A stretch of DNA of 64,000 nt, taken from the NCBI RefSeq assembly GCF_900167415.1, contig NZ_FUWU01000006.1:1-64000 (forward strand), in the 5' to 3' direction. Positions within the stretch are counted from its first letter, which is position 1, and every line of letters begins with the position of its first letter. The stretch is from Fibrobacter intestinalis (GTDB lineage: Bacteria > Fibrobacterota > Fibrobacteria > Fibrobacterales > Fibrobacteraceae). Shown piece after piece: positions 1-64,000 of this stretch. The notes under the pieces are model-generated. The model saw only the letters and a program-made list of their open reading frames with translations. It was not told where the DNA came from and ran no database searches. The position numbers and the translations under genes were made by a program.

Positions 1-36
1 CCCCTCTTCTCGGGTCCTCGTCCCTTTCTGAATGCA

Positions 37-65
37 AAAGAGCACCGAATAAATCGGTGCTCTTT
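37..65 (-). terminator. Rho-independent terminator of tRNA-Gly
   Basis: A 12-bp perfect stem (37-48 with 54-65) with a 5-nt loop is followed on the minus strand by a T-rich tail. It lies just downstream of the tRNA-Gly gene and would end its transcript. Confidence 0.85.
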
Positions 66-67
66 AG

Positions 68-140
<73 letters not shown>

Positions 141-152
141 GAGGACACCGCA

Positions 153-181
153 ATTATAGATAAAAAAAATAAGACTGTCAA
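153..181 (-). promoter_or_regulatory. Consensus sigma-70 promoter of tRNA-Gly
   Basis: On the minus strand TTGACA (181-176), 17 nt, then TATAAT (158-153): a perfect match to the canonical vegetative promoter. Transcription would start near 146, a few bases before the mature tRNA 5' end. Confidence 0.9.
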
Positions 182-220
182 GGTGTAAAAGAGAAAAAAT
201 GAAAGCTATATTCCGATTTG

Positions 221-1366
221 ATGAACGGGCTCTACATCCATATTCCTTTTTGCACGAAAATCTGCGGGTATTGCGACTTTGCTACTATTGCGGGTTCGGC
301 GAGGCTTTTTGGCGAATATGTCGATTTGCTTTTGCGGGAAGCGGAACGCCGTTTTGGGGAAAATCCGCATTTTATTCGGCATCTGGAAACCGCTTATTTT
401 GGTGGCGGGACGCCGTCCGTTTTACCGCCTAGGGAGTTTGAACGGCTTGTGCTTGGCTTGGAATCTCTGGGGGTGGATTTTCGGCATTTGCAAGAAGTCG
501 ATTGGGAATGCAATCCGGATTCGGCGACGGATGAAAACTTGCAGGCGGCGATATCTTTGGGGGTGAACCGCATCAGTCTTGGTGTGCAGACTTTTGACAA
601 TGAGCTTTTGAAAGCCATCGGGAGACGAGGAACGGCGGAACAGGCGCGTGATGCCTTGCGGAGAATTCTTCGGTTGCCGGATTTATCGGGAAAAAAGATT
701 CGAAGTTCGGCGGATTTGATGTTCTGGCTGCCGGGGCAAACGCTGGCGGGCTTTGAACGGGATGTTCGGGAACTGGCGGAAACGGGAATCGGGCACGTCA
801 GCTTTTACGGTCTGACTTTGAATCCGCGGACTGTGCTGGGAATGCGTTTTGAACAGGGAAAAATTTCTTTGGACGAGGATCTTTACGCCCAAATGTATCG
901 TTCGGGAGTTCAGATTTTGCAGGATTACGGGCTGGAACGTTATGAGGTTTCCAATTTTGCGAAACGGGGCGAGGAAAGCCTGCACAACCGCAATTATTGG
1001 CGACGCGGGGAATATCTGGGGCTTGGTCCCGGCGCTCACAGTTTTCGAGGCAATCAAAGGCTGGCGGCTCCCTCTCGCTATCTCGAATGGAAAAAATGGG
1101 TACTTGCCGGTTGTCTCGAATCGAAAATGGAAATCGATAGGCTTGGGAAAAAGGAACGGCTTTGTGAAAAAATTTGGCTTTCTTTAAGAACCCGGGAAGG
1201 CTTGGACTTGCAAGTGCTTGATTCCGAAGAAGATATGCAAATTTCATGCCAAAAAATAGAAAAGTGGGCTCGCAAGGGATACTTGCAAAAAAGCGGAACG
1301 AAAATTTCCCTTTGCGGAGATGGCTGGCTTTGGATGGATTCCGTTGTCGAAGATCTGATTCCTTAA
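221..1366 (+). CDS. hemW: HemW-like radical SAM protein
   Basis: Radical SAM enzyme of the HemW/HemN group. The N-terminus has the cluster motif C-x3-C-x2-C (Cys11, 15, 18) followed by DF rather than the fourth Cys of HemN. This fits HemW, which is reported as a heme chaperone, rather than coproporphyrinogen dehydrogenase. GGGTPSVLP (about residue 62) and GVQTFD are the expected SAM-barrel motifs, and the length (381 aa) is normal. I chose ATG 221; a TTG at 218 is an in-frame alternative. A TATATT box at 207-212 sits just upstream, so the transcript may be nearly leaderless. It reads divergently from the tRNA. Confidence 0.9.
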   Translation: MNGLYIHIPFCTKICGYCDFATIAGSARLFGEYVDLLLREAERRFGENPHFIRHLETAYFGGGTPSVLPPREFERLVLGLESLGVDFRHLQEVDWECNPDSATDENLQAAISLGVNRISLGVQTFDNELLKAIGRRGTAEQARDALRRILRLPDLSGKKIRSSADLMFWLPGQTLAGFERDVRELAETGIGHVSFYGLTLNPRTVLGMRFEQGKISLDEDLYAQMYRSGVQILQDYGLERYEVSNFAKRGEESLHNRNYWRRGEYLGLGPGAHSFRGNQRLAAPSRYLEWKKWVLAGCLESKMEIDRLGKKERLCEKIWLSLRTREGLDLQVLDSEEDMQISCQKIEKWARKGYLQKSGTKISLCGDGWLWMDSVVEDLIP

Positions 1367-1540
1367 AGATTTGGGCGAATTTTATCAATTTTTGAAAATT
1401 TCGGTATTCAATCGGGGATATTCCCACTTGGAGCATAGTAAAATCTTTATTTTGGCTTGCCTTCGGATTTTTTACATTTATGGATGTATTTTTAGTCAAG
1501 AAAGTGTCACAGATCACCATTATTTTGTGAAGATTGAATC

Positions 1541-4225
1541 ATGATACGCTCGATTCTTGCATCTGCGCCATCTTTGGCTTTTGGCATCGTCCTTCTGGCG
1601 ACGATGGTTTTGCAAGCTGCGCCCGTATGTCCTGAAAATGGAAAGTGCAAATATTATTCCATTTACACCTCTCCGATTTCATATCTTTGGAAAACGGCGG
1701 AAGGCTTTGAATCCATTCCGGATAGCGCGATTAAAGGGGCGTTTTTTTACACCTATGCGCCGAATGATACGCTGATTTTAAATCCTTGCAGCAAGGATTA
1801 TGCGACGGGAAAAACGACTTGCGATAATTCCGAAACCCTGTCTCACCCGACGGCAAAAGTGGTGGCCGATTCGACGAAAGGCTTTTTTTATACCAAGGCA
1901 TCCTCCCATTATCCCGCCGAAAATTTGCCGCTTGGAATGGCGGTCGAAGCAAACGGCAAACCGACAATTTTCCGCTATTACACCTTTTATGTCGCCAATT
2001 TGGAATTTTCTTACCAAAATGAAGAGAGCGAGCGGGTGGTTGTTTCGCCGGAAACCCTGATATCCTTGCCGGTGGATTCCAGTTTATCCGTGGATGTGCG
2101 GGCGGTTATTCCGGTCGGTCCGGATTCCGGGCTAACAGATACGACTATCAATAAGTATGCGTTTTATTTGGAGCCTGTCCGTGGGGCAGAAAATCTGGTG
2201 TTCACGACGCCGGCGGGGGACACGACGGATCGCGTTATTTTGGAAAAGGGTGTCGGGCATTTTTCTGTGCGTTCCACCTCTGCGGTTTCGGGAGCGCAGT
2301 TTACGGCGAGCGGACTTGTCAATCCCAGTGACAGTTCTTTTTTCGTCCATTCGACTTTTCCGGGAAATTTGACGTTTGAAAATCCGAATTTGCCCAAGTT
2401 GGACAGTGCTTTTATTTATGATGCCGACGGCGATGGTATAGGCGACAGCATTATCGCTTATTTTTCGGGCAAGACGGATTCTGTGTCTTGGGACAGTATT
2501 TTCTACAACTGGCCGAATGGCGGCTCTTTGAAACAATTTGCGGGCGAATACAATCAGAATGCAAGCTCGACCATCATGGAATTGATGAATGTGAAGACTT
2601 CGCTCTCCAAGGATTCCGGCAAAGGCGATTTGAAAGTTTATGTGACGTCTAAACTCAGCGGGTCAAGCGCTCCTCTTTCTTCTCCGATTGTCGATAGAAT
2701 CGGGCCTGTCATTCAAAAGGTCGCTCTGATTTCTGGAGCGGGCGGTGCGGATGATACGCTGGTTGTGGATTTTAATAAGGACCTGGATACGGCTTTTGAA
2801 AAAGGAGCCGCCTTACAGCTTGCCAATGGGGACAAGGTTTTTGTGAAGGCCGTTGCAAAAGACGGAAACCGCTGGACATTTACCGTGGAAAGCGGAATGG
2901 TCGCCGTTGGGGATTCGCTGTCCCTTGTGCGTGGACTGGGCGATGTCGGGCTGGTCGCTGCGGATGGGAATGTGCCGGGATTTAATCTGCCTGCCAAAGT
3001 CACCAATTCCGGGCGCGTGTATTTTTCAAATGAAAACAACGGCTTCTTTGATACGGATGCAGACGGCAAAATGGATTCGGTTTCTGTCGGTTTTGAAAAT
3101 CCGATTTCCGAAGAGGATTTGGAGAATTTCCGTTTGCAGTTCTTCTGGAAGGATTCGGCGGGAAACGTCTTGATTATCCAGCCAGAAACAAAGGATTTGA
3201 CTCTTTCCAAAGACGGTAAGGTGGTTTCGTATAAACTTACAGAAGAAGAAATTGCAAAAGTGCAGCCGAATTTGACATCTATCGATAATGAAGATGAATA
3301 TGGCTATGCGGCTTTGGAGAATATCTCCGATGTGAATGGCGATACGGTTTCCCTGTATCAGTATTTGCAAATGAACGATCGAATGGCTCCTGTGATTACT
3401 TCTACGTTCCTTTCGCCGGAATCCAAGAATAAGAATTCGCCGGACAAATTGACTTTGCGCTTTTCGGAACCTGTGAATGTTTCGGCGATGACGAATCCGA
3501 ATTTTATCGGATTTGTTGTGGGTGGCGATACGGTTTACTTTGATTTCTCTTTGGCGGATTGGAATGATTCCTGTACGCAGGTTTCTCTCCGTTTGGGATC
3601 CGAAGTCAGTCTGCTTTCTCGGGCAAATCCGAACGATTCCTTGTTTATCAATCCGGAGGCGAAGGTTTCGGATTTGAACGGAAATGCGGTCTCGGCGAAT
3701 ACGAAGACAACGAATATTGTCGGCGATCCTCGAGTCCTGATGGAGACCGTTTCGTTGGTCGGAGTGGACAGGGCGGCTTTAAGTGCCGATGGTTCCATTT
3801 TTACGGAACGCTTTTTCCCTGCGGGAACTTCGGCTGAAAAGGAAATGGGAAAATCGCTGGGTGTCATGCTGGATGTGGCTTTTGCGACGATTTTTGACGA
3901 TTCAACGGGAGAATCTCTCGATTTGGAAAAGGTCGGATTGCGTTGGACCATGGACATTTACACGAATATGGGGACGTTTGTGGCTTCGGGCAGCGGTAAA
4001 GTGCGTTGCGATGATCCCGGTTTTGAAGGGAATTGCTTTGAAAATGCCAAGCGCCTTTATTTGCGCTGGAATCTGCTTTCCCATGATGGGCGGAAAGCGG
4101 GAGTCGGTGCTTATCTCGTGCAATTCTATGTCAAAGTGTATGGGAAAAAGCACTCGTTCACCTACGATAAAATTTTTAAATGGGGAGTTCACGGCGGCAA
4201 GCATGGTCTTACGCTGGAGGACTAA
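1541..4225 (+). CDS. Secreted giant protein with Ca-loop modules (894 aa)
   Basis: A secreted protein I cannot name. Residues 1-27 form a signal peptide ending near LQAAP. Two acidic D-x-D-x-D-G-x-x-D loops (about residues 293-303, DADGDGIGDS, and 503-512, DTDADGKMDS) each open a beta-rich module, as in calcium-binding dockerin or thrombospondin type-3 loops. DDTLVVDF-type Ig-like strands lie between them. The last ~100 residues form a FlgD-Ig-like module (DGRKAGVGAYLVQF) ending in KWGV, shared with the next gene and with the 1650-aa protein at 17892. It probably forms an operon with the next gene (15-nt gap). A cell-surface or extracellular role is inferred. Confidence 0.75.
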   Translation: MIRSILASAPSLAFGIVLLATMVLQAAPVCPENGKCKYYSIYTSPISYLWKTAEGFESIPDSAIKGAFFYTYAPNDTLILNPCSKDYATGKTTCDNSETLSHPTAKVVADSTKGFFYTKASSHYPAENLPLGMAVEANGKPTIFRYYTFYVANLEFSYQNEESERVVVSPETLISLPVDSSLSVDVRAVIPVGPDSGLTDTTINKYAFYLEPVRGAENLVFTTPAGDTTDRVILEKGVGHFSVRSTSAVSGAQFTASGLVNPSDSSFFVHSTFPGNLTFENPNLPKLDSAFIYDADGDGIGDSIIAYFSGKTDSVSWDSIFYNWPNGGSLKQFAGEYNQNASSTIMELMNVKTSLSKDSGKGDLKVYVTSKLSGSSAPLSSPIVDRIGPVIQKVALISGAGGADDTLVVDFNKDLDTAFEKGAALQLANGDKVFVKAVAKDGNRWTFTVESGMVAVGDSLSLVRGLGDVGLVAADGNVPGFNLPAKVTNSGRVYFSNENNGFFDTDADGKMDSVSVGFENPISEEDLENFRLQFFWKDSAGNVLIIQPETKDLTLSKDGKVVSYKLTEEEIAKVQPNLTSIDNEDEYGYAALENISDVNGDTVSLYQYLQMNDRMAPVITSTFLSPESKNKNSPDKLTLRFSEPVNVSAMTNPNFIGFVVGGDTVYFDFSLADWNDSCTQVSLRLGSEVSLLSRANPNDSLFINPEAKVSDLNGNAVSANTKTTNIVGDPRVLMETVSLVGVDRAALSADGSIFTERFFPAGTSAEKEMGKSLGVMLDVAFATIFDDSTGESLDLEKVGLRWTMDIYTNMGTFVASGSGKVRCDDPGFEGNCFENAKRLYLRWNLLSHDGRKAGVGAYLVQFYVKVYGKKHSFTYDKIFKWGVHGGKHGLTLED

Positions 4226-4240
4226 CCGGAGGATACCGAT

Positions 4241-7200
4241 ATGAAAAAGATCGAAAAACTCTTCCTTTCCTTGACGGCGATTCTTTTGGGAACCGCTTTC
4301 GCTGTTGCTGCGGACGATGTGGCTATCAACGAACCCTACAACCCGGCGACGGGCATCTGGATTCAGCAGGTGGGTGATCTTTATCCGTCGGCGAGTACCT
4401 ATGAAACCGTGTACTATACGCGTTATAGTGTGCAGTTGAGCGCAAAGGCGGTGGATTATTATTACGACGGAAACGGTTATCTCAAGCTTTACAACCGTCG
4501 CCTGCTTTGTCGCACTCCTGGTGCGGATGGTATCATTCACCATCCCGATGGCGATTTGGTGGTGGCCGGGCAGGATCACAACCAGATTTATAAAATCGAC
4601 AAGAATGCGGCGGATACTCTTGCCGACAAGTGCATCACGAAGAGGGTCGCTTCGAATGCTTCGTCTTCTACATATCATTTGATGATGAATCCGGACAATA
4701 CCGTCCTTTGGTCGGCGGGTATTCCGGGAAATCTGATTAGTTATGCGACGGATTCCACAGGAAAACTGGAGAGAATTCGGCAGGTGAAAGTCTATGGCGA
4801 TGTGAGTAATATTACGACGATTGTCTGGGACAACTCTCAGCAGGCTTATTACACCCGTTCCACGAATATGGGCGAAGGTAAGGATGCTCAATTTGGAAAA
4901 ATAGTGGACACCCTTTGCAATATCAATGCGAAACCTTGTCCGGCAAATCAGATTACTGGACTCAAAACGCAGGCTTTAATCAAAGGATTGAATGGTGCGC
5001 ATGGGGCGAGTTTTGACGAGTATTCCAAGACGATTCTTTTGTTCGGCGGCACGCATATCGTGCAAATTGACCCGGCAAAACCGAATGAAGTGGCTGCGGA
5101 TGTCGATTTGAACAAATATCTTTTCAGTTCTGCAATTCCCAATGCTGTCGGCTGGAATCGCTGGCTTTTGGACCAGGGAACGGCGGACCATAAGGGGCAT
5201 ATTTTTGTCGCGTCCAATTCGGGACATTTGATTTTTGTGGATTACACGTCAAATCCGAATAAACTGATCGACAATAATATTTTGATTCATGTGCAATGGA
5301 TTGATAATTATCTGGATGATGTGGCTCCGATGGCGGGTGCAGGCTCGGATCGCAAGCCGGCCAACTCGGAAGGGGAAATTCTTCAGTCTTCGGCGTCCCG
5401 TTCTTCGGCGACGGTCTATCATGAATCTTCCAGTTCTGGCGCAAAGCTCTCTTCCAGCTCTCAGGGCGGTAGCGGCGGAAAGTCGTCGAGTTCTCAAGGT
5501 GGTGGCGGAGGAAAATCCTCCAGCTCTCAGGGCAGTACGGGTGGTAATTCTTCCAGTTCTCAGGGCGGCAGTGGGGATGGTTCCTCCAGCTCTCAAGGAG
5601 GCATTGGCGATAATTCTTCGAGTTCCCAGAATGGCGGTGGAGGAAAATCCTCCAGTTCTCAGGGCGGTAGCGGTGAAAATCCTTCAGGCTCTTCTACATC
5701 CCAGGGAGGAGATCCGTCTTCTTCGGGTTCTCAAGGCGGTTCTAGTTCTTCCAGCGTGTCGGGTGGAAATGGGGATGATTGGGTTCCGCCTTGGGCTTCG
5801 GATTCTTCCTATTCGGGCTTTGAAGACGATGGTTCCGAAGATCAGGGTGGCTCTGATGCTTATCCGACAAATGACAAGCGCGACAAGGGCGACTCTCTGG
5901 TATCGAACGGTTCTATTTTGATTCCGTCCTCTTCGGCATCTTCTTCGGATCCGAACACGATTGTCATCAACGGCGGAACTTATGTGACGGATAGCACGAC
6001 TCACTCTATTCCGCTGCCCAGTTATGGTTCGGACTCCTCTTCGGCTACGGGAAAAGAGCCGGTCAATGTTGGCGATGTCATCCAGATTACTTTGGACGCC
6101 AATAAAATCAAGGACTATTTTGGCGATTCGGATTCCATTTATGTGTCGGGAACGGATGGACTTCTGTTTGTCGATCCCACCCATCCGAGTTCCCCCAATT
6201 CGAATATCTCTGTCGGCGTTTCGGATAAGGATATTTCCATTTGGGTGACGGCAGATACGACGGTTTCGGTGGGAAGCATTTACTTTACGGATAAAGACGG
6301 ACATTTGATTATCTTTGACGGCATCAATTTCTACGATCCGATCCCGGCTGCGGAAATCGGCTACATTCAGGATTCGGATGATGATGCGTTCTTGGATTCT
6401 CTCGAAATTATTTTGGCAAATTCCATTCCCGAAGGTTTGACGGCAACGGGACTTGCCATTCTCGTGAACGGAGATACTCTGGTGGTAAACAGCGCAATCA
6501 CGGTATCGGGAAATCGCATCTTTGCCAGTGCGGATGGATTGAAACTCGAAACCGAAAAATTCCCCGATAATGCCGAAGTCCTGATTACTTATACGAGCGA
6601 TGCGACAGGGGCAAATTATCTCCGTCGGGCGAATTTGTTGCAGCTGGGGTCTCATGTTATCCATCAAGCTTATGCCATCCGGAATAAATCCGGCAGAGAT
6701 TCTCTCTTTATCGAGTTCAATATCGATATTATCCCGGCTGATTTGAAAAATCCGGAAATGGTCGCTTGGCTGAATGGGCAAGGCTTTAATTTGGACGAAG
6801 TGAATGTTTATCTGCCGACAAAGAATACGATTATTCTCGTTGGCGATTCGCTGAAATTGAATGGTGCCACGGATTATGTCACGCTGGCGCCGGGCGCATC
6901 CTTTAATAATCTTTCTTTCATCGCTTCGTCGGAATACGATCGTCAGGTTCCTGTGAAGGTCGTGGATCGTTATCCGTCTGCACAGACCGTTGAATATTAT
7001 GATGTCGATGGCAACGGTGAATTGGATTCCATTGTTGTCCGCTTCTCTTCGGCGGTGACCGCTGAAGAAATGGAAAATTTCTACTTCTCCTTCCCATGGT
7101 ATAGCTCTCGCGGCCTTCTTATCAATTTGCAGGCCCAACCGAAAAATCTGGTTTTGAGTGCGGACGGAAAGAGTGTCGGCTGGTCGGTGACGAGCAATGT

Positions 7201-8194
7201 CAAAGTGGCTCCTTATCTGACAAGCGTAAGCCCGGATTTGCCCGCAGCAACTCTTTATACCTATTACAATATCTTCGGCAATTCTTTTGTCTCTTCGGAA
7301 GCGATTGTCGTCAGCGATAAAATGGCTCCGGTCATTTCTTCGGCGACTCTCCATTATGGAGAGGATTCCAAGCGGGATACGCTGACGGTTTCTTTCTCGG
7401 AGAGCGTGGATTACGCATCGCTGTCGGGTAAGGATTTCTTTGCCTACATTCACAGCAAAGACACGATAGACCTGAATCCTGTGCAGATGATTTGGAATTC
7501 GGATGGGAAGAGCGTCCAGTTGATTCTCCGTGAATCGACAGATGGCATCGTTCCGGGCGATTCTCTGTTGATTGTCGCAGGAAAGGATTCCAGGATTGCG
7601 GATATTTATGGCAATGAATCCGTTGAAAACGCCTCTCCTGTAGTTATCGGAGGACTCTTGGGCAAAATTGTGGAATCTGTAAACATGGGCTTCTACGATC
7701 CGGAACAGTATGTGACGAATACGCTGAACTCGGTTTCGATTTCCTACGTTTCGAATCAGACGCGGACTTCGGATTTGCGCGACGAAGGAACGTTGGGGCA
7801 CTTGATTTCTTTGGGCGAACGCTTTGTTCCGCAATTGATTGATGGTGCTAAAACGGATGCTGACGGCAATTATGACGAAGCTCTGCTAGACAGTATCGAC
7901 CCTGCCGATGTGTTTGTGAATTTCAGCGTGAGCTACTTCGATAATCTGGGGCAGTATGTCACGGATACGACCTTTAACATCCCTTGCAACAGTGCCGCGT
8001 TCGGAACGGATCAGAATTGCTTGACGACCGACAAAAAAGTATTTGTCAACTGGAATTATAAAGATCACACTGGCCGCCTTGTCGGTTCGGGTGTGTATCT
8101 GGTTCAGTTCAAACTGGTCGTGCGCTACAAGCAGAAGAAAATTCAAGAAGAAATGCGTGACAAATGGGGCGTTCGTCGCAAGAAGTCGAAATAA
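4241..8194 (+). CDS. Secreted protein: beta-propeller-like, Ser/Gly linker, Ca-loop modules
   Basis: A 1317-aa secreted protein with a signal peptide (residues 1-24) and a strong CGGAGG ribosome site. Residues ~35-365 look like a beta-propeller (repeated HPDGDLVVAG and KTILLFGG-type strands). Residues ~385-506 are a low-complexity linker of SSSSQGG units. The C-terminal half repeats the architecture of the upstream 894-aa protein: acidic loops DSDDDAFLDS (~710) and DVDGNGELDS (~921), each followed by a beta module, then the FlgD-Ig-like end GRLVGSGVYLVQF and the basic tail KWGVRRKKSK. Ser-rich linkers are typical of Fibrobacter secreted enzymes, but no catalytic domain is recognisable. The two genes are probably paralogues acting together at the cell surface. 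Confidence 0.78.
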   Translation: MKKIEKLFLSLTAILLGTAFAVAADDVAINEPYNPATGIWIQQVGDLYPSASTYETVYYTRYSVQLSAKAVDYYYDGNGYLKLYNRRLLCRTPGADGIIHHPDGDLVVAGQDHNQIYKIDKNAADTLADKCITKRVASNASSSTYHLMMNPDNTVLWSAGIPGNLISYATDSTGKLERIRQVKVYGDVSNITTIVWDNSQQAYYTRSTNMGEGKDAQFGKIVDTLCNINAKPCPANQITGLKTQALIKGLNGAHGASFDEYSKTILLFGGTHIVQIDPAKPNEVAADVDLNKYLFSSAIPNAVGWNRWLLDQGTADHKGHIFVASNSGHLIFVDYTSNPNKLIDNNILIHVQWIDNYLDDVAPMAGAGSDRKPANSEGEILQSSASRSSATVYHESSSSGAKLSSSSQGGSGGKSSSSQGGGGGKSSSSQGSTGGNSSSSQGGSGDGSSSSQGGIGDNSSSSQNGGGGKSSSSQGGSGENPSGSSTSQGGDPSSSGSQGGSSSSSVSGGNGDDWVPPWASDSSYSGFEDDGSEDQGGSDAYPTNDKRDKGDSLVSNGSILIPSSSASSSDPNTIVINGGTYVTDSTTHSIPLPSYGSDSSSATGKEPVNVGDVIQITLDANKIKDYFGDSDSIYVSGTDGLLFVDPTHPSSPNSNISVGVSDKDISIWVTADTTVSVGSIYFTDKDGHLIIFDGINFYDPIPAAEIGYIQDSDDDAFLDSLEIILANSIPEGLTATGLAILVNGDTLVVNSAITVSGNRIFASADGLKLETEKFPDNAEVLITYTSDATGANYLRRANLLQLGSHVIHQAYAIRNKSGRDSLFIEFNIDIIPADLKNPEMVAWLNGQGFNLDEVNVYLPTKNTIILVGDSLKLNGATDYVTLAPGASFNNLSFIASSEYDRQVPVKVVDRYPSAQTVEYYDVDGNGELDSIVVRFSSAVTAEEMENFYFSFPWYSSRGLLINLQAQPKNLVLSADGKSVGWSVTSNVKVAPYLTSVSPDLPAATLYTYYNIFGNSFVSSEAIVVSDKMAPVISSATLHYGEDSKRDTLTVSFSESVDYASLSGKDFFAYIHSKDTIDLNPVQMIWNSDGKSVQLILRESTDGIVPGDSLLIVAGKDSRIADIYGNESVENASPVVIGGLLGKIVESVNMGFYDPEQYVTNTLNSVSISYVSNQTRTSDLRDEGTLGHLISLGERFVPQLIDGAKTDADGNYDEALLDSIDPADVFVNFSVSYFDNLGQYVTDTTFNIPCNSAAFGTDQNCLTTDKKVFVNWNYKDHTGRLVGSGVYLVQFKLVVRYKQKKIQEEMRDKWGVRRKKSK
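5430..5760 (+). repeat. Ser/Gly linker repeat
   Basis: Imperfect tandem copies of about 36 bp encoding SSSSQGGxGGx, eight or nine units inside the 1317-aa protein. Synonymous codons vary between units (tcttccagctct, tcgtcgagttct), so the protein repeat is older or more constrained than the DNA repeat. Confidence 0.85.
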
Positions 8195-8200
8195 TCTAGC

Positions 8201-8208
8201 TACATTTG
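8201..8208 (+). promoter_or_regulatory. TAnnTTTG promoter box, leaderless start of pcrB
   Basis: TACATTTG matches the Bacteroidetes -7 consensus TAnnTTTG exactly. The ATG at 8213 is 7 nt past the end of the TACATT hexamer, so transcription should start at or next to the start codon. No ribosome site is present. No good -33/-35 element is visible. Confidence 0.55.
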
Positions 8209-8212
8209 CTTT

Positions 8213-8968
8213 ATGCAAATCGGAAAAACAGAAGCCAGACTGAATGCGGAGATCGAAAGGCGCGGCGCACTTTTTGCCGTGCTGCTCGATCCGGACACCT
8301 CTGATGATCAAGCATTGTTGCGAGCTGGAAAGTTGGCACTGGAGAATGGAGCCGACCTTCTTCTCGTTGGCGGCTCGTTTATGGGAAACATCAATTTGCC
8401 TGCTCAAGTGGCCGCCTTGAAAAAGGAAGTATCTTTGCCGGTGATACTTTTTCCGGGGGGCGCTTCTCAGGTTGTTCCTGGGTTCGACGCGATTCTTTTT
8501 ACGACTTTGGTCACGGGAAGAAATCCAAATTATCTGATTGATGAACAGGTGCGTGGCGGCGTGCTGGTCCGTTCTTTTGGTCTGGAAGCTATTCCGACTG
8601 CCTATGAACTTATCAATAGTGGAAAACGGACCGCTGTGGAGTACATCAGCAATACGGTCCCCGTCCCTGCCGACAAACCGAAACTTTCGATGGTGCATTC
8701 TATTGCTGCAGAGTTGATGGGAATGCGCTATGTGTATCTGGAAGCGGGTTCGGGAGCGGAAACCCCTGTTCCTGTCGAGCACATCGCCTACACGCGCAAA
8801 TCGACGCAGATGAAAATCATTACGGGTGGTGGCATTCGCGAGCCGGAAACGGCGGCGATTCGGGTTGCCGCCGGTGCGCAAATCATCGTGACCGGAACGC
8901 TTTGGGAAAAAGTCAAGGATCCGGTGCTGTTGAAAGAATTTGCTGCGGCTATCCACACCAAAGCCTGA
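8213..8968 (+). CDS. pcrB: Geranylgeranylglyceryl phosphate synthase family (PcrB/GGGPS)
   Basis: TIM-barrel prenyltransferase that joins a polyprenyl chain to sn-glycerol-1-phosphate, the first step of archaeal-type ether lipid synthesis. Visible family motifs: FAVLLDPD near the N-terminus, LFPGGASQV, YLEAGSGAETPV (phosphate binding), ITGGGIREPE and IIVTGTLWE at the C-terminus. At 251 aa it has the usual length. The family occurs in archaea, in Firmicutes (heptaprenyl) and in members of the FCB superphylum; chain length cannot be read here. No glycerol-1-phosphate dehydrogenase gene is in the window. It stands between a surface-protein gene and the ABC operon, with its own promoter box. Confidence 0.9.
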   Translation: MQIGKTEARLNAEIERRGALFAVLLDPDTSDDQALLRAGKLALENGADLLLVGGSFMGNINLPAQVAALKKEVSLPVILFPGGASQVVPGFDAILFTTLVTGRNPNYLIDEQVRGGVLVRSFGLEAIPTAYELINSGKRTAVEYISNTVPVPADKPKLSMVHSIAAELMGMRYVYLEAGSGAETPVPVEHIAYTRKSTQMKIITGGGIREPETAAIRVAAGAQIIVTGTLWEKVKDPVLLKEFAAAIHTKA

Positions 8969-9064
8969 AATGGGCCATGGAATTTTACAGCCCGAAAAGG
9001 AATCGTTTGGGGGTTGTTTTTTCAGTCTCTCATCGCAGAAATGACTTTTGATTGAAGAAAAAAG

Positions 9065-9072
9065 TATTTTTG
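9065..9072 (+). promoter_or_regulatory. TAnnTTTG box of the ABC/PilT-like run
   Basis: TATTTTTG matches TAnnTTTG. It lies 28 nt before the ATG at 9100, leaving a short leader that contains a CGGAG ribosome site. It probably starts the run of co-directional genes from 9100. Confidence 0.45.
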
Positions 9073-9099
9073 AGTGGAAAGTTTTTTCGGAGATTCTTT

Positions 9100-9336
9100 A
9101 TGGATAAGAAAATCATTGTGACCTACATCCTCCGCTTATTTGGCGTTGTCTTTGTTTTGATGTACTTTTTTGGACATCCTCTTTTGAATCGCCTTTTTCC
9201 GGGTTTTCCTGTTTCGTCTTTAAATTATTTCTTTTACGCCGGACTTTTGATTTATTTGGTTGGAGCGGTGCTCTATTATTTCTTCAACCGCAAACTTTTG
9301 AAGAAAATCGCAAAGGACGACGAGGATTTTAAATGA
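9100..9336 (+). CDS. Small two-helix membrane protein
   Basis: A 78-aa protein with two predicted membrane helices (about residues 8-30 and 40-62), a short loop between them, and a charged C-terminal tail (KKIAKDDEDFK). I do not recognise a family. ATG 9100 is chosen over an upstream in-frame start because CGGAG lies 7 nt before it. Its stop overlaps the ATG of the ABC ATPase (ATGA), so it is translationally coupled. It is probably an accessory subunit of that transporter. Confidence 0.75.
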   Translation: MDKKIIVTYILRLFGVVFVLMYFFGHPLLNRLFPGFPVSSLNYFFYAGLLIYLVGAVLYYFFNRKLLKKIAKDDEDFK

Positions 9337-10247
9337 TTCAAGTAGAAAATTTGCAGAAAACGTATCGCTCTGGTTTTTGGATGCGTCCGAAAAAAGCGAT
9401 TGACGGCGTATCTTTCCACGTTCCGAAAGGTGTTGTCTATGGGTTTATCGGACCCAATGGAGCGGGCAAATCGACGACCATCAAATTATTGACGGGGCTT
9501 CTTCGCAAGGATTCCGGGAAAATTCTGGTAGCGGGGCATGAACCGTCCGCTGCGGAATGTCGAAAGCATTTGGGCTATTCACCGGAGCAGCCCTATTTTT
9601 ACGACTATTTGACGGGGCGCGAATTGATGCGCTTTTACGGGCGGCTTTGCGGTTTGGAAGGAAAACTTTTGGAAGAGCGCATCGCCTGGTCGCTTTCACT
9701 GCTGAATGCGGATAAAGACTGGGTGGACAGGCGGCTTCGTACATATTCTAAAGGAATGATGCAGCGGATAGGGATTGCGCAAGCGATTCTTTCTAAACCG
9801 GAGCTCCTTGTTCTTGACGAACCGATGAGCGGGCTTGACCCTGTGGGGCGCCGGGATGTTCGGGAAGCGATCCTTTCTCTGAACAAAGAGGGCGTTACAG
9901 TTTTTTATTCCAGCCATTTGCTTTCGGATGTGGAATCGATCAGCCATCGGGTTGCCATGATTATCGGGGGCAAAATCGTCCGGGAAGGAACGGTGGACGA
10001 AATTACGTCAAATGCGTCGGCAGAGTATCACGTTCATGTCGCCGCCGACATTCCGGATTCGGATTTGCCGGAAGCCGTTTTGCCGCAAGGAACGACTCCG
10101 CGGGAATGGATTTGCAAAAATGCAGAAGCTCGCGACCGTTTTTTGGATTTCTGTTTAAAATCGGGACTTGCTGTGGAACGGATTGAACACCAGCGCCCGA
10201 ATTTGGAAGATGTATTGACCGAGGAGATTGCCCGTGCAGAACATTAG
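9333..10247 (+). CDS. ABC transporter ATP-binding protein
   Basis: ATPase of an ABC-2 type exporter. Walker A GPNGAGKST (residues 40-48), signature YSKGMMQRIGIAQ (~140), Walker B LLVLDEPMSGLDP (~159) and the switch His (YSSHLLSDVE) are all present. The C-terminal ~90 residues are an extension typical of the CcmA/NatA-like subgroup. It overlaps the small membrane gene before it and the permease after it, so the three form one transporter operon. The substrate is unknown. Confidence 0.93.
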   Translation: MIQVENLQKTYRSGFWMRPKKAIDGVSFHVPKGVVYGFIGPNGAGKSTTIKLLTGLLRKDSGKILVAGHEPSAAECRKHLGYSPEQPYFYDYLTGRELMRFYGRLCGLEGKLLEERIAWSLSLLNADKDWVDRRLRTYSKGMMQRIGIAQAILSKPELLVLDEPMSGLDPVGRRDVREAILSLNKEGVTVFYSSHLLSDVESISHRVAMIIGGKIVREGTVDEITSNASAEYHVHVAADIPDSDLPEAVLPQGTTPREWICKNAEARDRFLDFCLKSGLAVERIEHQRPNLEDVLTEEIARAEH

Positions 10248-11037
10248 AAATGTGGGAATTATTGCGCTAAATACTTTTCGCGAATCGGTGCGCAATAAAG
10301 TGCTGTATAATATTGTCTTTTTGGCGATTGCGCTCGCTTTTTTCAGCATCATTTTAGGAGAATGGTCTGTTTTTGATCGCTCTTACGTCATCAAGTCCAC
10401 GACGCTCAGCATCATGTCCCTTTCGGGGCTTTTGATTTCCGTGTTTGTCGGGATAAGTCTTGTGCAAAAGGAAATTCAAGGTCGCACGGTCTTGACGCTG
10501 CTTTCCAAGCCCATCAGTCGTGGGGTATTTCTTGTAGGCAAGTATTTAGGGCTTCTCGCTGTGATTGCGATTCATCTGGCGTTGCTCACCGTCGTTTATT
10601 ACATTATCCTCGCTTTGACGCATTCGCATCCGACTCTGTCGCTTTTGTGGGCGGTTTATTTGATTTTCTGTGAAATGGCGATAGTCGTGGCCGTGGCCCT
10701 TTTATTTTCCACTTTTTCCAGTCCGGTCCTTTCTGCCCTGTTTACCATCGGCATTTATGTCGCTGGAAGGCTTTCGAACGAATTGATGGAACAGGTTTCC
10801 TTTGTGCGGCGAATGGGCGAAATTCAGGGAAGCGAAGGCGTGCTGATGGAAAAGGTAGCCAGTGTGATTCATGCTGTTTTTCCAGGTCTTTACCGCTTTG
10901 ATATTGCGGCGTATGTTGTTCACAATGTGGCGCTTCCGCCGAATTACATTTTTTGGAATAGTCTTTACGCATTAGGTTATATCGGCGTATTTCTGGCGAT
11001 TGCCGTTTGGTGGTTTGGGCGGAGGGACTTTGTATGA
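10234..11037 (+). CDS. ABC-2 type transporter permease
   Basis: Membrane subunit of the ABC exporter, about six hydrophobic segments. The NTFRESVRNKVLY start and the EIQGRTVLTLLSKPISRGVFLVGKYLG segment are typical of NosY/ABC-2 permeases. I chose GTG 10234 because GAGGAG lies 7 nt upstream; a TTG at 10228 is possible. It overlaps the ATPase gene by 14 nt, and its stop overlaps the ATG of the next gene. Confidence 0.88.
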   Translation: MQNIRNVGIIALNTFRESVRNKVLYNIVFLAIALAFFSIILGEWSVFDRSYVIKSTTLSIMSLSGLLISVFVGISLVQKEIQGRTVLTLLSKPISRGVFLVGKYLGLLAVIAIHLALLTVVYYIILALTHSHPTLSLLWAVYLIFCEMAIVVAVALLFSTFSSPVLSALFTIGIYVAGRLSNELMEQVSFVRRMGEIQGSEGVLMEKVASVIHAVFPGLYRFDIAAYVVHNVALPPNYIFWNSLYALGYIGVFLAIAVWWFGRRDFV

Positions 11038-12605
11038 TGACCAAAAATCAAATCATGGCAAAAGTGCTGTTTGCCAATAAATTGGTGACGGAATCGCAGA
11101 TTCAGGAATACTGGAATAAAGTAGATGCCTCTCACGATTTGGGACAGCTTTTGCTCGCCGCCGGAAAGATTGACCAGAAAACGTATCAGGTTGTTTTGCA
11201 GTATGTGCAGCAGCTGGAATCCAAGATGCAGGCCAAGGAGGATGCGAAGCCTGCGCCTGTGTCGTCGGAAACGGCCCGAAAATCCGTATCGCCTGCGCCG
11301 CAGACCGAAGAAAAACCTTTGGCCATCGAGGGGAATAATCCTTATGGACAAACGGCTTCGGCGGATGTGCAGATAGAAAAGGTCGCAGGCTTGGAATCGA
11401 CCAGTATCGCTCCGGTTTTAATGGCATCAGCCGCGGAAAATGAGACGTCGGAAAAGCAGGAGGACGCTCTTCCGAAAAGCTTTGAAATCGAAAACGGGGA
11501 AGGAAATGTATCGGTTCCTGAACAGCTGGATGAAAATTGCTCTCTTGTTCAGATTTTAGCGTTCGCAAGAAAATATGGGGCGACCGATGTCTATCTTTCT
11601 CCGGCGGCACCGATTGCCATGCGCATTTGCGGCGTGCTGGGCTATGTGGGCGACAAAGCGTGTGAAACGTCCCAACTGTCCGCTTTTCTTTTGGATGCCA
11701 AAAAAGGATTTTCCGATGGATACGAACCTGTTGTCGGGTTGGATTTCAGCAAATTGGTCGTGCTTCCCGGAGCTGGTCGCAACCGTTTGACGGTGGCATG
11801 GAATGAAACCGTGCCGAGTTTGGCTTTTCGGGTTTTCTCGGCGGATTCTGTTCCTTTGGACTCTCTTTACTTGCCGGAATTTTGCAAAAATTTTTTGAAT
11901 TTGCGTCAGGGCTTGGTTTTGATTGCGGGACCTTCGGGAAGTGGGCGTTCAACAACTCTTTCCGCTTTTGGAGAGGCGATCGCAAAAAGCCGTTCCGTGT
12001 TGATGGAATCCATCGAAAAGCCCATTGAACGGGTTCTTGCAAATACAAACGGCATTACGATTCAAAAAGAAATCGGGCTTCATGTTTCTTCAGGGGTTTC
12101 TGCCATTAGAGAGGCGATTCATTCTGGAGTGCAGGTCATTCTTTTTGATCGCTTGGAAACCATCGAAGAACTCTGGGCTCTTTTGCACGCTTCGTCTTCG
12201 GGGGCTCTAGTATTTGTCGTTTCGGTGGGAAATTCCATCCACGCTTTGCTTTCCCGATTGCTTTCTGTTTCGGGGGAAAAGGGCTTTGAATTGGCGAATG
12301 CGCTTTCTAAAGAACTTCGCGGAATCGTTGTCCAGCATTTGATTCCCGTGATAGACAATCAAGGGTGGGTCCTTGCTGTAGAAGCTTTGCAGGTCTCGCC
12401 GTCCGTTGCCGATTTGATTCGGCGCAAGGATTTGACGAAGCTTCCGTCGGCGCTCGCTTCGGCGGGAAACCAAGCGGTTTCTTTGGACGATTCGTTGCAG
12501 AATTTGGTGGAATCCGGCTATATTCGCGGCGAAGACGCTTGGATGCGCTCCGTGAATCGTCGGCGTTTTGCCGCTTATCAACCCGCAATTTCCAAGAAGG
12601 GATAA
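11034..12605 (+). CDS. PilT/GspE-like ATPase with degenerate active site
   Basis: A 523-aa secretion-type ATPase relative. Residues ~1-60 resemble the N-terminal domain of type II/IV assembly ATPases. A variable Ala/Glu-rich linker follows, then a PilT-like core. Walker A is GPSGSGRST (~residue 299). The Walker B region reads VILFDRLET where PilT has ILVGEMRDLET, and the His box (usually TGHLVFGTLHT) reads SGALVFVVSVG. The catalytic Glu and His are therefore missing. ATG 11034 overlaps the permease stop and has GGAGGGAC upstream. No pilin or pilus platform gene is nearby. It may be regulatory or work with the paralogue that follows. Confidence 0.8.
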   Translation: MMTKNQIMAKVLFANKLVTESQIQEYWNKVDASHDLGQLLLAAGKIDQKTYQVVLQYVQQLESKMQAKEDAKPAPVSSETARKSVSPAPQTEEKPLAIEGNNPYGQTASADVQIEKVAGLESTSIAPVLMASAAENETSEKQEDALPKSFEIENGEGNVSVPEQLDENCSLVQILAFARKYGATDVYLSPAAPIAMRICGVLGYVGDKACETSQLSAFLLDAKKGFSDGYEPVVGLDFSKLVVLPGAGRNRLTVAWNETVPSLAFRVFSADSVPLDSLYLPEFCKNFLNLRQGLVLIAGPSGSGRSTTLSAFGEAIAKSRSVLMESIEKPIERVLANTNGITIQKEIGLHVSSGVSAIREAIHSGVQVILFDRLETIEELWALLHASSSGALVFVVSVGNSIHALLSRLLSVSGEKGFELANALSKELRGIVVQHLIPVIDNQGWVLAVEALQVSPSVADLIRRKDLTKLPSALASAGNQAVSLDDSLQNLVESGYIRGEDAWMRSVNRRRFAAYQPAISKKG

Positions 12606-13621
12606 TGATGGTGAATATCTTGGACAACTGTTTGAACTACGCGCTGCAATCTGGTGCTTCGGATGTTGTTTTGGCGGATGGCTATGTTCCTTCCGTTCGC
12701 ATTGCCGGTTCCCTTTCTCCTGTCCCCGAAATGGGCAAAATGGCTTTTGGGGATTTGGAAAGCATGCTGGGTTCATTGGAAGGAGAAAGCGGTGTCTTTT
12801 GTGGAGGCCCTTGGCAAAATGTGGAATGGCGCGTGCGCTATTCTCGGGAAGCTTTTGGAAAAATGGCGGTTTTGCGCCCGATCGGGGCGGAATCTCCGAA
12901 TTTGGAATCTTTAAATGCGCCGGCGTCTGTGCAAAGTTTAGTAGGCTGCGAATCCGGCCTGGTACTTTTTGCAGGACCTTCCTGTTGCGGAAAAACGACG
13001 ACGGCTTCCGCTTACGTTTCGGAAGTTTGCAACAGCCGCGTTTTACGGGCGAGTTTTTTGGACGCGCTTCCCGAATACAAACTTTATTCGGGAGAAAGCC
13101 TTGTGCGTCAAAGACGCGCTCGTGTTCCGCTTTCGGAAGAAATTTCCCAATGCGTGCGTTCCGGCTCGGATTTGCTTTGGCTGGGCGACTTGCCTTGCGG
13201 GGAATCCTGCATTCCGATGCTTCGCGCAGCAGAGTCCGGCGCTTTGGTTGTCGGCGTATTGGGAGCGGGTTCTGCCGATGACGCATTAACTTATCTGTTG
13301 GCTCAAGAAAATGCCGAAAATCGGGAATTGGCTCGGGTTCTTCTTTCGGCAAATCTCAAAGCGATTGTTTCTCAAAGGCTTTTGCTTTCGGCGGATAAAA
13401 AATCTTTTGTGCCGGCTTGGGAAGTCGTCTATAACGATGTGAATATCGCCGCCTTAATTGAATCTGGGGAGTATTATAAAATACCGCAAGCGATGAGTTC
13501 TGCGGTTTCCGAGGGTTCGCTGACTTTGGACGATTCTCTTTTATCGCTGGTTCAATCGCAGAAAATCACCAAAGAAGAAGCGCGCTTGCATGCGGTGGAT
13601 TCTTCGCTGTTTTTGGATTGA
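12605..13621 (+). CDS. Second PilT-like ATPase, degenerate
   Basis: A 338-aa PilT paralogue, about the length of PilT itself. Walker A is GPSCCGKTT (~residue 123). The Walker B region reads LLWLGDLPCGES instead of GEMRD, and the His box reads SGALVVGVLGAG. The ATP-binding loop is intact, but the usual catalytic Glu and His are not where expected. Its ATG overlaps the stop of the upstream ATPase (TAATG), with AGAAGGG as ribosome site, so the two are coupled and may form a hetero-oligomer. A second ATG at 12608 is equally possible. Confidence 0.8.
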   Translation: MMVNILDNCLNYALQSGASDVVLADGYVPSVRIAGSLSPVPEMGKMAFGDLESMLGSLEGESGVFCGGPWQNVEWRVRYSREAFGKMAVLRPIGAESPNLESLNAPASVQSLVGCESGLVLFAGPSCCGKTTTASAYVSEVCNSRVLRASFLDALPEYKLYSGESLVRQRRARVPLSEEISQCVRSGSDLLWLGDLPCGESCIPMLRAAESGALVVGVLGAGSADDALTYLLAQENAENRELARVLLSANLKAIVSQRLLLSADKKSFVPAWEVVYNDVNIAALIESGEYYKIPQAMSSAVSEGSLTLDDSLLSLVQSQKITKEEARLHAVDSSLFLD

Positions 13622-13625
13622 TCCG

Positions 13626-15776
13626 TTGAAACGCCTCTTTGTCGTCCTGCTGCTTTTTCCGCTGGCGATTCTATTTGCCCAATCGGAAAAGGATTCGCTA
13701 TCGACTCCTAAAGTGGTTCTTTATTTGGGCGGAGGAGTTTATTCCCCTTGGTATTCTTTAGGCGTGCTTTACGCCATTCGGGATTATAAACTTCCGGTAG
13801 ATAGCGTTGTCGCCGTTTCGTGGGGGGCGTATGTCGGTGCATTGTGGAGCGCTGGCTATGAACTTGATGCGATTCAACGGATTTTAACGGACTCTTCTTT
13901 TGTTTCCCGGATTCTGATCAAGAATAGCGAAGAGGAATCCTTGGCTTCTTTGCCCGTTTCTTTGTCGGGAGAACCTTCGCTGGCATTTCGCTATTCTTTT
14001 TTTGGGGATTCTTTGGGGTATGCACATTTCCGTCCCAAAAAGATAGATCCGGATTTTTCATCGGTGGCGCGGACGTTGTTTCGATTGAAAATAGATGAAA
14101 CACTGAACCGGACGGATTCCAATGTGGTGCCGTTTACCGCCTTGGCCTGCAAAGAGGGACGTTTGCGACCGGCTAGAGTTCAGGAAAGTCTTCCTTTTTC
14201 GGTGACTTCCGCTGAAAATTGTCCTACATTCGTCCCTGCCGATTCTTTTTTTGCCGTCTATGTGGCCGCTTATCCGTTGCGAAAAGGGAAGAATGCGGAT
14301 TCTCCGCAGACAATTGCCGCATTTGAAAACGAACTGGAACAAATTCGAGTGCAAAAGGAAAACCCGAAAAGGAAGTTGGTATTGCTGCGCCCCCACGCTT
14401 TTGCCGATGATTCGCCGCTGACTTTGATGCAGACCGGCTATTTGGATGTCGAAAAGAAAATGGGGGAGTTGTCGCCGCTTTTGGCTTGGAGCAAGGAACG
14501 CCCTGCCGCACTGGATTCTATCCTTCCCCGATTTCAAATGGATCCATCATTTGAAAATATTCCGTCGGCTTATTATTCCCATGTTTCGTCTTTGTGGAAT
14601 GCAACCGATACGGGAATGGCCGCGGCCTCCCATTTCCTAGAGCGCATTGCCGAGTCTCCGTTTTATGATTCGGTGCAAGTCGAAATGGATTCTGTCGGGG
14701 TTGCTCGGATATCGGCGCAAGCGACTCCGATTCTTGAATTTCGCTTAGGGGGATTCGGTTCGAATATTTTAGGGCCTCTTGCTTATGCCGGGATGGATTT
14801 CCGCTATGTGGACCAGTTTGAATATTTGTTCGGCATCGATGGTTTTGTCGGGGAGCATTCGTATGCGGTGCGTCCTTCTTTTCAGCTTCGGGGCTTGTTT
14901 GGAGGGCGGGCCGATTTTTCTATCTTTGGAAATGTTTCTAAAATCCGACCGTTGAAAAGTTATTTTTCGGATGAAGAAAAAATTCTCCTTCTCAACGAGA
15001 TTGAAAGCAATGATCTGACCTTGGCTTTTTCCTTGCAAAATTCTGTAGCCGATTTGGATGTTCGCATTTTGCTGGGAGAGTCGTCGTTCAGAACGGCATT
15101 GGATGATGCCGAAAAATTACAGGTGCATTCGCTCTTGCCGGATGTTTCGCTAACGCGTGAACGGGGCGATTTTGAAGAATGGTTTGGGCATAGCGGTTAT
15201 CGTTTACGGGGCAATTTCGGATGGCGCTCGGTGAATTTGACGGCGGTTGGGTTCGGAGACGCGCCGCTTTACGTTTCTTCGACTCTAGATGCGCAAATGG
15301 AATTTGCTCCGCTTCGGTTTTTGGCGTTGGGCTTCGGAGCTTCTGCAGGAATGAATATCCGGCGGGAATCGGGGCATGGCTATGTTTATCCCAAAGAACT
15401 GGAAGAATCACCGGAAAACGTCGCCGTTGCGGTGGACAACTGGTATCGCTTGCATCCGGAACTTTCGCCGTGGACGTCTTCTTGGAATTTCGCTTCGACG
15501 AGTTCTCATCATTATGCGGCAGTCAGAATGAATGCGGGATTGCATCGCGGAATTTTCGGGGCCTGGATTTTTGCCGCCTACGTGCGGGACTTTGAAGAAA
15601 ATCCTTATATCGATTTGAAAGCGGATCGCTTGCTCTTGGAACCGCTGCTTCGGATTTCTTACCGGTCTATAGATGTTCGATTCGGCATGAGCAGACTGGT
15701 TTCTTTTTCGGATTTTCGGATGCTGAAAAATTTTGACGACTATCATTATTTTTTTCAGGTTGGTACGCGCTGGTAA
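13626..15776 (+). CDS. Patatin-like outer-membrane beta-barrel protein
   Basis: A signal peptide (KRLFVVLLLFPLAILFAQ) is followed by a patatin-like domain (~35-250): oxyanion-type LYLGGGVYSPW, then VAVSWGAYVGALWSAGY around the nucleophile Ser. The rest (~380-716) is beta-barrel-like and ends in aromatic residues (FQVGTRW), as in PlpD-type patatin/BamA fusions. The first Gly of GXSXG is Ala, and the DGG motif with the catalytic Asp is not found, so activity is doubtful. The start is uncertain: TTG 13626 follows the previous stop by 4 nt and begins the signal peptide directly. Confidence 0.75.
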   Translation: MKRLFVVLLLFPLAILFAQSEKDSLSTPKVVLYLGGGVYSPWYSLGVLYAIRDYKLPVDSVVAVSWGAYVGALWSAGYELDAIQRILTDSSFVSRILIKNSEEESLASLPVSLSGEPSLAFRYSFFGDSLGYAHFRPKKIDPDFSSVARTLFRLKIDETLNRTDSNVVPFTALACKEGRLRPARVQESLPFSVTSAENCPTFVPADSFFAVYVAAYPLRKGKNADSPQTIAAFENELEQIRVQKENPKRKLVLLRPHAFADDSPLTLMQTGYLDVEKKMGELSPLLAWSKERPAALDSILPRFQMDPSFENIPSAYYSHVSSLWNATDTGMAAASHFLERIAESPFYDSVQVEMDSVGVARISAQATPILEFRLGGFGSNILGPLAYAGMDFRYVDQFEYLFGIDGFVGEHSYAVRPSFQLRGLFGGRADFSIFGNVSKIRPLKSYFSDEEKILLLNEIESNDLTLAFSLQNSVADLDVRILLGESSFRTALDDAEKLQVHSLLPDVSLTRERGDFEEWFGHSGYRLRGNFGWRSVNLTAVGFGDAPLYVSSTLDAQMEFAPLRFLALGFGASAGMNIRRESGHGYVYPKELEESPENVAVAVDNWYRLHPELSPWTSSWNFASTSSHHYAAVRMNAGLHRGIFGAWIFAAYVRDFEENPYIDLKADRLLLEPLLRISYRSIDVRFGMSRLVSFSDFRMLKNFDDYHYFFQVGTRW

Positions 15777-15820
15777 GGAAAATCCGTTTTCCCTAAAGCC
15801 GACGTTCTTCGCTTCTTTGT

Positions 15821-15828
15821 TACATTTG
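15821..15828 (+). promoter_or_regulatory. TAnnTTTG box, leaderless start of the DUF5683 gene
   Basis: TACATTTG is a perfect match to TAnnTTTG. The hexamer TACATT ends 8 nt before ATG 15834, with no ribosome site between. This predicts a leaderless transcript. Confidence 0.55.
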
Positions 15829-15833
15829 CTGCA

Positions 15834-16877
15834 ATGCATTTTTTGGGTTCCATTCAAATTTTCCTGCTGCTATTGTCGCTGGTTTTTGCTGGTCGGCTAT
15901 TTGCTGCGGAGTCCGAAAATGCAGTGGCAGAGAAATTTCAAGACGATGTGCATGTTGAAGAAATTTTGCAGGAGGATCCGCCTCCAAACCGGATCGCGGA
16001 AAAAGGTAAAACCGGAGTGCAAAGCATTGACTCGTTGCCGACTTACGAATGGGATTTGGAAACCGAGCATAATTCGCTCGCTTTAACCCTTTTGTTCGGT
16101 ATTTTTCCGGGGGGCGGGCAGTATTATACGGGGCATTATATCCGCGGAGGATTTCTGACGGCGGTCGAGCTGGCTCTCTCTTACGAAGTTTTTGTAAACA
16201 AGAAGGTGCAAAAAAGAAGGCGTTTTAGGCAGGCGAAGGAATTTCAGGATTCCGTTCGGGTCTATACGGATAAAATTTTGAATCGCCGGGACAGTCTTTC
16301 TTACTTTCAGGACAAGCGCAATCAGTTTGCAGAAAAAATTCGCACATTCAGCGACCATAAGATCGAAGAGGAGGATCTTCGAAAATCGGAGCTGGCGTGG
16401 CTGATAGGTGTTCATGTTTACGGATTGTTCGACGCTTACGGAATTTGGAAGCACAATCAAGGTCGCGATGTGGGCTATCGTCCCGTATCGGGCGCGCTGC
16501 TCCGTTCTCTGGTGCCGGGCTGGGGACAGCTTTACAATGGGGAATATGGTAAGGCGGGACTTTTGTACATGGGACTTTTCGGGGCGTCGGTCAGCCTTTT
16601 TTCTCGGCAGCACGTGATTAATTATTATCTCGACCGCAAGCATGTATTGGAACAGGAAGATCCTGGACATGCGGACCTTGACGGAATTAACGAACAGATT
16701 CTGTATTACCGGAAAAATCGGAACCAGTATATTTGGGGACTCGTTTTAATTTATCTCTATTCGATTGGAGACGCCGTTGTCGATGCGATGATGAGCGATT
16801 TCGACAGTCCCGCGCATTTTGCCGTAGGGCCCGATTTCAAAGGCGGACTCGAAGCTTCGTTCACTTTTGACTTTTAA
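15834..16877 (+). CDS. DUF5683-type membrane protein
   Basis: A 347-aa protein with a signal-like N-terminal helix. It has two copies of the P-G-x-GQ-x-Y motif typical of DUF5683/TM2-like proteins: FPGGGQYYTGHYIRGG (~92) and VPGWGQLYNGEYGKAG (~226). Each is followed by hydrophobic segments, and a charged coiled stretch (~120-190) lies between them. The function of the family is unknown. It follows the patatin-barrel gene by 57 nt but has its own promoter box. It ends 8 nt from the convergent phosphatase gene. Confidence 0.75.
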   Translation: MHFLGSIQIFLLLLSLVFAGRLFAAESENAVAEKFQDDVHVEEILQEDPPPNRIAEKGKTGVQSIDSLPTYEWDLETEHNSLALTLLFGIFPGGGQYYTGHYIRGGFLTAVELALSYEVFVNKKVQKRRRFRQAKEFQDSVRVYTDKILNRRDSLSYFQDKRNQFAEKIRTFSDHKIEEEDLRKSELAWLIGVHVYGLFDAYGIWKHNQGRDVGYRPVSGALLRSLVPGWGQLYNGEYGKAGLLYMGLFGASVSLFSRQHVINYYLDRKHVLEQEDPGHADLDGINEQILYYRKNRNQYIWGLVLIYLYSIGDAVVDAMMSDFDSPAHFAVGPDFKGGLEASFTFDF

Positions 16878-16885
16878 CAGAAAAT

Positions 16886-17530
16886 CTAGAGCTTCTGGAT
16901 GATTTCTGCTAGGGAGTTTTGAGTAATGCCGCCGTAAAGGGTGCGGAAAGTTCCGCGGGGATTGCCATTTTCCAAGTGGATTTTAAAGCGGGTGACCATG
17001 GCGTAAGGGAAAGCTCCTTCGATAAAATCGGAATCTGGAACGCCGCAAATCGAATGCTCAATTGAGGCGATAACACCGGCGTGGGTCACAAAAAGAATTT
17101 CGGATTCGGTTCCAGAAGAATTTTCTTCATCGAGCAGTTGCCGGATGAATTGATTCACCCGAACGTCTATGTCATGAAAAGATTCGCCTTCCGGAAAGCG
17201 GTATCCGCGCAAGTCGGCTTTCCATGCCCGCATTTCTTCTTTGGGGACGGCATCTAGTCGAACATTTTCCCAAGTGCCAAAATTCAATTCATAAAGCGCG
17301 TCGGTATATTGAACGGGGAGTTTTATCGCTTCGGCGACTTTTTCGGCCAATTTGCGGCAACGCTGCAAAGGGCTGGAATAAATCCTCTGCGCTCGACAAT
17401 TTTCACGGAGAACTTGAACTGCCGGAGGATATTCCTCCGTGAATGAGGGAGCTACATCGAAGTCCGAGCGACCGTAACAGACGTCTTTCGGGTTGTAGGG
17501 TTTAGTATGTCGCAAGGTCCAAAGAATCAT
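16886..17530 (-). CDS. Histidine phosphatase, alpha-ribazole phosphatase (CobC)-like
   Basis: Histidine phosphatase superfamily, 214 aa. The N-terminal motif reads LRHTKP, with the nucleophile His, followed by CYGRSDF. This matches CobC-type alpha-ribazole-5'-phosphate phosphatases better than phosphoglycerate mutases. Other catalytic elements are SSPLQRCRKLAE (Arg), ELNFGTWE (Glu), PEGESFHD and VTHAGVI (second His). CobC acts in the late steps of cobalamin loop assembly, but no cobalamin genes are in the window. ATG 17530 is preferred over a longer start because the fold begins there; no strong ribosome site is visible. Confidence 0.75.
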   Translation of the reverse strand: MILWTLRHTKPYNPKDVCYGRSDFDVAPSFTEEYPPAVQVLRENCRAQRIYSSPLQRCRKLAEKVAEAIKLPVQYTDALYELNFGTWENVRLDAVPKEEMRAWKADLRGYRFPEGESFHDIDVRVNQFIRQLLDEENSSGTESEILFVTHAGVIASIEHSICGVPDSDFIEGAFPYAMVTRFKIHLENGNPRGTFRTLYGGITQNSLAEIIQKL

Positions 17531-17585
17531 TTGAAAAAAAATTCCGTTCGGAGCCGAAGTAGGCGGTAAAATCAAGAAAAACAAA

Positions 17586-17685
17586 AATCCCTAGACTACC
17601 CTTTCACATAAAAATTCACAAGTCCGTTGCTGCTTTCGCCCTGGCGGGGTGCCCGCAAACAATCATTGATAGGGGTCTAGGGATT
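17586..17685. repeat. 100-bp element bounded by 11-bp inverted repeats
   Basis: AATCCCTAGAC (17586-17596) and its exact complement GTCTAGGGATT (17675-17685) bound a non-coding segment. The similarity continues inward with small indels. It resembles a tiny MITE or a large stem-loop in the gap between divergent genes. No gene is visible in the rest of 17531-17891. Confidence 0.4.
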
Positions 17686-17822
17686 CCAAAACATAGAAAA
17701 ATTTTCCCGAATTTTGGTAAACTAACAGCAGAAATTTTCAAATTGGCGCAAAGACGGGTTTTAGATTTGTTTTGACAGCTTTGCTGTGGGGTTGATATGC
17801 GCCATCCGTTAAAATGTACATC

Positions 17823-17850
17823 TTGAATGCTTACAAAAATTATATATATT
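17823..17850 (+). promoter_or_regulatory. Possible promoter of the cadherin-repeat giant
   Basis: TTGAAT (17823-17828), 16 nt, then TATATT (17845-17850), 42 nt before the start codon. A second weak candidate is TTGACA at 17772-17777 with a poor -10. Confidence 0.4.
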
Positions 17851-17891
17851 GGTAATGAAAAATTCTTCAATTTTTCAAGGGTGGATGTGTC

Positions 17892-20800
17892 ATGATGAAT
17901 AAAAAATGGAAATCTTTGGTTATGGGACTGGCCCTGCTAGTCTGTGGGGCGAATGCGGAAACGACATTCGGTAAAACGATATTTCCGCTGCGTTTCTATT
18001 CGGTGAAGAATCCCGGAGATACCGCGCTTCAGCTGGATGCCTGGAATTTGCTGGTCAAGTACAAGCTGTTTGCCCGTGGTGTCAATGGCGATGGCATTAT
18101 ATTCAAAGGACAGAATGTTTTCATTACGGATTCTGTCGGTTATTCGGGCAGCGCAACCGGCAACTTTAAAATGGGCGGAAATACTAGGCATTTTCTCGGT
18201 GGCCCAGTACTTTTTGGCGGTGTTTTTTCTAACGGAGATGGATCGGATACCTTGACGGGACCGGTTCGGTTTTTGAAGTCTTTTGATGTTTCTTCCAATG
18301 GGCGTGAACAGAACGCCTTTTATGGAAATCTCTGTTTGGACGGCGGTTATAATTCAAATACGGAGGCAGGGCTCAAAGGCAAAATTTTAAGTGCTGCGGA
18401 ATGTCAATCAACGGATCTCGTTCCCGCAGTGGACACCACTTTGGACGTTCCTACGCTGGATTCCAACGTTCAGAAAACCACAGTCTATCATTCTCCTTTG
18501 AATGCGACAAATTCCCAGACTTCGTATATCCATGTTCCGCCTTATTCGGCGACGGATTCCAATTCTTTTAATTACTTTGTCCAATCGATAAATTTTTCCA
18601 ATAACGGAAAGCTTGTCGTTGTCATGCCTCCGGGCGGGCGTCTAACCAAAATTTTTGTTAAAGAATCGATTGTCGGCCTTGGAGGATCCGACCATAACAA
18701 TATATCTGTTGCGGAAGCGTCTTCGCTGGATGATTGGAACGCCTCGAATTCGACTTGGAATACGACAAATTTGGTCAGCGTTTCTAATTCCGAGTATCAG
18801 GGCAATCTGCTTTTCTATACGCCCAACGACATCCATTTTGGCGCGGGGCAAAAGGCTATTCAGGGAACTTTCATTTCGGGCGGCACGATCAATTTTGCTC
18901 AGCATACCAATTTTGCGGGGCAGTTGCTTGCCAAGGTCATTTATATTGATGCGGATTTTTCGGCAAAAGATTTTCGCTATGTGCCTTTTGATCCGCCTGT
19001 ATTGGATATCGATCCGACGGCGATGGGTTCTGGCGTCTTTTTGGAAAACGGTGTCGCTCAGAATGTTCGAATCACCTTGTCGGATACCCCGATTACTGCA
19101 GTCGTTTTCAATTATTGCTTTGTCCTAAGCGATGTTGCGAACAGCAATGCGTCCCTTTTGGCGAACAAAGCGGATTTTGAAACTGCGGGAATGCCGATTT
19201 GTACGGTGACAAACGGCGTTGTTTCGGGGGATTCTGGAATTGTGGAGTTCAGTTCGGGAAAAACCGAACCTCGAAAACAGGTTTTGGTGACGCCGAAAAA
19301 AGACAATCTGATTGAAGGAAACGAGACTTTTAAATTGTATGTGTTCAATATGAGCGGAGCTGTTTTGAAAGGAAACAAACGCGCCGGGTATTTTTCATTG
19401 ACAGTCAAAGATGCCGATGTCAATACCGCTCCGCAATTCGATACTTCCTCGTATGAATTTAAGGAAGATGAACACAGTCCCAAGGGCGATTCTGTCGGAG
19501 TTGTTCATGCTACGGATAAGCAATCCTCCGACGTGGTGCATTATTATATAGCTTCGGGCGATACGTCGCTTTTTGGCTTGGATGCGGTGACGGGAAAAAT
19601 CACCTTGAAGAAAAATGTTCTGGATTACGAATCTAAAAAAATCGAATATACCATTTATGTGTATGCAACGGATGGTTCGTTGAATTCGGACACGATTCCT
19701 GTTGTGATTCGCGTGCAGGACATTAATGAAAAGCCGACCGCGGTTGACACGTCATTCACGGTGCTGGAAACGGCGGCGAAAGGTTTTGCCTTTGGTGTGA
19801 TTCTGGCGTCGGACCCTGACACATTGAACAAGGCAAAATTTGGGAATCTCACTTATAAATTGCTGAACGAGACGGGCGCATTTGCCATCGAATCCAAGAG
19901 CGGCAAATTCACTTTGAACAGCGCGCTCGATTACGAAGCGAAAAATTCTTATACGGTTTTGGTCGAAGTTTCGGATGCCGGCGGACTTAAGGATACGGCA
20001 AAGGTCGTCGTTCGCGTGCAGGATGTGAACGAAAAGCCGACGGTGCGCGATACGGCATTCACGGTGGCGGAAACGGTGGAGAAAGGTTTTGCTTTCGGTG
20101 TTATTCAGGCGTCGGATCCAGATATTTCAACTTCGCCTTTCGGTACGCTTTCCTATACATTGCTGAACGAGACGGGCACGTTTGCCATCGAATCCAAGAG
20201 CGGCAAATTCACTTTGAACAGCGCGCTCGATTACGAAGCGAAAAATTCTTATACGGTTTTGGTCGAAGTTTCGGATGCCGGCGGACTTAAGGATACGGCA
20301 AAGGTCGTCGTTCGCGTGCAGGATGTGAACGAAAAGCCGACGGTGCGCGATACGGCATTCACGGTGGCAGAAAACGCGGAAAAAGGAAAAACGCTTGGCC
20401 GGGTCGAAGCTTCGGATCCGGATATACTGACTCCGGCTTTTGGAACCATCTCTTATAAAGTTCTGACAGAGACGAGCGTCTTTGCGGTAGATCCCAGCAC
20501 GGGAACGGTAACGTTGAAAGGCTCTCTCGATTACGAAGCGAAAAATTCTTATACGGTTTTGGTCGAAGTTTCGGATGCCGGTGGACTCAAGGATACGGCA
20601 ACGGTCATTGTTCAGGTGCTGAATGTAAATGAAAGGCCTGTGATTCAAAATGTGACTGTTTATATCGATGAAGAATGTCGCGGCTGTGCCGCTTCGACAA
20701 ATGTGTCTGCCGCCGATCCGGACGGCGATCCTTTGCATTTCTCTGTGCAAAAGGATACCAGCGGTCTTTTCCAAATTGATTCTGTAACGGGAAGAATTTC

Positions 20801-22844
20801 TTTGAAAAAAGATGAAATTCTGGATTACGAAAAGGATTCGGTATATTCCATTTCAGTTGTTGTTTCGGATCCGGATGGACTCAAAGATACGGCTTCTGTA
20901 ACGATTCGGGTTCGCAATGTCTTGGAAACAGTGGAAATCACTTATGCGGAATCGGGGGATTCCTGTTGGGTTAAACCGGACACGATTTATACGAATAATC
21001 CGAAGACTTACATCAAATGGACGACTCCGAGAGGAGAATTGGACAGCACGGTTGTTGCTAGCGAAGGCAAGAATGTGGTGAAAGTTTCCTATCAGGATGG
21101 TTTCGCGCAAGTCGTCATCTTCTTGAGTACGAAAATTCCGGAAGTCTCGGTAAGTGCGTCCAATGATAAAACGGGCGACCCAAGCGGCGTAACTATTGTG
21201 GAACAGAAAGATGCTGATGATACCGCCAGTTACATTCGTTCCAATACGGCTCTTGTCACCGTTGTTGTTTCGGATTCTTCGGATGGTAAGGTTGTTCAAA
21301 GCGAGTCCGCCTTTAAGGTGGAATTGGACACAGCGACAGTCACAAAATCGCAAATCGAAACTGCGGAAAAGACGGTGGGGAAAGTCACTCTTGTCGATGA
21401 ATCGGATTTGTCGCCGAGTGTGACCGTAAGCCATTCCGTTGTCGGTACAAATCGCATTCAGGTAAGCTATCTGGATACGACTTCAAAAGGAACAATTGTC
21501 AAAGTGTCGTATTGGACGGATGCCGATGGCAAGCGTCTGGTCGATGAAAATGGCGAAGAATTTTACGAAGTCGCCTACACTTACAAAGATATCGATGGAA
21601 AACAGGTGACGCTTTCCTATACGGTTGACGCTTTGGGAACAGTGAAAACGGATTCTGATGGAAATGTACTTTACTCGGTCAGCTATACGAAAACGGCAAT
21701 GGGAGCCGATGTGCATTCTTCTTATGAAGTGCTCATTTCTTATCAGGTTAATTCAAAAGGCGTTCATGTGACGGATTCTGACGGCAATATGATTTACAAT
21801 GTCGCTTATACGTTCACGAATTCTTACGGCAATTCGGCTACGGCGACTACAGCGATTATTGTGGATACAAATCCGCCAAAGGTTAAAATCCTTTCTCCGG
21901 AGAATCTGCTTGTAACGAGCAATGTTTCTGTTGCCGTCAAGTGGGTGGTCAATGATATTGAACAAGACACATTGCAGTATCAGGGCTTAAACGAAGGAAA
22001 GAATCTCATTGTTCGGACTTATCGCGATAAGGCTGGAAATGAAACCTCGGACACGGTTGTGGTGATTTTGAAAGCGGGTAAATTGATTAACGTGGAAATG
22101 GAAAACACTCTTGTTTCTTCGGATCCGAAGCGGGTCGATAAATTTACGGCAGCTTCAAACAGTGAGCCGGGAACTTCTTTCGCTTTGAGTGTTATGAATG
22201 TGAAAACCGGAAAAGAAGAAGAGACTCAGGCGGGTTCTAAAGGCGGAGTTTCTCCGGGTTCATTTAAAGAACCTTATGAGGGACTTTCGGGTGAGCATTT
22301 GGGTTCGACACTTCACATTACGGCGCAAGCTCCAGCTGTAGATCAGACGGGAACATCTTCGACTCTTTCGAGTATTTTGGAAAACGGGTATGTTTCTTTG
22401 GATAGCGGTGGCGGCTGGAACCGTAAAAAAATAGAAGTCCATGATTTTATAGAAAACCATTGTTCTGTGGATTTCCAAAAAGCCTATGATTCTTTAGGAG
22501 CCGCTGCCAGTCTTTATACGACGACAATCCATCTTCGGATTTGGTTCTTCACGACTTTGGGTGACTACGTAAGCGATTACAGCTTTAAACAAAACATCTC
22601 TACGGAGCATATCGATGCGACGGGAGGAATCCAGCTGTATTTTGAATTGAAACCGGATGAAGAGGGCTATTTAAAAGCCCAGGATGGACGTAAACTTGGT
22701 ACGGGAACATACATCTATAAATCGGATGTTAAAATCCGTTCGGTTTTGCAATGCGACTTGCCCGATTTGAAACGCGGCTCTATCCGTCGGGATGACGACA
22801 ATATCCTCACAAAATGGGGCTATCGACGCCCAGACGTCAAGTAA
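17892..22844 (+). CDS. Giant cadherin-repeat surface protein (1650 aa)
   Basis: A secreted adhesin-like protein. Signal peptide 1-23 (ends CGANAET). Residues ~30-370 resemble choice-of-anchor-A/collagen-binding-type N-terminal domains. A Calx-beta-like segment follows (~375-510). About five cadherin repeats of ~100 aa (~511-1014) come next, with the Ca-binding signatures DxNExP (DINEKP, DVNEKP, NVNERP) and LDYE. Then there is an Ig-like region with YTYKDIDGK/DSDGN repeats (~1190-1310). The last ~125 residues share the FlgD-Ig-like end (LGDYVSDYSF, DGRKLGTGTY) and KWGYRR tail with the proteins at 1541 and 4241. Adhesion is inferred from the domains. It ends 4 nt from the convergent recQ. Confidence 0.82.
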   Translation: MMNKKWKSLVMGLALLVCGANAETTFGKTIFPLRFYSVKNPGDTALQLDAWNLLVKYKLFARGVNGDGIIFKGQNVFITDSVGYSGSATGNFKMGGNTRHFLGGPVLFGGVFSNGDGSDTLTGPVRFLKSFDVSSNGREQNAFYGNLCLDGGYNSNTEAGLKGKILSAAECQSTDLVPAVDTTLDVPTLDSNVQKTTVYHSPLNATNSQTSYIHVPPYSATDSNSFNYFVQSINFSNNGKLVVVMPPGGRLTKIFVKESIVGLGGSDHNNISVAEASSLDDWNASNSTWNTTNLVSVSNSEYQGNLLFYTPNDIHFGAGQKAIQGTFISGGTINFAQHTNFAGQLLAKVIYIDADFSAKDFRYVPFDPPVLDIDPTAMGSGVFLENGVAQNVRITLSDTPITAVVFNYCFVLSDVANSNASLLANKADFETAGMPICTVTNGVVSGDSGIVEFSSGKTEPRKQVLVTPKKDNLIEGNETFKLYVFNMSGAVLKGNKRAGYFSLTVKDADVNTAPQFDTSSYEFKEDEHSPKGDSVGVVHATDKQSSDVVHYYIASGDTSLFGLDAVTGKITLKKNVLDYESKKIEYTIYVYATDGSLNSDTIPVVIRVQDINEKPTAVDTSFTVLETAAKGFAFGVILASDPDTLNKAKFGNLTYKLLNETGAFAIESKSGKFTLNSALDYEAKNSYTVLVEVSDAGGLKDTAKVVVRVQDVNEKPTVRDTAFTVAETVEKGFAFGVIQASDPDISTSPFGTLSYTLLNETGTFAIESKSGKFTLNSALDYEAKNSYTVLVEVSDAGGLKDTAKVVVRVQDVNEKPTVRDTAFTVAENAEKGKTLGRVEASDPDILTPAFGTISYKVLTETSVFAVDPSTGTVTLKGSLDYEAKNSYTVLVEVSDAGGLKDTATVIVQVLNVNERPVIQNVTVYIDEECRGCAASTNVSAADPDGDPLHFSVQKDTSGLFQIDSVTGRISLKKDEILDYEKDSVYSISVVVSDPDGLKDTASVTIRVRNVLETVEITYAESGDSCWVKPDTIYTNNPKTYIKWTTPRGELDSTVVASEGKNVVKVSYQDGFAQVVIFLSTKIPEVSVSASNDKTGDPSGVTIVEQKDADDTASYIRSNTALVTVVVSDSSDGKVVQSESAFKVELDTATVTKSQIETAEKTVGKVTLVDESDLSPSVTVSHSVVGTNRIQVSYLDTTSKGTIVKVSYWTDADGKRLVDENGEEFYEVAYTYKDIDGKQVTLSYTVDALGTVKTDSDGNVLYSVSYTKTAMGADVHSSYEVLISYQVNSKGVHVTDSDGNMIYNVAYTFTNSYGNSATATTAIIVDTNPPKVKILSPENLLVTSNVSVAVKWVVNDIEQDTLQYQGLNEGKNLIVRTYRDKAGNETSDTVVVILKAGKLINVEMENTLVSSDPKRVDKFTAASNSEPGTSFALSVMNVKTGKEEETQAGSKGGVSPGSFKEPYEGLSGEHLGSTLHITAQAPAVDQTGTSSTLSSILENGYVSLDSGGGWNRKKIEVHDFIENHCSVDFQKAYDSLGAAASLYTTTIHLRIWFFTTLGDYVSDYSFKQNISTEHIDATGGIQLYFELKPDEEGYLKAQDGRKLGTGTYIYKSDVKIRSVLQCDLPDLKRGSIRRDDDNILTKWGYRRPDVK
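19881..20581 (+). repeat. 300-bp tandem repeats in the cadherin region
   Basis: 188 nt at 19881-20068 recur without a mismatch at 20181-20368, exactly 300 bp apart. A third copy shares at least 55 nt (20526-20580, 600 bp after 19926-19980). Each unit is one cadherin domain. Identity at silent sites points to recent duplication or gene conversion. Confidence 0.95.
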
Positions 22845-22848
22845 CGTT

Positions 22849-24669
22849 TTATAACAGCTGGCAGATTTTCTGAACGAAAATCTGCCCGTATTTTTTGAGC
22901 TTGAACGAACCGATTCCGGGAATATCGGCAAATTCTTCCATGCAGATGGGCTTTTGGCGTACGATTTCTGAAAGGACTTTGTCGTTGAAAATCATATATG
23001 CCGGAACATCTTCTTTTTGGGCCAGTTCCATGCGGATCTGACGCAGTTCTTGAAAAAGAAAATCGTCTTTGCAGGAAGGTCTGGATTTTTCGACGGGAAA
23101 CGGCTTGGAAAGTTCTTCTTGTTCGCGAATCAATGCCAGTTCAATTTTCCTCTTGCCAAAAAGGATGTCCTTTCCGAAAGGCGTAATGGATAAATGCTGG
23201 CTGGGTGCGTAGCTTTTTTCAATGGCTCCCAAATGAATGAGCTGCATCAGATAGGCAGCCCACTTGGCGGTCGGAGTCGTTTTTCCAACTCCAAAAGTTT
23301 TTAATGCGTCGTAGTGCTTTTCTAGAATTGCCGCGTGGCGTTTTCCGCAGAGGATATCGATGATGGTTTGAGAGTTCTCTTTTTCGTGGGTGCGAAAAAT
23401 GGCGGACAAGGCTTTTTGGGCAAGGATGCTTCCGTCAAAACGCTTGGGCGGGTGTTCGCAAATGTCGCAGTTGTTGCAGTCGTGGTCAAAAGTTTCCCCG
23501 AAATAGCTCAAGAGAATGCGCCGACGGCAAATGGGGCTTGTCGCATAATGTTCTATGCGGTGCAATTTTTCAATTTGAAGTTCTTGTTCTCCGCTTTCTT
23601 CCGCAAATTTGGCCAGCTGAACCATATCGCTGTCGGAATAAAAAAGGAGAGTGTCCGAAGGCATTCCGTCCCGTCCGGCTCTTCCGATTTCCTGGTAATA
23701 GCCTTCCATATTTTTGGGAGTGTTGAAGTGGATAACAAAGCGGATGTCGGGCTTGTCGATTCCCATTCCAAAAGCCGTTGTTGCACAGATGATTTGGATG
23801 CGGTCGTGCAAAAAATCTTCTTGTATGCGGATGCGTTCTTCGGTTTCCAGGCCGGCGTGGTATGCGGCAACCCGAAAGCCGTTTTGCGAAAGTTCTTTGG
23901 CGACGGATTCCGTTCCTCGTCGAGAAAGGCAATAGATGATTCCGGATTCCCTTTTGTGGTTTTGAATGAAACGGATGATTTGCTGTATTTTTTCGCGCTT
24001 GCGATAATTGACCTTTACCGCTAAATGGAGATTGGGCCTGTTAAAGCTGGAAAGAATCGTATTTTCTTTAGGGATGGAAAGCTGTTCGAGAATATCATTG
24101 CGCGTTGCAGAATCGGCGGTGGCGGTTAGGGCAAGCAGTGGAATCTGGGGAAATTGTGTACGCAGAGCATGCAATTCGGCATATTCGGGGCGAAAATCGT
24201 GTCCCCATTGAGAAATGCAATGCGCTTCGTCGATGGCGAATAGCGAAATTTTTATTTTGGGCAGCAGCTGGTGCATTTCAAAATGAATGCGTTCTGGTGA
24301 GAGGTAAAGCAATTTTAGCTTGCCTTGTATGGCTTCGCTTCGAATCCGTGCGCTCTCTTCTTTGGAAAGTTGGCTGTTGAGCGCTGCGGCGGCAACTCCG
24401 TTTTCTCGCAGGTTGTCCACCTGGTCTTTCATAAGGGCGAGCAAGGGAGAAACCACGATGCAAGTTCCCGGATTTACCAGCGCGGGAATCTGGTAGCAAA
24501 TCGATTTTCCACCGCCGGTTGGCAAGAGGGCTAGCGTGTCTTTATTTTCAAAAATCTGGCGAATAACGGCTTCTTGCGCAGGACGGAAAGAGGTGAAGCC
24601 AAAGATTTCTTTGAGTTGCTTTTGTGCTAAAATCCAACGGTTTTCAGAACGGGTCATTTCAGTTGCCAT
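22849..24669 (-). CDS. recQ: ATP-dependent DNA helicase RecQ
   Basis: Superfamily 2 3'-5' helicase for recombination and repair, about 606 aa. Seen: SFRPAQ start, Walker A PTGGGKS, DEAH box IDEAHCISQWGHDFRPEY, motif VI QEIGRAGRDG, a zinc-binding Cys cluster (CRRRILLSYFGE...CNNCDIC) and a C-terminal HRDC domain ending KKYGQIFVQKI. All three RecQ parts (helicase, RQC, HRDC) are present. The start is not certain: ATG 24669 gives MATEMTRSEN; ATGs at 24657 and 24705 are alternatives, and none has a clear ribosome site. It lies downstream of the htpG terminator. Confidence 0.92.
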   Translation of the reverse strand: MATEMTRSENRWILAQKQLKEIFGFTSFRPAQEAVIRQIFENKDTLALLPTGGGKSICYQIPALVNPGTCIVVSPLLALMKDQVDNLRENGVAAAALNSQLSKEESARIRSEAIQGKLKLLYLSPERIHFEMHQLLPKIKISLFAIDEAHCISQWGHDFRPEYAELHALRTQFPQIPLLALTATADSATRNDILEQLSIPKENTILSSFNRPNLHLAVKVNYRKREKIQQIIRFIQNHKRESGIIYCLSRRGTESVAKELSQNGFRVAAYHAGLETEERIRIQEDFLHDRIQIICATTAFGMGIDKPDIRFVIHFNTPKNMEGYYQEIGRAGRDGMPSDTLLFYSDSDMVQLAKFAEESGEQELQIEKLHRIEHYATSPICRRRILLSYFGETFDHDCNNCDICEHPPKRFDGSILAQKALSAIFRTHEKENSQTIIDILCGKRHAAILEKHYDALKTFGVGKTTPTAKWAAYLMQLIHLGAIEKSYAPSQHLSITPFGKDILFGKRKIELALIREQEELSKPFPVEKSRPSCKDDFLFQELRQIRMELAQKEDVPAYMIFNDKVLSEIVRQKPICMEEFADIPGIGSFKLKKYGQIFVQKICQLL

Positions 24670-24727
24670 AAGGTATGTTGAAAGGAGGTGCTTTATTTCT
24701 GCCATTTTGCGCAATGGCGGTCTGCTT

Positions 24728-24766
24728 AAAAAAATGCCGCCTTATATAGAAATATAAGACGGCATT
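24728..24766 (-). terminator. Terminator of htpG
   Basis: A stem of 7+7 bp with one mismatch (24733-24747 with 52-66) and a 4-nt loop, followed on the minus strand by seven Ts (24734-24728). It sits between the htpG stop and recQ. Confidence 0.85.
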
Positions 24767-24787
24767 GTGTGTTTGTATTTTTGACGA

Positions 24788-26671
24788 TTAGTGAATTTGG
24801 GCGGAAAGCAGCTTTGTGATGGCTTGAACGTATTCTCCCGGATTTTCCAGTTGGGAACCTTCGGCAAGAACCGCTTGTCCATAAAGGGCTTTCGGCCAGT
24901 CTTCCAGGGCTTCCTTATTGGCTGTTTTGTCCTTGAGCATTTTGCAAATCGGATGATTCGGATTGATTTCCAGAATGCGCTTGGACTTGGTGACTCCCTG
25001 TCCCATGGCGGCCATCATGCGTTCCATGTGGTGGCTCATTGCGGCTTCGTCGGTGACGAGGCAGCAGGGGCTGTCTTTCAGACGGCTGGACACCCGGACT
25101 TCCTTGATGTTTGCGTCCAAGATTTTTTGCAATTCGCTGCAAAGATCCTTGTATTCCGCTTTGGAAGCTTCTTCCGACTTTTTTTCCTCTTCGGTCTTTT
25201 CGAAATCCACGTCTCCCCGGCTGATGTCGTGGAATTTTTTCCCTTCAAATTCGGTGAGGGCGTTCATCATAAATTCGTCAATCGGATCGGAAAGGAGCAG
25301 GACTTCAAAATTCTTGTTCTTGTAGGCTTCGAGAATCGGGCTTGCTGAAATCGCTTCTTTGTTTTCGCCGATGAGGAAGTAGATTTCCTTCTGTTCCTTC
25401 GGCATATTTTTCACGTATTCTTCAAGGTTTGTGAACTTGTCGCCGGATTTTGTCGATTTGAAAAGCGTAAGCTTTTTGAGTTCGTCCAAGTGTTCCCAGT
25501 TCATGTAGAAGCCTTCCTTGAGAACCATGCCGAGCTCTTTCCACCAGGCTTCGTATTTTTCCCGATTCTGGGTCTGCATTTCGGAAAGTTTGTCGAGAAC
25601 GTCCTTGATGACGCGTTTGCGAATCGTCGTGATGATTTTGTTCGACTGGAGAATTTCACGGGAGACGTTCAGCGGCAGATCTTCGGAATCGACGACGCCG
25701 CGCACAAAGCGGAGCCACGGCGGGAGCAAATCCTTGCAGTCGTCCATGATGAAGACTTTTTTGACATACAGTTTTAGCCCGTTGATGCGGTCGTTCTGCC
25801 AGATGTTGAACGGTGCTTTGGAAGGAATATAAGTCAGCGTCCAGAATTCCTGGGAACCTTCGGCGTGGGAGTGCTTCCAGGCCAGAGGCTCGCCGCCTTC
25901 GTGGGAAACCGTCGCGTAAAAATCCTTGTATTGCTGTTCGGAAATTTCTTTTTCGCTTTGACGCCAAAGAGCGGGCTTGTCGTTCAGGCGCGTCGGTTCT
26001 TTTGTCTCCATTTCGCCTTTGTCGTTTTTCGTCGGCTCGTGGTGCAGGAAAATGCCGTAGGAAACGAACTCGCTGTATTTGCGGACGATGGATTCCACGC
26101 TCCATTCCGAGGAAAATTCCTGGAAGTCTTCGCCGTCTTTCAAGTAGAGGGTGATTTTTGTGCCGACTTCCTGCTTGGGCATATCGGAAATTTCGTAGGA
26201 ACCCGTTCCGTCCGAACTCCAAAGATAGCCGGATTCTTCGCCGGCTTTGCGTGAAAGCACTTCGACTTTGTTTGCGACCATAAAGGCGGAATAAAAGCCG
26301 ACGCCGAACTGTCCGATTAAATCCACGCTGGATTTGTCGGCGTCTTTCAGATTTTGCACAAAGTGCTTGGTGCCGCTGCGGGCGATGGTGCCGAGACAGC
26401 TTATCAGATCTTCCTTGTTCATGCCGATTCCGTTGTCTTCGACGGTCAGCGTTTTGTTGGTGCTGTTTACGGAAAGATCGATTTGCAGCTGGGTGCCGAT
26501 GGGGAGCAGACTCGCGTCGGAAAGGGAGAGGAAGCGGCGTTTGTCAAGGGCGTCTGCGGCGTTGGAAATCAGCTCGCGGAGAAAGATTTCCTTGTTGCTG
26601 TACAAGGAGTGGATCATCAAATGTAGCAGGTCTTGAACTTCGGTTTGAAATTCTTTTTTTTCGGTTGCCAT
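24788..26671 (-). CDS. htpG: Molecular chaperone HtpG (Hsp90)
   Basis: Cytosolic Hsp90 chaperone, 627 aa (normal length). The N-terminal ATPase domain has FLRELISNAADALDK, DNGIGM and IGQFGVGFYSAFMVA. The middle domain has the VKKVFIMDD and SREILQ motifs. The C-terminal dimerisation domain is complete. Transcription starts from a TATAAA box (26693-26688), and the leader has a GGAG ribosome site. A perfect palindrome covers the expected -35 region. Confidence 0.97.
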   Translation of the reverse strand: MATEKKEFQTEVQDLLHLMIHSLYSNKEIFLRELISNAADALDKRRFLSLSDASLLPIGTQLQIDLSVNSTNKTLTVEDNGIGMNKEDLISCLGTIARSGTKHFVQNLKDADKSSVDLIGQFGVGFYSAFMVANKVEVLSRKAGEESGYLWSSDGTGSYEISDMPKQEVGTKITLYLKDGEDFQEFSSEWSVESIVRKYSEFVSYGIFLHHEPTKNDKGEMETKEPTRLNDKPALWRQSEKEISEQQYKDFYATVSHEGGEPLAWKHSHAEGSQEFWTLTYIPSKAPFNIWQNDRINGLKLYVKKVFIMDDCKDLLPPWLRFVRGVVDSEDLPLNVSREILQSNKIITTIRKRVIKDVLDKLSEMQTQNREKYEAWWKELGMVLKEGFYMNWEHLDELKKLTLFKSTKSGDKFTNLEEYVKNMPKEQKEIYFLIGENKEAISASPILEAYKNKNFEVLLLSDPIDEFMMNALTEFEGKKFHDISRGDVDFEKTEEEKKSEEASKAEYKDLCSELQKILDANIKEVRVSSRLKDSPCCLVTDEAAMSHHMERMMAAMGQGVTKSKRILEINPNHPICKMLKDKTANKEALEDWPKALYGQAVLAEGSQLENPGEYVQAITKLLSAQIH

Positions 26672-26702
26672 GTTCTAGTGTCTCCATTTTATACGGTGCA
26701 GC

Positions 26703-26717
26703 GTTTCAAAATGAAAC
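26703..26717. promoter_or_regulatory. Palindrome over the htpG promoter
   Basis: GTTTCA-AAA-TGAAAC, a perfect 6-bp inverted repeat with a 3-nt spacer, centred 10-25 nt upstream of the htpG TATAAA box. It covers the expected -35 position and looks like a repressor operator. The rest of 26718-27027 is GC-rich intergenic sequence with a small GTGC-GAA-GCAC hairpin and no supportable gene. Confidence 0.5.
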
Positions 26718-27027
26718 ATTACGCCGGGTTCTTGTTGATTTCGCGAATGAATATGCAATAACCGTGCCAATCATATTGTTGCTTGGGTGGGCGATTCCCC
26801 GGCTTTTCCGTTTTGAAAGCCTGCGCGGGAAAATATTTTTTTGCTTTATCGCGTGAGGCATGCGGAGGGTGGCGCGGGATTTGCCTTGGAAAATTTCGCG
26901 CCCAGTGCGAAGCACCGACTGGAAGGTAGCCCGTAGCTCGCCGACCCGCAAGGCGGGGCACGCCCAAGTTTTTTCAAATTTTCATTTCGCCCGATTTTCA
27001 CCTTGGCAAAAGAATCCATTTGGGAAC

Positions 27028-27693
27028 TTATTTTTTCCAGATGCCGATGATGCTTCGGTTCGGGCGGAGTGTCAGCCAGAATGTCGGGCCGATGAGAATC
27101 AGATCGCGGATGAGGGCGGTCCACGCTTCGCTTTTGCTTTGCGCGCCTTCCAGTTCAAAGCAGCCGCAGGTGATTCCTAAATCCAGGGCGAGCGCCCAGG
27201 TCAGCGCGATGATGAACGAGACGAACATCCAGAAAATGGCCAGGGCGGATTCCTTGATGAATGGCGTAAAAATCATGGCAAGCCCGAACCACAATTCAAA
27301 TTGCGGATAGACCAGACCGAAAAAATTGTTGATGAAGTCCGGCAAGAACTGATACTGCGCGACCAGGGTGGCGAATTGCTTGGGATCCTGGATTTTAAAA
27401 ATGCTCGCGAAGACGAACATGCCGCCGATGCCGATTCGGAACAGGGTTTCCAGACCTTTGATGGTAAAATCCTTGTCCTTTCTGTAGGCGGGGACGACGA
27501 ACAATATGCCGAGCGCCAGCGAAGCCAATCCAACGTGGATATTGTATTTCCAGATTTTGGGGAATTTTTCAATGAGAAATTCTTTATCGGTAAAAGTCAA
27601 AAAGGATTCCGGGAATGCGACTTCGGCGACGGAAACGGCGACAAGAAAAGTGGCAATCAGCAGGAGAGCGGCGGCAAAAATGTGCTTGCGCAT
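27028..27693 (-). CDS. MauE/DoxX-like membrane protein
   Basis: A 221-aa integral membrane protein with about five helices. The stretch FKIQDPKQFATLVAQYQFLP, followed by NNFFGLVYPQFELWFGLAMI, is typical of MauE/DoxX-family proteins. These are thought to act in membrane redox or disulfide handling; the function in this lineage is unknown. A CGC pair (LGITCGCFE) near the C-terminus may be redox active. ATG 27693 has a strong GGAGGG ribosome site. The stop of the small upstream gene overlaps this ATG (TAATG), so the two are coupled. Confidence 0.8.
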   Translation of the reverse strand: MRKHIFAAALLLIATFLVAVSVAEVAFPESFLTFTDKEFLIEKFPKIWKYNIHVGLASLALGILFVVPAYRKDKDFTIKGLETLFRIGIGGMFVFASIFKIQDPKQFATLVAQYQFLPDFINNFFGLVYPQFELWFGLAMIFTPFIKESALAIFWMFVSFIIALTWALALDLGITCGCFELEGAQSKSEAWTALIRDLILIGPTFWLTLRPNRSIIGIWKK

Positions 27694-27863
27694 TAAAAGC
27701 CCTCCGGTTTTTCCATGACTTTCTGCGTGCCAATCCATTCGACGGAGCGATCTTCGCCGACTCGGAAATTGTTGATGATGGCTAGGAGGATGCAGGCGGC
27801 TGCAAATATGAAAAGCAGTTTCCAGTTGAAACTTTTGATGTATTGCAGAATTTTTTCTTTCAT
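27693..27863 (-). CDS. Small single-helix membrane protein (56 aa)
   Basis: A short gene found by reading the minus strand upstream of the MauE-like gene. It encodes MKEKILQYIKSF, then one hydrophobic helix (WKLLFIFAAACILLAII), then a polar tail ending EKPEGF. Its TAA overlaps the ATG of the MauE-like gene by one base, and the downstream ribosome site lies inside its last codons; both support translation. Family unknown; probably a partner of the MauE-like protein. Confidence 0.7.
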   Translation of the reverse strand: MKEKILQYIKSFNWKLLFIFAAACILLAIINNFRVGEDRSVEWIGTQKVMEKPEGF

Positions 27864-27928
27864 AGTGTATAATCTATAAAAAGGCGGCCTCTAAAAAATT
27901 GCTTTGGTGAAGAAATAGTGATTCGTGT

Positions 27929-27984
27929 GCTTCGACAGGCTCAGCAACCGTTTGTCGAACTAATCGAAGGGCTGCAACCGATTG
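27929..27984. repeat. Intergenic CTTCGAC-type repeat, copy 1
   Basis: Contains CTTCGACAGGCTCAGCAACC and, inverted, GTCGAAC-TAATCGAAG. Related copies lie at 56607-56640 and 57800-57933, all intergenic. Confidence 0.65.
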
Positions 27985-28056
27985 GAAAATGAATTTTTAG
28001 AGACGCCAAAATAGGCGTGAAAAATCTGTATCAAAGATTTGTTCTATCAAGTTTTC

Positions 28057-28064
28057 TATAATTT
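28057..28064 (+). promoter_or_regulatory. Promoter box of ilvD
   Basis: TATAATTT, 26 nt before the ilvD start codon, with the ribosome site AGAGGT between. No clear -35 is visible. No attenuator-like leader peptide is seen. Confidence 0.45.
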
Positions 28065-28089
28065 CTGCGGAATCTATAAGAGGTAAAAC

Positions 28090-29937
28090 ATGAAAGATTT
28101 GCGTTCTAAAAAGACGATTGATGGTCGCGAAATGGCTGGCGCTCGTGCGCTCTGGATTGCGACAGGCACAAAGCCCGAAGAATTTGGAAGACCTGTAATC
28201 GCTATTGTAAACAGCTTCACGGAATTTGTTCCGGGGCACGTCCACCTGCGCGAAGTCGGCAAGATTGTCGCCGAGGAGATTCGCAAGGCGGGAGGCATTC
28301 CCAAAGAAATGAATACGATTGCCGTGGATGACGGCATTGCAATGGGTCACGGCGGAATGCTCTACAGCCTTCCTTCTCGCGAATTGATTGCGGACAGCGT
28401 GGAATACATGGCGAACGCCCACTGTGCGGATGGCCTGGTTTGCATTAGCAATTGCGACAAGGTTACTCCGGGAATGCTGATGGCTTCGATGCGTTTGAAT
28501 ATCCCGGCGGTGTTTGTTTCGGGTGGTCCGATGGAAGCCGGGCATGTCACGCAAAAGGATGGCTCGGACAGGGCTTTGGATTTGATTGACGCCATGATCG
28601 ATTCTGCGGACGATTCCATTTCCGACGAGGATTCCGCGGCGATTGAAAAAGCGGCTTGCCCCACTTGCGGCAGCTGCTCCGGGATGTTTACCGCCAACTC
28701 GATGAATTCCCTGACGGAAGCGATTGGACTTAGCCTGCCCGGAAACGGGACGATTGTGGCGACCAACGCAGAACGGAAAAAACTTTTTGAAGAAGCGGGA
28801 CGCCGCATTGTGGAACTTTGCCACCGCTATTACGACGAAGACGATGAATCCGTATTGCCACGTTCCATTGCGACAAAGAAGGCGTTTGAAAATGCGATGC
28901 GCTTGGATATTGCGATGGGCGGCAGTTCGAATACCGTACTCCATTTGCTCGCCGTGGCTCAGGAAGCACAGGTCGATTTTACGATGAAAGATATCGACCG
29001 CCTTTCCCGCAACACGCCGTGCATTTGCAAGGTGGCGCCGACTGTGCACAATATCCACGTGGAAAACGTGAACCGCGCTGGTGGTATTATGGGAATTCTG
29101 GCGGAACTGGATCGCATGGGACTGATTCATCGCGACGCGCGGACGGTGCATGCCAAAACGATTGGCGACGCTATTGATCAAAATGACGTGATGAAAAATC
29201 CTTCGGAAGAGGTGAAAAATCGCTATCTCGCGGGACCGGGTCGGAAGTTTAACATTTCGGCGTTCTCGCAAAATTTCCATTACGACTCGCTGGATTTGGA
29301 TAGGGAACATGGCGCCATCCGCGATGGGGCGCACGCTTATTCCAAAGATGGCGGACTTGCGGTTCTTTACGGCAATTTGGCGATTGACGGCTGCATTGTG
29401 AAAACCGCGGGAGTTGATGAATCCATTTTGAAGTTTACCGGCCCGGCTATCGTTTTTGAAAGCCAGGAAGAAGCGGTCGAAGGAATTCTCGGGAACAAGG
29501 TGAAAGCGGGCGATGTTGTCGTGATCCGTTACGAAGGTCCCAAAGGCGGCCCTGGAATGCAGGAAATGCTTTATCCGACGAGCTATTTGAAAAGTCGCCA
29601 TTTGGGAAAGAGCTGTGCGCTTTTGACCGATGGGCGTTTTTCGGGCGGAACGAGCGGCCTCTCCATTGGGCATGCTTCTCCCGAAGCGGCGAATAAGGGC
29701 AATATCGGGCTTGTCCGGACGGGCGATATGATCGAAATCGATATTCCGAATCGCACGATCAATGTGGGTCTTACCGATGCGGAACTTGCTGACCGCCGAA
29801 AAGAAATGGAAGCCCGCGGAGCCAACGCCTGGAAACCGGAAAAGCGAAACCGCCTTGTATCCAAAGCATTGCAGGCTTATGCGAAGATGGCGTCCAGCGC
29901 AGACAAAGGAGCCGTTCGCGACATCTCTGGCATTTAG
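28090..29937 (+). CDS. ilvD: Dihydroxy-acid dehydratase
   Basis: Converts 2,3-dihydroxy-isovalerate and its methylvalerate homologue to 2-keto acids in valine/isoleucine synthesis. 615 aa, normal. Fe-S cluster cysteines are in [12 protein letters not shown] and [17 protein letters not shown]; the C-terminal motif GRFSGGTSG is present. It stands alone, with its own promoter and terminator, far from ilvBN (62-64 kb) and leuB (54.7 kb). Confidence 0.97.
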
Positions 29938-29954
29938 CTTGGCAAAGAATGTGG

Positions 29955-29985
29955 AAATCGCCCCGTTTTTAACGGGGCGATTTTT
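29955..29985 (+). terminator. Terminator of ilvD
   Basis: A 13-bp perfect stem (29955-29967 with 29971-29983), a 3-nt loop and a T run. The 110 nt after it hold nothing recognisable. Confidence 0.92.
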
Positions 29986-30096
29986 ATGTATAAAGTGAAA
30001 GCGACCGATAATACTTCGTAGCTAGTGATTAGGAAATAGCGGTCAGAAGGAGAGGCTTTCTTGTTCGTGAGCGCACCTCCACCGCTTCGCAGACGA

Positions 30097-31494
30097 TTAT
30101 CGCGATAGCGTTTTCAGATATTCGTCGATCGCTTTTTTATAGGCTTCGACGCCTTGGGCCAGTCGCTTTGCCATTTCCTGCTGGCCTTTTTCGGAATTCA
30201 TGTATTTTTCTTCTTCGGGGTTGCTGATAAATCCCAGTTCGACAAGAGTGGCTGGCATGAATGCCCCGACCAGAACCATAAATCCCGCACCGCCGGCACC
30301 CGAACCCATTTTAGAAATTTTCCCGCTTTCGTAAGTGTGAATCGCTTTTTCGGTAAAGATGTAGCTTGCGTGTTTGTACTGCTCCAAGCGGGCCTGGATT
30401 TTCAGCCAGTCGAGGGGCGAAAGTTCGTCTTTGGTATTTTTATCGCCGTAGGTCTTGGCGACTTTGTTTTCCCGCCGGGCAATCGCGCGGTCTTCTTCGC
30501 TTTCTGGGTCGCGCAGCACGTAAATTCGGAATCCCTTTGTTTTTTTCTTGCGTTCCTTGTTGCCGTCGATGGCGTTGCAGTGCAAGCTGATGAAAAGGTC
30601 GCCGTTCCATTTGTTCGCCAGTTGCGGACGTTCGGAGAGCTGGATGAATACGTCGGTGCTCCGGGTCAGTTTGACGCTGAATCCTTTGGCGGAAAGTTCT
30701 TTTTTCAGTTTTAGGGCGACGGCTAGAACGATGTCCTTTTCCTTTGAAATCAGCCCGATGGCTCCGGGGTCCTTTCCACCGTGTCCGGGATCGATGATGA
30801 TGGTCTTGACTTCGCGGGATCCGGCGGGTGCGTTCTTTTTCGGGGCGACGGACGTGGATTTGGAGGGCGATTCCGTTTTTGTTTTTGGCGTTGGCGAGGC
30901 ATTTGCCTTGGCTTGGGCCTCAGGCACTTGCGCTTTTGGGGGCGGCTCGGGTTTTGAAAGAACTTGCTCGGTTTGCGGAGCCGCGGCGGAAGGCGTCTGG
31001 ACCACTACGCTAGAATTTTCGACGGTTTCTTGGACCGGGATTTTCAGAATTTGATTGGCGGTGTCAAGAAGATAGGCTTTGGAAAAAGCCGCGCTAAAAA
31101 TGTCGGCGGTTTCTTTGGCCGGAGTCCATACGGCGTCTTCTTCATAAGTGGAAGCTTCGCTCAGCCGGAGCGCTTTCCCGTTGGCGTAGATGTAGGAGAA
31201 CCCGAGAACGAACGAGCATGAAAAATCTTTGCCCTCGGCTTTGAATCGGCGCAAGGTCGGATCCAGCGTGGCCGTAAGCCCTTCCGCTTTGGAAAGCTCT
31301 TCGATGGCGAGCATCCAGACGCCGTTCTTTTTGGCAAGGCGCACACTACCGCCCTCTCCGTAAGAGAAGCCTAAAAGAACGAACAGGGCGAGGACTAGTG
31401 CCTTCCACCGGCTTTGACGATTCTCGCGATGGCGAGCTTTTCGTCCCGGGCGATGACGTCCGCACGCTTGTCTCTTTGATCTTTGCCTCGGCAT
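30097..31494 (-). CDS. N-acetylmuramoyl-L-alanine amidase (AmiC/Amidase_3)
   Basis: Zinc amidase that cuts the peptide stem from MurNAc during cell separation. After a hydrophobic signal (ALVLALFVLLGFSYG) come an N-terminal domain of unknown fold (~50-150), a Pro/Lys/Ala-rich linker, and an Amidase_3 domain with DPGHGG, Glu in SKEKD, SLHCNA (zinc ligands) and VELGFISN (catalytic Glu). The start is uncertain. ATG 31494 gives a 29-residue Arg-rich n-region and a 100-nt overlap with smpB, with AGGAAT upstream. No ATG, GTG or TTG lies closer to the hydrophobic core. It is the last gene of the obg-HU-smpB operon. Confidence 0.88.
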   Translation of the reverse strand: MPRQRSKRQACGRHRPGRKARHRENRQSRWKALVLALFVLLGFSYGEGGSVRLAKKNGVWMLAIEELSKAEGLTATLDPTLRRFKAEGKDFSCSFVLGFSYIYANGKALRLSEASTYEEDAVWTPAKETADIFSAAFSKAYLLDTANQILKIPVQETVENSSVVVQTPSAAAPQTEQVLSKPEPPPKAQVPEAQAKANASPTPKTKTESPSKSTSVAPKKNAPAGSREVKTIIIDPGHGGKDPGAIGLISKEKDIVLAVALKLKKELSAKGFSVKLTRSTDVFIQLSERPQLANKWNGDLFISLHCNAIDGNKERKKKTKGFRIYVLRDPESEEDRAIARRENKVAKTYGDKNTKDELSPLDWLKIQARLEQYKHASYIFTEKAIHTYESGKISKMGSGAGGAGFMVLVGAFMPATLVELGFISNPEEEKYMNSEKGQQEMAKRLAQGVEAYKKAIDEYLKTLSR

Positions 31495-31877
31495 ATTCCT
31501 ATTTCGAGTTTGGCGTATCGTTGTTTAAAATAGAGTTTCAAAGGAATCAGAGTGAGCCCTTTCAGTTCCGTCGCTTTGCGCATCTTTTGGATTTCGGAGA
31601 CGTGCGCGAGCAATTTGCGCTTGCGCTGGGGTTCGTGCCCGAATCTTTTCGCGAAAAAATATTCGTCGATGTGCGCGCCGACCAGCCAGAGTTCGTTTTT
31701 GTCTTTGGAAACTTCGACCCAGGCTTCGCTGAAGCTGCATTTGCCAGCCCGGATGGATTTGATTTCGGAACCGACGAGTACAATGCCGACTTCAAAGCGG
31801 CTTTCGATAAAGTAGAGGTGCTGCGCTTTGCGATTGACTATCGTAGGCGTTTTGGGAATATTCTGATTATTGGCCAT
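31395..31877 (-). CDS. smpB: SsrA-binding protein SmpB
   Basis: Partner of tmRNA in rescue of stalled ribosomes, 160 aa. Family motifs: NRKAQHLYFIESRFEVGIVLVGSEIKS at the N-terminus (with the core GSEIKSIR), AHIDEYFFA, RKRKLLAH, LIPLKLYFK and IGICRGKDQRDKR at the basic C-terminus. It overlaps the HU-like gene by 11 nt and, apparently, the amidase start by 100 nt. Confidence 0.96.
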   Translation of the reverse strand: MANNQNIPKTPTIVNRKAQHLYFIESRFEVGIVLVGSEIKSIRAGKCSFSEAWVEVSKDKNELWLVGAHIDEYFFAKRFGHEPQRKRKLLAHVSEIQKMRKATELKGLTLIPLKLYFKQRYAKLEIGICRGKDQRDKRADVIARDEKLAIARIVKAGGRH

Positions 31878-32220
31878 ATCCGTCTTCGTTCTCTATTTTT
31901 TCGATAAATTCGCTGTCGGAAGACTTGGAATCGAAAATTTTGTTCAGTTCCCGGCTGGCTTCAAAGACGGGGCGAATCTGGGCTTTGACATCGACGGGTT
32001 CACCGGTTCGCGGGTTTCGCGCTTTCCGCGCTCCACGCATCCGGAGTTTGAATCGGCCAAAGCCGCGCAGTTCGATATTTTCCCCGTTGATGAGAGCCTG
32101 TGAAATCGCATCCAAAAAATTTTCCACGATAACTTTCGTATCGACTTGCGCTAGACCGACGCGGGAGGCGATCTCTTCCACGATGTCTTTCTTGGTCAAA
32201 TTGTTTTTGGACGCTTTCAT
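31867..32220 (-). CDS. HU/IHF-family DNA-binding protein
   Basis: A 117-aa nucleoid protein. LTKKDIVEEIASRVGL, ELRGFGRFKLRMRGARKARNP and the DNA-inserting loop RNPRTGEPV (with the usual Pro) are typical of HU/IHF. A ~25-residue acidic C-terminal extension (SKSSDSEFIEKIENEDGYGQ) is longer than in E. coli HU. Placement between obg and smpB is operonic: it starts 2 nt after the obg stop, with GGGGAAAA as ribosome site. Confidence 0.92.
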   Translation of the reverse strand: MKASKNNLTKKDIVEEIASRVGLAQVDTKVIVENFLDAISQALINGENIELRGFGRFKLRMRGARKARNPRTGEPVDVKAQIRPVFEASRELNKIFDSKSSDSEFIEKIENEDGYGQ

Positions 32221-32221
32221 T

Positions 32222-33217
32222 TTATTTTCCCCAGCCGAACGATTTTTTGCGCTTGTCGGGAACAAGTTGGGAAAGTATCCGTTTCAGTTCCGAAATGCCG
32301 TCGCCGGTGATTGCCGAAGTCGAAATGAATTTTTCTTTTTTGGCGGAGAATGCTTTTTCCGCTTTTTCAATTCCCAGATCGGATTTGTTCAGGGCGATGG
32401 CGTAGGGCTTTTCGACAAGTTTGGGGTGGAACTTTTTGAGTTCCTTGCGCAGGGTCTGGAAATTTTTCCAGGCGTTTTCGTCAAAGGCGTCGATGACGAA
32501 GAGGAGCGCGTAGGTTCTTTCGATGTGTTTCAAAAATTCGTGCCCGAGTCCCTTACCTTCGCTGGCGCCTTCGATAAGGCCCGGAATATCGGCGACGACA
32601 AAGCTCCGGGAATTTTCGGCGATGATGCCGAGAATCGGTTCCAGAGTGGTAAAGGGGTAGTCGCCGACTTTGGGGCGGGCACTGGAAATCTTGTTTACCA
32701 AGGAGGATTTTCCGGCGTTGGGAAAGCCGACCAGTCCGACATCTGCGACGAGTTTGAGTTCCAGATGGAGTTCCCGGCGTTCGCCGCGTTGCCCTTGGGT
32801 CGCTTTTTCGGGCCCCTGGAGTGCGGGAGTTACAAAATGGACATTGCCGAGTCCGCCACGCCCGCCCTTGGCGGCAATCCAGCGCTGGTTCGGTTCTGTA
32901 AGATCCGCCAGAATATGCCCGTCGCCGTCCTTGACGAGGGTTCCGCAGGGAACATCGACAATCAGATCTTTGGCGGATTTTCCAGTGCTTTTGGATGGGC
33001 CGCCGTCTTCGCCGTTTTTGGCTTTATAGACGTGCAGGTTGCCCATGTCCAAAAGGGTGGTGTATTGCTCGTTCGCCCGCAGGATGACGCTTCCGCCTTT
33101 GCCGCCGTCGCCGCCGTCAGGCCCGCCGAGGGGAACGAATTTTTCACGTCGAAAACTGCTGAGCCCGTTTCCGCCCTTGCCGGAACGCACTTCGATGGTC
33201 TTTTCGTCTAAAAACAT
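32222..33217 (-). CDS. obg: GTPase Obg (CgtA)
   Basis: Ribosome-assembly GTPase, 331 aa. The Gly-rich Obg fold (GKGGNGLSSFRREKFVPLGGPDGGDGG region) precedes the G domain with G1 GFPNAGKSS, DIPGLIEGA (G3) and LNKSD (G4). It lacks the long C-terminal OCT domain of some homologues. First gene of the operon. The box TACATTTA (33229-33222) puts the predicted start of transcription at the ATG itself. Confidence 0.96.
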   Translation of the reverse strand: MFLDEKTIEVRSGKGGNGLSSFRREKFVPLGGPDGGDGGKGGSVILRANEQYTTLLDMGNLHVYKAKNGEDGGPSKSTGKSAKDLIVDVPCGTLVKDGDGHILADLTEPNQRWIAAKGGRGGLGNVHFVTPALQGPEKATQGQRGERRELHLELKLVADVGLVGFPNAGKSSLVNKISSARPKVGDYPFTTLEPILGIIAENSRSFVVADIPGLIEGASEGKGLGHEFLKHIERTYALLFVIDAFDENAWKNFQTLRKELKKFHPKLVEKPYAIALNKSDLGIEKAEKAFSAKKEKFISTSAITGDGISELKRILSQLVPDKRKKSFGWGK

Positions 33218-33221
33218 AGGG

Positions 33222-33229
33222 TAAATGTA
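33222..33229 (-). promoter_or_regulatory. TAnnTTTA box, leaderless start of obg
   Basis: Minus-strand TACATTTA; the TACATT hexamer ends 7 nt before ATG 33217, with no ribosome site between. TTGAAC lies 19 nt upstream as a possible -35. Confidence 0.5.
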
Positions 33230-33314
33230 GAAAAAATTGTGTTTAGTAGTTCAAGCCGAACGCCCACAGCGGTATGGTGTTGAGAGATCCGTGTTCTATG
33301 TCATCTTTGATGAC

Positions 33315-34080
33315 CTAGCCGTTTTCGAGTGATTCCATTTGTTTGTATTTCTTGTTTTTGCCGTCCACTTCAAAAGTCATGCCATCAATCGAAAAATCTG
33401 AAACAGGTGAAGATGCCACACGGTTGTTGACTCGCATTAGCGACAGGAATGATGTTTCTCGCGGATTGCCTCTGCCGGGTTTATTTTCGGACTCTGCGAA
33501 ACAGAGCGTCGGATTGGATAGGTAGATTTTGTCCACTTTTTCTAGGAAGTCATCTTGTCGTCTACGTGACGCAAACGTGAAATGAACCCTGCTTTTTCCA
33601 TATAGACAAAGTAATCCGATATGGTGCTGCGGTCAACGCCTATGGATCTTCCGAGTTCAAAGAAATTCAGCTTGAATGGAACGCTACGGGCAATGATGTA
33701 AAGGAGTCTTTTTCACTTGACGGATCTGGCTGCGTTCATATTTGCGAATGTAGGAATGTCAACTTCTAGAGTTTGATTGACCACGTTGTCGAGACGCGTA
33801 TAGAAATTGTCTTCGTGAAAAAACGGATAATATCCTGATTTGAGACACTCCATCCATAAGGGAATCGGGCGCTTGATGCTTTCGGGAAGCGAGAATTTGT
33901 TCGTGATGATTTTCGATAATGGGACTGGCTTTATTTTTGTATGGAGGGTATAGTTTAGATATTCACGTAACGACAGGAAAGACGGAAATGTGGTTTTAAA
34001 ATTAAACAACAAGGAGCAACCAATAGAACTTCCACAAATAGTTCCCATCCTGTATTTGGCAAAGTCCTCTTTGAGAATCT
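33315..34080 (-). pseudogene. Broken DUF4143-type AAA ATPase
   Basis: Three minus-strand pieces together match the C-terminal half of an AAA_14/DUF4143 ATPase. The first (34048-33716) has LREYLNY, then SGYYPFFHED and NQTLEVDIP. The next, in the same frame after a TGA at 33715-33713, reads KRLLYIIARSVPFKLNF with an HTH-like VDRSTISDYFVYMEKAG. A frameshift near 33550 leads to DKIYLSNPTL, RETSFL and the family end FEVDGKNKKYKQ. The Walker A half is absent. One nonsense change, one frameshift and 5' truncation make this a decayed gene. Confidence 0.8.
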
Positions 34081-34237
34081 TTCAAAACACACATTGAGCG
34101 GTTCCGATTTATCGAGTTTTAATCTTACGAAATTCCATTTTTGCTAGACATGGATACATATTTAAAAGCGAGGATCTTAAAGCGTATTTTTCAAAGTTCA
34201 ATTGGTATATTGGATTCTCTCGGTTCTTATCCAAAAC

Positions 34238-35646
34238 CTATTTGAACAAATCGTCCAGCATGACTTCGCTATTGACGAGACTGGAAGTGTTCGCGTTCAA
34301 AATGCCGTAGGTTGTGACGAACGTGTTCACGATTCCTTTGCGGGTGTTTGTTTCTGCTTGGAATTCAGCCATGCGGGAGCGGATTTTGTCTGCGTATTTT
34401 GTCGATATGGGGTAGGGGGCTGTGCTGAATTTGATTTCGCAGAGGTTTATCATGCGGTCTGCTCGGTCTATAATCAGGTCAATTTGTACATTCTTGTTTT
34501 GAAAGCAGCTGACGCTTGTAAGCATCCCCGAAATTCCAAGCTTTGCTTTAATTTGTTCGCTATGCATGAGGCATAGCGTTTCGAACGTGAGTCCGTGCCA
34601 TGCGTTTATTGCGGGCGTGTTGAGGCTGTGCGTCCAAAATTGCGAATCCTGAGAACGATTTTCTTCGACAAACTTGAAATAGAAAATGCTGAAAAAGTCG
34701 GTGAGGCGGTAGATAATCCCTTTTTTCTTTTTTCCGAATGCGGCAATTCCTTGTATGAAATCGGAGCGTTCCAGATTTAAAAGAATTTTGGTTAGGAATC
34801 CTCCTTGCATCTTGCTTGCTTTTAGGATCTCGTCTCGCGTAAGTCCCTTGGGCTTTGATGCCAACAAGCGAACGACTTTCAAATATCGATCGGCAGAACT
34901 GAATAAAGCATTGTATAGCTCGTTGAACTCGTTTGCAAGTTGCCCGCCCTTAGTAAAAAACATGGTATCGATATTTTGGGCAAGGCTTTTTTTGAAGTCG
35001 ATAAGACTGTAGTAATAGGGGACTCCGCCGAAAACCATGTAGGATTCCGCAATTTGGTATCGATCCCAGTTTCCTCCGTTTTTTTTTGCAAAATTCTTCC
35101 ACTTCGTGCAAGTTGAATGGCCGCAAGTAGATTTTGGCGGTTATTCTGTTATAAAGTCCGCCTTGATTTTCAAATAGGTTTTCTGCCATCCACGATGTAG
35201 CGGAACCGTTGGCAATCAAGAATATGTCGTCTCGCAATGCAGTCCAGCCATTCCAAAATGATTCTAGCGCTTTGACAAATTTGGAATTGGGCGTATCAAT
35301 CCAAGGCATTTCATCCATGAAGATTATCTTTTTGGGAGATTTTCTTGCTTCAAGAATTTGCTCCAGATTGTTGAATGCTTCAAACCAGTCGTTCAGTTTT
35401 GGAAGAAATAATGATTTTCCATATTTTTTCAAGGCTTCTGCAAATTTTTGCAACTGTTCGCTTTCATCGAGGTGATGATCTCCGACGTAGCAAAAGTCAA
35501 ACCGTTCCTTAAAAGTCTGGTTTACAAGGAATGTCTTGCCGATGCGTCGCCTTCCATAGATGATAGCAAATTCCGATTTTGAGGAATTAACGCAGGCTTC
35601 TAGCAGTGAAATTTCGTTTGATCGTCCGATGAAATGTTTTTCGCTT
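34238..35646 (-). pseudogene. Frameshifted AAA ATPase with DUF234 (nuclease-like) C-terminus
   Basis: An archaeal-type ATPase in two frames. The 5' part encodes FIGRSNEISLL, Walker A GRRRIGKTF, Walker B KIIFMDEMPW and RPFNLHEVEEFCKK. After a run of nine A on the coding strand (near 35080-35089) the frame is lost. With one A fewer, translation continues as NGGNWDRYQIAESYMVFGG into the 266-aa piece at 35038-34238. That piece has a winged-helix and a DUF234 domain with a PD-(D/E)xK-like QIDLIIDR...NLCEIKF motif. No start codon is obvious at the 5' end. It may be decayed, phase-variable or a sequencing error. Confidence 0.8.
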
Positions 35647-35661
35647 ATGTTACTAAATCTA

Positions 35662-35737
35662 TGTAAAAAATGGAGATTTGGTAAATAATTTTATAAGAAT
35701 GATTGCCAAAAGTGTGTAAAAAACTGAGATTTGGTAA
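35662..35737. repeat. Pair of 23-bp direct repeats upstream of the ATPase relic
   Basis: TGTAAAAAA-(TG/CT)-GAGATTTGGTAA occurs at 35662-35684 and at 35715-35737, 53 bp apart, differing at two adjacent bases. The copies sit at the 5' edge of the broken ATPase gene, in AT-rich intergenic sequence. They may be operators or recombination scars. Confidence 0.65.
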
Positions 35738-35893
35738 TCATATCGCCCATGCGTGAACGTAGGAAAAATAGCTGATTGCAAAATTCACAAGAGTCTGTAA
35801 AATTTTCTTCAAAATCACCGTGTTTTTATCAACACTCTTGACTTTGTAAAAAAAACATACATTGAAGTGCGAAAATTGAAAAAAGGAGCTGTT

Positions 35894-36415
35894 ATGGCAT
35901 GGGATTCGATAGAAGCAAAATGCTTGCGTGAAACATCAGAAAAAGATATGCCTGAAAAACCGGGTATTTATAAGTGGTGGGCTACAAAAAAGGCTTTAAA
36001 AGAAATTTTGAAGGCTTTAGAACTCGAAAAAGAAAACGATGCGCTTTCCGGCATTGAGCGGAAGGTCGAAAAGGATTTGTATTGCATCTATGTGGGGCAA
36101 GCAAAATCCTTGGACGCTCGCCTTAAAGGGAATCATGTAAACGGCAAGGGAAAATCCACATTTCGCAATAGCGTGGAAGCCGTTGTAAAAAAGATTTACG
36201 GCGAACAAGATTTAGAAAAGAGAACAAATGATTTTATTGACGGACTAGAGATTGAATGTCGATTGGTTGAGCACGACAAACTGGATAGTGAAGAAACGAA
36301 GGAAATTGGGGGAACTTATCTCCGCATTTTCAACCAACAGCATAATGGGGGAAATGACCTAAGAAAAAAGTATGGTATCACCCAAAAAATGACTGATCTT
36401 AGGGGTGAAATTTAA
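35894..36415 (+). CDS. GIY-YIG-like nuclease-fold protein
   Basis: A 173-aa protein. PGIYKWWA (GIY) and LYCIYVGQAKSLDARL (YVG, then the catalytic-type Arg) give the GIY-YIG core, followed by H-x-G-KGKSTFRNSV as in small GIY-YIG proteins. Activity on DNA is inferred from the fold only. ATG 35894 is chosen because AAAAGGAG is 6 nt upstream; an earlier in-frame start lacks this. The downstream membrane gene is 26 nt away in the same direction. The stretch is richer in A+T than the flanking core genes. Confidence 0.75.
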   Translation: MAWDSIEAKCLRETSEKDMPEKPGIYKWWATKKALKEILKALELEKENDALSGIERKVEKDLYCIYVGQAKSLDARLKGNHVNGKGKSTFRNSVEAVVKKIYGEQDLEKRTNDFIDGLEIECRLVEHDKLDSEETKEIGGTYLRIFNQQHNGGNDLRKKYGITQKMTDLRGEI

Positions 36416-36441
36416 ACCATCTTCCAAAGGAGATATGATTT

Positions 36442-37884
36442 ATGATGTGGGTTAAATACCAAATTGATGCTTCCATTCCAATGTATGAACAACTGCCTGT
36501 TAACACTGAATCGAAAGCTCGTGAAATCCTTCTAGCGAGAAACCCAGGAATAAAACATTGTTCTATAAACAGAACGTTTACAGGGATAAATCCGCCAGAA
36601 TGGTGGCCAGGTGAAAAAGAAAAAAAAGAAGCGAAACGTCAAGAAGAAAATAGAAGACGTGAAGATGAGCGGAGGACAAGGCGTGACGAGGAGCAACGCA
36701 GAGAAGCGAAACGCCAAGAAGAGAACAGAAGACGTGAAGATGAGCGGAGGGCAAGGCGTATTGAGGAACGGCATAAGTCTGAAAATGATAAGCTTCGCCG
36801 GGAAATGGAAAACCTCCGTAAAGAAAATAGGGACATAGCAAGAAAGTCACGTCAATCCTCTGGGGAATTTTGGAGTGAAAGTCAATATGAAAATTTTACA
36901 GACAGGGCTCGTGATCAAAAGGACGGCATGTATGATAAAATCATGAATTGCGAAACCAATATTTTGACCGCACCGATTAAACTGATTTGTTGGCTTCTCC
37001 ACGAAATATTTAACCCGCATTCGTTTTTTAGGCAACATATTTTTTCTGTAGTGAACGTGATTCTTGTTCTTGCAGGGTTCCTCGCTTACAAGAATGAAAT
37101 GATGTTATTTGTCATCTTATGCGCTATTTCAGTGATTGTCAATGGCGTCATAGGAATAAAAACGGATCGTTCCGGCATTGCTTTGCTGATTGTATTGATA
37201 GAGGCCGCGATATTTGGTGTTGCTATTTGGATGGCGCAACCGCAATTTTTCAAACAGATTACATTGAAATCAAGTGTAAGTGAACAACAATATAATTCAA
37301 GTCAAACGCCTCCAGAGGCGGAGAAGACTGTTGTTGCATCAAAGAATGTTGACGGTCGGCAATCTGCAAATACTATGATGGATTCTCGCGATGGACGTGA
37401 ATATAAAATTGTAAAAATAGGAAATCAAACTTGGTTCGCTGAAAATTTGAACTATAAAACAAAAAACAGTCATTGTTATCAAAATATTGAAAGCAATTGT
37501 AAAAAAAATGGTCGCCTTTATCAGACTTATGAGAAAAACGCTACCAAGAATGTATGCCCTGTCGGTTGGCATGTTCCAAGTTTTGCAGAATGGAAAATGT
37601 TGCTGAAAAATGTTGGGTTGAAGCAAAAATGTGAAAATTTTGGATATGAAAATGAAACGGGGAATGAATGCGATTATCTTGAATGGAATAAAGCGACTAA
37701 GGTTCTTAATCGAAAGGGCTTTGGGATAATTATGGGTGATGAATTTGGAAGTACCGATTGGACAGTTTTTGTTGCGAATAAAGCTCGCGATAATGTAATT
37801 TGCTTTTCTGACCATAACAAAGGTAGTGATAATTGTTTCCAAGATTCAATGGGCGAGTACTATATTCGTTGCGTCATGAACTAA
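36442..37884 (+). CDS. Membrane protein with coiled coil and FISUMP domain
   Basis: A 480-aa protein. Residues 1-55 are an unrecognised domain; ~55-135 are a highly charged coiled coil with two 25-aa repeats (EAKRQEENRRREDERR); three hydrophobic helices lie at about 198-216, 219-237 and 246-266; ~312-478 form the Fibrobacter succinogenes major paralogous domain (MDSRDGREYKIVKIGNQTWF, then AENLNY, CPVGWHVPSFAEW, MGEYYIRCV). With N-terminus inside and three helices, the FISUMP domain would face outward. The function of FISUMP is unknown. This is the clearest lineage marker in the window. It is probably co-transcribed with the GIY-YIG gene. Confidence 0.88.
   Translation: MMWVKYQIDASIPMYEQLPVNTESKAREILLARNPGIKHCSINRTFTGINPPEWWPGEKEKKEAKRQEENRRREDERRTRRDEEQRREAKRQEENRRREDERRARRIEERHKSENDKLRREMENLRKENRDIARKSRQSSGEFWSESQYENFTDRARDQKDGMYDKIMNCETNILTAPIKLICWLLHEIFNPHSFFRQHIFSVVNVILVLAGFLAYKNEMMLFVILCAISVIVNGVIGIKTDRSGIALLIVLIEAAIFGVAIWMAQPQFFKQITLKSSVSEQQYNSSQTPPEAEKTVVASKNVDGRQSANTMMDSRDGREYKIVKIGNQTWFAENLNYKTKNSHCYQNIESNCKKNGRLYQTYEKNATKNVCPVGWHVPSFAEWKMLLKNVGLKQKCENFGYENETGNECDYLEWNKATKVLNRKGFGIIMGDEFGSTDWTVFVANKARDNVICFSDHNKGSDNCFQDSMGEYYIRCVMN
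36628..36777 (+). repeat. 75-bp tandem duplication in the coiled coil
   Basis: Two adjacent 75-bp units, about 90 percent alike, encode EAKRQEENRRREDERR(T/A)RR. Expansion by slippage would lengthen the coiled coil in steps of 25 residues. Confidence 0.8.
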
Positions 37885-37936
37885 CCCTCAGACTGTTTCC
37901 ATAAAATGGTTACAGATTCAAAAGTGAAAAAATTTA

Positions 37937-37965
37937 TTGCGCCTCTTTGAAGGAGCGTATATAAT
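37937..37965 (+). promoter_or_regulatory. Promoter of the pectate lyase gene
   Basis: TTGCGC (37937-37942), 17 nt, TATAAT (37960-37965). It is about 100 nt before the start codon. The -35 is weak, which would suit an activator or other control. Confidence 0.45.
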
Positions 37966-37981
37966 TCCTAAAATTTTGAAG

Positions 37982-37999
37982 AGTTGTCAGCGGACAACT
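37982..37999. promoter_or_regulatory. Operator-like palindrome before the pectate lyase gene
   Basis: AGTTGTC-AGCG-GACAACT, a perfect 7-bp inverted repeat with a 4-nt spacer, about 16-34 nt downstream of the TATAAT box. Its position fits a repressor site or a short mRNA hairpin. Confidence 0.5.
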
Positions 38000-38067
38000 G
38001 AAAATAGAAGGGAGTTTTCTGGTGTTTGTTGTTGAAAATAATTTATGGGAAAATGCGGAGATTTTTT

Positions 38068-39780
38068 ATGTTTTGGAAATTTATCGTTTTACTTGCCTTC
38101 TTTTGTACATTTGCGATGGCGACGCCGCAGATTCGCTTAGAGGGAATGGTTGCAGATTTGGCGGGCTTTCCCATTGAAAACGCCCAAGTTCGTTTAGTGA
38201 AAAATCATTTGAATGCTTATACGGATTCCAATGGCTACTTTTTGCTCTTTCAAGAAGAAACGGATGTCTTGCGTCAAAGTAATTTTGCGGTAGAAAATCC
38301 TCGTTTAAAACCCGTTTTCAAAGATGGTTTTGTTCGTCTGGGAAATTTTGATTTAAAAGGGCGTTTTGTGCGTTCGTCGTTGGAAATGAAGTTTTTGAAC
38401 GCCTCCTCCGAATCTTTGCCGCGCTTGTTTTTGAAAACCTCTATTTTTGAAGATTCGCTTGTGGTTTCTAAAGAGGGATTTTTGTCGCAGTCGTTTGTCG
38501 TGTCGCAACCGGTGGATTCGCTTTCCATTGTTTTGGATTCTTTGCCGCTGGCGGCTATTTTAAAACGTGGAGCAGGAAGTTCTAATCAAATTGTGGAACA
38601 GGGAGCGCCAATTACGGAATATTTTTTTGATTGCCCCAATGCTAAAGAAATAAAAATTACCGGTGTGCCCGCGGGTATTTTGGCCGTCACGGATTCGGTA
38701 AAATCGACAATATCGTTTTCGGGAAAAGCGGAAGCGGACACGGGCCTATATGTTTATACGATTCGAGTTGTCGGCGAATATAATGCGGTAGAGCGGCAGG
38801 GTTCTTTTCGCATTGTCCAAAAAACAATTCCGAAAATCGTACCGGATGGTTATGCTATGGTGAACGGCGTGACTACAGGCGGCGAGGGAGGGGACACGGT
38901 TGAAGTTTCTTCTTTTGCGGATTTCAAGAAGGCGGTTCAGGCGGCGGAAGCCAAGGTCGTTGTCGTCAAGGGAACGGTTAAAACTACAGATGGAGACGGT
39001 TACGGTTTGCGCATCGCAGCGAATAAAACTATTATGGGAAAAGACAGTTCGGCAACTATTTATGGCGGGCTTGCCATCACGGGAGTTTCTAATGTCATCA
39101 TTTACAATTTGAATATTCACGGTACTTACCTGAATCCGGGACCAAGCGATGGCATTGCCGTGAATAATTCGCATCATGTTTTTCTTTCGCACTTGAATAT
39201 CTGGGATGCGGAAGATGGCAATTTGGATATTACAAATCAATCCAGTTATGTCACAGTCTCTTGGGTGAAATTTTGGTACACCGACAAAAATCATCCGCAC
39301 CGGTTGAACGCTTTGATTGGCAGCGGCGCCGCGGACCATCCGGAAGATTATGGCAAGTTGAAAGTCACTTATCACCACAACTGGTTCAGCACTCTGGTGA
39401 ACGAGCGTATGCCGCGCGTGATGTACGGGAACGCCCATATTTTCAATAATTATTATCATGCGCCTGGCAATTTATATTGTATCGGTGTCGGTTCTTACGC
39501 ATCGGTTCTCATCGAAGGAAATTATTTTAAAGAGGTACAGAGTCCGCATTTGTTTATGTACAATATCTACGCAAATATTGTGGCTCGAAATAATGAATAC
39601 GACAATGTGACGGGAAATAAAGATGTCGGAGCCTTAGGAGAACGCTACATTACCACGGATCCCTATACTTTGATAGCGACTCCTGTTACTTTGGATTCGG
39701 TGCCTTACGAATATGAATTAGACAAAGCCGAAGATGTGCCGCAAAAAGTGATGCAAGGTGCGGGGCCGCATTCGTTGTAA
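38068..39780 (+). CDS. Secreted pectate lyase-like protein (PL1 fold)
   Basis: 570 aa. Signal peptide MFWKFIVLLAFFCTFAMA; residues ~22-70 resemble a carboxypeptidase-regulatory Ig-like domain. The C-terminal half (~255-530) is a right-handed beta-helix of the PL1 pectate lyase type: GGEGGDTVEVSSFADFKKAV, NVIIYNLNIHG, VNNSHHVFLSHLNIWD, and NERMPRVMYGNAHIFNNYY, which carries the expected Arg. The classic vWIDH motif reads VSWVKFWY, and the second Arg of RxPxxR is Met, so catalysis is not certain. ATG 38068 has CGGAG 7 nt upstream. Role inferred: cleavage of polygalacturonate in plant walls. Confidence 0.82.
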   Translation: MFWKFIVLLAFFCTFAMATPQIRLEGMVADLAGFPIENAQVRLVKNHLNAYTDSNGYFLLFQEETDVLRQSNFAVENPRLKPVFKDGFVRLGNFDLKGRFVRSSLEMKFLNASSESLPRLFLKTSIFEDSLVVSKEGFLSQSFVVSQPVDSLSIVLDSLPLAAILKRGAGSSNQIVEQGAPITEYFFDCPNAKEIKITGVPAGILAVTDSVKSTISFSGKAEADTGLYVYTIRVVGEYNAVERQGSFRIVQKTIPKIVPDGYAMVNGVTTGGEGGDTVEVSSFADFKKAVQAAEAKVVVVKGTVKTTDGDGYGLRIAANKTIMGKDSSATIYGGLAITGVSNVIIYNLNIHGTYLNPGPSDGIAVNNSHHVFLSHLNIWDAEDGNLDITNQSSYVTVSWVKFWYTDKNHPHRLNALIGSGAADHPEDYGKLKVTYHHNWFSTLVNERMPRVMYGNAHIFNNYYHAPGNLYCIGVGSYASVLIEGNYFKEVQSPHLFMYNIYANIVARNNEYDNVTGNKDVGALGERYITTDPYTLIATPVTLDSVPYEYELDKAEDVPQKVMQGAGPHSL

Positions 39781-39827
39781 TGATTTTGCCGTCGCTAGAA
39801 TTCAGAGGAATTTCTGCAAAAAAATGG

Positions 39828-40016
39828 CTAGCGCTTGCTTCTTATGTTTTTCGCTCTGACGTTCTGGGCTGGGATATTTTCAAGGCTGCATAAATCCAAG
39901 AGTTCTGAAAGATTTATATCCAGCGCATTGGCGATTTCGATAGGCGTGATAAGCCGGGGATTTCTCGACTCGTTGATGGCATGTGTGATGGTGGATTTTG
40001 TAAGGCCGTTTCGGGG
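39828..40016 (-). pseudogene. Relic of an XRE-type helix-turn-helix regulator
   Basis: The minus strand, between a TAG at 40019-40017 and a TAG at 39830-39828, encodes NGLTKSTITHAINESRNP, then ITPIEIANALDINLSELLDLC. This is the recognition helix and the C-terminal part of a Cro/C1-type HTH domain. No ATG, GTG or TTG opens the domain and the first helices are missing, so it is a fragment. The rest of 39781-40148 is non-coding. Confidence 0.65.
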
Positions 40017-40148
40017 CTAGCATATTTTTTTTACGAGCGTTGAAATTCTGGCTGCCGTTTGGTTTTCAAGATGGCGAAACAGATGGATAAAAAAATTCAA
40101 TGAGCTTGCAAATTCGCAACGAAAAGAATATTTAGATCTTGAAGAATT

Positions 40149-40985
40149 TTATCCGATAAAGAAAAGTCCGAGAATGCCCACCGTCCAAAGGTAGTAGGCG
40201 AAAACGTGGAACTTGCCTTTTTGTACAAAGTTCATCAGCCATTTGAGGGCGATGATGCCAAAGAGGAACGAAACCAGCATTCCGACGAGCAGGGCGAGGG
40301 TGAACTCTCCGCTGTCTGCGCATTTTTCCACCAGCGCGGGATTTTCAATAGGGTTGAAAGTCTGGCATTTTAACCATTTTACAAGATCCAGCAGGGCGGC
40401 TCCACCGACTGCCGGAATGCTCATGAGAAAGCTGAACTCGCCCGCATATTTTCGATTCACGCCTTGGAATAGCATAGCGCTAATTGTGGAACCGCTGCGG
40501 CTGATGCCGGGAATGCAAGCGATGCCTTGAACCGTTCCCGTGACAAGCGCTCGCCACCAGTTCATTTGTACGCCCGTTTCTTCGGGGTGGTTGGCTCCTG
40601 TCTTTGCCCATTTGGAGGCGAAGAGAAGCGTTCCTGTAAAAAGAATCGCCACACAAACTGCCCTAGGGTTTTCGAAGAGCGATTCTAGGGCGTCCTTAAA
40701 TCCAAGACCGATGGCAGCCGTTGGGATAGACGCGAGAACGATGTAGCCCGCTTCCCGGAGCTGCGCAGGATTCCGACGAAGGCAGCCGAGTAGAATGCCG
40801 AGAATTTTTTTGCGGAATACGACAAAAATGGACAGCAGGGTTCCCGCGTGAAGCATAATGTCGAAGAACATGCCCGCTTCGTGCATTCCCAGCAGATGTT
40901 TGCCGAGAACGAGGTGCCCGGAACTGGAAATAGGAAGAAATTCGGCAAGACCTTGGAGAAGACCTAAAAGAATGGATTCTATCAT
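40149..40985 (-). CDS. uppP: Undecaprenyl-diphosphatase UppP (BacA)
   Basis: Membrane phosphatase that recycles undecaprenyl pyrophosphate for cell-wall synthesis, 278 aa with about eight helices. Signature motifs LLQGLAEFLPISSSGHL near the N-terminus and PGISRSGSTI near residue 160 are intact. Its start codon is 8 nt past a TACTTT hexamer (box 40998-40991), with no ribosome site. Confidence 0.95.
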   Translation of the reverse strand: MIESILLGLLQGLAEFLPISSSGHLVLGKHLLGMHEAGMFFDIMLHAGTLLSIFVVFRKKILGILLGCLRRNPAQLREAGYIVLASIPTAAIGLGFKDALESLFENPRAVCVAILFTGTLLFASKWAKTGANHPEETGVQMNWWRALVTGTVQGIACIPGISRSGSTISAMLFQGVNRKYAGEFSFLMSIPAVGGAALLDLVKWLKCQTFNPIENPALVEKCADSGEFTLALLVGMLVSFLFGIIALKWLMNFVQKGKFHVFAYYLWTVGILGLFFIG

Positions 40986-40990
40986 GGGGA

Positions 40991-40998
40991 CAAAAGTA
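40991..40998 (-). promoter_or_regulatory. TAnnTTTG box, leaderless start of uppP
   Basis: Minus-strand TACTTTTG, a perfect TAnnTTTG. The hexamer ends 8 nt before ATG 40985. Confidence 0.5.
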
Positions 40999-41063
40999 GA
41001 AAATCGGGAAAAGATAGGCCTTATTGGATAAAGAAAATGCGCATTTTTCTATTTTGTATGGAT

Positions 41064-42266
41064 ATGAAAAAGATTTTCGTTCTTTTGGCGTTTTTCTGTA
41101 TGGCGCCCCTGTCTTGGGCGGCGCAGGATTCTCGTTTTGAACAAGGCGCGCGCTTTGAATCCGCCGGGCAATATGAAAAGGCTCTTGGCGAGTATCGGGC
41201 GATTTTGGCGGGCGATCCGCACAATGCGCAGGCTTTTTGGGTGGCGGGCAATGTCCGTTTCAAGATGAAGGATTACAAGGGGGCGATTGCCAATTTCCAA
41301 CTGGCGTATAAATATGCACCGAAAATGGCAGAAGCCTATGAAGGCTCGGCAAAAGCTTATGAAAAGCTGGGGGACAAGGGAAAAGCCGAAGCGGAACGCA
41401 AAAAGAATCCAAATTACAAAGGGAAAGAATCTCCTTCGGTAAAAGAAAACGCAAAGGCGGGAACGGACATTTTGGCAAAAACCAAGGCCGCTTTTGAAGC
41501 TAAAGATTACAAGGCCGCTTGTGCTGCTGCTCGTGAGGTCTTGACGCAAGAGCCCGGTAATTCTGGGGCATATTATTATGCGGGCGCAGGACGCTATGAA
41601 CTGGGAGAATTCGACAAGGCCGAGTATAATTTAAAGCGGTCGTTTGGCTATGCGGAATTGGGCTTCAACGCCCACTATTATTTGGCTCTTATTTACAAAA
41701 AACAGGGAAAGAAGGATTTGGAAAAAGCCGAGTTGCAGGCTTATATCGGGCTTTCCAAAAACGAGTCGGCGATTGTTCGGGCGAAATCCCGGTTGGCGGA
41801 AATTTCCGGTGACGTTTCCGAATCCGTAACCCAAGTTCCAGAAGAAAAAACGGAGACGTCGAAAATCGAATCCGCAAAATCGGAGGAACTTCGGACGTCG
41901 TCCGCGGAATTGCCGGAAAAAACGCCTGTCGATTCGGTGAAAAAGAAAGTGCCATCGCCCGAACCGAAGAAAGTTTCAGAAAATCCCATGGAGAGGGCGA
42001 ACGAAGCGTATCGTCAAGGAGACTACGCCGCCGCTTTGTCGCTTTATCAGGCGTTGCAAAAAAAATACCGGGATGAAAATATGCGGGCCTATCTTCTTTT
42101 TCAAATCGGCAATGTCTATCGGATTCGTCGGGATTTTCGTTCGGCGGTGTCCAAGTATCGTGAACTTGTAGAATTGTATCCGAATGGGGAATGGGCTGTG
42201 GAAGCGCAGCGCGCCTGGGAAGACGCCGTGTGGCAAGAGAAAAATGCGGAGTTGCTTCCGCGTTAG
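41064..42266 (+). CDS. Periplasmic TPR protein
   Basis: A 400-aa protein with a clear signal peptide (KKIFVLLAFFCMAPLSWA). TPR units lie in residues ~20-120 (YEKALGEYRAILAGDPHNAQ) and ~140-240, with a further pair near the C-terminus (YAAALSLYQALQKKY; FRSAVSKYRELVELYPNGEW). The C-terminal pair resembles YbgF/CpoB-type repeats. A Ser/Glu/Lys-rich linker (~250-310) separates the two parts. The partner is unknown. The start is uncertain: ATG 41064 opens the signal peptide; ATG 41058 is also in frame; neither has a ribosome site. Confidence 0.75.
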   Translation: MKKIFVLLAFFCMAPLSWAAQDSRFEQGARFESAGQYEKALGEYRAILAGDPHNAQAFWVAGNVRFKMKDYKGAIANFQLAYKYAPKMAEAYEGSAKAYEKLGDKGKAEAERKKNPNYKGKESPSVKENAKAGTDILAKTKAAFEAKDYKAACAAAREVLTQEPGNSGAYYYAGAGRYELGEFDKAEYNLKRSFGYAELGFNAHYYLALIYKKQGKKDLEKAELQAYIGLSKNESAIVRAKSRLAEISGDVSESVTQVPEEKTETSKIESAKSEELRTSSAELPEKTPVDSVKKKVPSPEPKKVSENPMERANEAYRQGDYAAALSLYQALQKKYRDENMRAYLLFQIGNVYRIRRDFRSAVSKYRELVELYPNGEWAVEAQRAWEDAVWQEKNAELLPR

Positions 42267-42327
42267 GGAATAAGCGCATTCCAAAGGCAATCAAATCGTT
42301 TTGCGGAAGCGAAGCATCTTGCGGCCA

Positions 42328-42455
42328 GCGAGAAAAGTTCACTTTGTGAAAAAGAAATTCTCGTTTTGAAAAAAGTTCCCCCTGCGAAAGAATCGGCTCG
42401 TTTGAAAAAAGTTCACGCTTTGAAAAACTTTCATTGCGGACATTTCGTGGAGAAG
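42328..42455. repeat. Intergenic TTTGAAAAAAGTTC repeat array
   Basis: About six degenerate units of 16-20 bp, each resembling CGTTTTGAAAAAAGTTC, between the convergent ends of the TPR gene and rlmI. The unit GTGAAAAAGAAATTCTCG recurs with one deleted base, inverted, at 56310-56327; a third related array is at 56503-56556. Not coding. Confidence 0.6.
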
Positions 42456-42476
42456 TATATCATCCCCAAAAAAGGA

Positions 42477-43685
42477 CTAGTCCGCTTGGAGCAAAAGCCC
42501 TTTTAGATATTGTCCTTCGGGAAAGCTGGTTTTTACAGGATGATCGGCGGGTTGGCCGAAACGTTTGATGATTTGCATTGTCCGGTGTGCGTCCTGGGCT
42601 GCGTCGGCGACGATTTTTTGAAAAAGTCCCATTTCCATGAGACCGGAACAGCTGAATGTCGCTAAAATGCCATGCTCGTTCAAAAGTTTTATCGCCAGCA
42701 AATTGATGTCTTTGTACCCGCGCGCTCCTTTTTCGAGATGCGCTTTGTTTTCAATGAATTTTGGCGGGTCAAGAACGATAAGGTCGAAGGTCTTCCGGCT
42801 GTCTCGGCATTTGCGCAGGTAGGCAAAAACATCCGCTTCGACGAGTTCCACGCGGCTTTTATCAAATCCGTTTTTTTGAATCAGCGAATCGGCAATGTGG
42901 AGTGCTTCTTGAGAAACGTCCACTTCGGTAACTAGGCTGGCACCATTTTGCAGGGCGAAAAGCCCGAAGCCGCCCGTGTAAGAAAAACAGTTGAGAACGT
43001 GCTTTCCCTGTGCGAATTTTCCAACTGCAAAGCGGGCGTCCCGTTGGTCCAGATAGTATCCGGTCTTGTGTCCATTCCAGATGTCCACGTCAAAACGGAT
43101 CCCGTTTTCCCGCATTTCAATTGGTGTGCGAGGCACGTCGCCATAGACGATTCCTTTTCGCAAGGGGAGCCCTTCTTTTTCGCGGACGTCGGCATCGCAG
43201 CGTTCCAAAATTCCTTTGGCTCCGGTCTTTTCCGCTAGAATTTCATACAATGTCGTGCGAAAATATTCTGCTCCAGCCGAAAGGATTTCGATGGACAGGA
43301 AGTCGGCGTATTTATCGACGATGCAGCCCGGAATGCCATCGTTTTCTGCGTGAATCAGGCGGAAAGCCGCCGTTGGATCTTTGACGTCAAAGCCGCGCAA
43401 GCGGCGATTTTCAATCGCCCTGTCGATGACGTTTGCAAAGAAATTCCGATCGATGGGAGTGCGCTCCCGGTAAGTCCAAAAACGGGCCCGGATTTGCGAA
43501 TCGGGAGAGTAGGCGGCGTAGCCCAAAAATTCCCCTTGTGCAGAACGCACTTCGACGGTTTCTCCGGATTGCGGATTACCAATGACATGCTGAATGGCTC
43601 CGCTGAAAATCCACGGATGATTTCGGATCGCGGATTTTTCTTTTCCCCGGACGAGAACGATGGCGGGAATTTCTATGCTGGACAT
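42477..43685 (-). CDS. rlmI: 23S rRNA (cytosine) methyltransferase RlmI-like
   Basis: SAM-dependent methyltransferase, 402 aa, with an N-terminal PUA domain (GHPWIFSGAI-type: RNHPWIFSGAI) and a Rossmann core. Motif I region NCFSYTGGFGLFAL, acidic EVDVSQEAL, and LDPPKF for the cytosine-5 family are visible. E. coli RlmI makes m5C1962 in 23S rRNA; the same target is inferred. It is the last gene of the hslO-thrH-rlmI operon; its ATG overlaps the thrH stop (TAATG). Confidence 0.88.
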   Translation of the reverse strand: MSSIEIPAIVLVRGKEKSAIRNHPWIFSGAIQHVIGNPQSGETVEVRSAQGEFLGYAAYSPDSQIRARFWTYRERTPIDRNFFANVIDRAIENRRLRGFDVKDPTAAFRLIHAENDGIPGCIVDKYADFLSIEILSAGAEYFRTTLYEILAEKTGAKGILERCDADVREKEGLPLRKGIVYGDVPRTPIEMRENGIRFDVDIWNGHKTGYYLDQRDARFAVGKFAQGKHVLNCFSYTGGFGLFALQNGASLVTEVDVSQEALHIADSLIQKNGFDKSRVELVEADVFAYLRKCRDSRKTFDLIVLDPPKFIENKAHLEKGARGYKDINLLAIKLLNEHGILATFSCSGLMEMGLFQKIVADAAQDAHRTMQIIKRFGQPADHPVKTSFPEGQYLKGLLLQAD

Positions 43686-44302
43686 TACAGCGAATCCTGA
43701 AATTGGTGGAAACTGTCCAAAAGCTCGCTGTAGGAATTTGCCGAATCGAGCTGGGGAAATTTTTCGGTGACGTTGGATGGGGCGAACAGGAACGAACCTT
43801 TGTCCGCCGCTAGAAGCATTCCCGTGTCGTTGAAGGAATCGCCTGCGGAAAAGACCTTGAAATTCAGCGATTTTAAAGCTTCGACGGTTTTTCTTTTTTG
43901 ATCCTGCAAACGTAAATGATAGCCGGTAATCTTGTCGTTTTGAACAATCAGGTTGTGACAGAAAATGGTTGGCAGGTTCATTTTTTTGATGAGCGGGTAG
44001 GCGAATTCCTGAAAAGTGTCGGAGAGAATAATGACTTGGGCTTCATCTCGCAGGGTCGCTAAAAATTCCGTGGCGCCATCCAGTAGCGGAAGGCTGCCGA
44101 TGACTTTTTGAATGTCCGAAAGCTTTAAATGTTCGCGTTCCAAAATGCGGAGACGTCCGCGCATAAGCTCATCGTAATCCTGAATGTCGCGCGTGGTCAG
44201 ACGCAATTCGGGAATGCCCGTTTTTTCGGCGAAAGCTATCCAGATTTCGGGGGTTAGAACCCCCTCCATATCGAGGGTGACAACACATTGTTTGGTAAAC
44301 AT
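43685..44302 (-). CDS. thrH: ThrH-type phosphoserine phosphatase / homoserine phosphotransferase
   Basis: HAD-family enzyme of 205 aa, the same length as characterised ThrH. Motif I is TLDMEGVLTPEIW (DMEG instead of the usual DxDGT, as in ThrH), motif II ILSDTFQEF, and motif III/IV GDSFNDTGML. ThrH dephosphorylates phosphoserine and can pass the phosphate to homoserine. Starting at ATG 44302 removes a non-homologous upstream extension lying within hslO. It is placed between hslO and rlmI. Confidence 0.9.
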   Translation of the reverse strand: MFTKQCVVTLDMEGVLTPEIWIAFAEKTGIPELRLTTRDIQDYDELMRGRLRILEREHLKLSDIQKVIGSLPLLDGATEFLATLRDEAQVIILSDTFQEFAYPLIKKMNLPTIFCHNLIVQNDKITGYHLRLQDQKRKTVEALKSLNFKVFSAGDSFNDTGMLLAADKGSFLFAPSNVTEKFPQLDSANSYSELLDSFHQFQDSL

Positions 44303-44310
44303 AGGCGTTC

Positions 44311-45201
44311 TTATTTTAAAAGGCGGTTGTTGATAATTTCTTGGATTTCGTCCGGAGTGACCACATACTTGTTCCGGCAAAAATCGCAGACGAGTTCCAC
44401 GTTTTCGCCGCTTTGAATGAGTTCTTGCAAGTCGTCCGTTGGAATGCTGGCAAGCGATGCCAGGGAACGTACTTTGCTGCACGGGCAATAAGGGCGCGGT
44501 TCGATTTCGCGGACAATCGTTGTCGGGTATTCGCCGGAGATGGTATTCTGGAGAAGCTCCAGATTGAATCGGTTTCCGTCAAAGAATTCCGAAAAGGGCG
44601 GCAACTTGGCAATTTGTTTTTCCAGAACGTCGAGCTCTTCATCGGCAATGTCGGCATAAGGCTCCAAGTAGAATCCGACGGCGTAGTCCAATTTTTGCGG
44701 GTTATCCTTGTTCAGGCGGGCCTCGATTCCCACAGCGGATCGCGTTTGCGCCGATTGCAGCATATAGACGGAAAGATTTCTGCCCATGCTTTCGGAAACC
44801 GCTTCGATAATGCTTTCCCGCGCCCGTTTTCCGTGTTCGTCCAAAGTGACGACTTCAAAGCGTTGAGGGGAAAGAGCCGGCTCGTATTGCTTATTGTGCA
44901 AAATTTCATCTTGCGGAATCATCGCTCGGAAAAGGCCTTGTGGGGTGGAGTCTGCTTCGGCAAAAGAAATGTCCCCGGAAAAAGAAACTTTGACACAGAC
45001 GGTGCCGGGAAATTTCAGGCTGGACGAAAGAAACAGGGATGCGATAGAGGTTTCCGCCAAAAGCTTTAGTGCTTCTGAGGACGCTCCGTGCATTTTGCCG
45101 ACTTCTTCGGCGGAATGGGTAATGTCCGCCAGAACAAGGCGAAAGGGAACGTGTGCTCCTGTCGCGCGAATCAGACGGTCTTTTTGAGAATGTTCCATCA
45201 T
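44311..45201 (-). CDS. hslO: Redox-regulated chaperone Hsp33
   Basis: A 296-aa cytosolic holdase switched on by oxidation. The C-terminal zinc site is seen as CPCS (CxC) and CDFC (CxxC), 30-odd residues apart. The N-terminal domain has RLIRATGAHVPFRLVLADIT. It opens the hslO-thrH-rlmI operon. Its start codon lies 7 nt past a TATATT hexamer without a ribosome site. Confidence 0.95.
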   Translation of the reverse strand: MMEHSQKDRLIRATGAHVPFRLVLADITHSAEEVGKMHGASSEALKLLAETSIASLFLSSSLKFPGTVCVKVSFSGDISFAEADSTPQGLFRAMIPQDEILHNKQYEPALSPQRFEVVTLDEHGKRARESIIEAVSESMGRNLSVYMLQSAQTRSAVGIEARLNKDNPQKLDYAVGFYLEPYADIADEELDVLEKQIAKLPPFSEFFDGNRFNLELLQNTISGEYPTTIVREIEPRPYCPCSKVRSLASLASIPTDDLQELIQSGENVELVCDFCRNKYVVTPDEIQEIINNRLLK

Positions 45202-45205
45202 ATTG

Positions 45206-45213
45206 TAAATATA
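45206..45213 (-). promoter_or_regulatory. TAnnTTTA box, leaderless start of hslO
   Basis: Minus-strand TATATTTA; the TATATT hexamer ends 7 nt before ATG 45201. A terminator lies directly upstream. Confidence 0.5.
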
Positions 45214-45216
45214 GGA

Positions 45217-45250
45217 AAATGAAAGGGCCGCCCGGTTGGACGGCTTTTGG
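45217..45250 (-). terminator. Terminator after the epimerase gene
   Basis: Minus-strand GCCGTCC-AACC-GGGCGGC stem (7 bp with one G-U), flanked by A and T tracts, between the epimerase stop and the hslO promoter box. Confidence 0.7.
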
Positions 45251-45272
45251 AGATGGGCTTATCGCAAAATAT

Positions 45273-46235
45273 TTATGCGGTATATTCTTTGAACCATTCG
45301 GCAAAGCGGGCGATGCCGTCTTCCAAATTGACGCTGGGTGTGTATCCGATTTCCTGTTCAAGGGCTTCGGTGTCTGCCCAAGTGATTTCCACATCTCCCG
45401 GTTGCATAGGAAGCATTGTCTTTTCGGCTTCGTGCCCAAAATTTTTTTCGAGAGTGGCAATGAAATCCATCAGTTTGATGGGTTCTCCGCGTCCGATATT
45501 ATAAAGGCGATTGAGCGCTTCCGGTTTTTCGGTTCCATTGTAGGCAATGCGGCGGATTCCTTCTACAATGTCGTCGATGTAGGTGAAGTCGCGCATCATG
45601 TTGCCGTTGTTGAACACTTTAATCGGGCGGTTGTGCGTAATGGCATCTGCAAAAAGCCACGGAGACATATCAGGACGTCCCCAAGGCCCATAGACGGTAA
45701 AGAAGCGAAGGCCCGTCAGGTTCAAGTGAAAAAGATGGTGGTAGGTTTCGGCCATCAGTTCGTTGGAACGCTTGGTGGCGGCGTAAAGGCTGGACGGTTT
45801 TTCCACGCGATCCGTGGTGCGAAACGGCGTTTCTGTATTGCGTCCATAGACGCTGGAAGACGAGGCATACACAAGATGCTTGGGCGGAAACGCTCGTGCG
45901 CATTCCAGAATATTTAAAAAACCGGTAATATTGGAATCCACATAGCTTTGCGGATTGATGAGGCTGTATCGGACGCCGGCTTGGGCGGCCAGATTGACAA
46001 CGATGTCGAACCGGTTTTCTTGGAAAAGCCGAAAAACCGTTTCTTTATCGGCCAGACTGCATTCCGTAAAATGAAAACGTTCGGAGGGAATGCGTGCCAA
46101 TCGGTCGCGCTTGAGTTTTGGGTCGTAGTAGTCGTTCAGGTTGTCGATGCCAAAGACTTCATGACCGTCTTTCAAGAAGGCGAGAACGGTTTCGCAACCG
46201 ATAAAACCCGCCGCTCCGGTAACAAATACTTTCAT
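45273..46235 (-). CDS. NAD-dependent sugar epimerase (UDP-glucuronate 4-epimerase-like)
   Basis: Extended short-chain dehydrogenase, 320 aa. Rossmann motif VTGAAGFIG, catalytic SSSSVYG and YAATKRSNE (YxxxK), then FFTVYGPWGRPDM, which fits UDP-glucuronate 4-epimerases (CapI/GAE). Its product would feed capsule or O-antigen synthesis. ATG 46235 has AAAGGGA upstream. It follows the repeat-containing outer-membrane protein by 10 nt in the same direction; no glycosyltransferase genes are nearby. Confidence 0.85.
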   Translation of the reverse strand: MKVFVTGAAGFIGCETVLAFLKDGHEVFGIDNLNDYYDPKLKRDRLARIPSERFHFTECSLADKETVFRLFQENRFDIVVNLAAQAGVRYSLINPQSYVDSNITGFLNILECARAFPPKHLVYASSSSVYGRNTETPFRTTDRVEKPSSLYAATKRSNELMAETYHHLFHLNLTGLRFFTVYGPWGRPDMSPWLFADAITHNRPIKVFNNGNMMRDFTYIDDIVEGIRRIAYNGTEKPEALNRLYNIGRGEPIKLMDFIATLEKNFGHEAEKTMLPMQPGDVEITWADTEALEQEIGYTPSVNLEDGIARFAEWFKEYTA

Positions 46236-46245
46236 GGGAATCCCT

Positions 46246-47388
46246 TTAGAAACCGATGCCAACCGAGAAGAAGGGACAGGACATTGTGTCAAAGTCCAGC
46301 ATAAAGGAATGGTCGTCTTCTTTCCAGTTGTGACCGTTGTAAGTGTGGAAATAATAGTGGGTGCTTCGGAATCCGGCGAAAACGGCAAAACGGCGAATGC
46401 TCGTCTGCAAGCCTATGCCGCGGACATAACCGAAAATCAGCGGGTTTCTGTAATAATCGTCGTCCAGAATGGAGTAGCCGAACATTCCTCCCAAAAATCC
46501 TAGCGCGCGAATCTTGTAGTTTGTGCTGCGGATAAAGGAAAATCCGATTTCAAATCCGCCTTGAAGAAGCAAATTGTCCGCGTTTGTCGATTTCTTCTTG
46601 CTGGATTTGTCTTTGGGCGTATAATCTATATCGAAGCGGTTATAGGAAAAAGCGCCAAATAGGGAAATCCAGTTGTTGACGGCGTATTGGCCGGCGACTC
46701 CAATTATGTTGGAAATATCAACGTCAACATGGTAGCGCTTTCCTTTGCGCTTCATATGATAGGCGACATTTGCTTTTTTGATAGAGGAAATTTCATAGAG
46801 AATGCCGATGCCGAAGGGATGTCTTGTGGAATAATCCGCAGTGTCTATTCCCGCAGTTGCAGAGGAGTCTTTTTCTGGCGAAGCTGTTGAAGTAACATTT
46901 ATTGAATCGGTATTGCTTTCCGTATTCGCGCGGGCAGAGGAGTCTTTTTCTGGCGAAGCTGTTGAAGCAACATTTATTGAATCGGTATTGCTTTCCGCAT
47001 TCGCTCCGGCAGAGGAGTCTTTTTCTGGCGAAGCTGTTGAAGCAACATTTATTGAATCGGTACTGTTTTCCGTATTCGCATTAGCTGTGGAGTCTTTTTC
47101 GAGCGGAGCTGTTGAAGCAACATTTATTGAATCGGTACTGTTTTCCGTATTCGCACTAGCTGTGGAGTCTTTTTCGAGCGGAGCATTTGAAGCGACATTT
47201 ATAGAATCGGCACTGTTTTCCGCATTCGCTCCGGCAGTGGAGTCTTTTTCTGCTGGAGTGGGGGAGACGACTTTCACCGAGTCTGGTGGAATAGCATTTG
47301 ATGAAGTGGGTTCTGCAAAAGCGGAGATGACGCCGAAAATGCTCACGGCGATGGAAATAGAGCCAAAGAAACGATTCAGATAAAACAT
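46246..47388 (-). CDS. Outer-membrane protein with 25-aa tandem repeats
   Basis: 380 aa. Signal peptide (ends AFAEP). Residues ~45-190 are tandem 25-aa units, STA(P/S)(L/P)EKDS, then a variable stretch, then TDSINVA. Residues ~195-380 look like a small beta-barrel with alternating strands and a C-terminal Phe (FFSVGIGF). Family not recognised. The repeats would form a Ser/Thr-rich extended stalk, either periplasmic or at the surface. SD AGAGGA is present. It forms an operon with the epimerase. Confidence 0.75.
   Translation of the reverse strand: MFYLNRFFGSISIAVSIFGVISAFAEPTSSNAIPPDSVKVVSPTPAEKDSTAGANAENSADSINVASNAPLEKDSTASANTENSTDSINVASTAPLEKDSTANANTENSTDSINVASTASPEKDSSAGANAESNTDSINVASTASPEKDSSARANTESNTDSINVTSTASPEKDSSATAGIDTADYSTRHPFGIGILYEISSIKKANVAYHMKRKGKRYHVDVDISNIIGVAGQYAVNNWISLFGAFSYNRFDIDYTPKDKSSKKKSTNADNLLLQGGFEIGFSFIRSTNYKIRALGFLGGMFGYSILDDDYYRNPLIFGYVRGIGLQTSIRRFAVFAGFRSTHYYFHTYNGHNWKEDDHSFMLDFDTMSCPFFSVGIGF
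46862..47245 (-). repeat. 75-bp tandem repeats
   Basis: GA/TGGAGTCTTTTTC recurs at 46862, 46937, 47012, 47087, 47162 and 47237: an exact 75-bp period, five full units and a partial one. Neighbouring units are close to identical. Copy number is likely to vary between strains; each change keeps the reading frame. Confidence 0.95.
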
Positions 47389-47676
47389 CGTCCTCTAATT
47401 CTACATTTTTTTGGAACTCTTTTTCCAGATTTTTACAAATTTTCGGGAAAAATACTTTTTACTTAAAGAATTGTCGGTTTTAAATCATCGGCGGGCGTCG
47501 ATAGGGGATTGGCGGTGGTGGCCTCGGTTAGGGCCCTTTGGAAATGAGGCTCTTCTTTGCACGGATTTTTCCAAACGAGGCCGAAATCGTGGAAATAAAG
47601 AGAAATTTTTAGAATTTAAGAACAATTTGGTAAAAAATTGTGTATTTTCAAAGGGAATTTTTTTACTGGAGTTTTT

Positions 47677-48417
47677 ATGAAAACAAAAAAAATTTTGGTT
47701 CTCGGTGCGTGCGCATTATCTCTGCTTTTTACGGTCGCCTGTTCGGATGAAATGGATCCGAATGATCCCGCTTCTGTCCGCAAGCATTTGACGAAACAGG
47801 GAATTCCGTTCACCCCGAATAAATTTATGTCGTATATCGCTCAAAATGATACGGCGGCCATGTCCTTATTTTTGAAGGCGGCTTACGATATCAATTCGAC
47901 AGATGGAAATGGAAATTCTGCGGTGGCGATTGCGGTGAATAAAGGAAAAGTCGATATTCTCCAGTATTTGATTCAGCATAGTGCCAAGCTGGACGGCACC
48001 AACAGCAACGGCAAAACCTATTTGGAAGATGCGATAGAGAACAAGCATCGGGAAGTGGCGCAGCTTCTGATTTCGAAAATGCAGGAATCCGGCGAAATCC
48101 AATCCACGGCTCCGGCTGTTGCTTTGGCGGCAAAGACCGGCGATGCGGAAGTTCTGAAAATGCTCGGCGATGCGGGTGCTCCGCTTGAAGTGCGCGGCGC
48201 AGATTCGTATTTCCCCATCCATTTGGCGGTGAAGGGCGGCAATTACGATGCGATGGTCTATCTGATTTCCAAGGGTGTCGATGTGAACGCCAAGTGCGGT
48301 CAGGGTTATTCTGTCTTGGACTGGGCGAAAAACGAAGGCTACACCCGCTTGATCGCTTACCTGAAAAAGCACGGTGCTAAAAATACGCCTGCCTATATTA
48401 AAGAGTTCGGTAAATAA
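47677..48417 (+). CDS. Ankyrin-repeat lipoprotein
   Basis: 246 aa. Lipoprotein signal with lipobox (LLFTVAC, Cys at ~21). Ankyrin-type repeats span residues ~60-235: GNSAVAIAVNKGKVDILQYLIQH, TAPAVALAAKTGDAEVLKMLGDAGA, YFPIHLAVKGGNYDAMVYLISKGVDVN. It is probably a periplasmic protein-binding protein anchored to a membrane. ATG 47677 has TGGAG upstream. It is followed by a terminator, so it is separate from the TonB operon. The region 47389-47676 before it holds no gene. Confidence 0.82.
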   Translation: MKTKKILVLGACALSLLFTVACSDEMDPNDPASVRKHLTKQGIPFTPNKFMSYIAQNDTAAMSLFLKAAYDINSTDGNGNSAVAIAVNKGKVDILQYLIQHSAKLDGTNSNGKTYLEDAIENKHREVAQLLISKMQESGEIQSTAPAVALAAKTGDAEVLKMLGDAGAPLEVRGADSYFPIHLAVKGGNYDAMVYLISKGVDVNAKCGQGYSVLDWAKNEGYTRLIAYLKKHGAKNTPAYIKEFGK

Positions 48418-48445
48418 CGGTAGCATCGAAGGTGCTTTGAACTTC

Positions 48446-48477
48446 AAAAACGTCTGGCTCGCTGTCGGGCGTTTTTT
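48446..48477 (+). terminator. Terminator of the ankyrin lipoprotein gene
   Basis: An AAAAACGTCTG / CGGGCGTTTTT stem (with G-U pairs) and a T run, 28 nt after the stop codon. Confidence 0.75.
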
Positions 48478-48652
48478 GTATCTTTGAATCTATGGCAACT
48501 TCTAAAAATTCCTTTTCAAAAAAACGGTTGCGACATATCGCGCTGTTTTGTCTCTTAAAGAGACCGATACATCCAGTATTGCCCGCTTTTCCTTTCTGCC
48601 GCTTGGTCTCATGCGATTTTTCTTCACCAAAGTCCTTTTTAAAAATAGCCTT

Positions 48653-49489
48653 ATGAAAAAATGTTTTTTTCTCTGTTTGATCTTCTGCTGCGGAGTGGCT
48701 TTTTCCGCAGAAACGCTGGATGGCGTTCGACGCCAGATTCAGACCGTAAACAATGAAACAGCTCGCGAAAAGAAATTGCACGCGGATGAAAAAAAGCGCC
48801 ACGAGGATTTTATCCGTTCCGGGCGCGAAAAGGTGGTGTCGCTTTCCAACCAGAAAAAAGCGCTGCGCGCCGATATCGATGCGATGAAGGCGGAACTTTC
48901 CCGTTTGAATGAAGCGAGAAACAAGTCTTCTGGAGTTTCTCGTTGGTATGATTCGAAAAAGGCGAAGTATGCGCAGGAGCTTGCCGTTGTCATCGAAGAA
49001 CTCGTTCCGTTTTTTGAATCGGATTTTCCGTATCGGGCAAGTGAAACCGCCGAGAGCTTGCGCGAGATGGCGATGGAGCTAAAGAAGGGCGTGATTGCTC
49101 CGGACGATGCTTTGGGAAGAGTCTTGGAAGTTTTTGTGGATCGTATTCGCATGGGATATACTACGGAAAGTTGGGACGGTTATTTAACCGATGCGGAAAG
49201 CGGTCGGCAGATGCAAGGCAAGTTTTTCCGCTATGGGACGGTGGCCGCTATGTTTGAAAGCGCGGACCAGTCCGATTATTATTGGCTGGATAGGGTGAAT
49301 GGCGTCTATTCCTGGAAAAAAATTCCAGAATCTTTGGAACTTCGAGCCGACGTGAAAGACGCGTTTCGAGTTGCAGAGGGCAAATCCGCTCCGCATATCG
49401 TCAAAATCCCGATATCTTCCCGGCGAACGGATGCTGAAAACGAATTGAAGAATACAAAAGAAAGCTCGGCGCAGGAGCAGAAAAAATGA
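48653..49489 (+). CDS. DUF3450 protein of a TonB operon
   Basis: 278 aa. A signal peptide (FFLCLIFCCGVAFSA), then a long coiled coil (~25-95), then the DUF3450 core: FFESDFPYRASE, GYTTESWDGYL, FRYGTVAAMF. In other bacteria DUF3450 genes start the TtpC-type TonB operon, as here. Function unknown; periplasmic. Its stop overlaps the next start (ATGA). No clear ribosome site is seen at ATG 48653. Confidence 0.82.
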   Translation: MKKCFFLCLIFCCGVAFSAETLDGVRRQIQTVNNETAREKKLHADEKKRHEDFIRSGREKVVSLSNQKKALRADIDAMKAELSRLNEARNKSSGVSRWYDSKKAKYAQELAVVIEELVPFFESDFPYRASETAESLREMAMELKKGVIAPDDALGRVLEVFVDRIRMGYTTESWDGYLTDAESGRQMQGKFFRYGTVAAMFESADQSDYYWLDRVNGVYSWKKIPESLELRADVKDAFRVAEGKSAPHIVKIPISSRRTDAENELKNTKESSAQEQKK

Positions 49490-50967
49490 AAAACGCTTTG
49501 AAGAAAATAACCGTAGCGCTTGCCATTGGAACAGGAATTCTTTTGGCGCAGCAGCCGTTGGGCGGAAGTTCTAACGGAGACGCCTTGGTTCGGGAACGTG
49601 CGGAATTGAACAAGGCAAAAGCCGATTTGGAAGAGGCTCGCCAGAAACGGGATATGGAAGTGGCCGCTCGCTGGAACGACAGGGAAAAAGCGAATCAGGA
49701 GCGGGAACTTTTCAACCAGAAATACGAAGAAGCCAAGGACGAATTGGATCGTTTGATGGAAGAACGGGTTCGGTTGGAAGAAAATGTGCGCGTTGCCCGG
49801 GAAGATTTGGCGCAAGTCAAGGAAAATGCGGAAGGAAAAAGAGCCGAATTTTTGGCGTTGGTCGCGGACAAGAGCGTCTTGGATCCCCTCTCTCGCTTGA
49901 AAGAGCAAGGCATTCCCTTCCGTTTGCCTGCTCGAATCGAGGATTTTAATCGCACGTCCAAGAACATGACGCTTTACCGTGACGATCCGATGAAAGTGGC
50001 CAAAAGCGTGATTGAACTGGCGAAACGGGAACTGGCTTTTAGCCGGGAAATCGAATGGAATAAGGGCGAAATTCTTTTTGGAAGCAAAGTGGCTTTTGGG
50101 GATGAACTCCGTCTGGGAGGAATTTTTGCGATGCGCGCGTCGTCTGGCGTGGACAGCTCGGTTTCGATGATGCTTCCCGCTGCGGGGGACAAAGGACGCG
50201 TCTTTTCGTGGCAGGAAATGAACACGGCGGAATCCAAGAGCGGCGTCATTGATGCCTTTAAGATGGCGCAAGATTCGTCCTTTACGATGATTCCAGTGGA
50301 TGTTCTTCTGAGTACCACCCTCTCTTCGGAACTGGCAAACGCCGAAGAAAAATCCTTTTGGGATATTTGTCGTCAGACTTTCCGCGATGGCGGCATTTTG
50401 ATGTATCCGATTGCGGCTCTTTTGTTGCTGGGACTCTTGCTGGTGCTGGAACGCGGAATTGTTCTTTCGGCGAAAGGAGTGACGCTTCGGTACCGCAAAG
50501 TGATTGAATTGGCGTCGGCGGGACAATTGGAAGAAGCCCGTGGGCTGGCGAAAAAACTTCACGGCTCTGTAGGAAAGGTGGTGCAGGCCGGTATTCTCAG
50601 GGATTATCCCGATCGCGAATCGGCGGAAAAGGCGATAGAAGAAGTTTTTGCTGGTGAGGTTCCTTCTTTGGAACGCGGGCTGTCTTCGATTTCGGTGATG
50701 GCGACGACCGCTCCTTTGATTGGACTTTTGGGAACGGTCATGGGAATGATTCAGCTCTTTCAGGTCATCACGATGCACGGGACTTCTGACCCTAAACTTC
50801 TTGCGGGTGGCATTTCGGTGGCTCTCATCACGACGGAAGCGGGACTGATTGTGGCGATTCCTTTGCAATTTTTGCATACGTTTATGGCGAATCGAGCCGA
50901 TGCGATTCGGATTCGGATGGAAAAAGCGGGGCTTGCCGTTTTGAACTCCCGCTGGATTAAGGGCTAG
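49486..50967 (+). CDS. TtpC-like long ExbB protein
   Basis: 493 aa. Signal/anchor at the N-terminus, then a periplasmic coiled coil (~25-125), a globular region, and a C-terminal MotA/TolQ/ExbB domain (~295-480) with three membrane helices and the conserved APLIGLLGTVMGMIQLF. In Vibrio-type TonB2 systems TtpC links the ExbBD motor to TonB. The gene order here (DUF3450, this gene, ExbB, ExbD, TonB, TPR) is the same. Confidence 0.9.
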   Translation: MKNALKKITVALAIGTGILLAQQPLGGSSNGDALVRERAELNKAKADLEEARQKRDMEVAARWNDREKANQERELFNQKYEEAKDELDRLMEERVRLEENVRVAREDLAQVKENAEGKRAEFLALVADKSVLDPLSRLKEQGIPFRLPARIEDFNRTSKNMTLYRDDPMKVAKSVIELAKRELAFSREIEWNKGEILFGSKVAFGDELRLGGIFAMRASSGVDSSVSMMLPAAGDKGRVFSWQEMNTAESKSGVIDAFKMAQDSSFTMIPVDVLLSTTLSSELANAEEKSFWDICRQTFRDGGILMYPIAALLLLGLLLVLERGIVLSAKGVTLRYRKVIELASAGQLEEARGLAKKLHGSVGKVVQAGILRDYPDRESAEKAIEEVFAGEVPSLERGLSSISVMATTAPLIGLLGTVMGMIQLFQVITMHGTSDPKLLAGGISVALITTEAGLIVAIPLQFLHTFMANRADAIRIRMEKAGLAVLNSRWIKG

Positions 50968-50969
50968 CG

Positions 50970-51533
50970 ATGAGATTGTTTTCTGTTTTTGAAGAAATCC
51001 GCGCGATGCTGGTTCAGGGCGGCTGGGTTTTGCTCCCGATATTTTTGCTGGGCTTATTTGCTTGGACGTTGATTTTTGAACGCTATTTTATGTATCGTCG
51101 CGCCAAGAGTCTGGGAAAATTCGGTCTTCTTCACCGGTTTCAGACGACGGTTTCGCAAACGGAAGCCTTGGGGCGGCTTGCTGTCGATTTTCGGCTGCAT
51201 GAAATGCGTCATGGAATGGAATCGGATTTTGCAAAATCTTTTCCGACGATTGCCGCTTGCGCTTCGCTGGCGCCGATGCTCGGGCTTTTGGGAACGGTGT
51301 CTGGAATGGTTCACGTTTTTAAAACAATCCAGCTGTTTGGTTTTGGAAATCCCGTTCTTATCGCCGACGGAATTTCTGAAGCGTTGCTCACGACTCAGGC
51401 AGGACTTTTGGTCGCATTTCCCATCGTTCTGGCGAATAACCATTTGCAATCGAAACTGGAGCGTTTGAAGAGCAAGAGATGGAAGCAGGCGTTGCAGTTT
51501 GAAAATGAGAAGTTCTTCGGGGAGGCTAAATGA
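50970..51533 (+). CDS. exbB: ExbB/TolQ-family proton channel subunit
   Basis: 187 aa. Three membrane helices; LAPMLGLLGTVSGMVHVF is the family core motif. Together with ExbD it forms the proton-driven motor of the TonB complex in the inner membrane. It starts 2 nt after the stop of the long ExbB and overlaps exbD by 4 nt. Confidence 0.93.
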   Translation: MRLFSVFEEIRAMLVQGGWVLLPIFLLGLFAWTLIFERYFMYRRAKSLGKFGLLHRFQTTVSQTEALGRLAVDFRLHEMRHGMESDFAKSFPTIAACASLAPMLGLLGTVSGMVHVFKTIQLFGFGNPVLIADGISEALLTTQAGLLVAFPIVLANNHLQSKLERLKSKRWKQALQFENEKFFGEAK

Positions 51534-51931
51534 GTTTTATCCGTCGCCAACGCCGTCGAGTCGGCGGTATCGATATTTCGCCGATGATGGACATGACTTT
51601 CATCCTCCTCATTTTTTTCATTGTGACTTCTACGTTTACGCGGGAAACGGGAATCGACGTTTCCAAGCCCAAGGCGAGCACGGTGAAGGAACTTTCCAAG
51701 GAGAGCATCCTGATTGGCATTACCCGGCAGGGAACTATTCACATCAACGAGACCCAGGTGAACCTCTCTTCGTTGCAAACCATTTTGAAGCAGATGATGA
51801 ACGAGGCTCCGGATAGACCTGTCGTGATTGTTTCGGACAGGGACGCGCCTTCGGGAAAAATTGTCGATGTCCTGGACGAATGCAATCTCGCCCACGTCCG
51901 GAAGGTTTCCATTTCGGCGGCAAAGGAGTAG
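51530..51931 (+). CDS. exbD: ExbD/TolR-family protein
   Basis: 133 aa. One N-terminal membrane helix with the essential Asp (ISPMMDMTFILLIFFIVTS), then a periplasmic domain with the usual VVIVSDRDAP-type strand. Motor subunit. Its ATG overlaps exbB (ATGA). Confidence 0.95.
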   Translation: MSFIRRQRRRVGGIDISPMMDMTFILLIFFIVTSTFTRETGIDVSKPKASTVKELSKESILIGITRQGTIHINETQVNLSSLQTILKQMMNEAPDRPVVIVSDRDAPSGKIVDVLDECNLAHVRKVSISAAKE

Positions 51932-51933
51932 CC

Positions 51934-52593
51934 TTGAAAAAACTTTCCGGAATCCTGTTTCATTCCCGATGGTTTTTTGCGGTCGTCTTGGCCGTGGTCG
52001 TCAATACTTTTTTCTTTTTAACGATTCCCGTATTGAATGTTCTGTTTTTTAAAAATGATATGGGAAGACAAAAACCGAGACTGGAAGAATTGACGGAAGT
52101 AGAAGTGTCCGTGCAGGAAAAAAAGAAAACCCAACCGCAGAAGATAATCCAGAAAATTGTCCAATCGAATAAATTCAAGCTGAACAGCATGTCCAATGCG
52201 GCTCGCTCTCCATCGAATTTCAGCATGGATCTTTCGCTTGCCCGGGGAGATGGTGCTGGCGATGGGGTTGATGTCGGCGCTGGCGGCGGAATGCAGAATT
52301 TTGTCTATGAAGCGGGCGATGTCGATGAAGAGGCTCAGGCTCTTAAAATGGTGAACCCCGTTTATCCGGAACGGGCGAAAAAGCTGGGCGTCGCGGGCTA
52401 TGTGAAAGTCTATTTGGTGATAGACGTTTATGGAAATCCTACCGATGTGAAAGTTTTGTCCGTAGATCCTCCGGGATACGGTTTTGAAACGGAAGCTTTG
52501 AAAGCGATTCGCTCTTGGAAATTTGAACCTGCCAAATTGGGGCATTATCCGGTGGCGCAAAAGGCTTCCAAGGAGTTCAAATTTGTTCCGTGA
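51934..52593 (+). CDS. tonB: TonB-family energy transducer
   Basis: 219 aa. An N-terminal membrane anchor (WFFAVVLAVVVNTFFFLTIPVL), a short spacer without the usual Pro-rich stretch, then a TonB C-terminal domain: NPVYPERAKKLGVAGYVKV, IDVYGNPTDVKVL, EALKAIRSWKFEPA. The start is TTG 51934: AAAGGAG lies 5-11 nt upstream, and the membrane anchor begins here. A short TonB spacer is also seen in TonB2-type proteins that need TtpC. Confidence 0.92.
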   Translation: MKKLSGILFHSRWFFAVVLAVVVNTFFFLTIPVLNVLFFKNDMGRQKPRLEELTEVEVSVQEKKKTQPQKIIQKIVQSNKFKLNSMSNAARSPSNFSMDLSLARGDGAGDGVDVGAGGGMQNFVYEAGDVDEEAQALKMVNPVYPERAKKLGVAGYVKVYLVIDVYGNPTDVKVLSVDPPGYGFETEALKAIRSWKFEPAKLGHYPVAQKASKEFKFVP

Positions 52594-52618
52594 TTTCTGC
52601 AAAATTTGGAGGCGTGCG

Positions 52619-53602
52619 ATTCATAAGTCGTTTTTGAAAAAGGCGGCGTTCGCTTTATTTGTGCTGGGATTTGGCAGCGCATTCGCTCAGGATTTTTTCA
52701 AGCAGGCGAATGAACTTTACGATAAGGGCGAATACAAGCAAGCGGTAAAAATGTATCGTGCTGCAATTCAGGACGGTAGATATGAACCGTTTGCCTGGTT
52801 TAATTTGGGAAACACCCTGGTCCAGCTGAAAAAAAATAATATTGCGATGGTTGCGTATAAACGAACGGTTGAACTGATGCCGGATTTTGCAAAGGCGTGG
52901 ATTCTTCTGGGCGATTTGTATTATCTGGGTGGGGATTTCGGTCTGGCGATTGCGGCTTATTATCGCGCATTGGAATTGGGCGAAGAATCGGATCATATTC
53001 ACTATGCGCTGGGCGAGTGCTTTATCCGCTCGAACAGCCTTGCTTTTGCACAAAAACATTTTGAAAAAGCGACGCAGCTGAATCCGGATAGAATTGACGC
53101 CTGGTATGGCCTTGCCGAAGTTTATGAAAAATTAGGCGATTATGAATATGCGATAAGAACATTGAAACGCGCGGTGGACAATGCCGTTTCTGCCGGTGCG
53201 GATGTGCATTACACCCTTTCGCATTATTACAGCAAAATGGATTCGTCCAAAAAGGCGATTCGGGAAATGGAAAGCGGGCTTTTGACGGATCCGCGCAATA
53301 CGTCGGCTCGGCGTTTTTTGGCGCAGATGTATTTGCAGGATGCTTCGCCGTGGATGGCGATTTTTACCTTGGAAGAGGGTTTGCGCTTTCAAAAGGACAG
53401 CGACAGGCTCCATGTGGATTTGGGGCAAATTTATTTTGCACAAAAGCGCTACGACGAAGCTCTGGAACATTACATGACAGCCTGGAAAATGGGAAATTCT
53501 CAAGGCCGCATTGGAGCCGAAAACGTGGGGAATACATTCTACAATGCGGGCGATGAAAAAAAAGCGCAAGAGATTTATTTGCGCATCATTCAAAGGAGAT
53601 AA
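52619..53602 (+). CDS. TPR protein of the TonB operon, probable ATT start
   Basis: About 327 aa: a signal peptide (KKAAFALFVLGFGSAFAQ) and some eight TPR units (NELYDKGEYKQAVKMYRAA onward). TPR proteins end TtpC-type TonB operons in other bacteria. No ATG or GTG opens the frame at the signal peptide. An ATT at 52619 lies 6 nt after a perfect GGAGG (52608-52612) and is the best candidate; the TTG at 52634 is 21 nt from it. A longer start inside tonB would destroy the signal peptide. Confidence 0.8.
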   Translation: MHKSFLKKAAFALFVLGFGSAFAQDFFKQANELYDKGEYKQAVKMYRAAIQDGRYEPFAWFNLGNTLVQLKKNNIAMVAYKRTVELMPDFAKAWILLGDLYYLGGDFGLAIAAYYRALELGEESDHIHYALGECFIRSNSLAFAQKHFEKATQLNPDRIDAWYGLAEVYEKLGDYEYAIRTLKRAVDNAVSAGADVHYTLSHYYSKMDSSKKAIREMESGLLTDPRNTSARRFLAQMYLQDASPWMAIFTLEEGLRFQKDSDRLHVDLGQIYFAQKRYDEALEHYMTAWKMGNSQGRIGAENVGNTFYNAGDEKKAQEIYLRIIQRR

Positions 53603-53608
53603 AATTTT

Positions 53609-55821
<2,213 letters not shown>

Positions 55822-55865
55822 GTTCTAAAATTTTTCGACGAAAATCGAATACGGTTTTCCTTTTC

Positions 55866-55894
55866 AAAAAGTCCGGCGCTTTGCTGGACTTTTT
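55866..55894 (+). terminator. Terminator of leuB
   Basis: AAAAAGTCC ... GGACTTTTT stem (9 bp outer, with a 2-bp inner stem), 45 nt after the leuB stop. Confidence 0.85.
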
Positions 55895-56065
55895 ATGTTG
55901 TGAAATCGGATTCGAGTTCTTTTAAAACAGCATTTGCTTTTTAACGAAAATAGAAACGTTTATTTGGTGGATTGAAAAATCGAGAGCGAAAGGATTTGCT
56001 CTGCCGGAATTTGAATAGACGAAACGCTCGGTGCAATTTGCTGTGGTTGGAATCCGGAAATTTTA

Positions 56066-56103
56066 AAACAAAAAGGTTCGGTTTCTTTAGAAACCGAACC
56101 TTT
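56066..56103 (-). terminator. Terminator of tRNA-Leu
   Basis: A 14-bp perfect stem (56072-56085 with 56090-56103) and a 4-nt loop, then a T-rich tail on the minus strand. Directly adjoins the tRNA 3' end. Confidence 0.9.
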
Positions 56104-56104
56104 A

Positions 56105-56188
56105 TGCGGTCGGACAGACTTGAACTGTCAAGCGGTTGCCCGCACTAGCACCTCAAGCTAGCGTGTCTACCAATTCCACCACGACCGC
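56105..56188 (-). tRNA. tRNA-Leu (GAG)
   Basis: 84-nt class II tRNA on the minus strand: acceptor GCGGTCG/CGACCGC, D-loop with TGGTAGACACG, anticodon loop TTGAGGT (anticodon GAG), a long variable arm (GCGGGCAACCGC), and T-arm GTTCAAGTC. CCA is not encoded. It has its own promoter and terminator. Confidence 0.95.
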
Positions 56189-56212
56189 GTCGTGAATTGA
56201 TTTACGCGCGAT

Positions 56213-56241
56213 AATATAATTTTTGTTCTTTTCTCTGTCAA
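56213..56241 (-). promoter_or_regulatory. Sigma-70 promoter of tRNA-Leu
   Basis: Minus-strand TTGACA (56241-56236), 17 nt, TATATT (56218-56213), about 24 nt before the mature tRNA. Confidence 0.85.
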
Positions 56242-56300
56242 GGGGATTTTTGATTTTTTTGGGAATTATATACGATCTTCCGCCAAATACTCTCAATTAA

Positions 56301-56370
56301 TTTTTTTCTTCAAAACGAGAATTTCTTTTCACAAGATGAATTTCTTCTCGCAGAGTGCGAGGTGCTCGCC
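56301..56370. repeat. Second TTTGAAAAAAGTTC-type repeat array
   Basis: Read on the minus strand it contains TTGTGAAAAGAAATTCTCG and GAAGAAATTC units. It matches the array at 42328 except for single-base changes and one deleted A. Confidence 0.6.
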
Positions 56371-56384
56371 TTCGCGGCGGGCGG

Positions 56385-56433
56385 AAGGGATAAGGGGGCT
56401 TCTGAGTTGCGAAGGTCAGCCCCCTTTTCCCTT
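56385..56433. repeat. Large intergenic hairpin
   Basis: AAGGGATAAGGGGGCT (56385-56400) pairs with 56418-56433 over 16 bp with one mismatch, leaving a 17-nt loop. No T run follows, so it is not a normal terminator. It lies in the 727-nt gap 56189-56915, where I see only repeats and no gene: repeat arrays, this hairpin, and TTATCAGTTATTAGTT-type short repeats at 56559-56600. Confidence 0.6.
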
Positions 56434-56502
56434 CACCCTATCCCCCGCCACGCTTTGCTGTGGGAAATTTTGGATTTTGGGGCGGAATAAGGTGTGTTAC
56501 GT

Positions 56503-56556
56503 TGCGAGAGGGTGAACTTCTTTTCAAGCGGGGCTTTTTCTTTCACAAGGGGAACT
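56503..56556. repeat. Third TTTGAAAAAAGTTC-type repeat array
   Basis: On the minus strand: CCCTTGTGAAAGAAAAAGC, then GCTTGAAAAGAAGTTCAC. Same unit style as the arrays at 42328 and 56301, more diverged. Confidence 0.5.
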
Positions 56557-56606
56557 CGGTTATCAGTTATTAGTTTTCAGTTATCAGTTCCAACTCTCAA
56601 CTCTCA

Positions 56607-56640
56607 ACCGATCCCTGAGCTAGCCGAAGGGCACTAACCA
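56607..56640. repeat. Intergenic CTTCGAC-type repeat, copy 2 (partial)
   Basis: CCGATCCCTGAGCTAGCCGAAG followed by GGCACTAACCA: a diverged half of the CTTCGACAGGCTCAG element seen at 27929 and 57800. Confidence 0.45.
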
Positions 56641-56874
56641 TTAACTTATTTCAGGAATGCTCGCTTCCTTTAGACGAATTGCATCCCTTGATTATGAAAA
56701 GATGATGGGAGGATTTTCTTTTTTTAGAAATTCAAGTTGCTGAATGATATATTGGAGATGGGTTTTCTTTTCTCTGCTTTTACATTTTTGAAAGGTTTGC
56801 TCGCAGAGAAAAGTAAATGCTATAAAAACGGCTCTTTTTTTTGCTTTTTTCGCCCTCAAATAAGCGTAGAATTC

Positions 56875-56882
56875 TATTTTTG
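56875..56882 (+). promoter_or_regulatory. TAnnTTTG box of yebC
   Basis: TATTTTTG, a perfect TAnnTTTG, 34 nt before the yebC ATG; the leader has a CGAGG ribosome site. Confidence 0.45.
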
Positions 56883-56915
56883 TACCACAAAAAATTTTGA
56901 AAACTCGAGGTAACT

Positions 56916-57662
56916 ATGTCCGGACACTCTAAATGGGCTACGACGAAACGTAAAAAAGCAAAAACCGACGTTGCCCGCGCAAAAGCCTGGAATAAATTCA
57001 TTAAGGAAATTTCGATAGCCGCCAAACTCGGCGGCGGAAATCCCGATGCAAACCCGCGTCTCCGTGCGGCAATCCTCAAGGCCAAGAGCCAGAGCCTTCC
57101 CGCGAAGAACATCGAATCCGCTATTGCCAAAGGCACGGGCGAAGGCAAGGATGTGGTCATGGAGGAACCGGTTTACGAAGGTCGCGGTCCCGGTGGAGTC
57201 GCCATTTTTGTCAAGTGCATGACCGACAATAAGACGCGCACCGTTTCCAATATCCGGAATATTTTCAATAAGAATGGCGGAAGCATGGGGGAAGCGGGCT
57301 CTGTGGCTTGGGCTTTTACGCACAAAGGCGTTATCGACGTGGATGCCGAAAAATATGCGGAAGACCAGGTGATGGATGTCGCTTTGGAAGCGGGAGCCGA
57401 TGATATGGCGACCGAAGACGGCGTACATGAAATTTCGACGACTCCGGAATCTTTTGATGCCGTCACGAAAGCTCTTGAAGCCGCTGGCATTGAAATGCTC
57501 AGTGCTGAAATTTCCTATGTGCCGAACGATCCGGTCAAGCTGGATCACGCCGATGCCCAGAAGCTGCTCAAAATCATCGACAAGTTTGAAGATGATGACG
57601 ATGTTCAGGACGTTTATCACAATGCGGAAATCAGCGACGAGGACATGGACGCCGCGGAATAA
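56916..57662 (+). CDS. yebC: YebC/PmpR family protein
   Basis: 248 aa, the usual length. SGHSKWATTKRKKAKTDVARAKAWNKF region at the N-terminus with GGGNPDANPRLR, and the acidic C-terminus (FEDDDDVQDVYHNAEI) typical of the family. Members act as transcription regulators and as factors helping ribosomes over proline stretches; the role here is not known. Single gene with its own promoter and terminator. Confidence 0.95.
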   Translation: MSGHSKWATTKRKKAKTDVARAKAWNKFIKEISIAAKLGGGNPDANPRLRAAILKAKSQSLPAKNIESAIAKGTGEGKDVVMEEPVYEGRGPGGVAIFVKCMTDNKTRTVSNIRNIFNKNGGSMGEAGSVAWAFTHKGVIDVDAEKYAEDQVMDVALEAGADDMATEDGVHEISTTPESFDAVTKALEAAGIEMLSAEISYVPNDPVKLDHADAQKLLKIIDKFEDDDDVQDVYHNAEISDEDMDAAE

Positions 57663-57682
57663 TTCGGCTCTTGTATTTTTTT

Positions 57683-57709
57683 AGGCTCGGTTTTTCCGGG
57701 CCTTTTTTT
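57683..57709 (+). terminator. Terminator of yebC
   Basis: An 8-bp stem AGGCTCGG/CCGGGCCT with a T5 loop and a following run of seven Ts. Confidence 0.88.
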
Positions 57710-57799
57710 ATAAAAAAAAGGGGCTTGCTGTATGGAATTTGGAGTAGTGCAGCGTGTTGAAAATTCAGAAGGAATATCTTGTTTGGAAGGCGTTTGCTG

Positions 57800-57933
57800 C
57801 CCTTCGGCAGGCTCAGGGACCGCTGGTTGGTTTGCTTCGACGGACTCAGCAACCATGCTTCGACAAGCACGGCAGCCGTTGGTTAGTGAGCTTGTCGAAC
57901 TAGTCGAAGCACACGGATCACTAACCGAATCGG
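57800..57933. repeat. Intergenic CTTCGAC-type repeats, copy 3 (tandem/inverted)
   Basis: Contains CCTTCGGCAGGCTCAGGGACC, CTTCGACGGACTCAGCAACC, CTTCGACAAGCACGGCAGCC and the inverted GAGCTTGTCGAACTAGTCG in a row. It is the largest copy of the element; the parts can pair with one another. The 326-nt gap 57663-57988 holds nothing else. Confidence 0.65.
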
Positions 57934-57988
57934 GTGGAATTTCGTATATAAGGTCCCAAAAAATCCTTTGCAGGAATTTTTCCTGAAT

Positions 57989-58528
57989 CTATTTCAAAAG
58001 TTCTTTAATCAAATTTTCCAACTGTTCGTCGCTTTTTTGGGAAAGATCGCTGAAACGGTAATAGGAACCGTCCTTGTTTACCACGAATACGACAGGAACG
58101 TAACCCGTTCCGTAACGAGGGCCAAATTTGGTGTTCACGTCTTGGAAAATGGGAATAGAGGCGTTGAACTGGTCAATAAACAGCCGAATGTCGTTTTTCT
58201 TGATTCCGCCGCCAATAGAAATGCCCATCCCTAGAAGTCCCTGTGCTTCGTATTTTTTGACGAGTTCCTGAATGCTTGGGAAATGGGATTGGCAGTGCGG
58301 GCATTTGGGGCTAAAATAGTAGATGAGAAGCGGCTTGCCGCTGAAGTGGGCGAACAGCATTCCCGGGTCGTTTACGCCAGATAGCGGAATGGTGAAATCG
58401 ATTTTCTGGACTTCGCCCGATGCGGAATCCTTGAATACTTCGGGCGGTTGAACTTTGACGGCATTTTGCGCAAATGAAAAAATCGAACAAGCGAAAATCA
58501 ACGGCAAAACGCGGTAAAGGAAACTCAT
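57989..58528 (-). CDS. TlpA/ResA-like thioredoxin-fold protein
   Basis: 179 aa. Signal peptide (VLPLIFACSIFSFA), then a thioredoxin fold with the redox pair CPHC in YYFSPKCPHCQSHFP and the cis-Pro segment GTGYVPVVFVV. It is an extracytoplasmic disulfide reductase or peroxiredoxin-like protein. The gap before it in the transcription direction has AGGAG 10 nt before the ATG. It lies downstream of asnS in the same direction, but with its own TACTTT box. Confidence 0.85.
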   Translation of the reverse strand: MSFLYRVLPLIFACSIFSFAQNAVKVQPPEVFKDSASGEVQKIDFTIPLSGVNDPGMLFAHFSGKPLLIYYFSPKCPHCQSHFPSIQELVKKYEAQGLLGMGISIGGGIKKNDIRLFIDQFNASIPIFQDVNTKFGPRYGTGYVPVVFVVNKDGSYYRFSDLSQKSDEQLENLIKELLK

Positions 58529-58589
58529 GCGGCAAAACTCCTATAAAGTATGACTAAAATACAAAATTATGCAGCGGGGGACTATGGAA

Positions 58590-59888
58590 TTATGGCTTCA
58601 GCCTGTGGGGGAGTCGAGGGAAGGCTCCCGTTTCGCGAACATGAGGAAGGTTGCAAATCCAGGCGACAGTTCTTTCGAGTCCGAGCCCGAATCCCGCATG
58701 AGGAACGGAGCCGTATCGGCGGACATCCAGATACCAGGAGTAAACCTCCGGGGAAAGTCCTTGCTTTTGAATGGCGGCTTCGAGAACGGCTAAATCCTCT
58801 TCGCGTTGCCCGCCGCCGATGATTTCGCCGAATCCTTCGGGAGCGAGAATGTCCATGTTGCGGACGAGTTTCGGATTTTCTGCGCTTCTCTTCATATAGA
58901 AAGGCTTGATCTCTGCGGGATAATCATAGACGACCACGGGACGGTTGAAGTGGTTGCCTACGATGGTTTCGTCGGGACCGCCGAAGTCGTCTCCCCACTG
59001 GAATGGGGCGCCAGAAGCCTGAATGATTTTGACGGCATCCGTGTAGCTGATGCGGGCGAAGGGTTCGTTCGCCGTGATTTCCAAGGCTTTGGTGTCGCGA
59101 TCGAGCAGGCGGAGTTCGGAGGCGCATTTGTCGAGAACATGTTTCGCGATCGATTGCACAAGTCCTTCCGCCAGTTCGATATCTCCTTCCAGATCCATGT
59201 AGGCGACTTCAGGCTCGACCATCCAGAATTCAGTCAGATGACGGCGGGTGTTGGAATTTTCCGCCCGGAACGTGGGGCCGAAGCAATAGGCTCTGCCAAA
59301 GGCCGCACAGGCGGCTTCCATGTAAAGTTGCCCGCTTTGAGAAAGGTATGCGGTCTCGTCAAAATACGGCGTGGCAAAAAGTGTGCTCGAACCTTCGCAT
59401 TCGTTGGGGGTAAAAATCGGCGCATCGACAAGGGTGAAATTCCGAGAATCGAAGTATTCCCGAATCGCCTGTGCAATGTGGTGGCGAACGGTCAAGATGG
59501 CGTGCTCGCGGGGACTCCGGATCCACAGGTGCCGCCAGTCCATCAGAAAATCCGTGCCGTGTTCCTTGGGGGAAATCGGATAGTTTTCGGTCTTGGAAAC
59601 GAGCTCGACGTGGGAAGCGACGATTTCAAAGCCGCAGGGAGCCTTGGGCGATTCGACGACTTTGCCGTGAACCCGGATGGAGCTTTCCTGGGTCAGATGC
59701 TTGATGGTTTCAAAATCGTCGGAGGGAACGTCGGTGATTCCCGCAACGACTTGGACGAATCCTGTACCGTCGCGAAATTGAATAAAGCAGACCTTGCCGG
59801 ATGCGCGTACCCGCATCGCCCAGCCGGAAAGAACGACGCATTTTTCAATAAAATCTTTCAAATGCCGGATATATGTCTTTTGAAGCAT
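58590..59888 (-). CDS. asnS: Asparaginyl-tRNA synthetase
   Basis: Class IIb synthetase, 432 aa. OB-fold N-terminus (SGWAMRVRASGKVCFIQFRDG), motif 2 FRAENSNTRRHLTEFWMVEPE, FGEIIGGGQREEDL (typical of AsnRS rather than AspRS), and motif 3 GFGLGLERTVAWIC. The end RETGAFPRLPHRLKP is normal. The box TATTTTTT (59900-59893) has its hexamer ending 7 nt before ATG 59888, so the mRNA is probably leaderless. Confidence 0.94.
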   Translation of the reverse strand: MLQKTYIRHLKDFIEKCVVLSGWAMRVRASGKVCFIQFRDGTGFVQVVAGITDVPSDDFETIKHLTQESSIRVHGKVVESPKAPCGFEIVASHVELVSKTENYPISPKEHGTDFLMDWRHLWIRSPREHAILTVRHHIAQAIREYFDSRNFTLVDAPIFTPNECEGSSTLFATPYFDETAYLSQSGQLYMEAACAAFGRAYCFGPTFRAENSNTRRHLTEFWMVEPEVAYMDLEGDIELAEGLVQSIAKHVLDKCASELRLLDRDTKALEITANEPFARISYTDAVKIIQASGAPFQWGDDFGGPDETIVGNHFNRPVVVYDYPAEIKPFYMKRSAENPKLVRNMDILAPEGFGEIIGGGQREEDLAVLEAAIQKQGLSPEVYSWYLDVRRYGSVPHAGFGLGLERTVAWICNLPHVRETGAFPRLPHRLKP

Positions 59889-59892
59889 GGCT

Positions 59893-59900
59893 AAAAAATA
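59893..59900 (-). promoter_or_regulatory. TAnnTTTT box, leaderless start of asnS
   Basis: Minus-strand TATTTTTT; the TATTTT hexamer ends 7 nt before ATG 59888. It faces the TACATTTG box of the divergent gene at 59925, only about 12 nt away. Confidence 0.45.
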
Positions 59901-59911
59901 ACCATTTTTCT

Positions 59912-59919
59912 TACATTTG
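59912..59919 (+). promoter_or_regulatory. TAnnTTTG box, leaderless start of the 59925 gene
   Basis: TACATTTG, a perfect match; the hexamer ends 8 nt before GTG 59925. No ribosome site. Confidence 0.5.
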
Positions 59920-59924
59920 TAACC

Positions 59925-60728
59925 GTGAAACGCTATCTTCGATTTTTCGTCTTTCTGTTTTTATTTGCAGGCTTGCCGCTTTTTGCGCAAGAGGGCGAAA
60001 ATGCGCCTATCGGGCGAACGGAGGCGGTTCGCAAAAAGGTCTTTGATGGAGGAATTCCGCTGCCTCGGGAAACGAGTTATCAGCAGCAGGGCTTTGGAGT
60101 CGGACTCGGGGGCGGGGCGCTTTTTTCCAGTGGAACGCACTGCAATACGCTGGCCGTGTGGCAAGGAACTTTGGAATACTATTATGCGCAGTATTTGAGC
60201 GCGGGCTTTTCGGCTCGGATGTATGGCGGCAATGTCGACGACAAGTATTCGATGATATACCAGCGCTATCACACCCATTTGCGTATGCATCACTTGATTT
60301 GGGAACGCTGGAGCGTTTATGTGGGACCTACTCTGGGCTTTGAAACTACCGATTTGACGGAAATTCGTCATGGGGATAATGTGGACAATTCCCTTGTTTC
60401 CAAAGACGAAGAAATCGAGGCGGTCGGCTGTAAGAACGAATACAGCCTGGACGGGCTGTCCGGCGGCATCGCGATGGGAACGGGCTTCGCTTTTTCGGAC
60501 GATTGGGCGGTAAACGGCGGCACCAGCATGGAATACAATACGGCGGAGGTGGGGCAGCTGACGGTCGCTTTCGGGCTGGGATTCAATCTGCGGAATCATG
60601 CGGATTTTTTGAAAAAAAATTTTCTGGGCGGCTGGATTGTTTTGGAAGGGCTTGCCCATCGCTATTTTGGAACGGACACCGGCGCTTGGGGATTGTCTGT
60701 TTTTCTCGCCTTCATCTTTAACATTTGA
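59925..60728 (+). CDS. Outer-membrane beta-barrel protein
   Basis: 267 aa. Signal peptide (RYLRFFVFLFLFAGLPLFAQ), then a barrel-like pattern of amphipathic strands with Gly/aromatic alternation (GFGVGLGGGALFSSG; LEYYYAQYLSAGFSARMYGG; GLSVFLAFIFNI at the end). I recognise no specific family. GTG is the start codon. Divergent from asnS, with a 36-nt gap. Confidence 0.72.
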   Translation: MKRYLRFFVFLFLFAGLPLFAQEGENAPIGRTEAVRKKVFDGGIPLPRETSYQQQGFGVGLGGGALFSSGTHCNTLAVWQGTLEYYYAQYLSAGFSARMYGGNVDDKYSMIYQRYHTHLRMHHLIWERWSVYVGPTLGFETTDLTEIRHGDNVDNSLVSKDEEIEAVGCKNEYSLDGLSGGIAMGTGFAFSDDWAVNGGTSMEYNTAEVGQLTVAFGLGFNLRNHADFLKKNFLGGWIVLEGLAHRYFGTDTGAWGLSVFLAFIFNI

Positions 60729-60744
60729 CGGATTCCGTTTTTTT

Positions 60745-60823
60745 TACTATCTTGGGAGTCCCCCGTGAAAATGGGGCCCTCCTGTGGCCATGGTGGTTAC
60801 GGGCTGAAGTCCAAAGGGATTTT
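60745..60823 (+). promoter_or_regulatory. Structured leader of rpsF (possible S6:S18 site)
   Basis: A TACTAT box at 60745-60750 starts a ~67-nt leader with two hairpins: CCCC-GTGAAAAT-GGGG inside GGAG/CTCC (60755-60784), then GTGGCCA-TGG-TGGTTAC (60784-60802). Many bacteria have an rpsF leader that binds the S6:S18 complex for feedback. The conserved details of that motif were not verified here. Confidence 0.4.
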
Positions 60824-61189
60824 ATGAAACAATACGAGACAATGGTGGTTCTTGATGCCATGCTCTCTGACGACGTGATTGCGTCCGAAGTGCAGAGCTT
60901 TGCCGAAAAGATTACCGCTGCTGGTGAAATTCTTCGTCGTGACGACTGGGGCAAGCGCAAGCTGGCTTATGAAATCAACCACAAGACTCACGGCTACTAT
61001 GTCATTTTCTACTACAAGGCGGAATCTTCCGTTGTGGAAACCTTGGAAAGAATTTTCAAGCTGGACGAAAATGTCCTCCGTTGGATGACTCTTGCAGATT
61101 ATCCGATGACGGATATTATTTATGACAAGAACTTGAGCCAGACCGAAGACGTGACTCCGATCGACGCAGAAGAAGGGGAGGCTGAATAA
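60824..61189 (+). CDS. rpsF: 30S ribosomal protein S6
   Basis: 121 aa. [16 protein letters not shown] start, [20 protein letters not shown] in the centre, and an acidic C-terminal tail (DAEEGEAE). ATG 60824 has AAAGGGA upstream; the longer frame to 60725 is not S6. First gene of rpsF-rpsR-rplI. Confidence 0.97.
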
Positions 61190-61440
61190 TGGCTTTTGAA
61201 GACAAGAAGAACAATTCCCGTGTTCGCCGCAAAAAGACTTGCTGGTTCACCGAGAACAAGGTCGCATTTATCGATTACAAAGACGAAAAGGTCCTTCGCC
61301 GTTTCATCTCTGAACGCGGCAAGATCATTCCCCGTCGCATTTCCGGCACGAGTGCCAAATATCAGCGCATGCTCGTCGAAGCTATCAAACGCGCCCGTCA
61401 CATGGCTATTTTGCCGTTCGTTGCAGACACTCTGCGCTAA
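61189..61440 (+). CDS. rpsR: 30S ribosomal protein S18
   Basis: 83 aa. [32 protein letters not shown] with the core [12 protein letters not shown], and [13 protein letters not shown] at the end. Binds 16S rRNA as a pair with S6. Its ATG overlaps the rpsF stop by one base. Confidence 0.97.
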
Positions 61441-61449
61441 GGAGCAAAA

Positions 61450-61896
61450 ATGGAAGTTATTCTGAAAGCCAACGTGCCGAATCTCGGCAACATGATGGAT
61501 GTGGTTAAGGTGAAGAACGGCTACGCCATGAATTACCTTATCCCGAACAAGCTTGCCATCCGCGCTACCGAAGAAGCGAAAAAGAAAATCGCCGAAAATC
61601 GTGAAGCGATGGAAGCTCTCTTTAACAAGGAACTTGGCAAGGCGAAAGAACTTGCAGCAAAGCTCGCAGAAGTGACTGTCAACTTTTCGCGTCGCGTTGT
61701 GGAAGGCGATCGCCTTTATGGTTCTGTGACTGCCGCCGACATTGCGGACGAACTCACCAAGCAGGGTCTGAAAATTACCCGTGCTCAGGTTGCTTTGGCG
61801 GAACCTCTCAAGCAGCTTGGCAATTACCCGGTCAAGGTAAACGTCTTTGGTGAAGTTTTTGCCGAAGTGAACGTCTGGGTCGTCAAGGCCGACTAA
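61450..61896 (+). CDS. rplI: 50S ribosomal protein L9
   Basis: 148 aa. MEVILKANVPNLGNMMDVVKVKNGYAMNYLIP, the family signature region, then the long linking helix and the C-terminal domain (GSVTAADIADEL; YPVKVNVFGEV). 9 nt after rpsR with AAGGAG. Confidence 0.97.
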   Translation: MEVILKANVPNLGNMMDVVKVKNGYAMNYLIPNKLAIRATEEAKKKIAENREAMEALFNKELGKAKELAAKLAEVTVNFSRRVVEGDRLYGSVTAADIADELTKQGLKITRAQVALAEPLKQLGNYPVKVNVFGEVFAEVNVWVVKAD

Positions 61897-61918
61897 TTCC
61901 TTTTTTTTGAAAGAAAAG

Positions 61919-61943
61919 GCCGCTCCGTGTGGGCGGCTTTTTT
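61919..61943 (+). terminator. Terminator of rpsF-rpsR-rplI
   Basis: GCCGCTC/GGGCGGC stem (one G-U) with a 5-nt loop and a T6 run. From here to 62156 I see no gene. Confidence 0.88.
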
Positions 61944-62156
61944 GTATTGAGAAAAAGGACAGGTTTCTTTATGTGTCGTTGCGGAAGCGCAAACCGCTAA
62001 AGTTCTTCAGATCGCTATAACGAGCGGGGTAAGCGATTTGAAATGGCGGAAGTCTCGGATTGGCGAGAGGACACTCGGATCAAGCTGTCGGCAACATCGA
62101 AAAGACGATGGCCGGGATGTCGATCTTCCCTGAAAGCTTTTGATTTTTTTGCGACG

Positions 62157-62188
62157 ATAAAAAAGAGACCCCGCGGGGGAGTCTCTTT
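62157..62188 (-). terminator. Terminator of ilvBN
   Basis: A strong stem AAAGAGAC(T)CCCC/GGGGTCTCTTT followed by a T run on the minus strand, 20 nt after the ilvN stop. Confidence 0.88.
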
Positions 62189-62207
62189 CGCCAAAAACGG
62201 GATTTGC

Positions 62208-62720
62208 TTAGGTGATCGCTTCGCCTTGCAGCATGATGACCTTTCCCGTGCGGATGTATTCCAGCACTTCGAATTTGTCGAGCAGATGCTTCATCGCGTC
62301 GATTTTATCCGTGTTGCCGGTAATTTGAATGATCATCGAGCTTTCCGTCATATCTACGGTTGTCGCCTTGAAGTGGTCGCAGTATTGGAGAATTTCGGTT
62401 CTCTGCTCGGCGCGGCATTTGACCTTGATCAGGGCGAGTTCCTTTTCCACGGTTTTGGAACCGGTGTGATCCTTGGCCTGGATTACGTCCACGAGCTTTT
62501 CGAGCTGCTTGATAATCTGAACCAGAATTTCCGGGTTTCCGTGCGCAACGATGTTCATGCGGCTGAAGTCGGGGTTCAGAGTCGGCGAAACGACGAGGGA
62601 GTCCAGATTGTAGCCACGGCGGGAAAATACGAGGGCGATGCGCACCAGGACGCCCGGACGGTTGGCGACGAGTAGGCTCAGGCAGTGAGCGGTTTCTTTT
62701 TTTGCATTTTGTTCAATCAT
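62208..62720 (-). CDS. ilvN: Acetolactate synthase small subunit
   Basis: 170 aa regulatory subunit. An N-terminal ACT domain (LSLLVANRPGVLVRIALVFSRRGYNL with the usual VANRPGVL) and a C-terminal ALS_ss domain. Confers valine feedback on IlvB in the family. It follows ilvB by 1 nt on the minus strand. Confidence 0.96.
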   Translation of the reverse strand: MIEQNAKKETAHCLSLLVANRPGVLVRIALVFSRRGYNLDSLVVSPTLNPDFSRMNIVAHGNPEILVQIIKQLEKLVDVIQAKDHTGSKTVEKELALIKVKCRAEQRTEILQYCDHFKATTVDMTESSMIIQITGNTDKIDAMKHLLDKFEVLEYIRTGKVIMLQGEAIT

Positions 62721-62721
62721 A

Positions 62722-64000
62722 TTAGGTACTCCCTGTCGGCTTTTCGAGCTGACCTTTGGGTTGTTCCGTGAGCATTGCGGTAAGCGGGGCTCCTGCCGGG
62801 ATCATCGGGAAGACGTTGTCTTCTTCTTCGCATTCGCAATGGATGAGGACGGGACCTTCGTTGTATTCGAACGCTTTTTGAATGATCCGTTCGGCATCGG
62901 CGGAACGTTTGATGCGCAATCCCTTGATGCCGTAGGCTTCCGCCAGTTTTACAAAGTCCGGGTTGCCTTCCATGCTCACAGAAGAATAGCGCTTGCTGTA
63001 GAACATATCCTGCCACTGGCGAACCATGCCCAGGTATTTGTTGTCCATGACAAAAATTTTGATGGGCAATTTGTGGATGGCTGCGGTCGCCATTTCAAAT
63101 TCAGTCATTTGGAATCCGCCGTCGCCCGCAAAGCAGCAGATGGGCCAGTTTGATTCGGAACCGATACCGATTGCCGCACCGATTGCCGCGGGGAAGCCGA
63201 ATCCCATCGTGCCTGCGCCGCCGCTCGTGATGAACTGGCGCGGATAATCCGCCTTGAAGAACTGGGCGACCCACATCTGGTGCTGCCCGACATCTGTCGT
63301 GATGATGGCTTTGCCCTTGGTGAGTTCATATACGGTAGAAACGATGTGCTGCATCCGAAGCCCGCCCTGCTTGGGGTAGGTGAGAGCGTAGCGTTTCTTG
63401 TATGTCTGGATAGTTTTCACCCATTCGTCCGTGTCCAAGCGGGACACCAGCGGCAGGAGCTGCTCCAGAACAAGCTTGGCGTCGCCGCAGAGGAAAGCGT
63501 CCGGCTGCAGGATTTTGCCTTCTTCGGCGGGATCGATGTCCAAATGGATGATGGTCGCGCCTTTGCAAAATTCTTCCAGCTTGCCCGTAATGCGGTCGTC
63601 AAAGCGGGAGCCGATGCTCATAATGAGGTCGCATTCCAGAAGAGCCTTGTTCGCATAGGCTGTGCCGTGCATGCCCACCATGCCGAGGGATAGCGGGTGG
63701 GTTTCAGGGAAAGCGCCTAGACCGAGAAGGGTTTCCACGACGGGGGCGTTCAGCTTTTCGGCGAGTTCCTTCACCTGGCGCGATGCGTTGGAAATCAAAG
63801 CACCGTGCCCGACAAGAAGAACCGGCTTTTTCGACTTTTTCAGCAAAGCTGCAGCCTTTTCCACGGAAGCGGTATCGGCGTGGGTCGGAATTTTGTAACC
63901 GGGCAGATGGATTTCGTCGGAGAAAGAAGCCGAGCAGTTTCCTGCGGTCACGTCTTTGGGAAGATCGATGAGGACGGGACCCGGGCGACCGGTGCGCGCA
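62722..64000 (-). CDS. ilvB: Acetolactate synthase large subunit (truncated by the window)
   Basis: TPP enzyme making acetolactate or acetohydroxybutyrate; first common step of valine/isoleucine synthesis. The frame is open to the window edge; 425 codons plus a stop are seen and the N-terminal PYR domain is outside. TGRPGPVLIDLPKDV, the middle-domain GSRFDDRITG, and the TPP motif GDGGFQMTEFEMATA...MDNKYLGMVRQWQ are present. The gene continues beyond 64000. Confidence 0.96.
   Translation of the reverse strand, partial: ARTGRPGPVLIDLPKDVTAGNCSASFSDEIHLPGYKIPTHADTASVEKAAALLKKSKKPVLLVGHGALISNASRQVKELAEKLNAPVVETLLGLGAFPETHPLSLGMVGMHGTAYANKALLECDLIMSIGSRFDDRITGKLEEFCKGATIIHLDIDPAEEGKILQPDAFLCGDAKLVLEQLLPLVSRLDTDEWVKTIQTYKKRYALTYPKQGGLRMQHIVSTVYELTKGKAIITTDVGQHQMWVAQFFKADYPRQFITSGGAGTMGFGFPAAIGAAIGIGSESNWPICCFAGDGGFQMTEFEMATAAIHKLPIKIFVMDNKYLGMVRQWQDMFYSKRYSSVSMEGNPDFVKLAEAYGIKGLRIKRSADAERIIQKAFEYNEGPVLIHCECEEEDNVFPMIPAGAPLTAMLTEQPKGQLEKPTGST

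Follow-up and report, generated by a model that had tools for sequence, protein, structure and literature searches.

The systems closest to the locus analysed here are built around GIY-YIG nucleases. SNIPE is described as a GIY-YIG nuclease that is bound to the membrane and cleaves phage DNA as it is injected (PMC13190303), and CMoRE / PD-T4-3 as a modification-dependent GIY-YIG nuclease (PMC12923530); R.Eco29kI is a GIY-YIG type II restriction enzyme, and PDC-M57 is a PADLOC candidate made of a DUF6884 protein and a GIY-YIG protein, on which our literature search found no paper. DUF6884 is described as YaaA-like and B. subtilis YfjM as interacting with DNA lesions, with base flipping modelled (PMC11701544), and the same domain is reported as dpdC in 7-deazaguanine DNA-modification islands (PMC11888242). 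The other family involved is FISUMP (Fib_succ_major), a signature surface family of Fibrobacter: Table 4 of PMC4704652 counts 54 FISUMP proteins for F. succinogenes S85, where bacteria average 0.1, and the same source lists them as cellulose-binding proteins. A literature search on FISUMP itself found no paper.

We considered as the window a 64,000 nt-long stretch of a Fibrobacter intestinalis contig (NZ_FUWU01000006.1, positions 1 to 64,000), in which a gene for a 173-aa GIY-YIG protein is followed by a gene for a 480-aa membrane FISUMP protein. As far as SNIPE is described in PMC13190303, this pair shares with it a GIY-YIG nuclease domain and a membrane anchor, but differs in having two chains, three hydrophobic helices and a FISUMP domain, and in showing no DUF4041, which neither window protein matched at E 1. 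CMoRE / PD-T4-3 is likewise a GIY-YIG protein of defence type; the 173-aa protein, however, carries GIYKW and no GIYxY motif as described in PMC12923530, and its length would leave little room for the C-terminal sensing domain of CMoRE. The structure of R.Eco29kI matches the model of the 173-aa protein (Z 5.5-5.9 over 113-120 residues), but at only 15-17% identity, and the methyltransferase that an Eco29kI-type system would have beside it was not found among the three neighbouring ORFs scanned. As regards PDC-M57, the DUF6884 neighbours of relatives of the window nuclease match its PDC-M57A model, whereas the window pair has a FISUMP neighbour, no DUF6884 that we could find and no PDC-M57B match. 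The 480-aa partner, finally, has the full FISUMP domain of the FISUMP / Fib_succ_major surface proteins but, unlike them, an N-terminus without a hydrophobic stretch and three internal hydrophobic helices.

The GIY-YIG protein and its FISUMP partner

Both genes are plus-strand ORFs that run from an ATG to a stop codon, each with its own AAAGGAG and with profile-matched domains (Table 1), so that the two genes proposed by the sequence-only reading can be considered real; the GIY-YIG gene might also begin further upstream, with a GTG at 35867. The description of the pair as an AT-rich two-gene unit was also borne out, the GC content being 39-40% in the four 2-kb windows covering 34001-39000, against 44-54% in the remainder of the window, and the gap between the genes 26 bp. 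Since our scan gave no terminator-like site in this gap, the two genes are likely co-transcribed on a single transcript, despite one promoter-like match there (36411-36439, 9 of 12 positions; the same scan gave 10 such matches against 6.9 expected).

Table 1. Features of the two-gene unit, in window coordinates.
Feature	Position	Strand	Evidence
Shine-Dalgarno-like AAAGGAG ahead of the GIY-YIG gene	35882..35888	+	sequence
GIY-YIG nuclease-fold protein, 173 aa, GIY_YIG_2 family	35894..36415	+	Pfam, model, fold match, residue conservation
Shine-Dalgarno-like AAAGGAG ahead of the FISUMP gene	36426..36432	+	sequence
Membrane FISUMP protein, 480 aa	36442..37884	+	ORF, TIGR02145, PF09603
Long charged helix / coiled coil, aa 56-139 of the FISUMP protein	36607..36858	+	model pLDDT
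75-bp (25-aa) tandem repeat, 1.9 copies, within the coiled coil	36627..36767	+	sequence
Three predicted transmembrane segments, aa 198-216, 221-239, 246-264	37033..37233	+	hydropathy
FISUMP domain, aa 311-480, presumably outside the inner membrane	37372..37881	+	TIGR02145

A defence-island setting, which the sequence-only reading proposed to check, is not clear: the surrounding genes are mostly taken to be of housekeeping type, and the PDC-S27 gene near the pair looks broken in this assembly, its two ORFs being in different frames. The PDC-S27 match (E 9e-99 and 4e-50) lies at 34238-35453 on the minus strand, split across these two overlapping ORFs. PDC-S01/S27 neighbours were anyway dropped as evidence of a defence island, these ATPases being too common in rumen genomes (PMC13356809) to count near such loci.

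The 173-aa protein matches the Pfam family GIY_YIG_2 (PF20815) with E 2.2e-12 and 47.7 bits, against a cut-off of 22.4; its match to PF01541 is below the cut-off of that family. The predicted structure, obtained with a nine-row alignment, has a pLDDT of 83.3. When this model was used in a fold search, the top 11 rows were all GIY-YIG proteins (rmsd 2.5-4.8, 84-120 residues aligned), with Z 5.5-7.2, in a tool for which Z under 8 is by itself weak evidence, and the next row fell to Z 2.1. T4 EndoII, UvrC, R.Eco29kI and a plant Grx N-terminal domain (row 7, which we assumed to be a GIY-YIG protein) were among these neighbours, and plain Foldseek also ranked R.Eco29kI first, but weakly (E 0.35).

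We aligned 28 relatives, in all of which Gly24, Tyr26, Tyr66, Gly68, Arg76 and Asn147 (window numbering) are invariant, while position 81 carries His in 23, Asn in 4 and a gap in the remaining one. The roles of the catalytic Tyr, Tyr, Arg and Asn were assigned by analogy with known GIY-YIG enzymes. A Glu is present 12 or 13 residues ahead of the Asn147 position in 25 of the 28, including the 173-aa protein, where E134 is 13 residues before N147 and further Glu residues are at 14 and 10; in L012, L013 and L016, which come from a single FISUMP array, the catalytic Glu is out of its usual register. Hence the 173-aa protein has the GIY-YIG nuclease fold, as claimed from the sequence, with both the above-cut-off GIY_YIG_2 profile and the match to solved structures agreeing on it, and most of the active-site residues, the Arg being invariant in the alignment; it may act as a nuclease. 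Other searches with this protein returned no match in PHROGs, nothing by single-sequence scans of the genome_contigs, plasmids and phages sets, and nothing clear by sequence in the PDB; profile A1 of the family gave 21 of 26 stretches in genome_contigs and had no success in viral_contigs.

The full FISUMP domain of the 480-aa partner is given by TIGR02145 (E 8.6e-35, 121 bits against a cut-off of 41.65), together with PF09603 (E 1.1e-17). Its single-sequence model is poor outside the coiled coil, with a mean pLDDT of 50.8, and reaches block means of 86-94 over aa 61-130 of the long helix. Hydropathy, helix model and TIGR02145 thus agree with the proposal of a three-helix membrane protein with a coiled coil and a FISUMP domain, the coiled coil probably lying inside and the FISUMP domain outside. 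The part of the proposal that made it a membrane sensor fared worse: its first 273 aa had no match in the 166 other Fibrobacterota genomes, viral contigs or plasmids, and the FISUMP neighbours of the nuclease elsewhere start, by eye, like lipoproteins (L011, L012 and L013, with LPAM_1 just under the cut-off in L012) or like secreted proteins with a signal peptide (L093-L095). Three internal hydrophobic helices were found in this protein only, among the FISUMP ORFs of the window genome that we examined (those with the AENL motif). A PHROGs match of the partner (E 0.009) was disregarded, as it begins in the coiled coil.

The 75-bp repeat of the coiled coil is in frame, and its copy number could differ among strains. 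Another FISUMP protein of the window genome (L032, contig C108) begins, as judged by eye, with a zinc-ribbon-like motif, and none of its segments passes the hydrophobicity threshold that we applied. In phages, the FISUMP domain was seen as partial matches in two records from uncultured phages, alike in length and in position.

Neighbours of the nuclease gene

Of 167 Fibrobacterota genomes, 12 (the window genome counted) carry the nuclease by profile search; all 12 belong to the genus of the window, g1, or to genus g6. Another family-wide search gave 10 of 167 and missed the match of the window genome, which was known from a different search; we therefore considered such family searches as lower bounds and used the profile count. 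The genomes are one per species, seven of them (G108, G115, G116, G107, G075, G125 and G141) being 80-87% complete, and L060, L061 and L064 were left out because their contigs are those of G116, G125 and G115.

In 7 of the 12 nuclease loci (6 of 11 without the window), the nuclease gene is directly followed by a FISUMP gene on the same strand. The gap between nuclease and FISUMP genes is 26 bp in the window, 7 in L011, 25 in L012, 8 in L013 and 4 in L093, whereas L094 and L095 have a 77-bp overlap if the longest start is taken and a 10-bp gap if an inner ATG is taken. As for the remaining loci, L016 has a FISUMP gene 87 bp upstream of the nuclease and a CAP-domain protein downstream, L014 and L015 have only DUF6884 beside the nuclease, L018 has neither, and in L017 the nuclease is at a contig end. 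In G096, GIY-YIG (L017) and DUF6884 (L144) each lie at the end of a contig, and their orientations would fit adjacency across an assembly break. In L011 (7786-8673, genome G118) the ORF after the FISUMP neighbour encodes a uracil-DNA-glycosylase-superfamily protein (E 1.8e-9).

FISUMP is abundant in these genomes, with 48 matches in the window genome and 22-150 in the 11 others, by a profile built from 24 sequences of 30 window-genome loci. Assuming one gene per kb and counting FISUMP domains as genes, a downstream same-strand FISUMP would be expected by chance in 0.30 of the 12 loci, and the probability of at least 7 is 3e-9; without the window (6 of 11) it is 1e-7, and by lineage (3 of 7) 8e-4. 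As a control we considered 15 other GIY-YIG (PF01541) matches from the same genus, six genomes being covered (one match below the cut-off and with stops, besides eight short proteins and six of UvrC size, among which some are mutual orthologues and so not independent), none of which had FISUMP in flanks of about 1.5 kb. Hence the nuclease-FISUMP adjacency recurs within the phylum far above chance, and the pair is not one whose genes are rarely adjacent in other genomes, an outcome that would have told against the sequence-only reading. In the nuclease tree, in which 5 of 25 branches are starred and from which L074 and L079 were omitted because of broken or short ORFs, the FISUMP-linked proteins need three label changes, L093, L094 and L095 grouping apart with modest support.

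Outside Fibrobacterota the neighbour is a different one. Among 18 loci from Spirochaetota, Bacillota and Lentisphaerota (L074 and L079 kept in the count), DUF6884 lies within 230 bp of the nuclease relative, on the same strand, in 14, in 13 upstream and in one downstream; the gap is 228 bp in L079, and the DUF6884 ORF of L071 is only 102 aa long. As seeds of the DUF6884 profile we took sequences from 10 loci chosen by pattern. The FISUMP profile gave no match at any of the 18 outside loci, within the flanking DNA scanned. Inside the phylum, DUF6884 is upstream of the nuclease in 5 of 12 loci, and a three-gene unit of DUF6884, GIY-YIG and FISUMP is shared by two genera (G141 against G075 and G129; 77-78, 79-80 and 69% identity). 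No DUF6884 was found by profile in the window, nor in the window genome, by a type of search that missed one known match on another occasion.

All four DUF6884 proteins tested match PDC-M57A of PADLOC (E 2.5e-23 to 3.6e-47), with weaker matches to DpdC. None of the five tested GIY_YIG_2 proteins adjoining DUF6884 matches PDC-M57B, and neither window protein matches any PADLOC model at E 1, PDC-M57B included. The branch of GIY-YIG proteins beside DUF6884 thus falls outside the PADLOC models tested here. In two further Fibrobacterota loci (L146:6235-7369 and L147:5723-7203), DUF6884 is beside another type of GIY-YIG protein, which does match PDC-M57B (6.3e-93 and 2.5e-50). Since the neighbours of its relatives match PDC-M57A, while the window branch has neither a PDC-M57B match nor DUF6884, the nuclease lineage resembles this predicted defence pair and the window pair itself is a non-member. 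The suggestion of a defence arrangement was therefore upheld in part, for relatives that pair with a predicted defence protein, and not for the window proteins, which no PADLOC model matches.

A variable array slot and the explanations of the pairing

G116, G115 and G108 share a FISUMP array and have, at the same place in it, GIY-YIG proteins that are 62, 46 and 46% identical, whereas further on in the array a 204-aa gene is 86-95% and a GH5 gene 92-95% identical. The two FISUMP genes upstream share 78-100% identity across their first five eighths and 20-89% across the last three, and the gene directly downstream of the GIY-YIG gene also differs among the genomes; the variable zone hence extends beyond the GIY-YIG gene, whose divergence does not exceed that of the rest of it. 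G107, whose DNA is 94% identical to a 1.2-kb probe from the array, carries in the slot genes for 104 and 573 aa instead of the GIY-YIG gene (L142:6552-8593), and the FISUMP protein after this cassette is, past the first eighth, 98-100% identical to that of G115. Different contents thus occupy one array slot. Exchange by recombination would account for them, and the G107 cassette with its near-identical next FISUMP is its clearest sign. The 573-aa protein had no match above cut-off in Pfam and none in PADLOC, NCBIfam, PHROGs, the PDB or plasmids; its putative assignment to defence comes from a motif that we take to be SIR2-like. The two upstream FISUMP genes still vary over their last three bins (29-88% identity) in G107, an 81% complete genome that gave no GIY-YIG relative, so that the nuclease seems unneeded now for variation of the FISUMP ends. 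Across L012, L013, L016 and L142, FISUMP C-terminal parts often differ sharply, with N-terminal parts mostly above 90% identical.

We tentatively favour, at a confidence somewhat short of even, an exchangeable nuclease of defence type that is carried in FISUMP clusters beside a FISUMP partner with a role of its own. The GIY-YIG gene would be a horizontally exchanged nuclease of the GIY_YIG_2 family, whose relatives in other phyla form with DUF6884 a PDC-M57-like two-gene unit, probably directed against phages or plasmids. In Fibrobacteraceae it would often be carried in FISUMP clusters, transcribed with the next FISUMP gene and swapped by recombination inside the clusters; the nuclease would protect the cell by cutting incoming DNA, and the FISUMP protein, acting independently, would retain its surface role. 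The low GC of the pair, the DUF6884 pairing, the FISUMP adjacency and the variable slot count for this explanation, while the lack of PADLOC and PDC-M57B matches and of DUF6884 in the window genome, as well as the out-of-register Glu in L012, L013 and L016, count against it. Recurrent nuclease genes in FISUMP clusters would tie surface-protein variation to conflict with mobile DNA.

The pair could instead be a dedicated membrane defence, in which the FISUMP protein senses the cell surface or a phage and, through a coiled coil in the cytoplasm, tethers the nuclease to the inner membrane, where DNA would be cut during injection as by a split form of the single-chain SNIPE; that we regard as rather unlikely. 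The order of coiled coil, three hydrophobic helices and FISUMP domain would suit such a protein, as would the 26-bp spacing and the recurrence of the pairing, and since SNIPE is membrane-bound and cuts phage DNA at injection (PMC13190303), a split SNIPE-like pair is attractive for the window alone. The lipoprotein-like and secreted-like FISUMP neighbours of L011-L013 and L093-L095, however, cannot hold a cytoplasmic nuclease, the first 273 aa of the partner have no relative in the sets searched, and neither window protein matches DUF4041 at E 1. Mere hitch-hiking, in which a short mobile gene often lands in variable, gene-rich FISUMP clusters and shares no function with them, would agree with the abundance of FISUMP and with the many unrelated genes interspersed among FISUMP genes in the 20 clusters sampled; it fits poorly with the same-strand spacing of 4-26 bp in 7 of 12 loci (depending on start choice), with the DUF6884-GIY-FISUMP unit conserved in two genera and with the 15 control loci, and we give it a low probability.

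A free-standing homing-type or recombination nuclease, modelled on the free-standing GIY-YIG homing enzymes of T4-type phages, would cut FISUMP genes and drive gene conversion, so that the surface genes diversify and the nuclease spreads along. The single variable zone formed by FISUMP C-terminal ends and GIY-YIG gene in the array of G115, G116 and G108 speaks for this, and so does a second GIY-YIG-like family among FISUMP genes (below). It is opposed by the variation of FISUMP ends in G107, by slot alleles that are divergent rather than copies of a single spreading gene, and by the DUF6884 pairing elsewhere, and we consider it improbable. Since divergence among the GIY-YIG alleles does not exceed that of the adjoining FISUMP ends, the exchangeable defence-type nuclease is weakened as an explanation, and hitch-hiking and recombination are slightly strengthened.

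A second GIY-YIG-like family among FISUMP genes

On contig C64 of the window genome (L148:3707-8843), a FISUMP gene, a 190-aa GIY-YIG-like gene, a FISUMP gene, a 219-aa GIY-YIG-like gene and a FISUMP gene follow one another. The 190-aa and 219-aa proteins have no Pfam match; they show a GIY...YIG pattern by eye and weak similarity to UvrC (E 0.004-0.04). Among the 167 genomes this second family was found only in the window genome and in G140, where the upstream neighbour is a below-cut-off match to Lcl_C, with an 8-bp overlap on the longest-start reading. Lcl_C, presumably the former DUF1566, also matches one FISUMP protein in this analysis, and DUF1566 is reported to be similar to Fib_succ_major (PMC4159848).

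It is doubtful, though conceivable, that the FISUMP clusters of Fibrobacteraceae form a combined surface-and-nuclease immunity locus. At least two GIY-YIG families would then share operons with lectin-like FISUMP proteins as their dedicated partners, and would either cleave incoming DNA where FISUMP marks the envelope or make FISUMP diversify, with cassettes swapped between strains.

More distant relatives of the second family occur on plasmids, in 15 records; in the Prevotella plasmid record, no FISUMP-like neighbour was seen among the examined ORFs of 120 aa or more. FISUMP-like domains are present in Bacteroidota as well, of which this record was the one covered for the pairing. In G140, an MksE-like gene lies 2.6 kb downstream, with a MukB-like gene (JetC model, E 2e-6).
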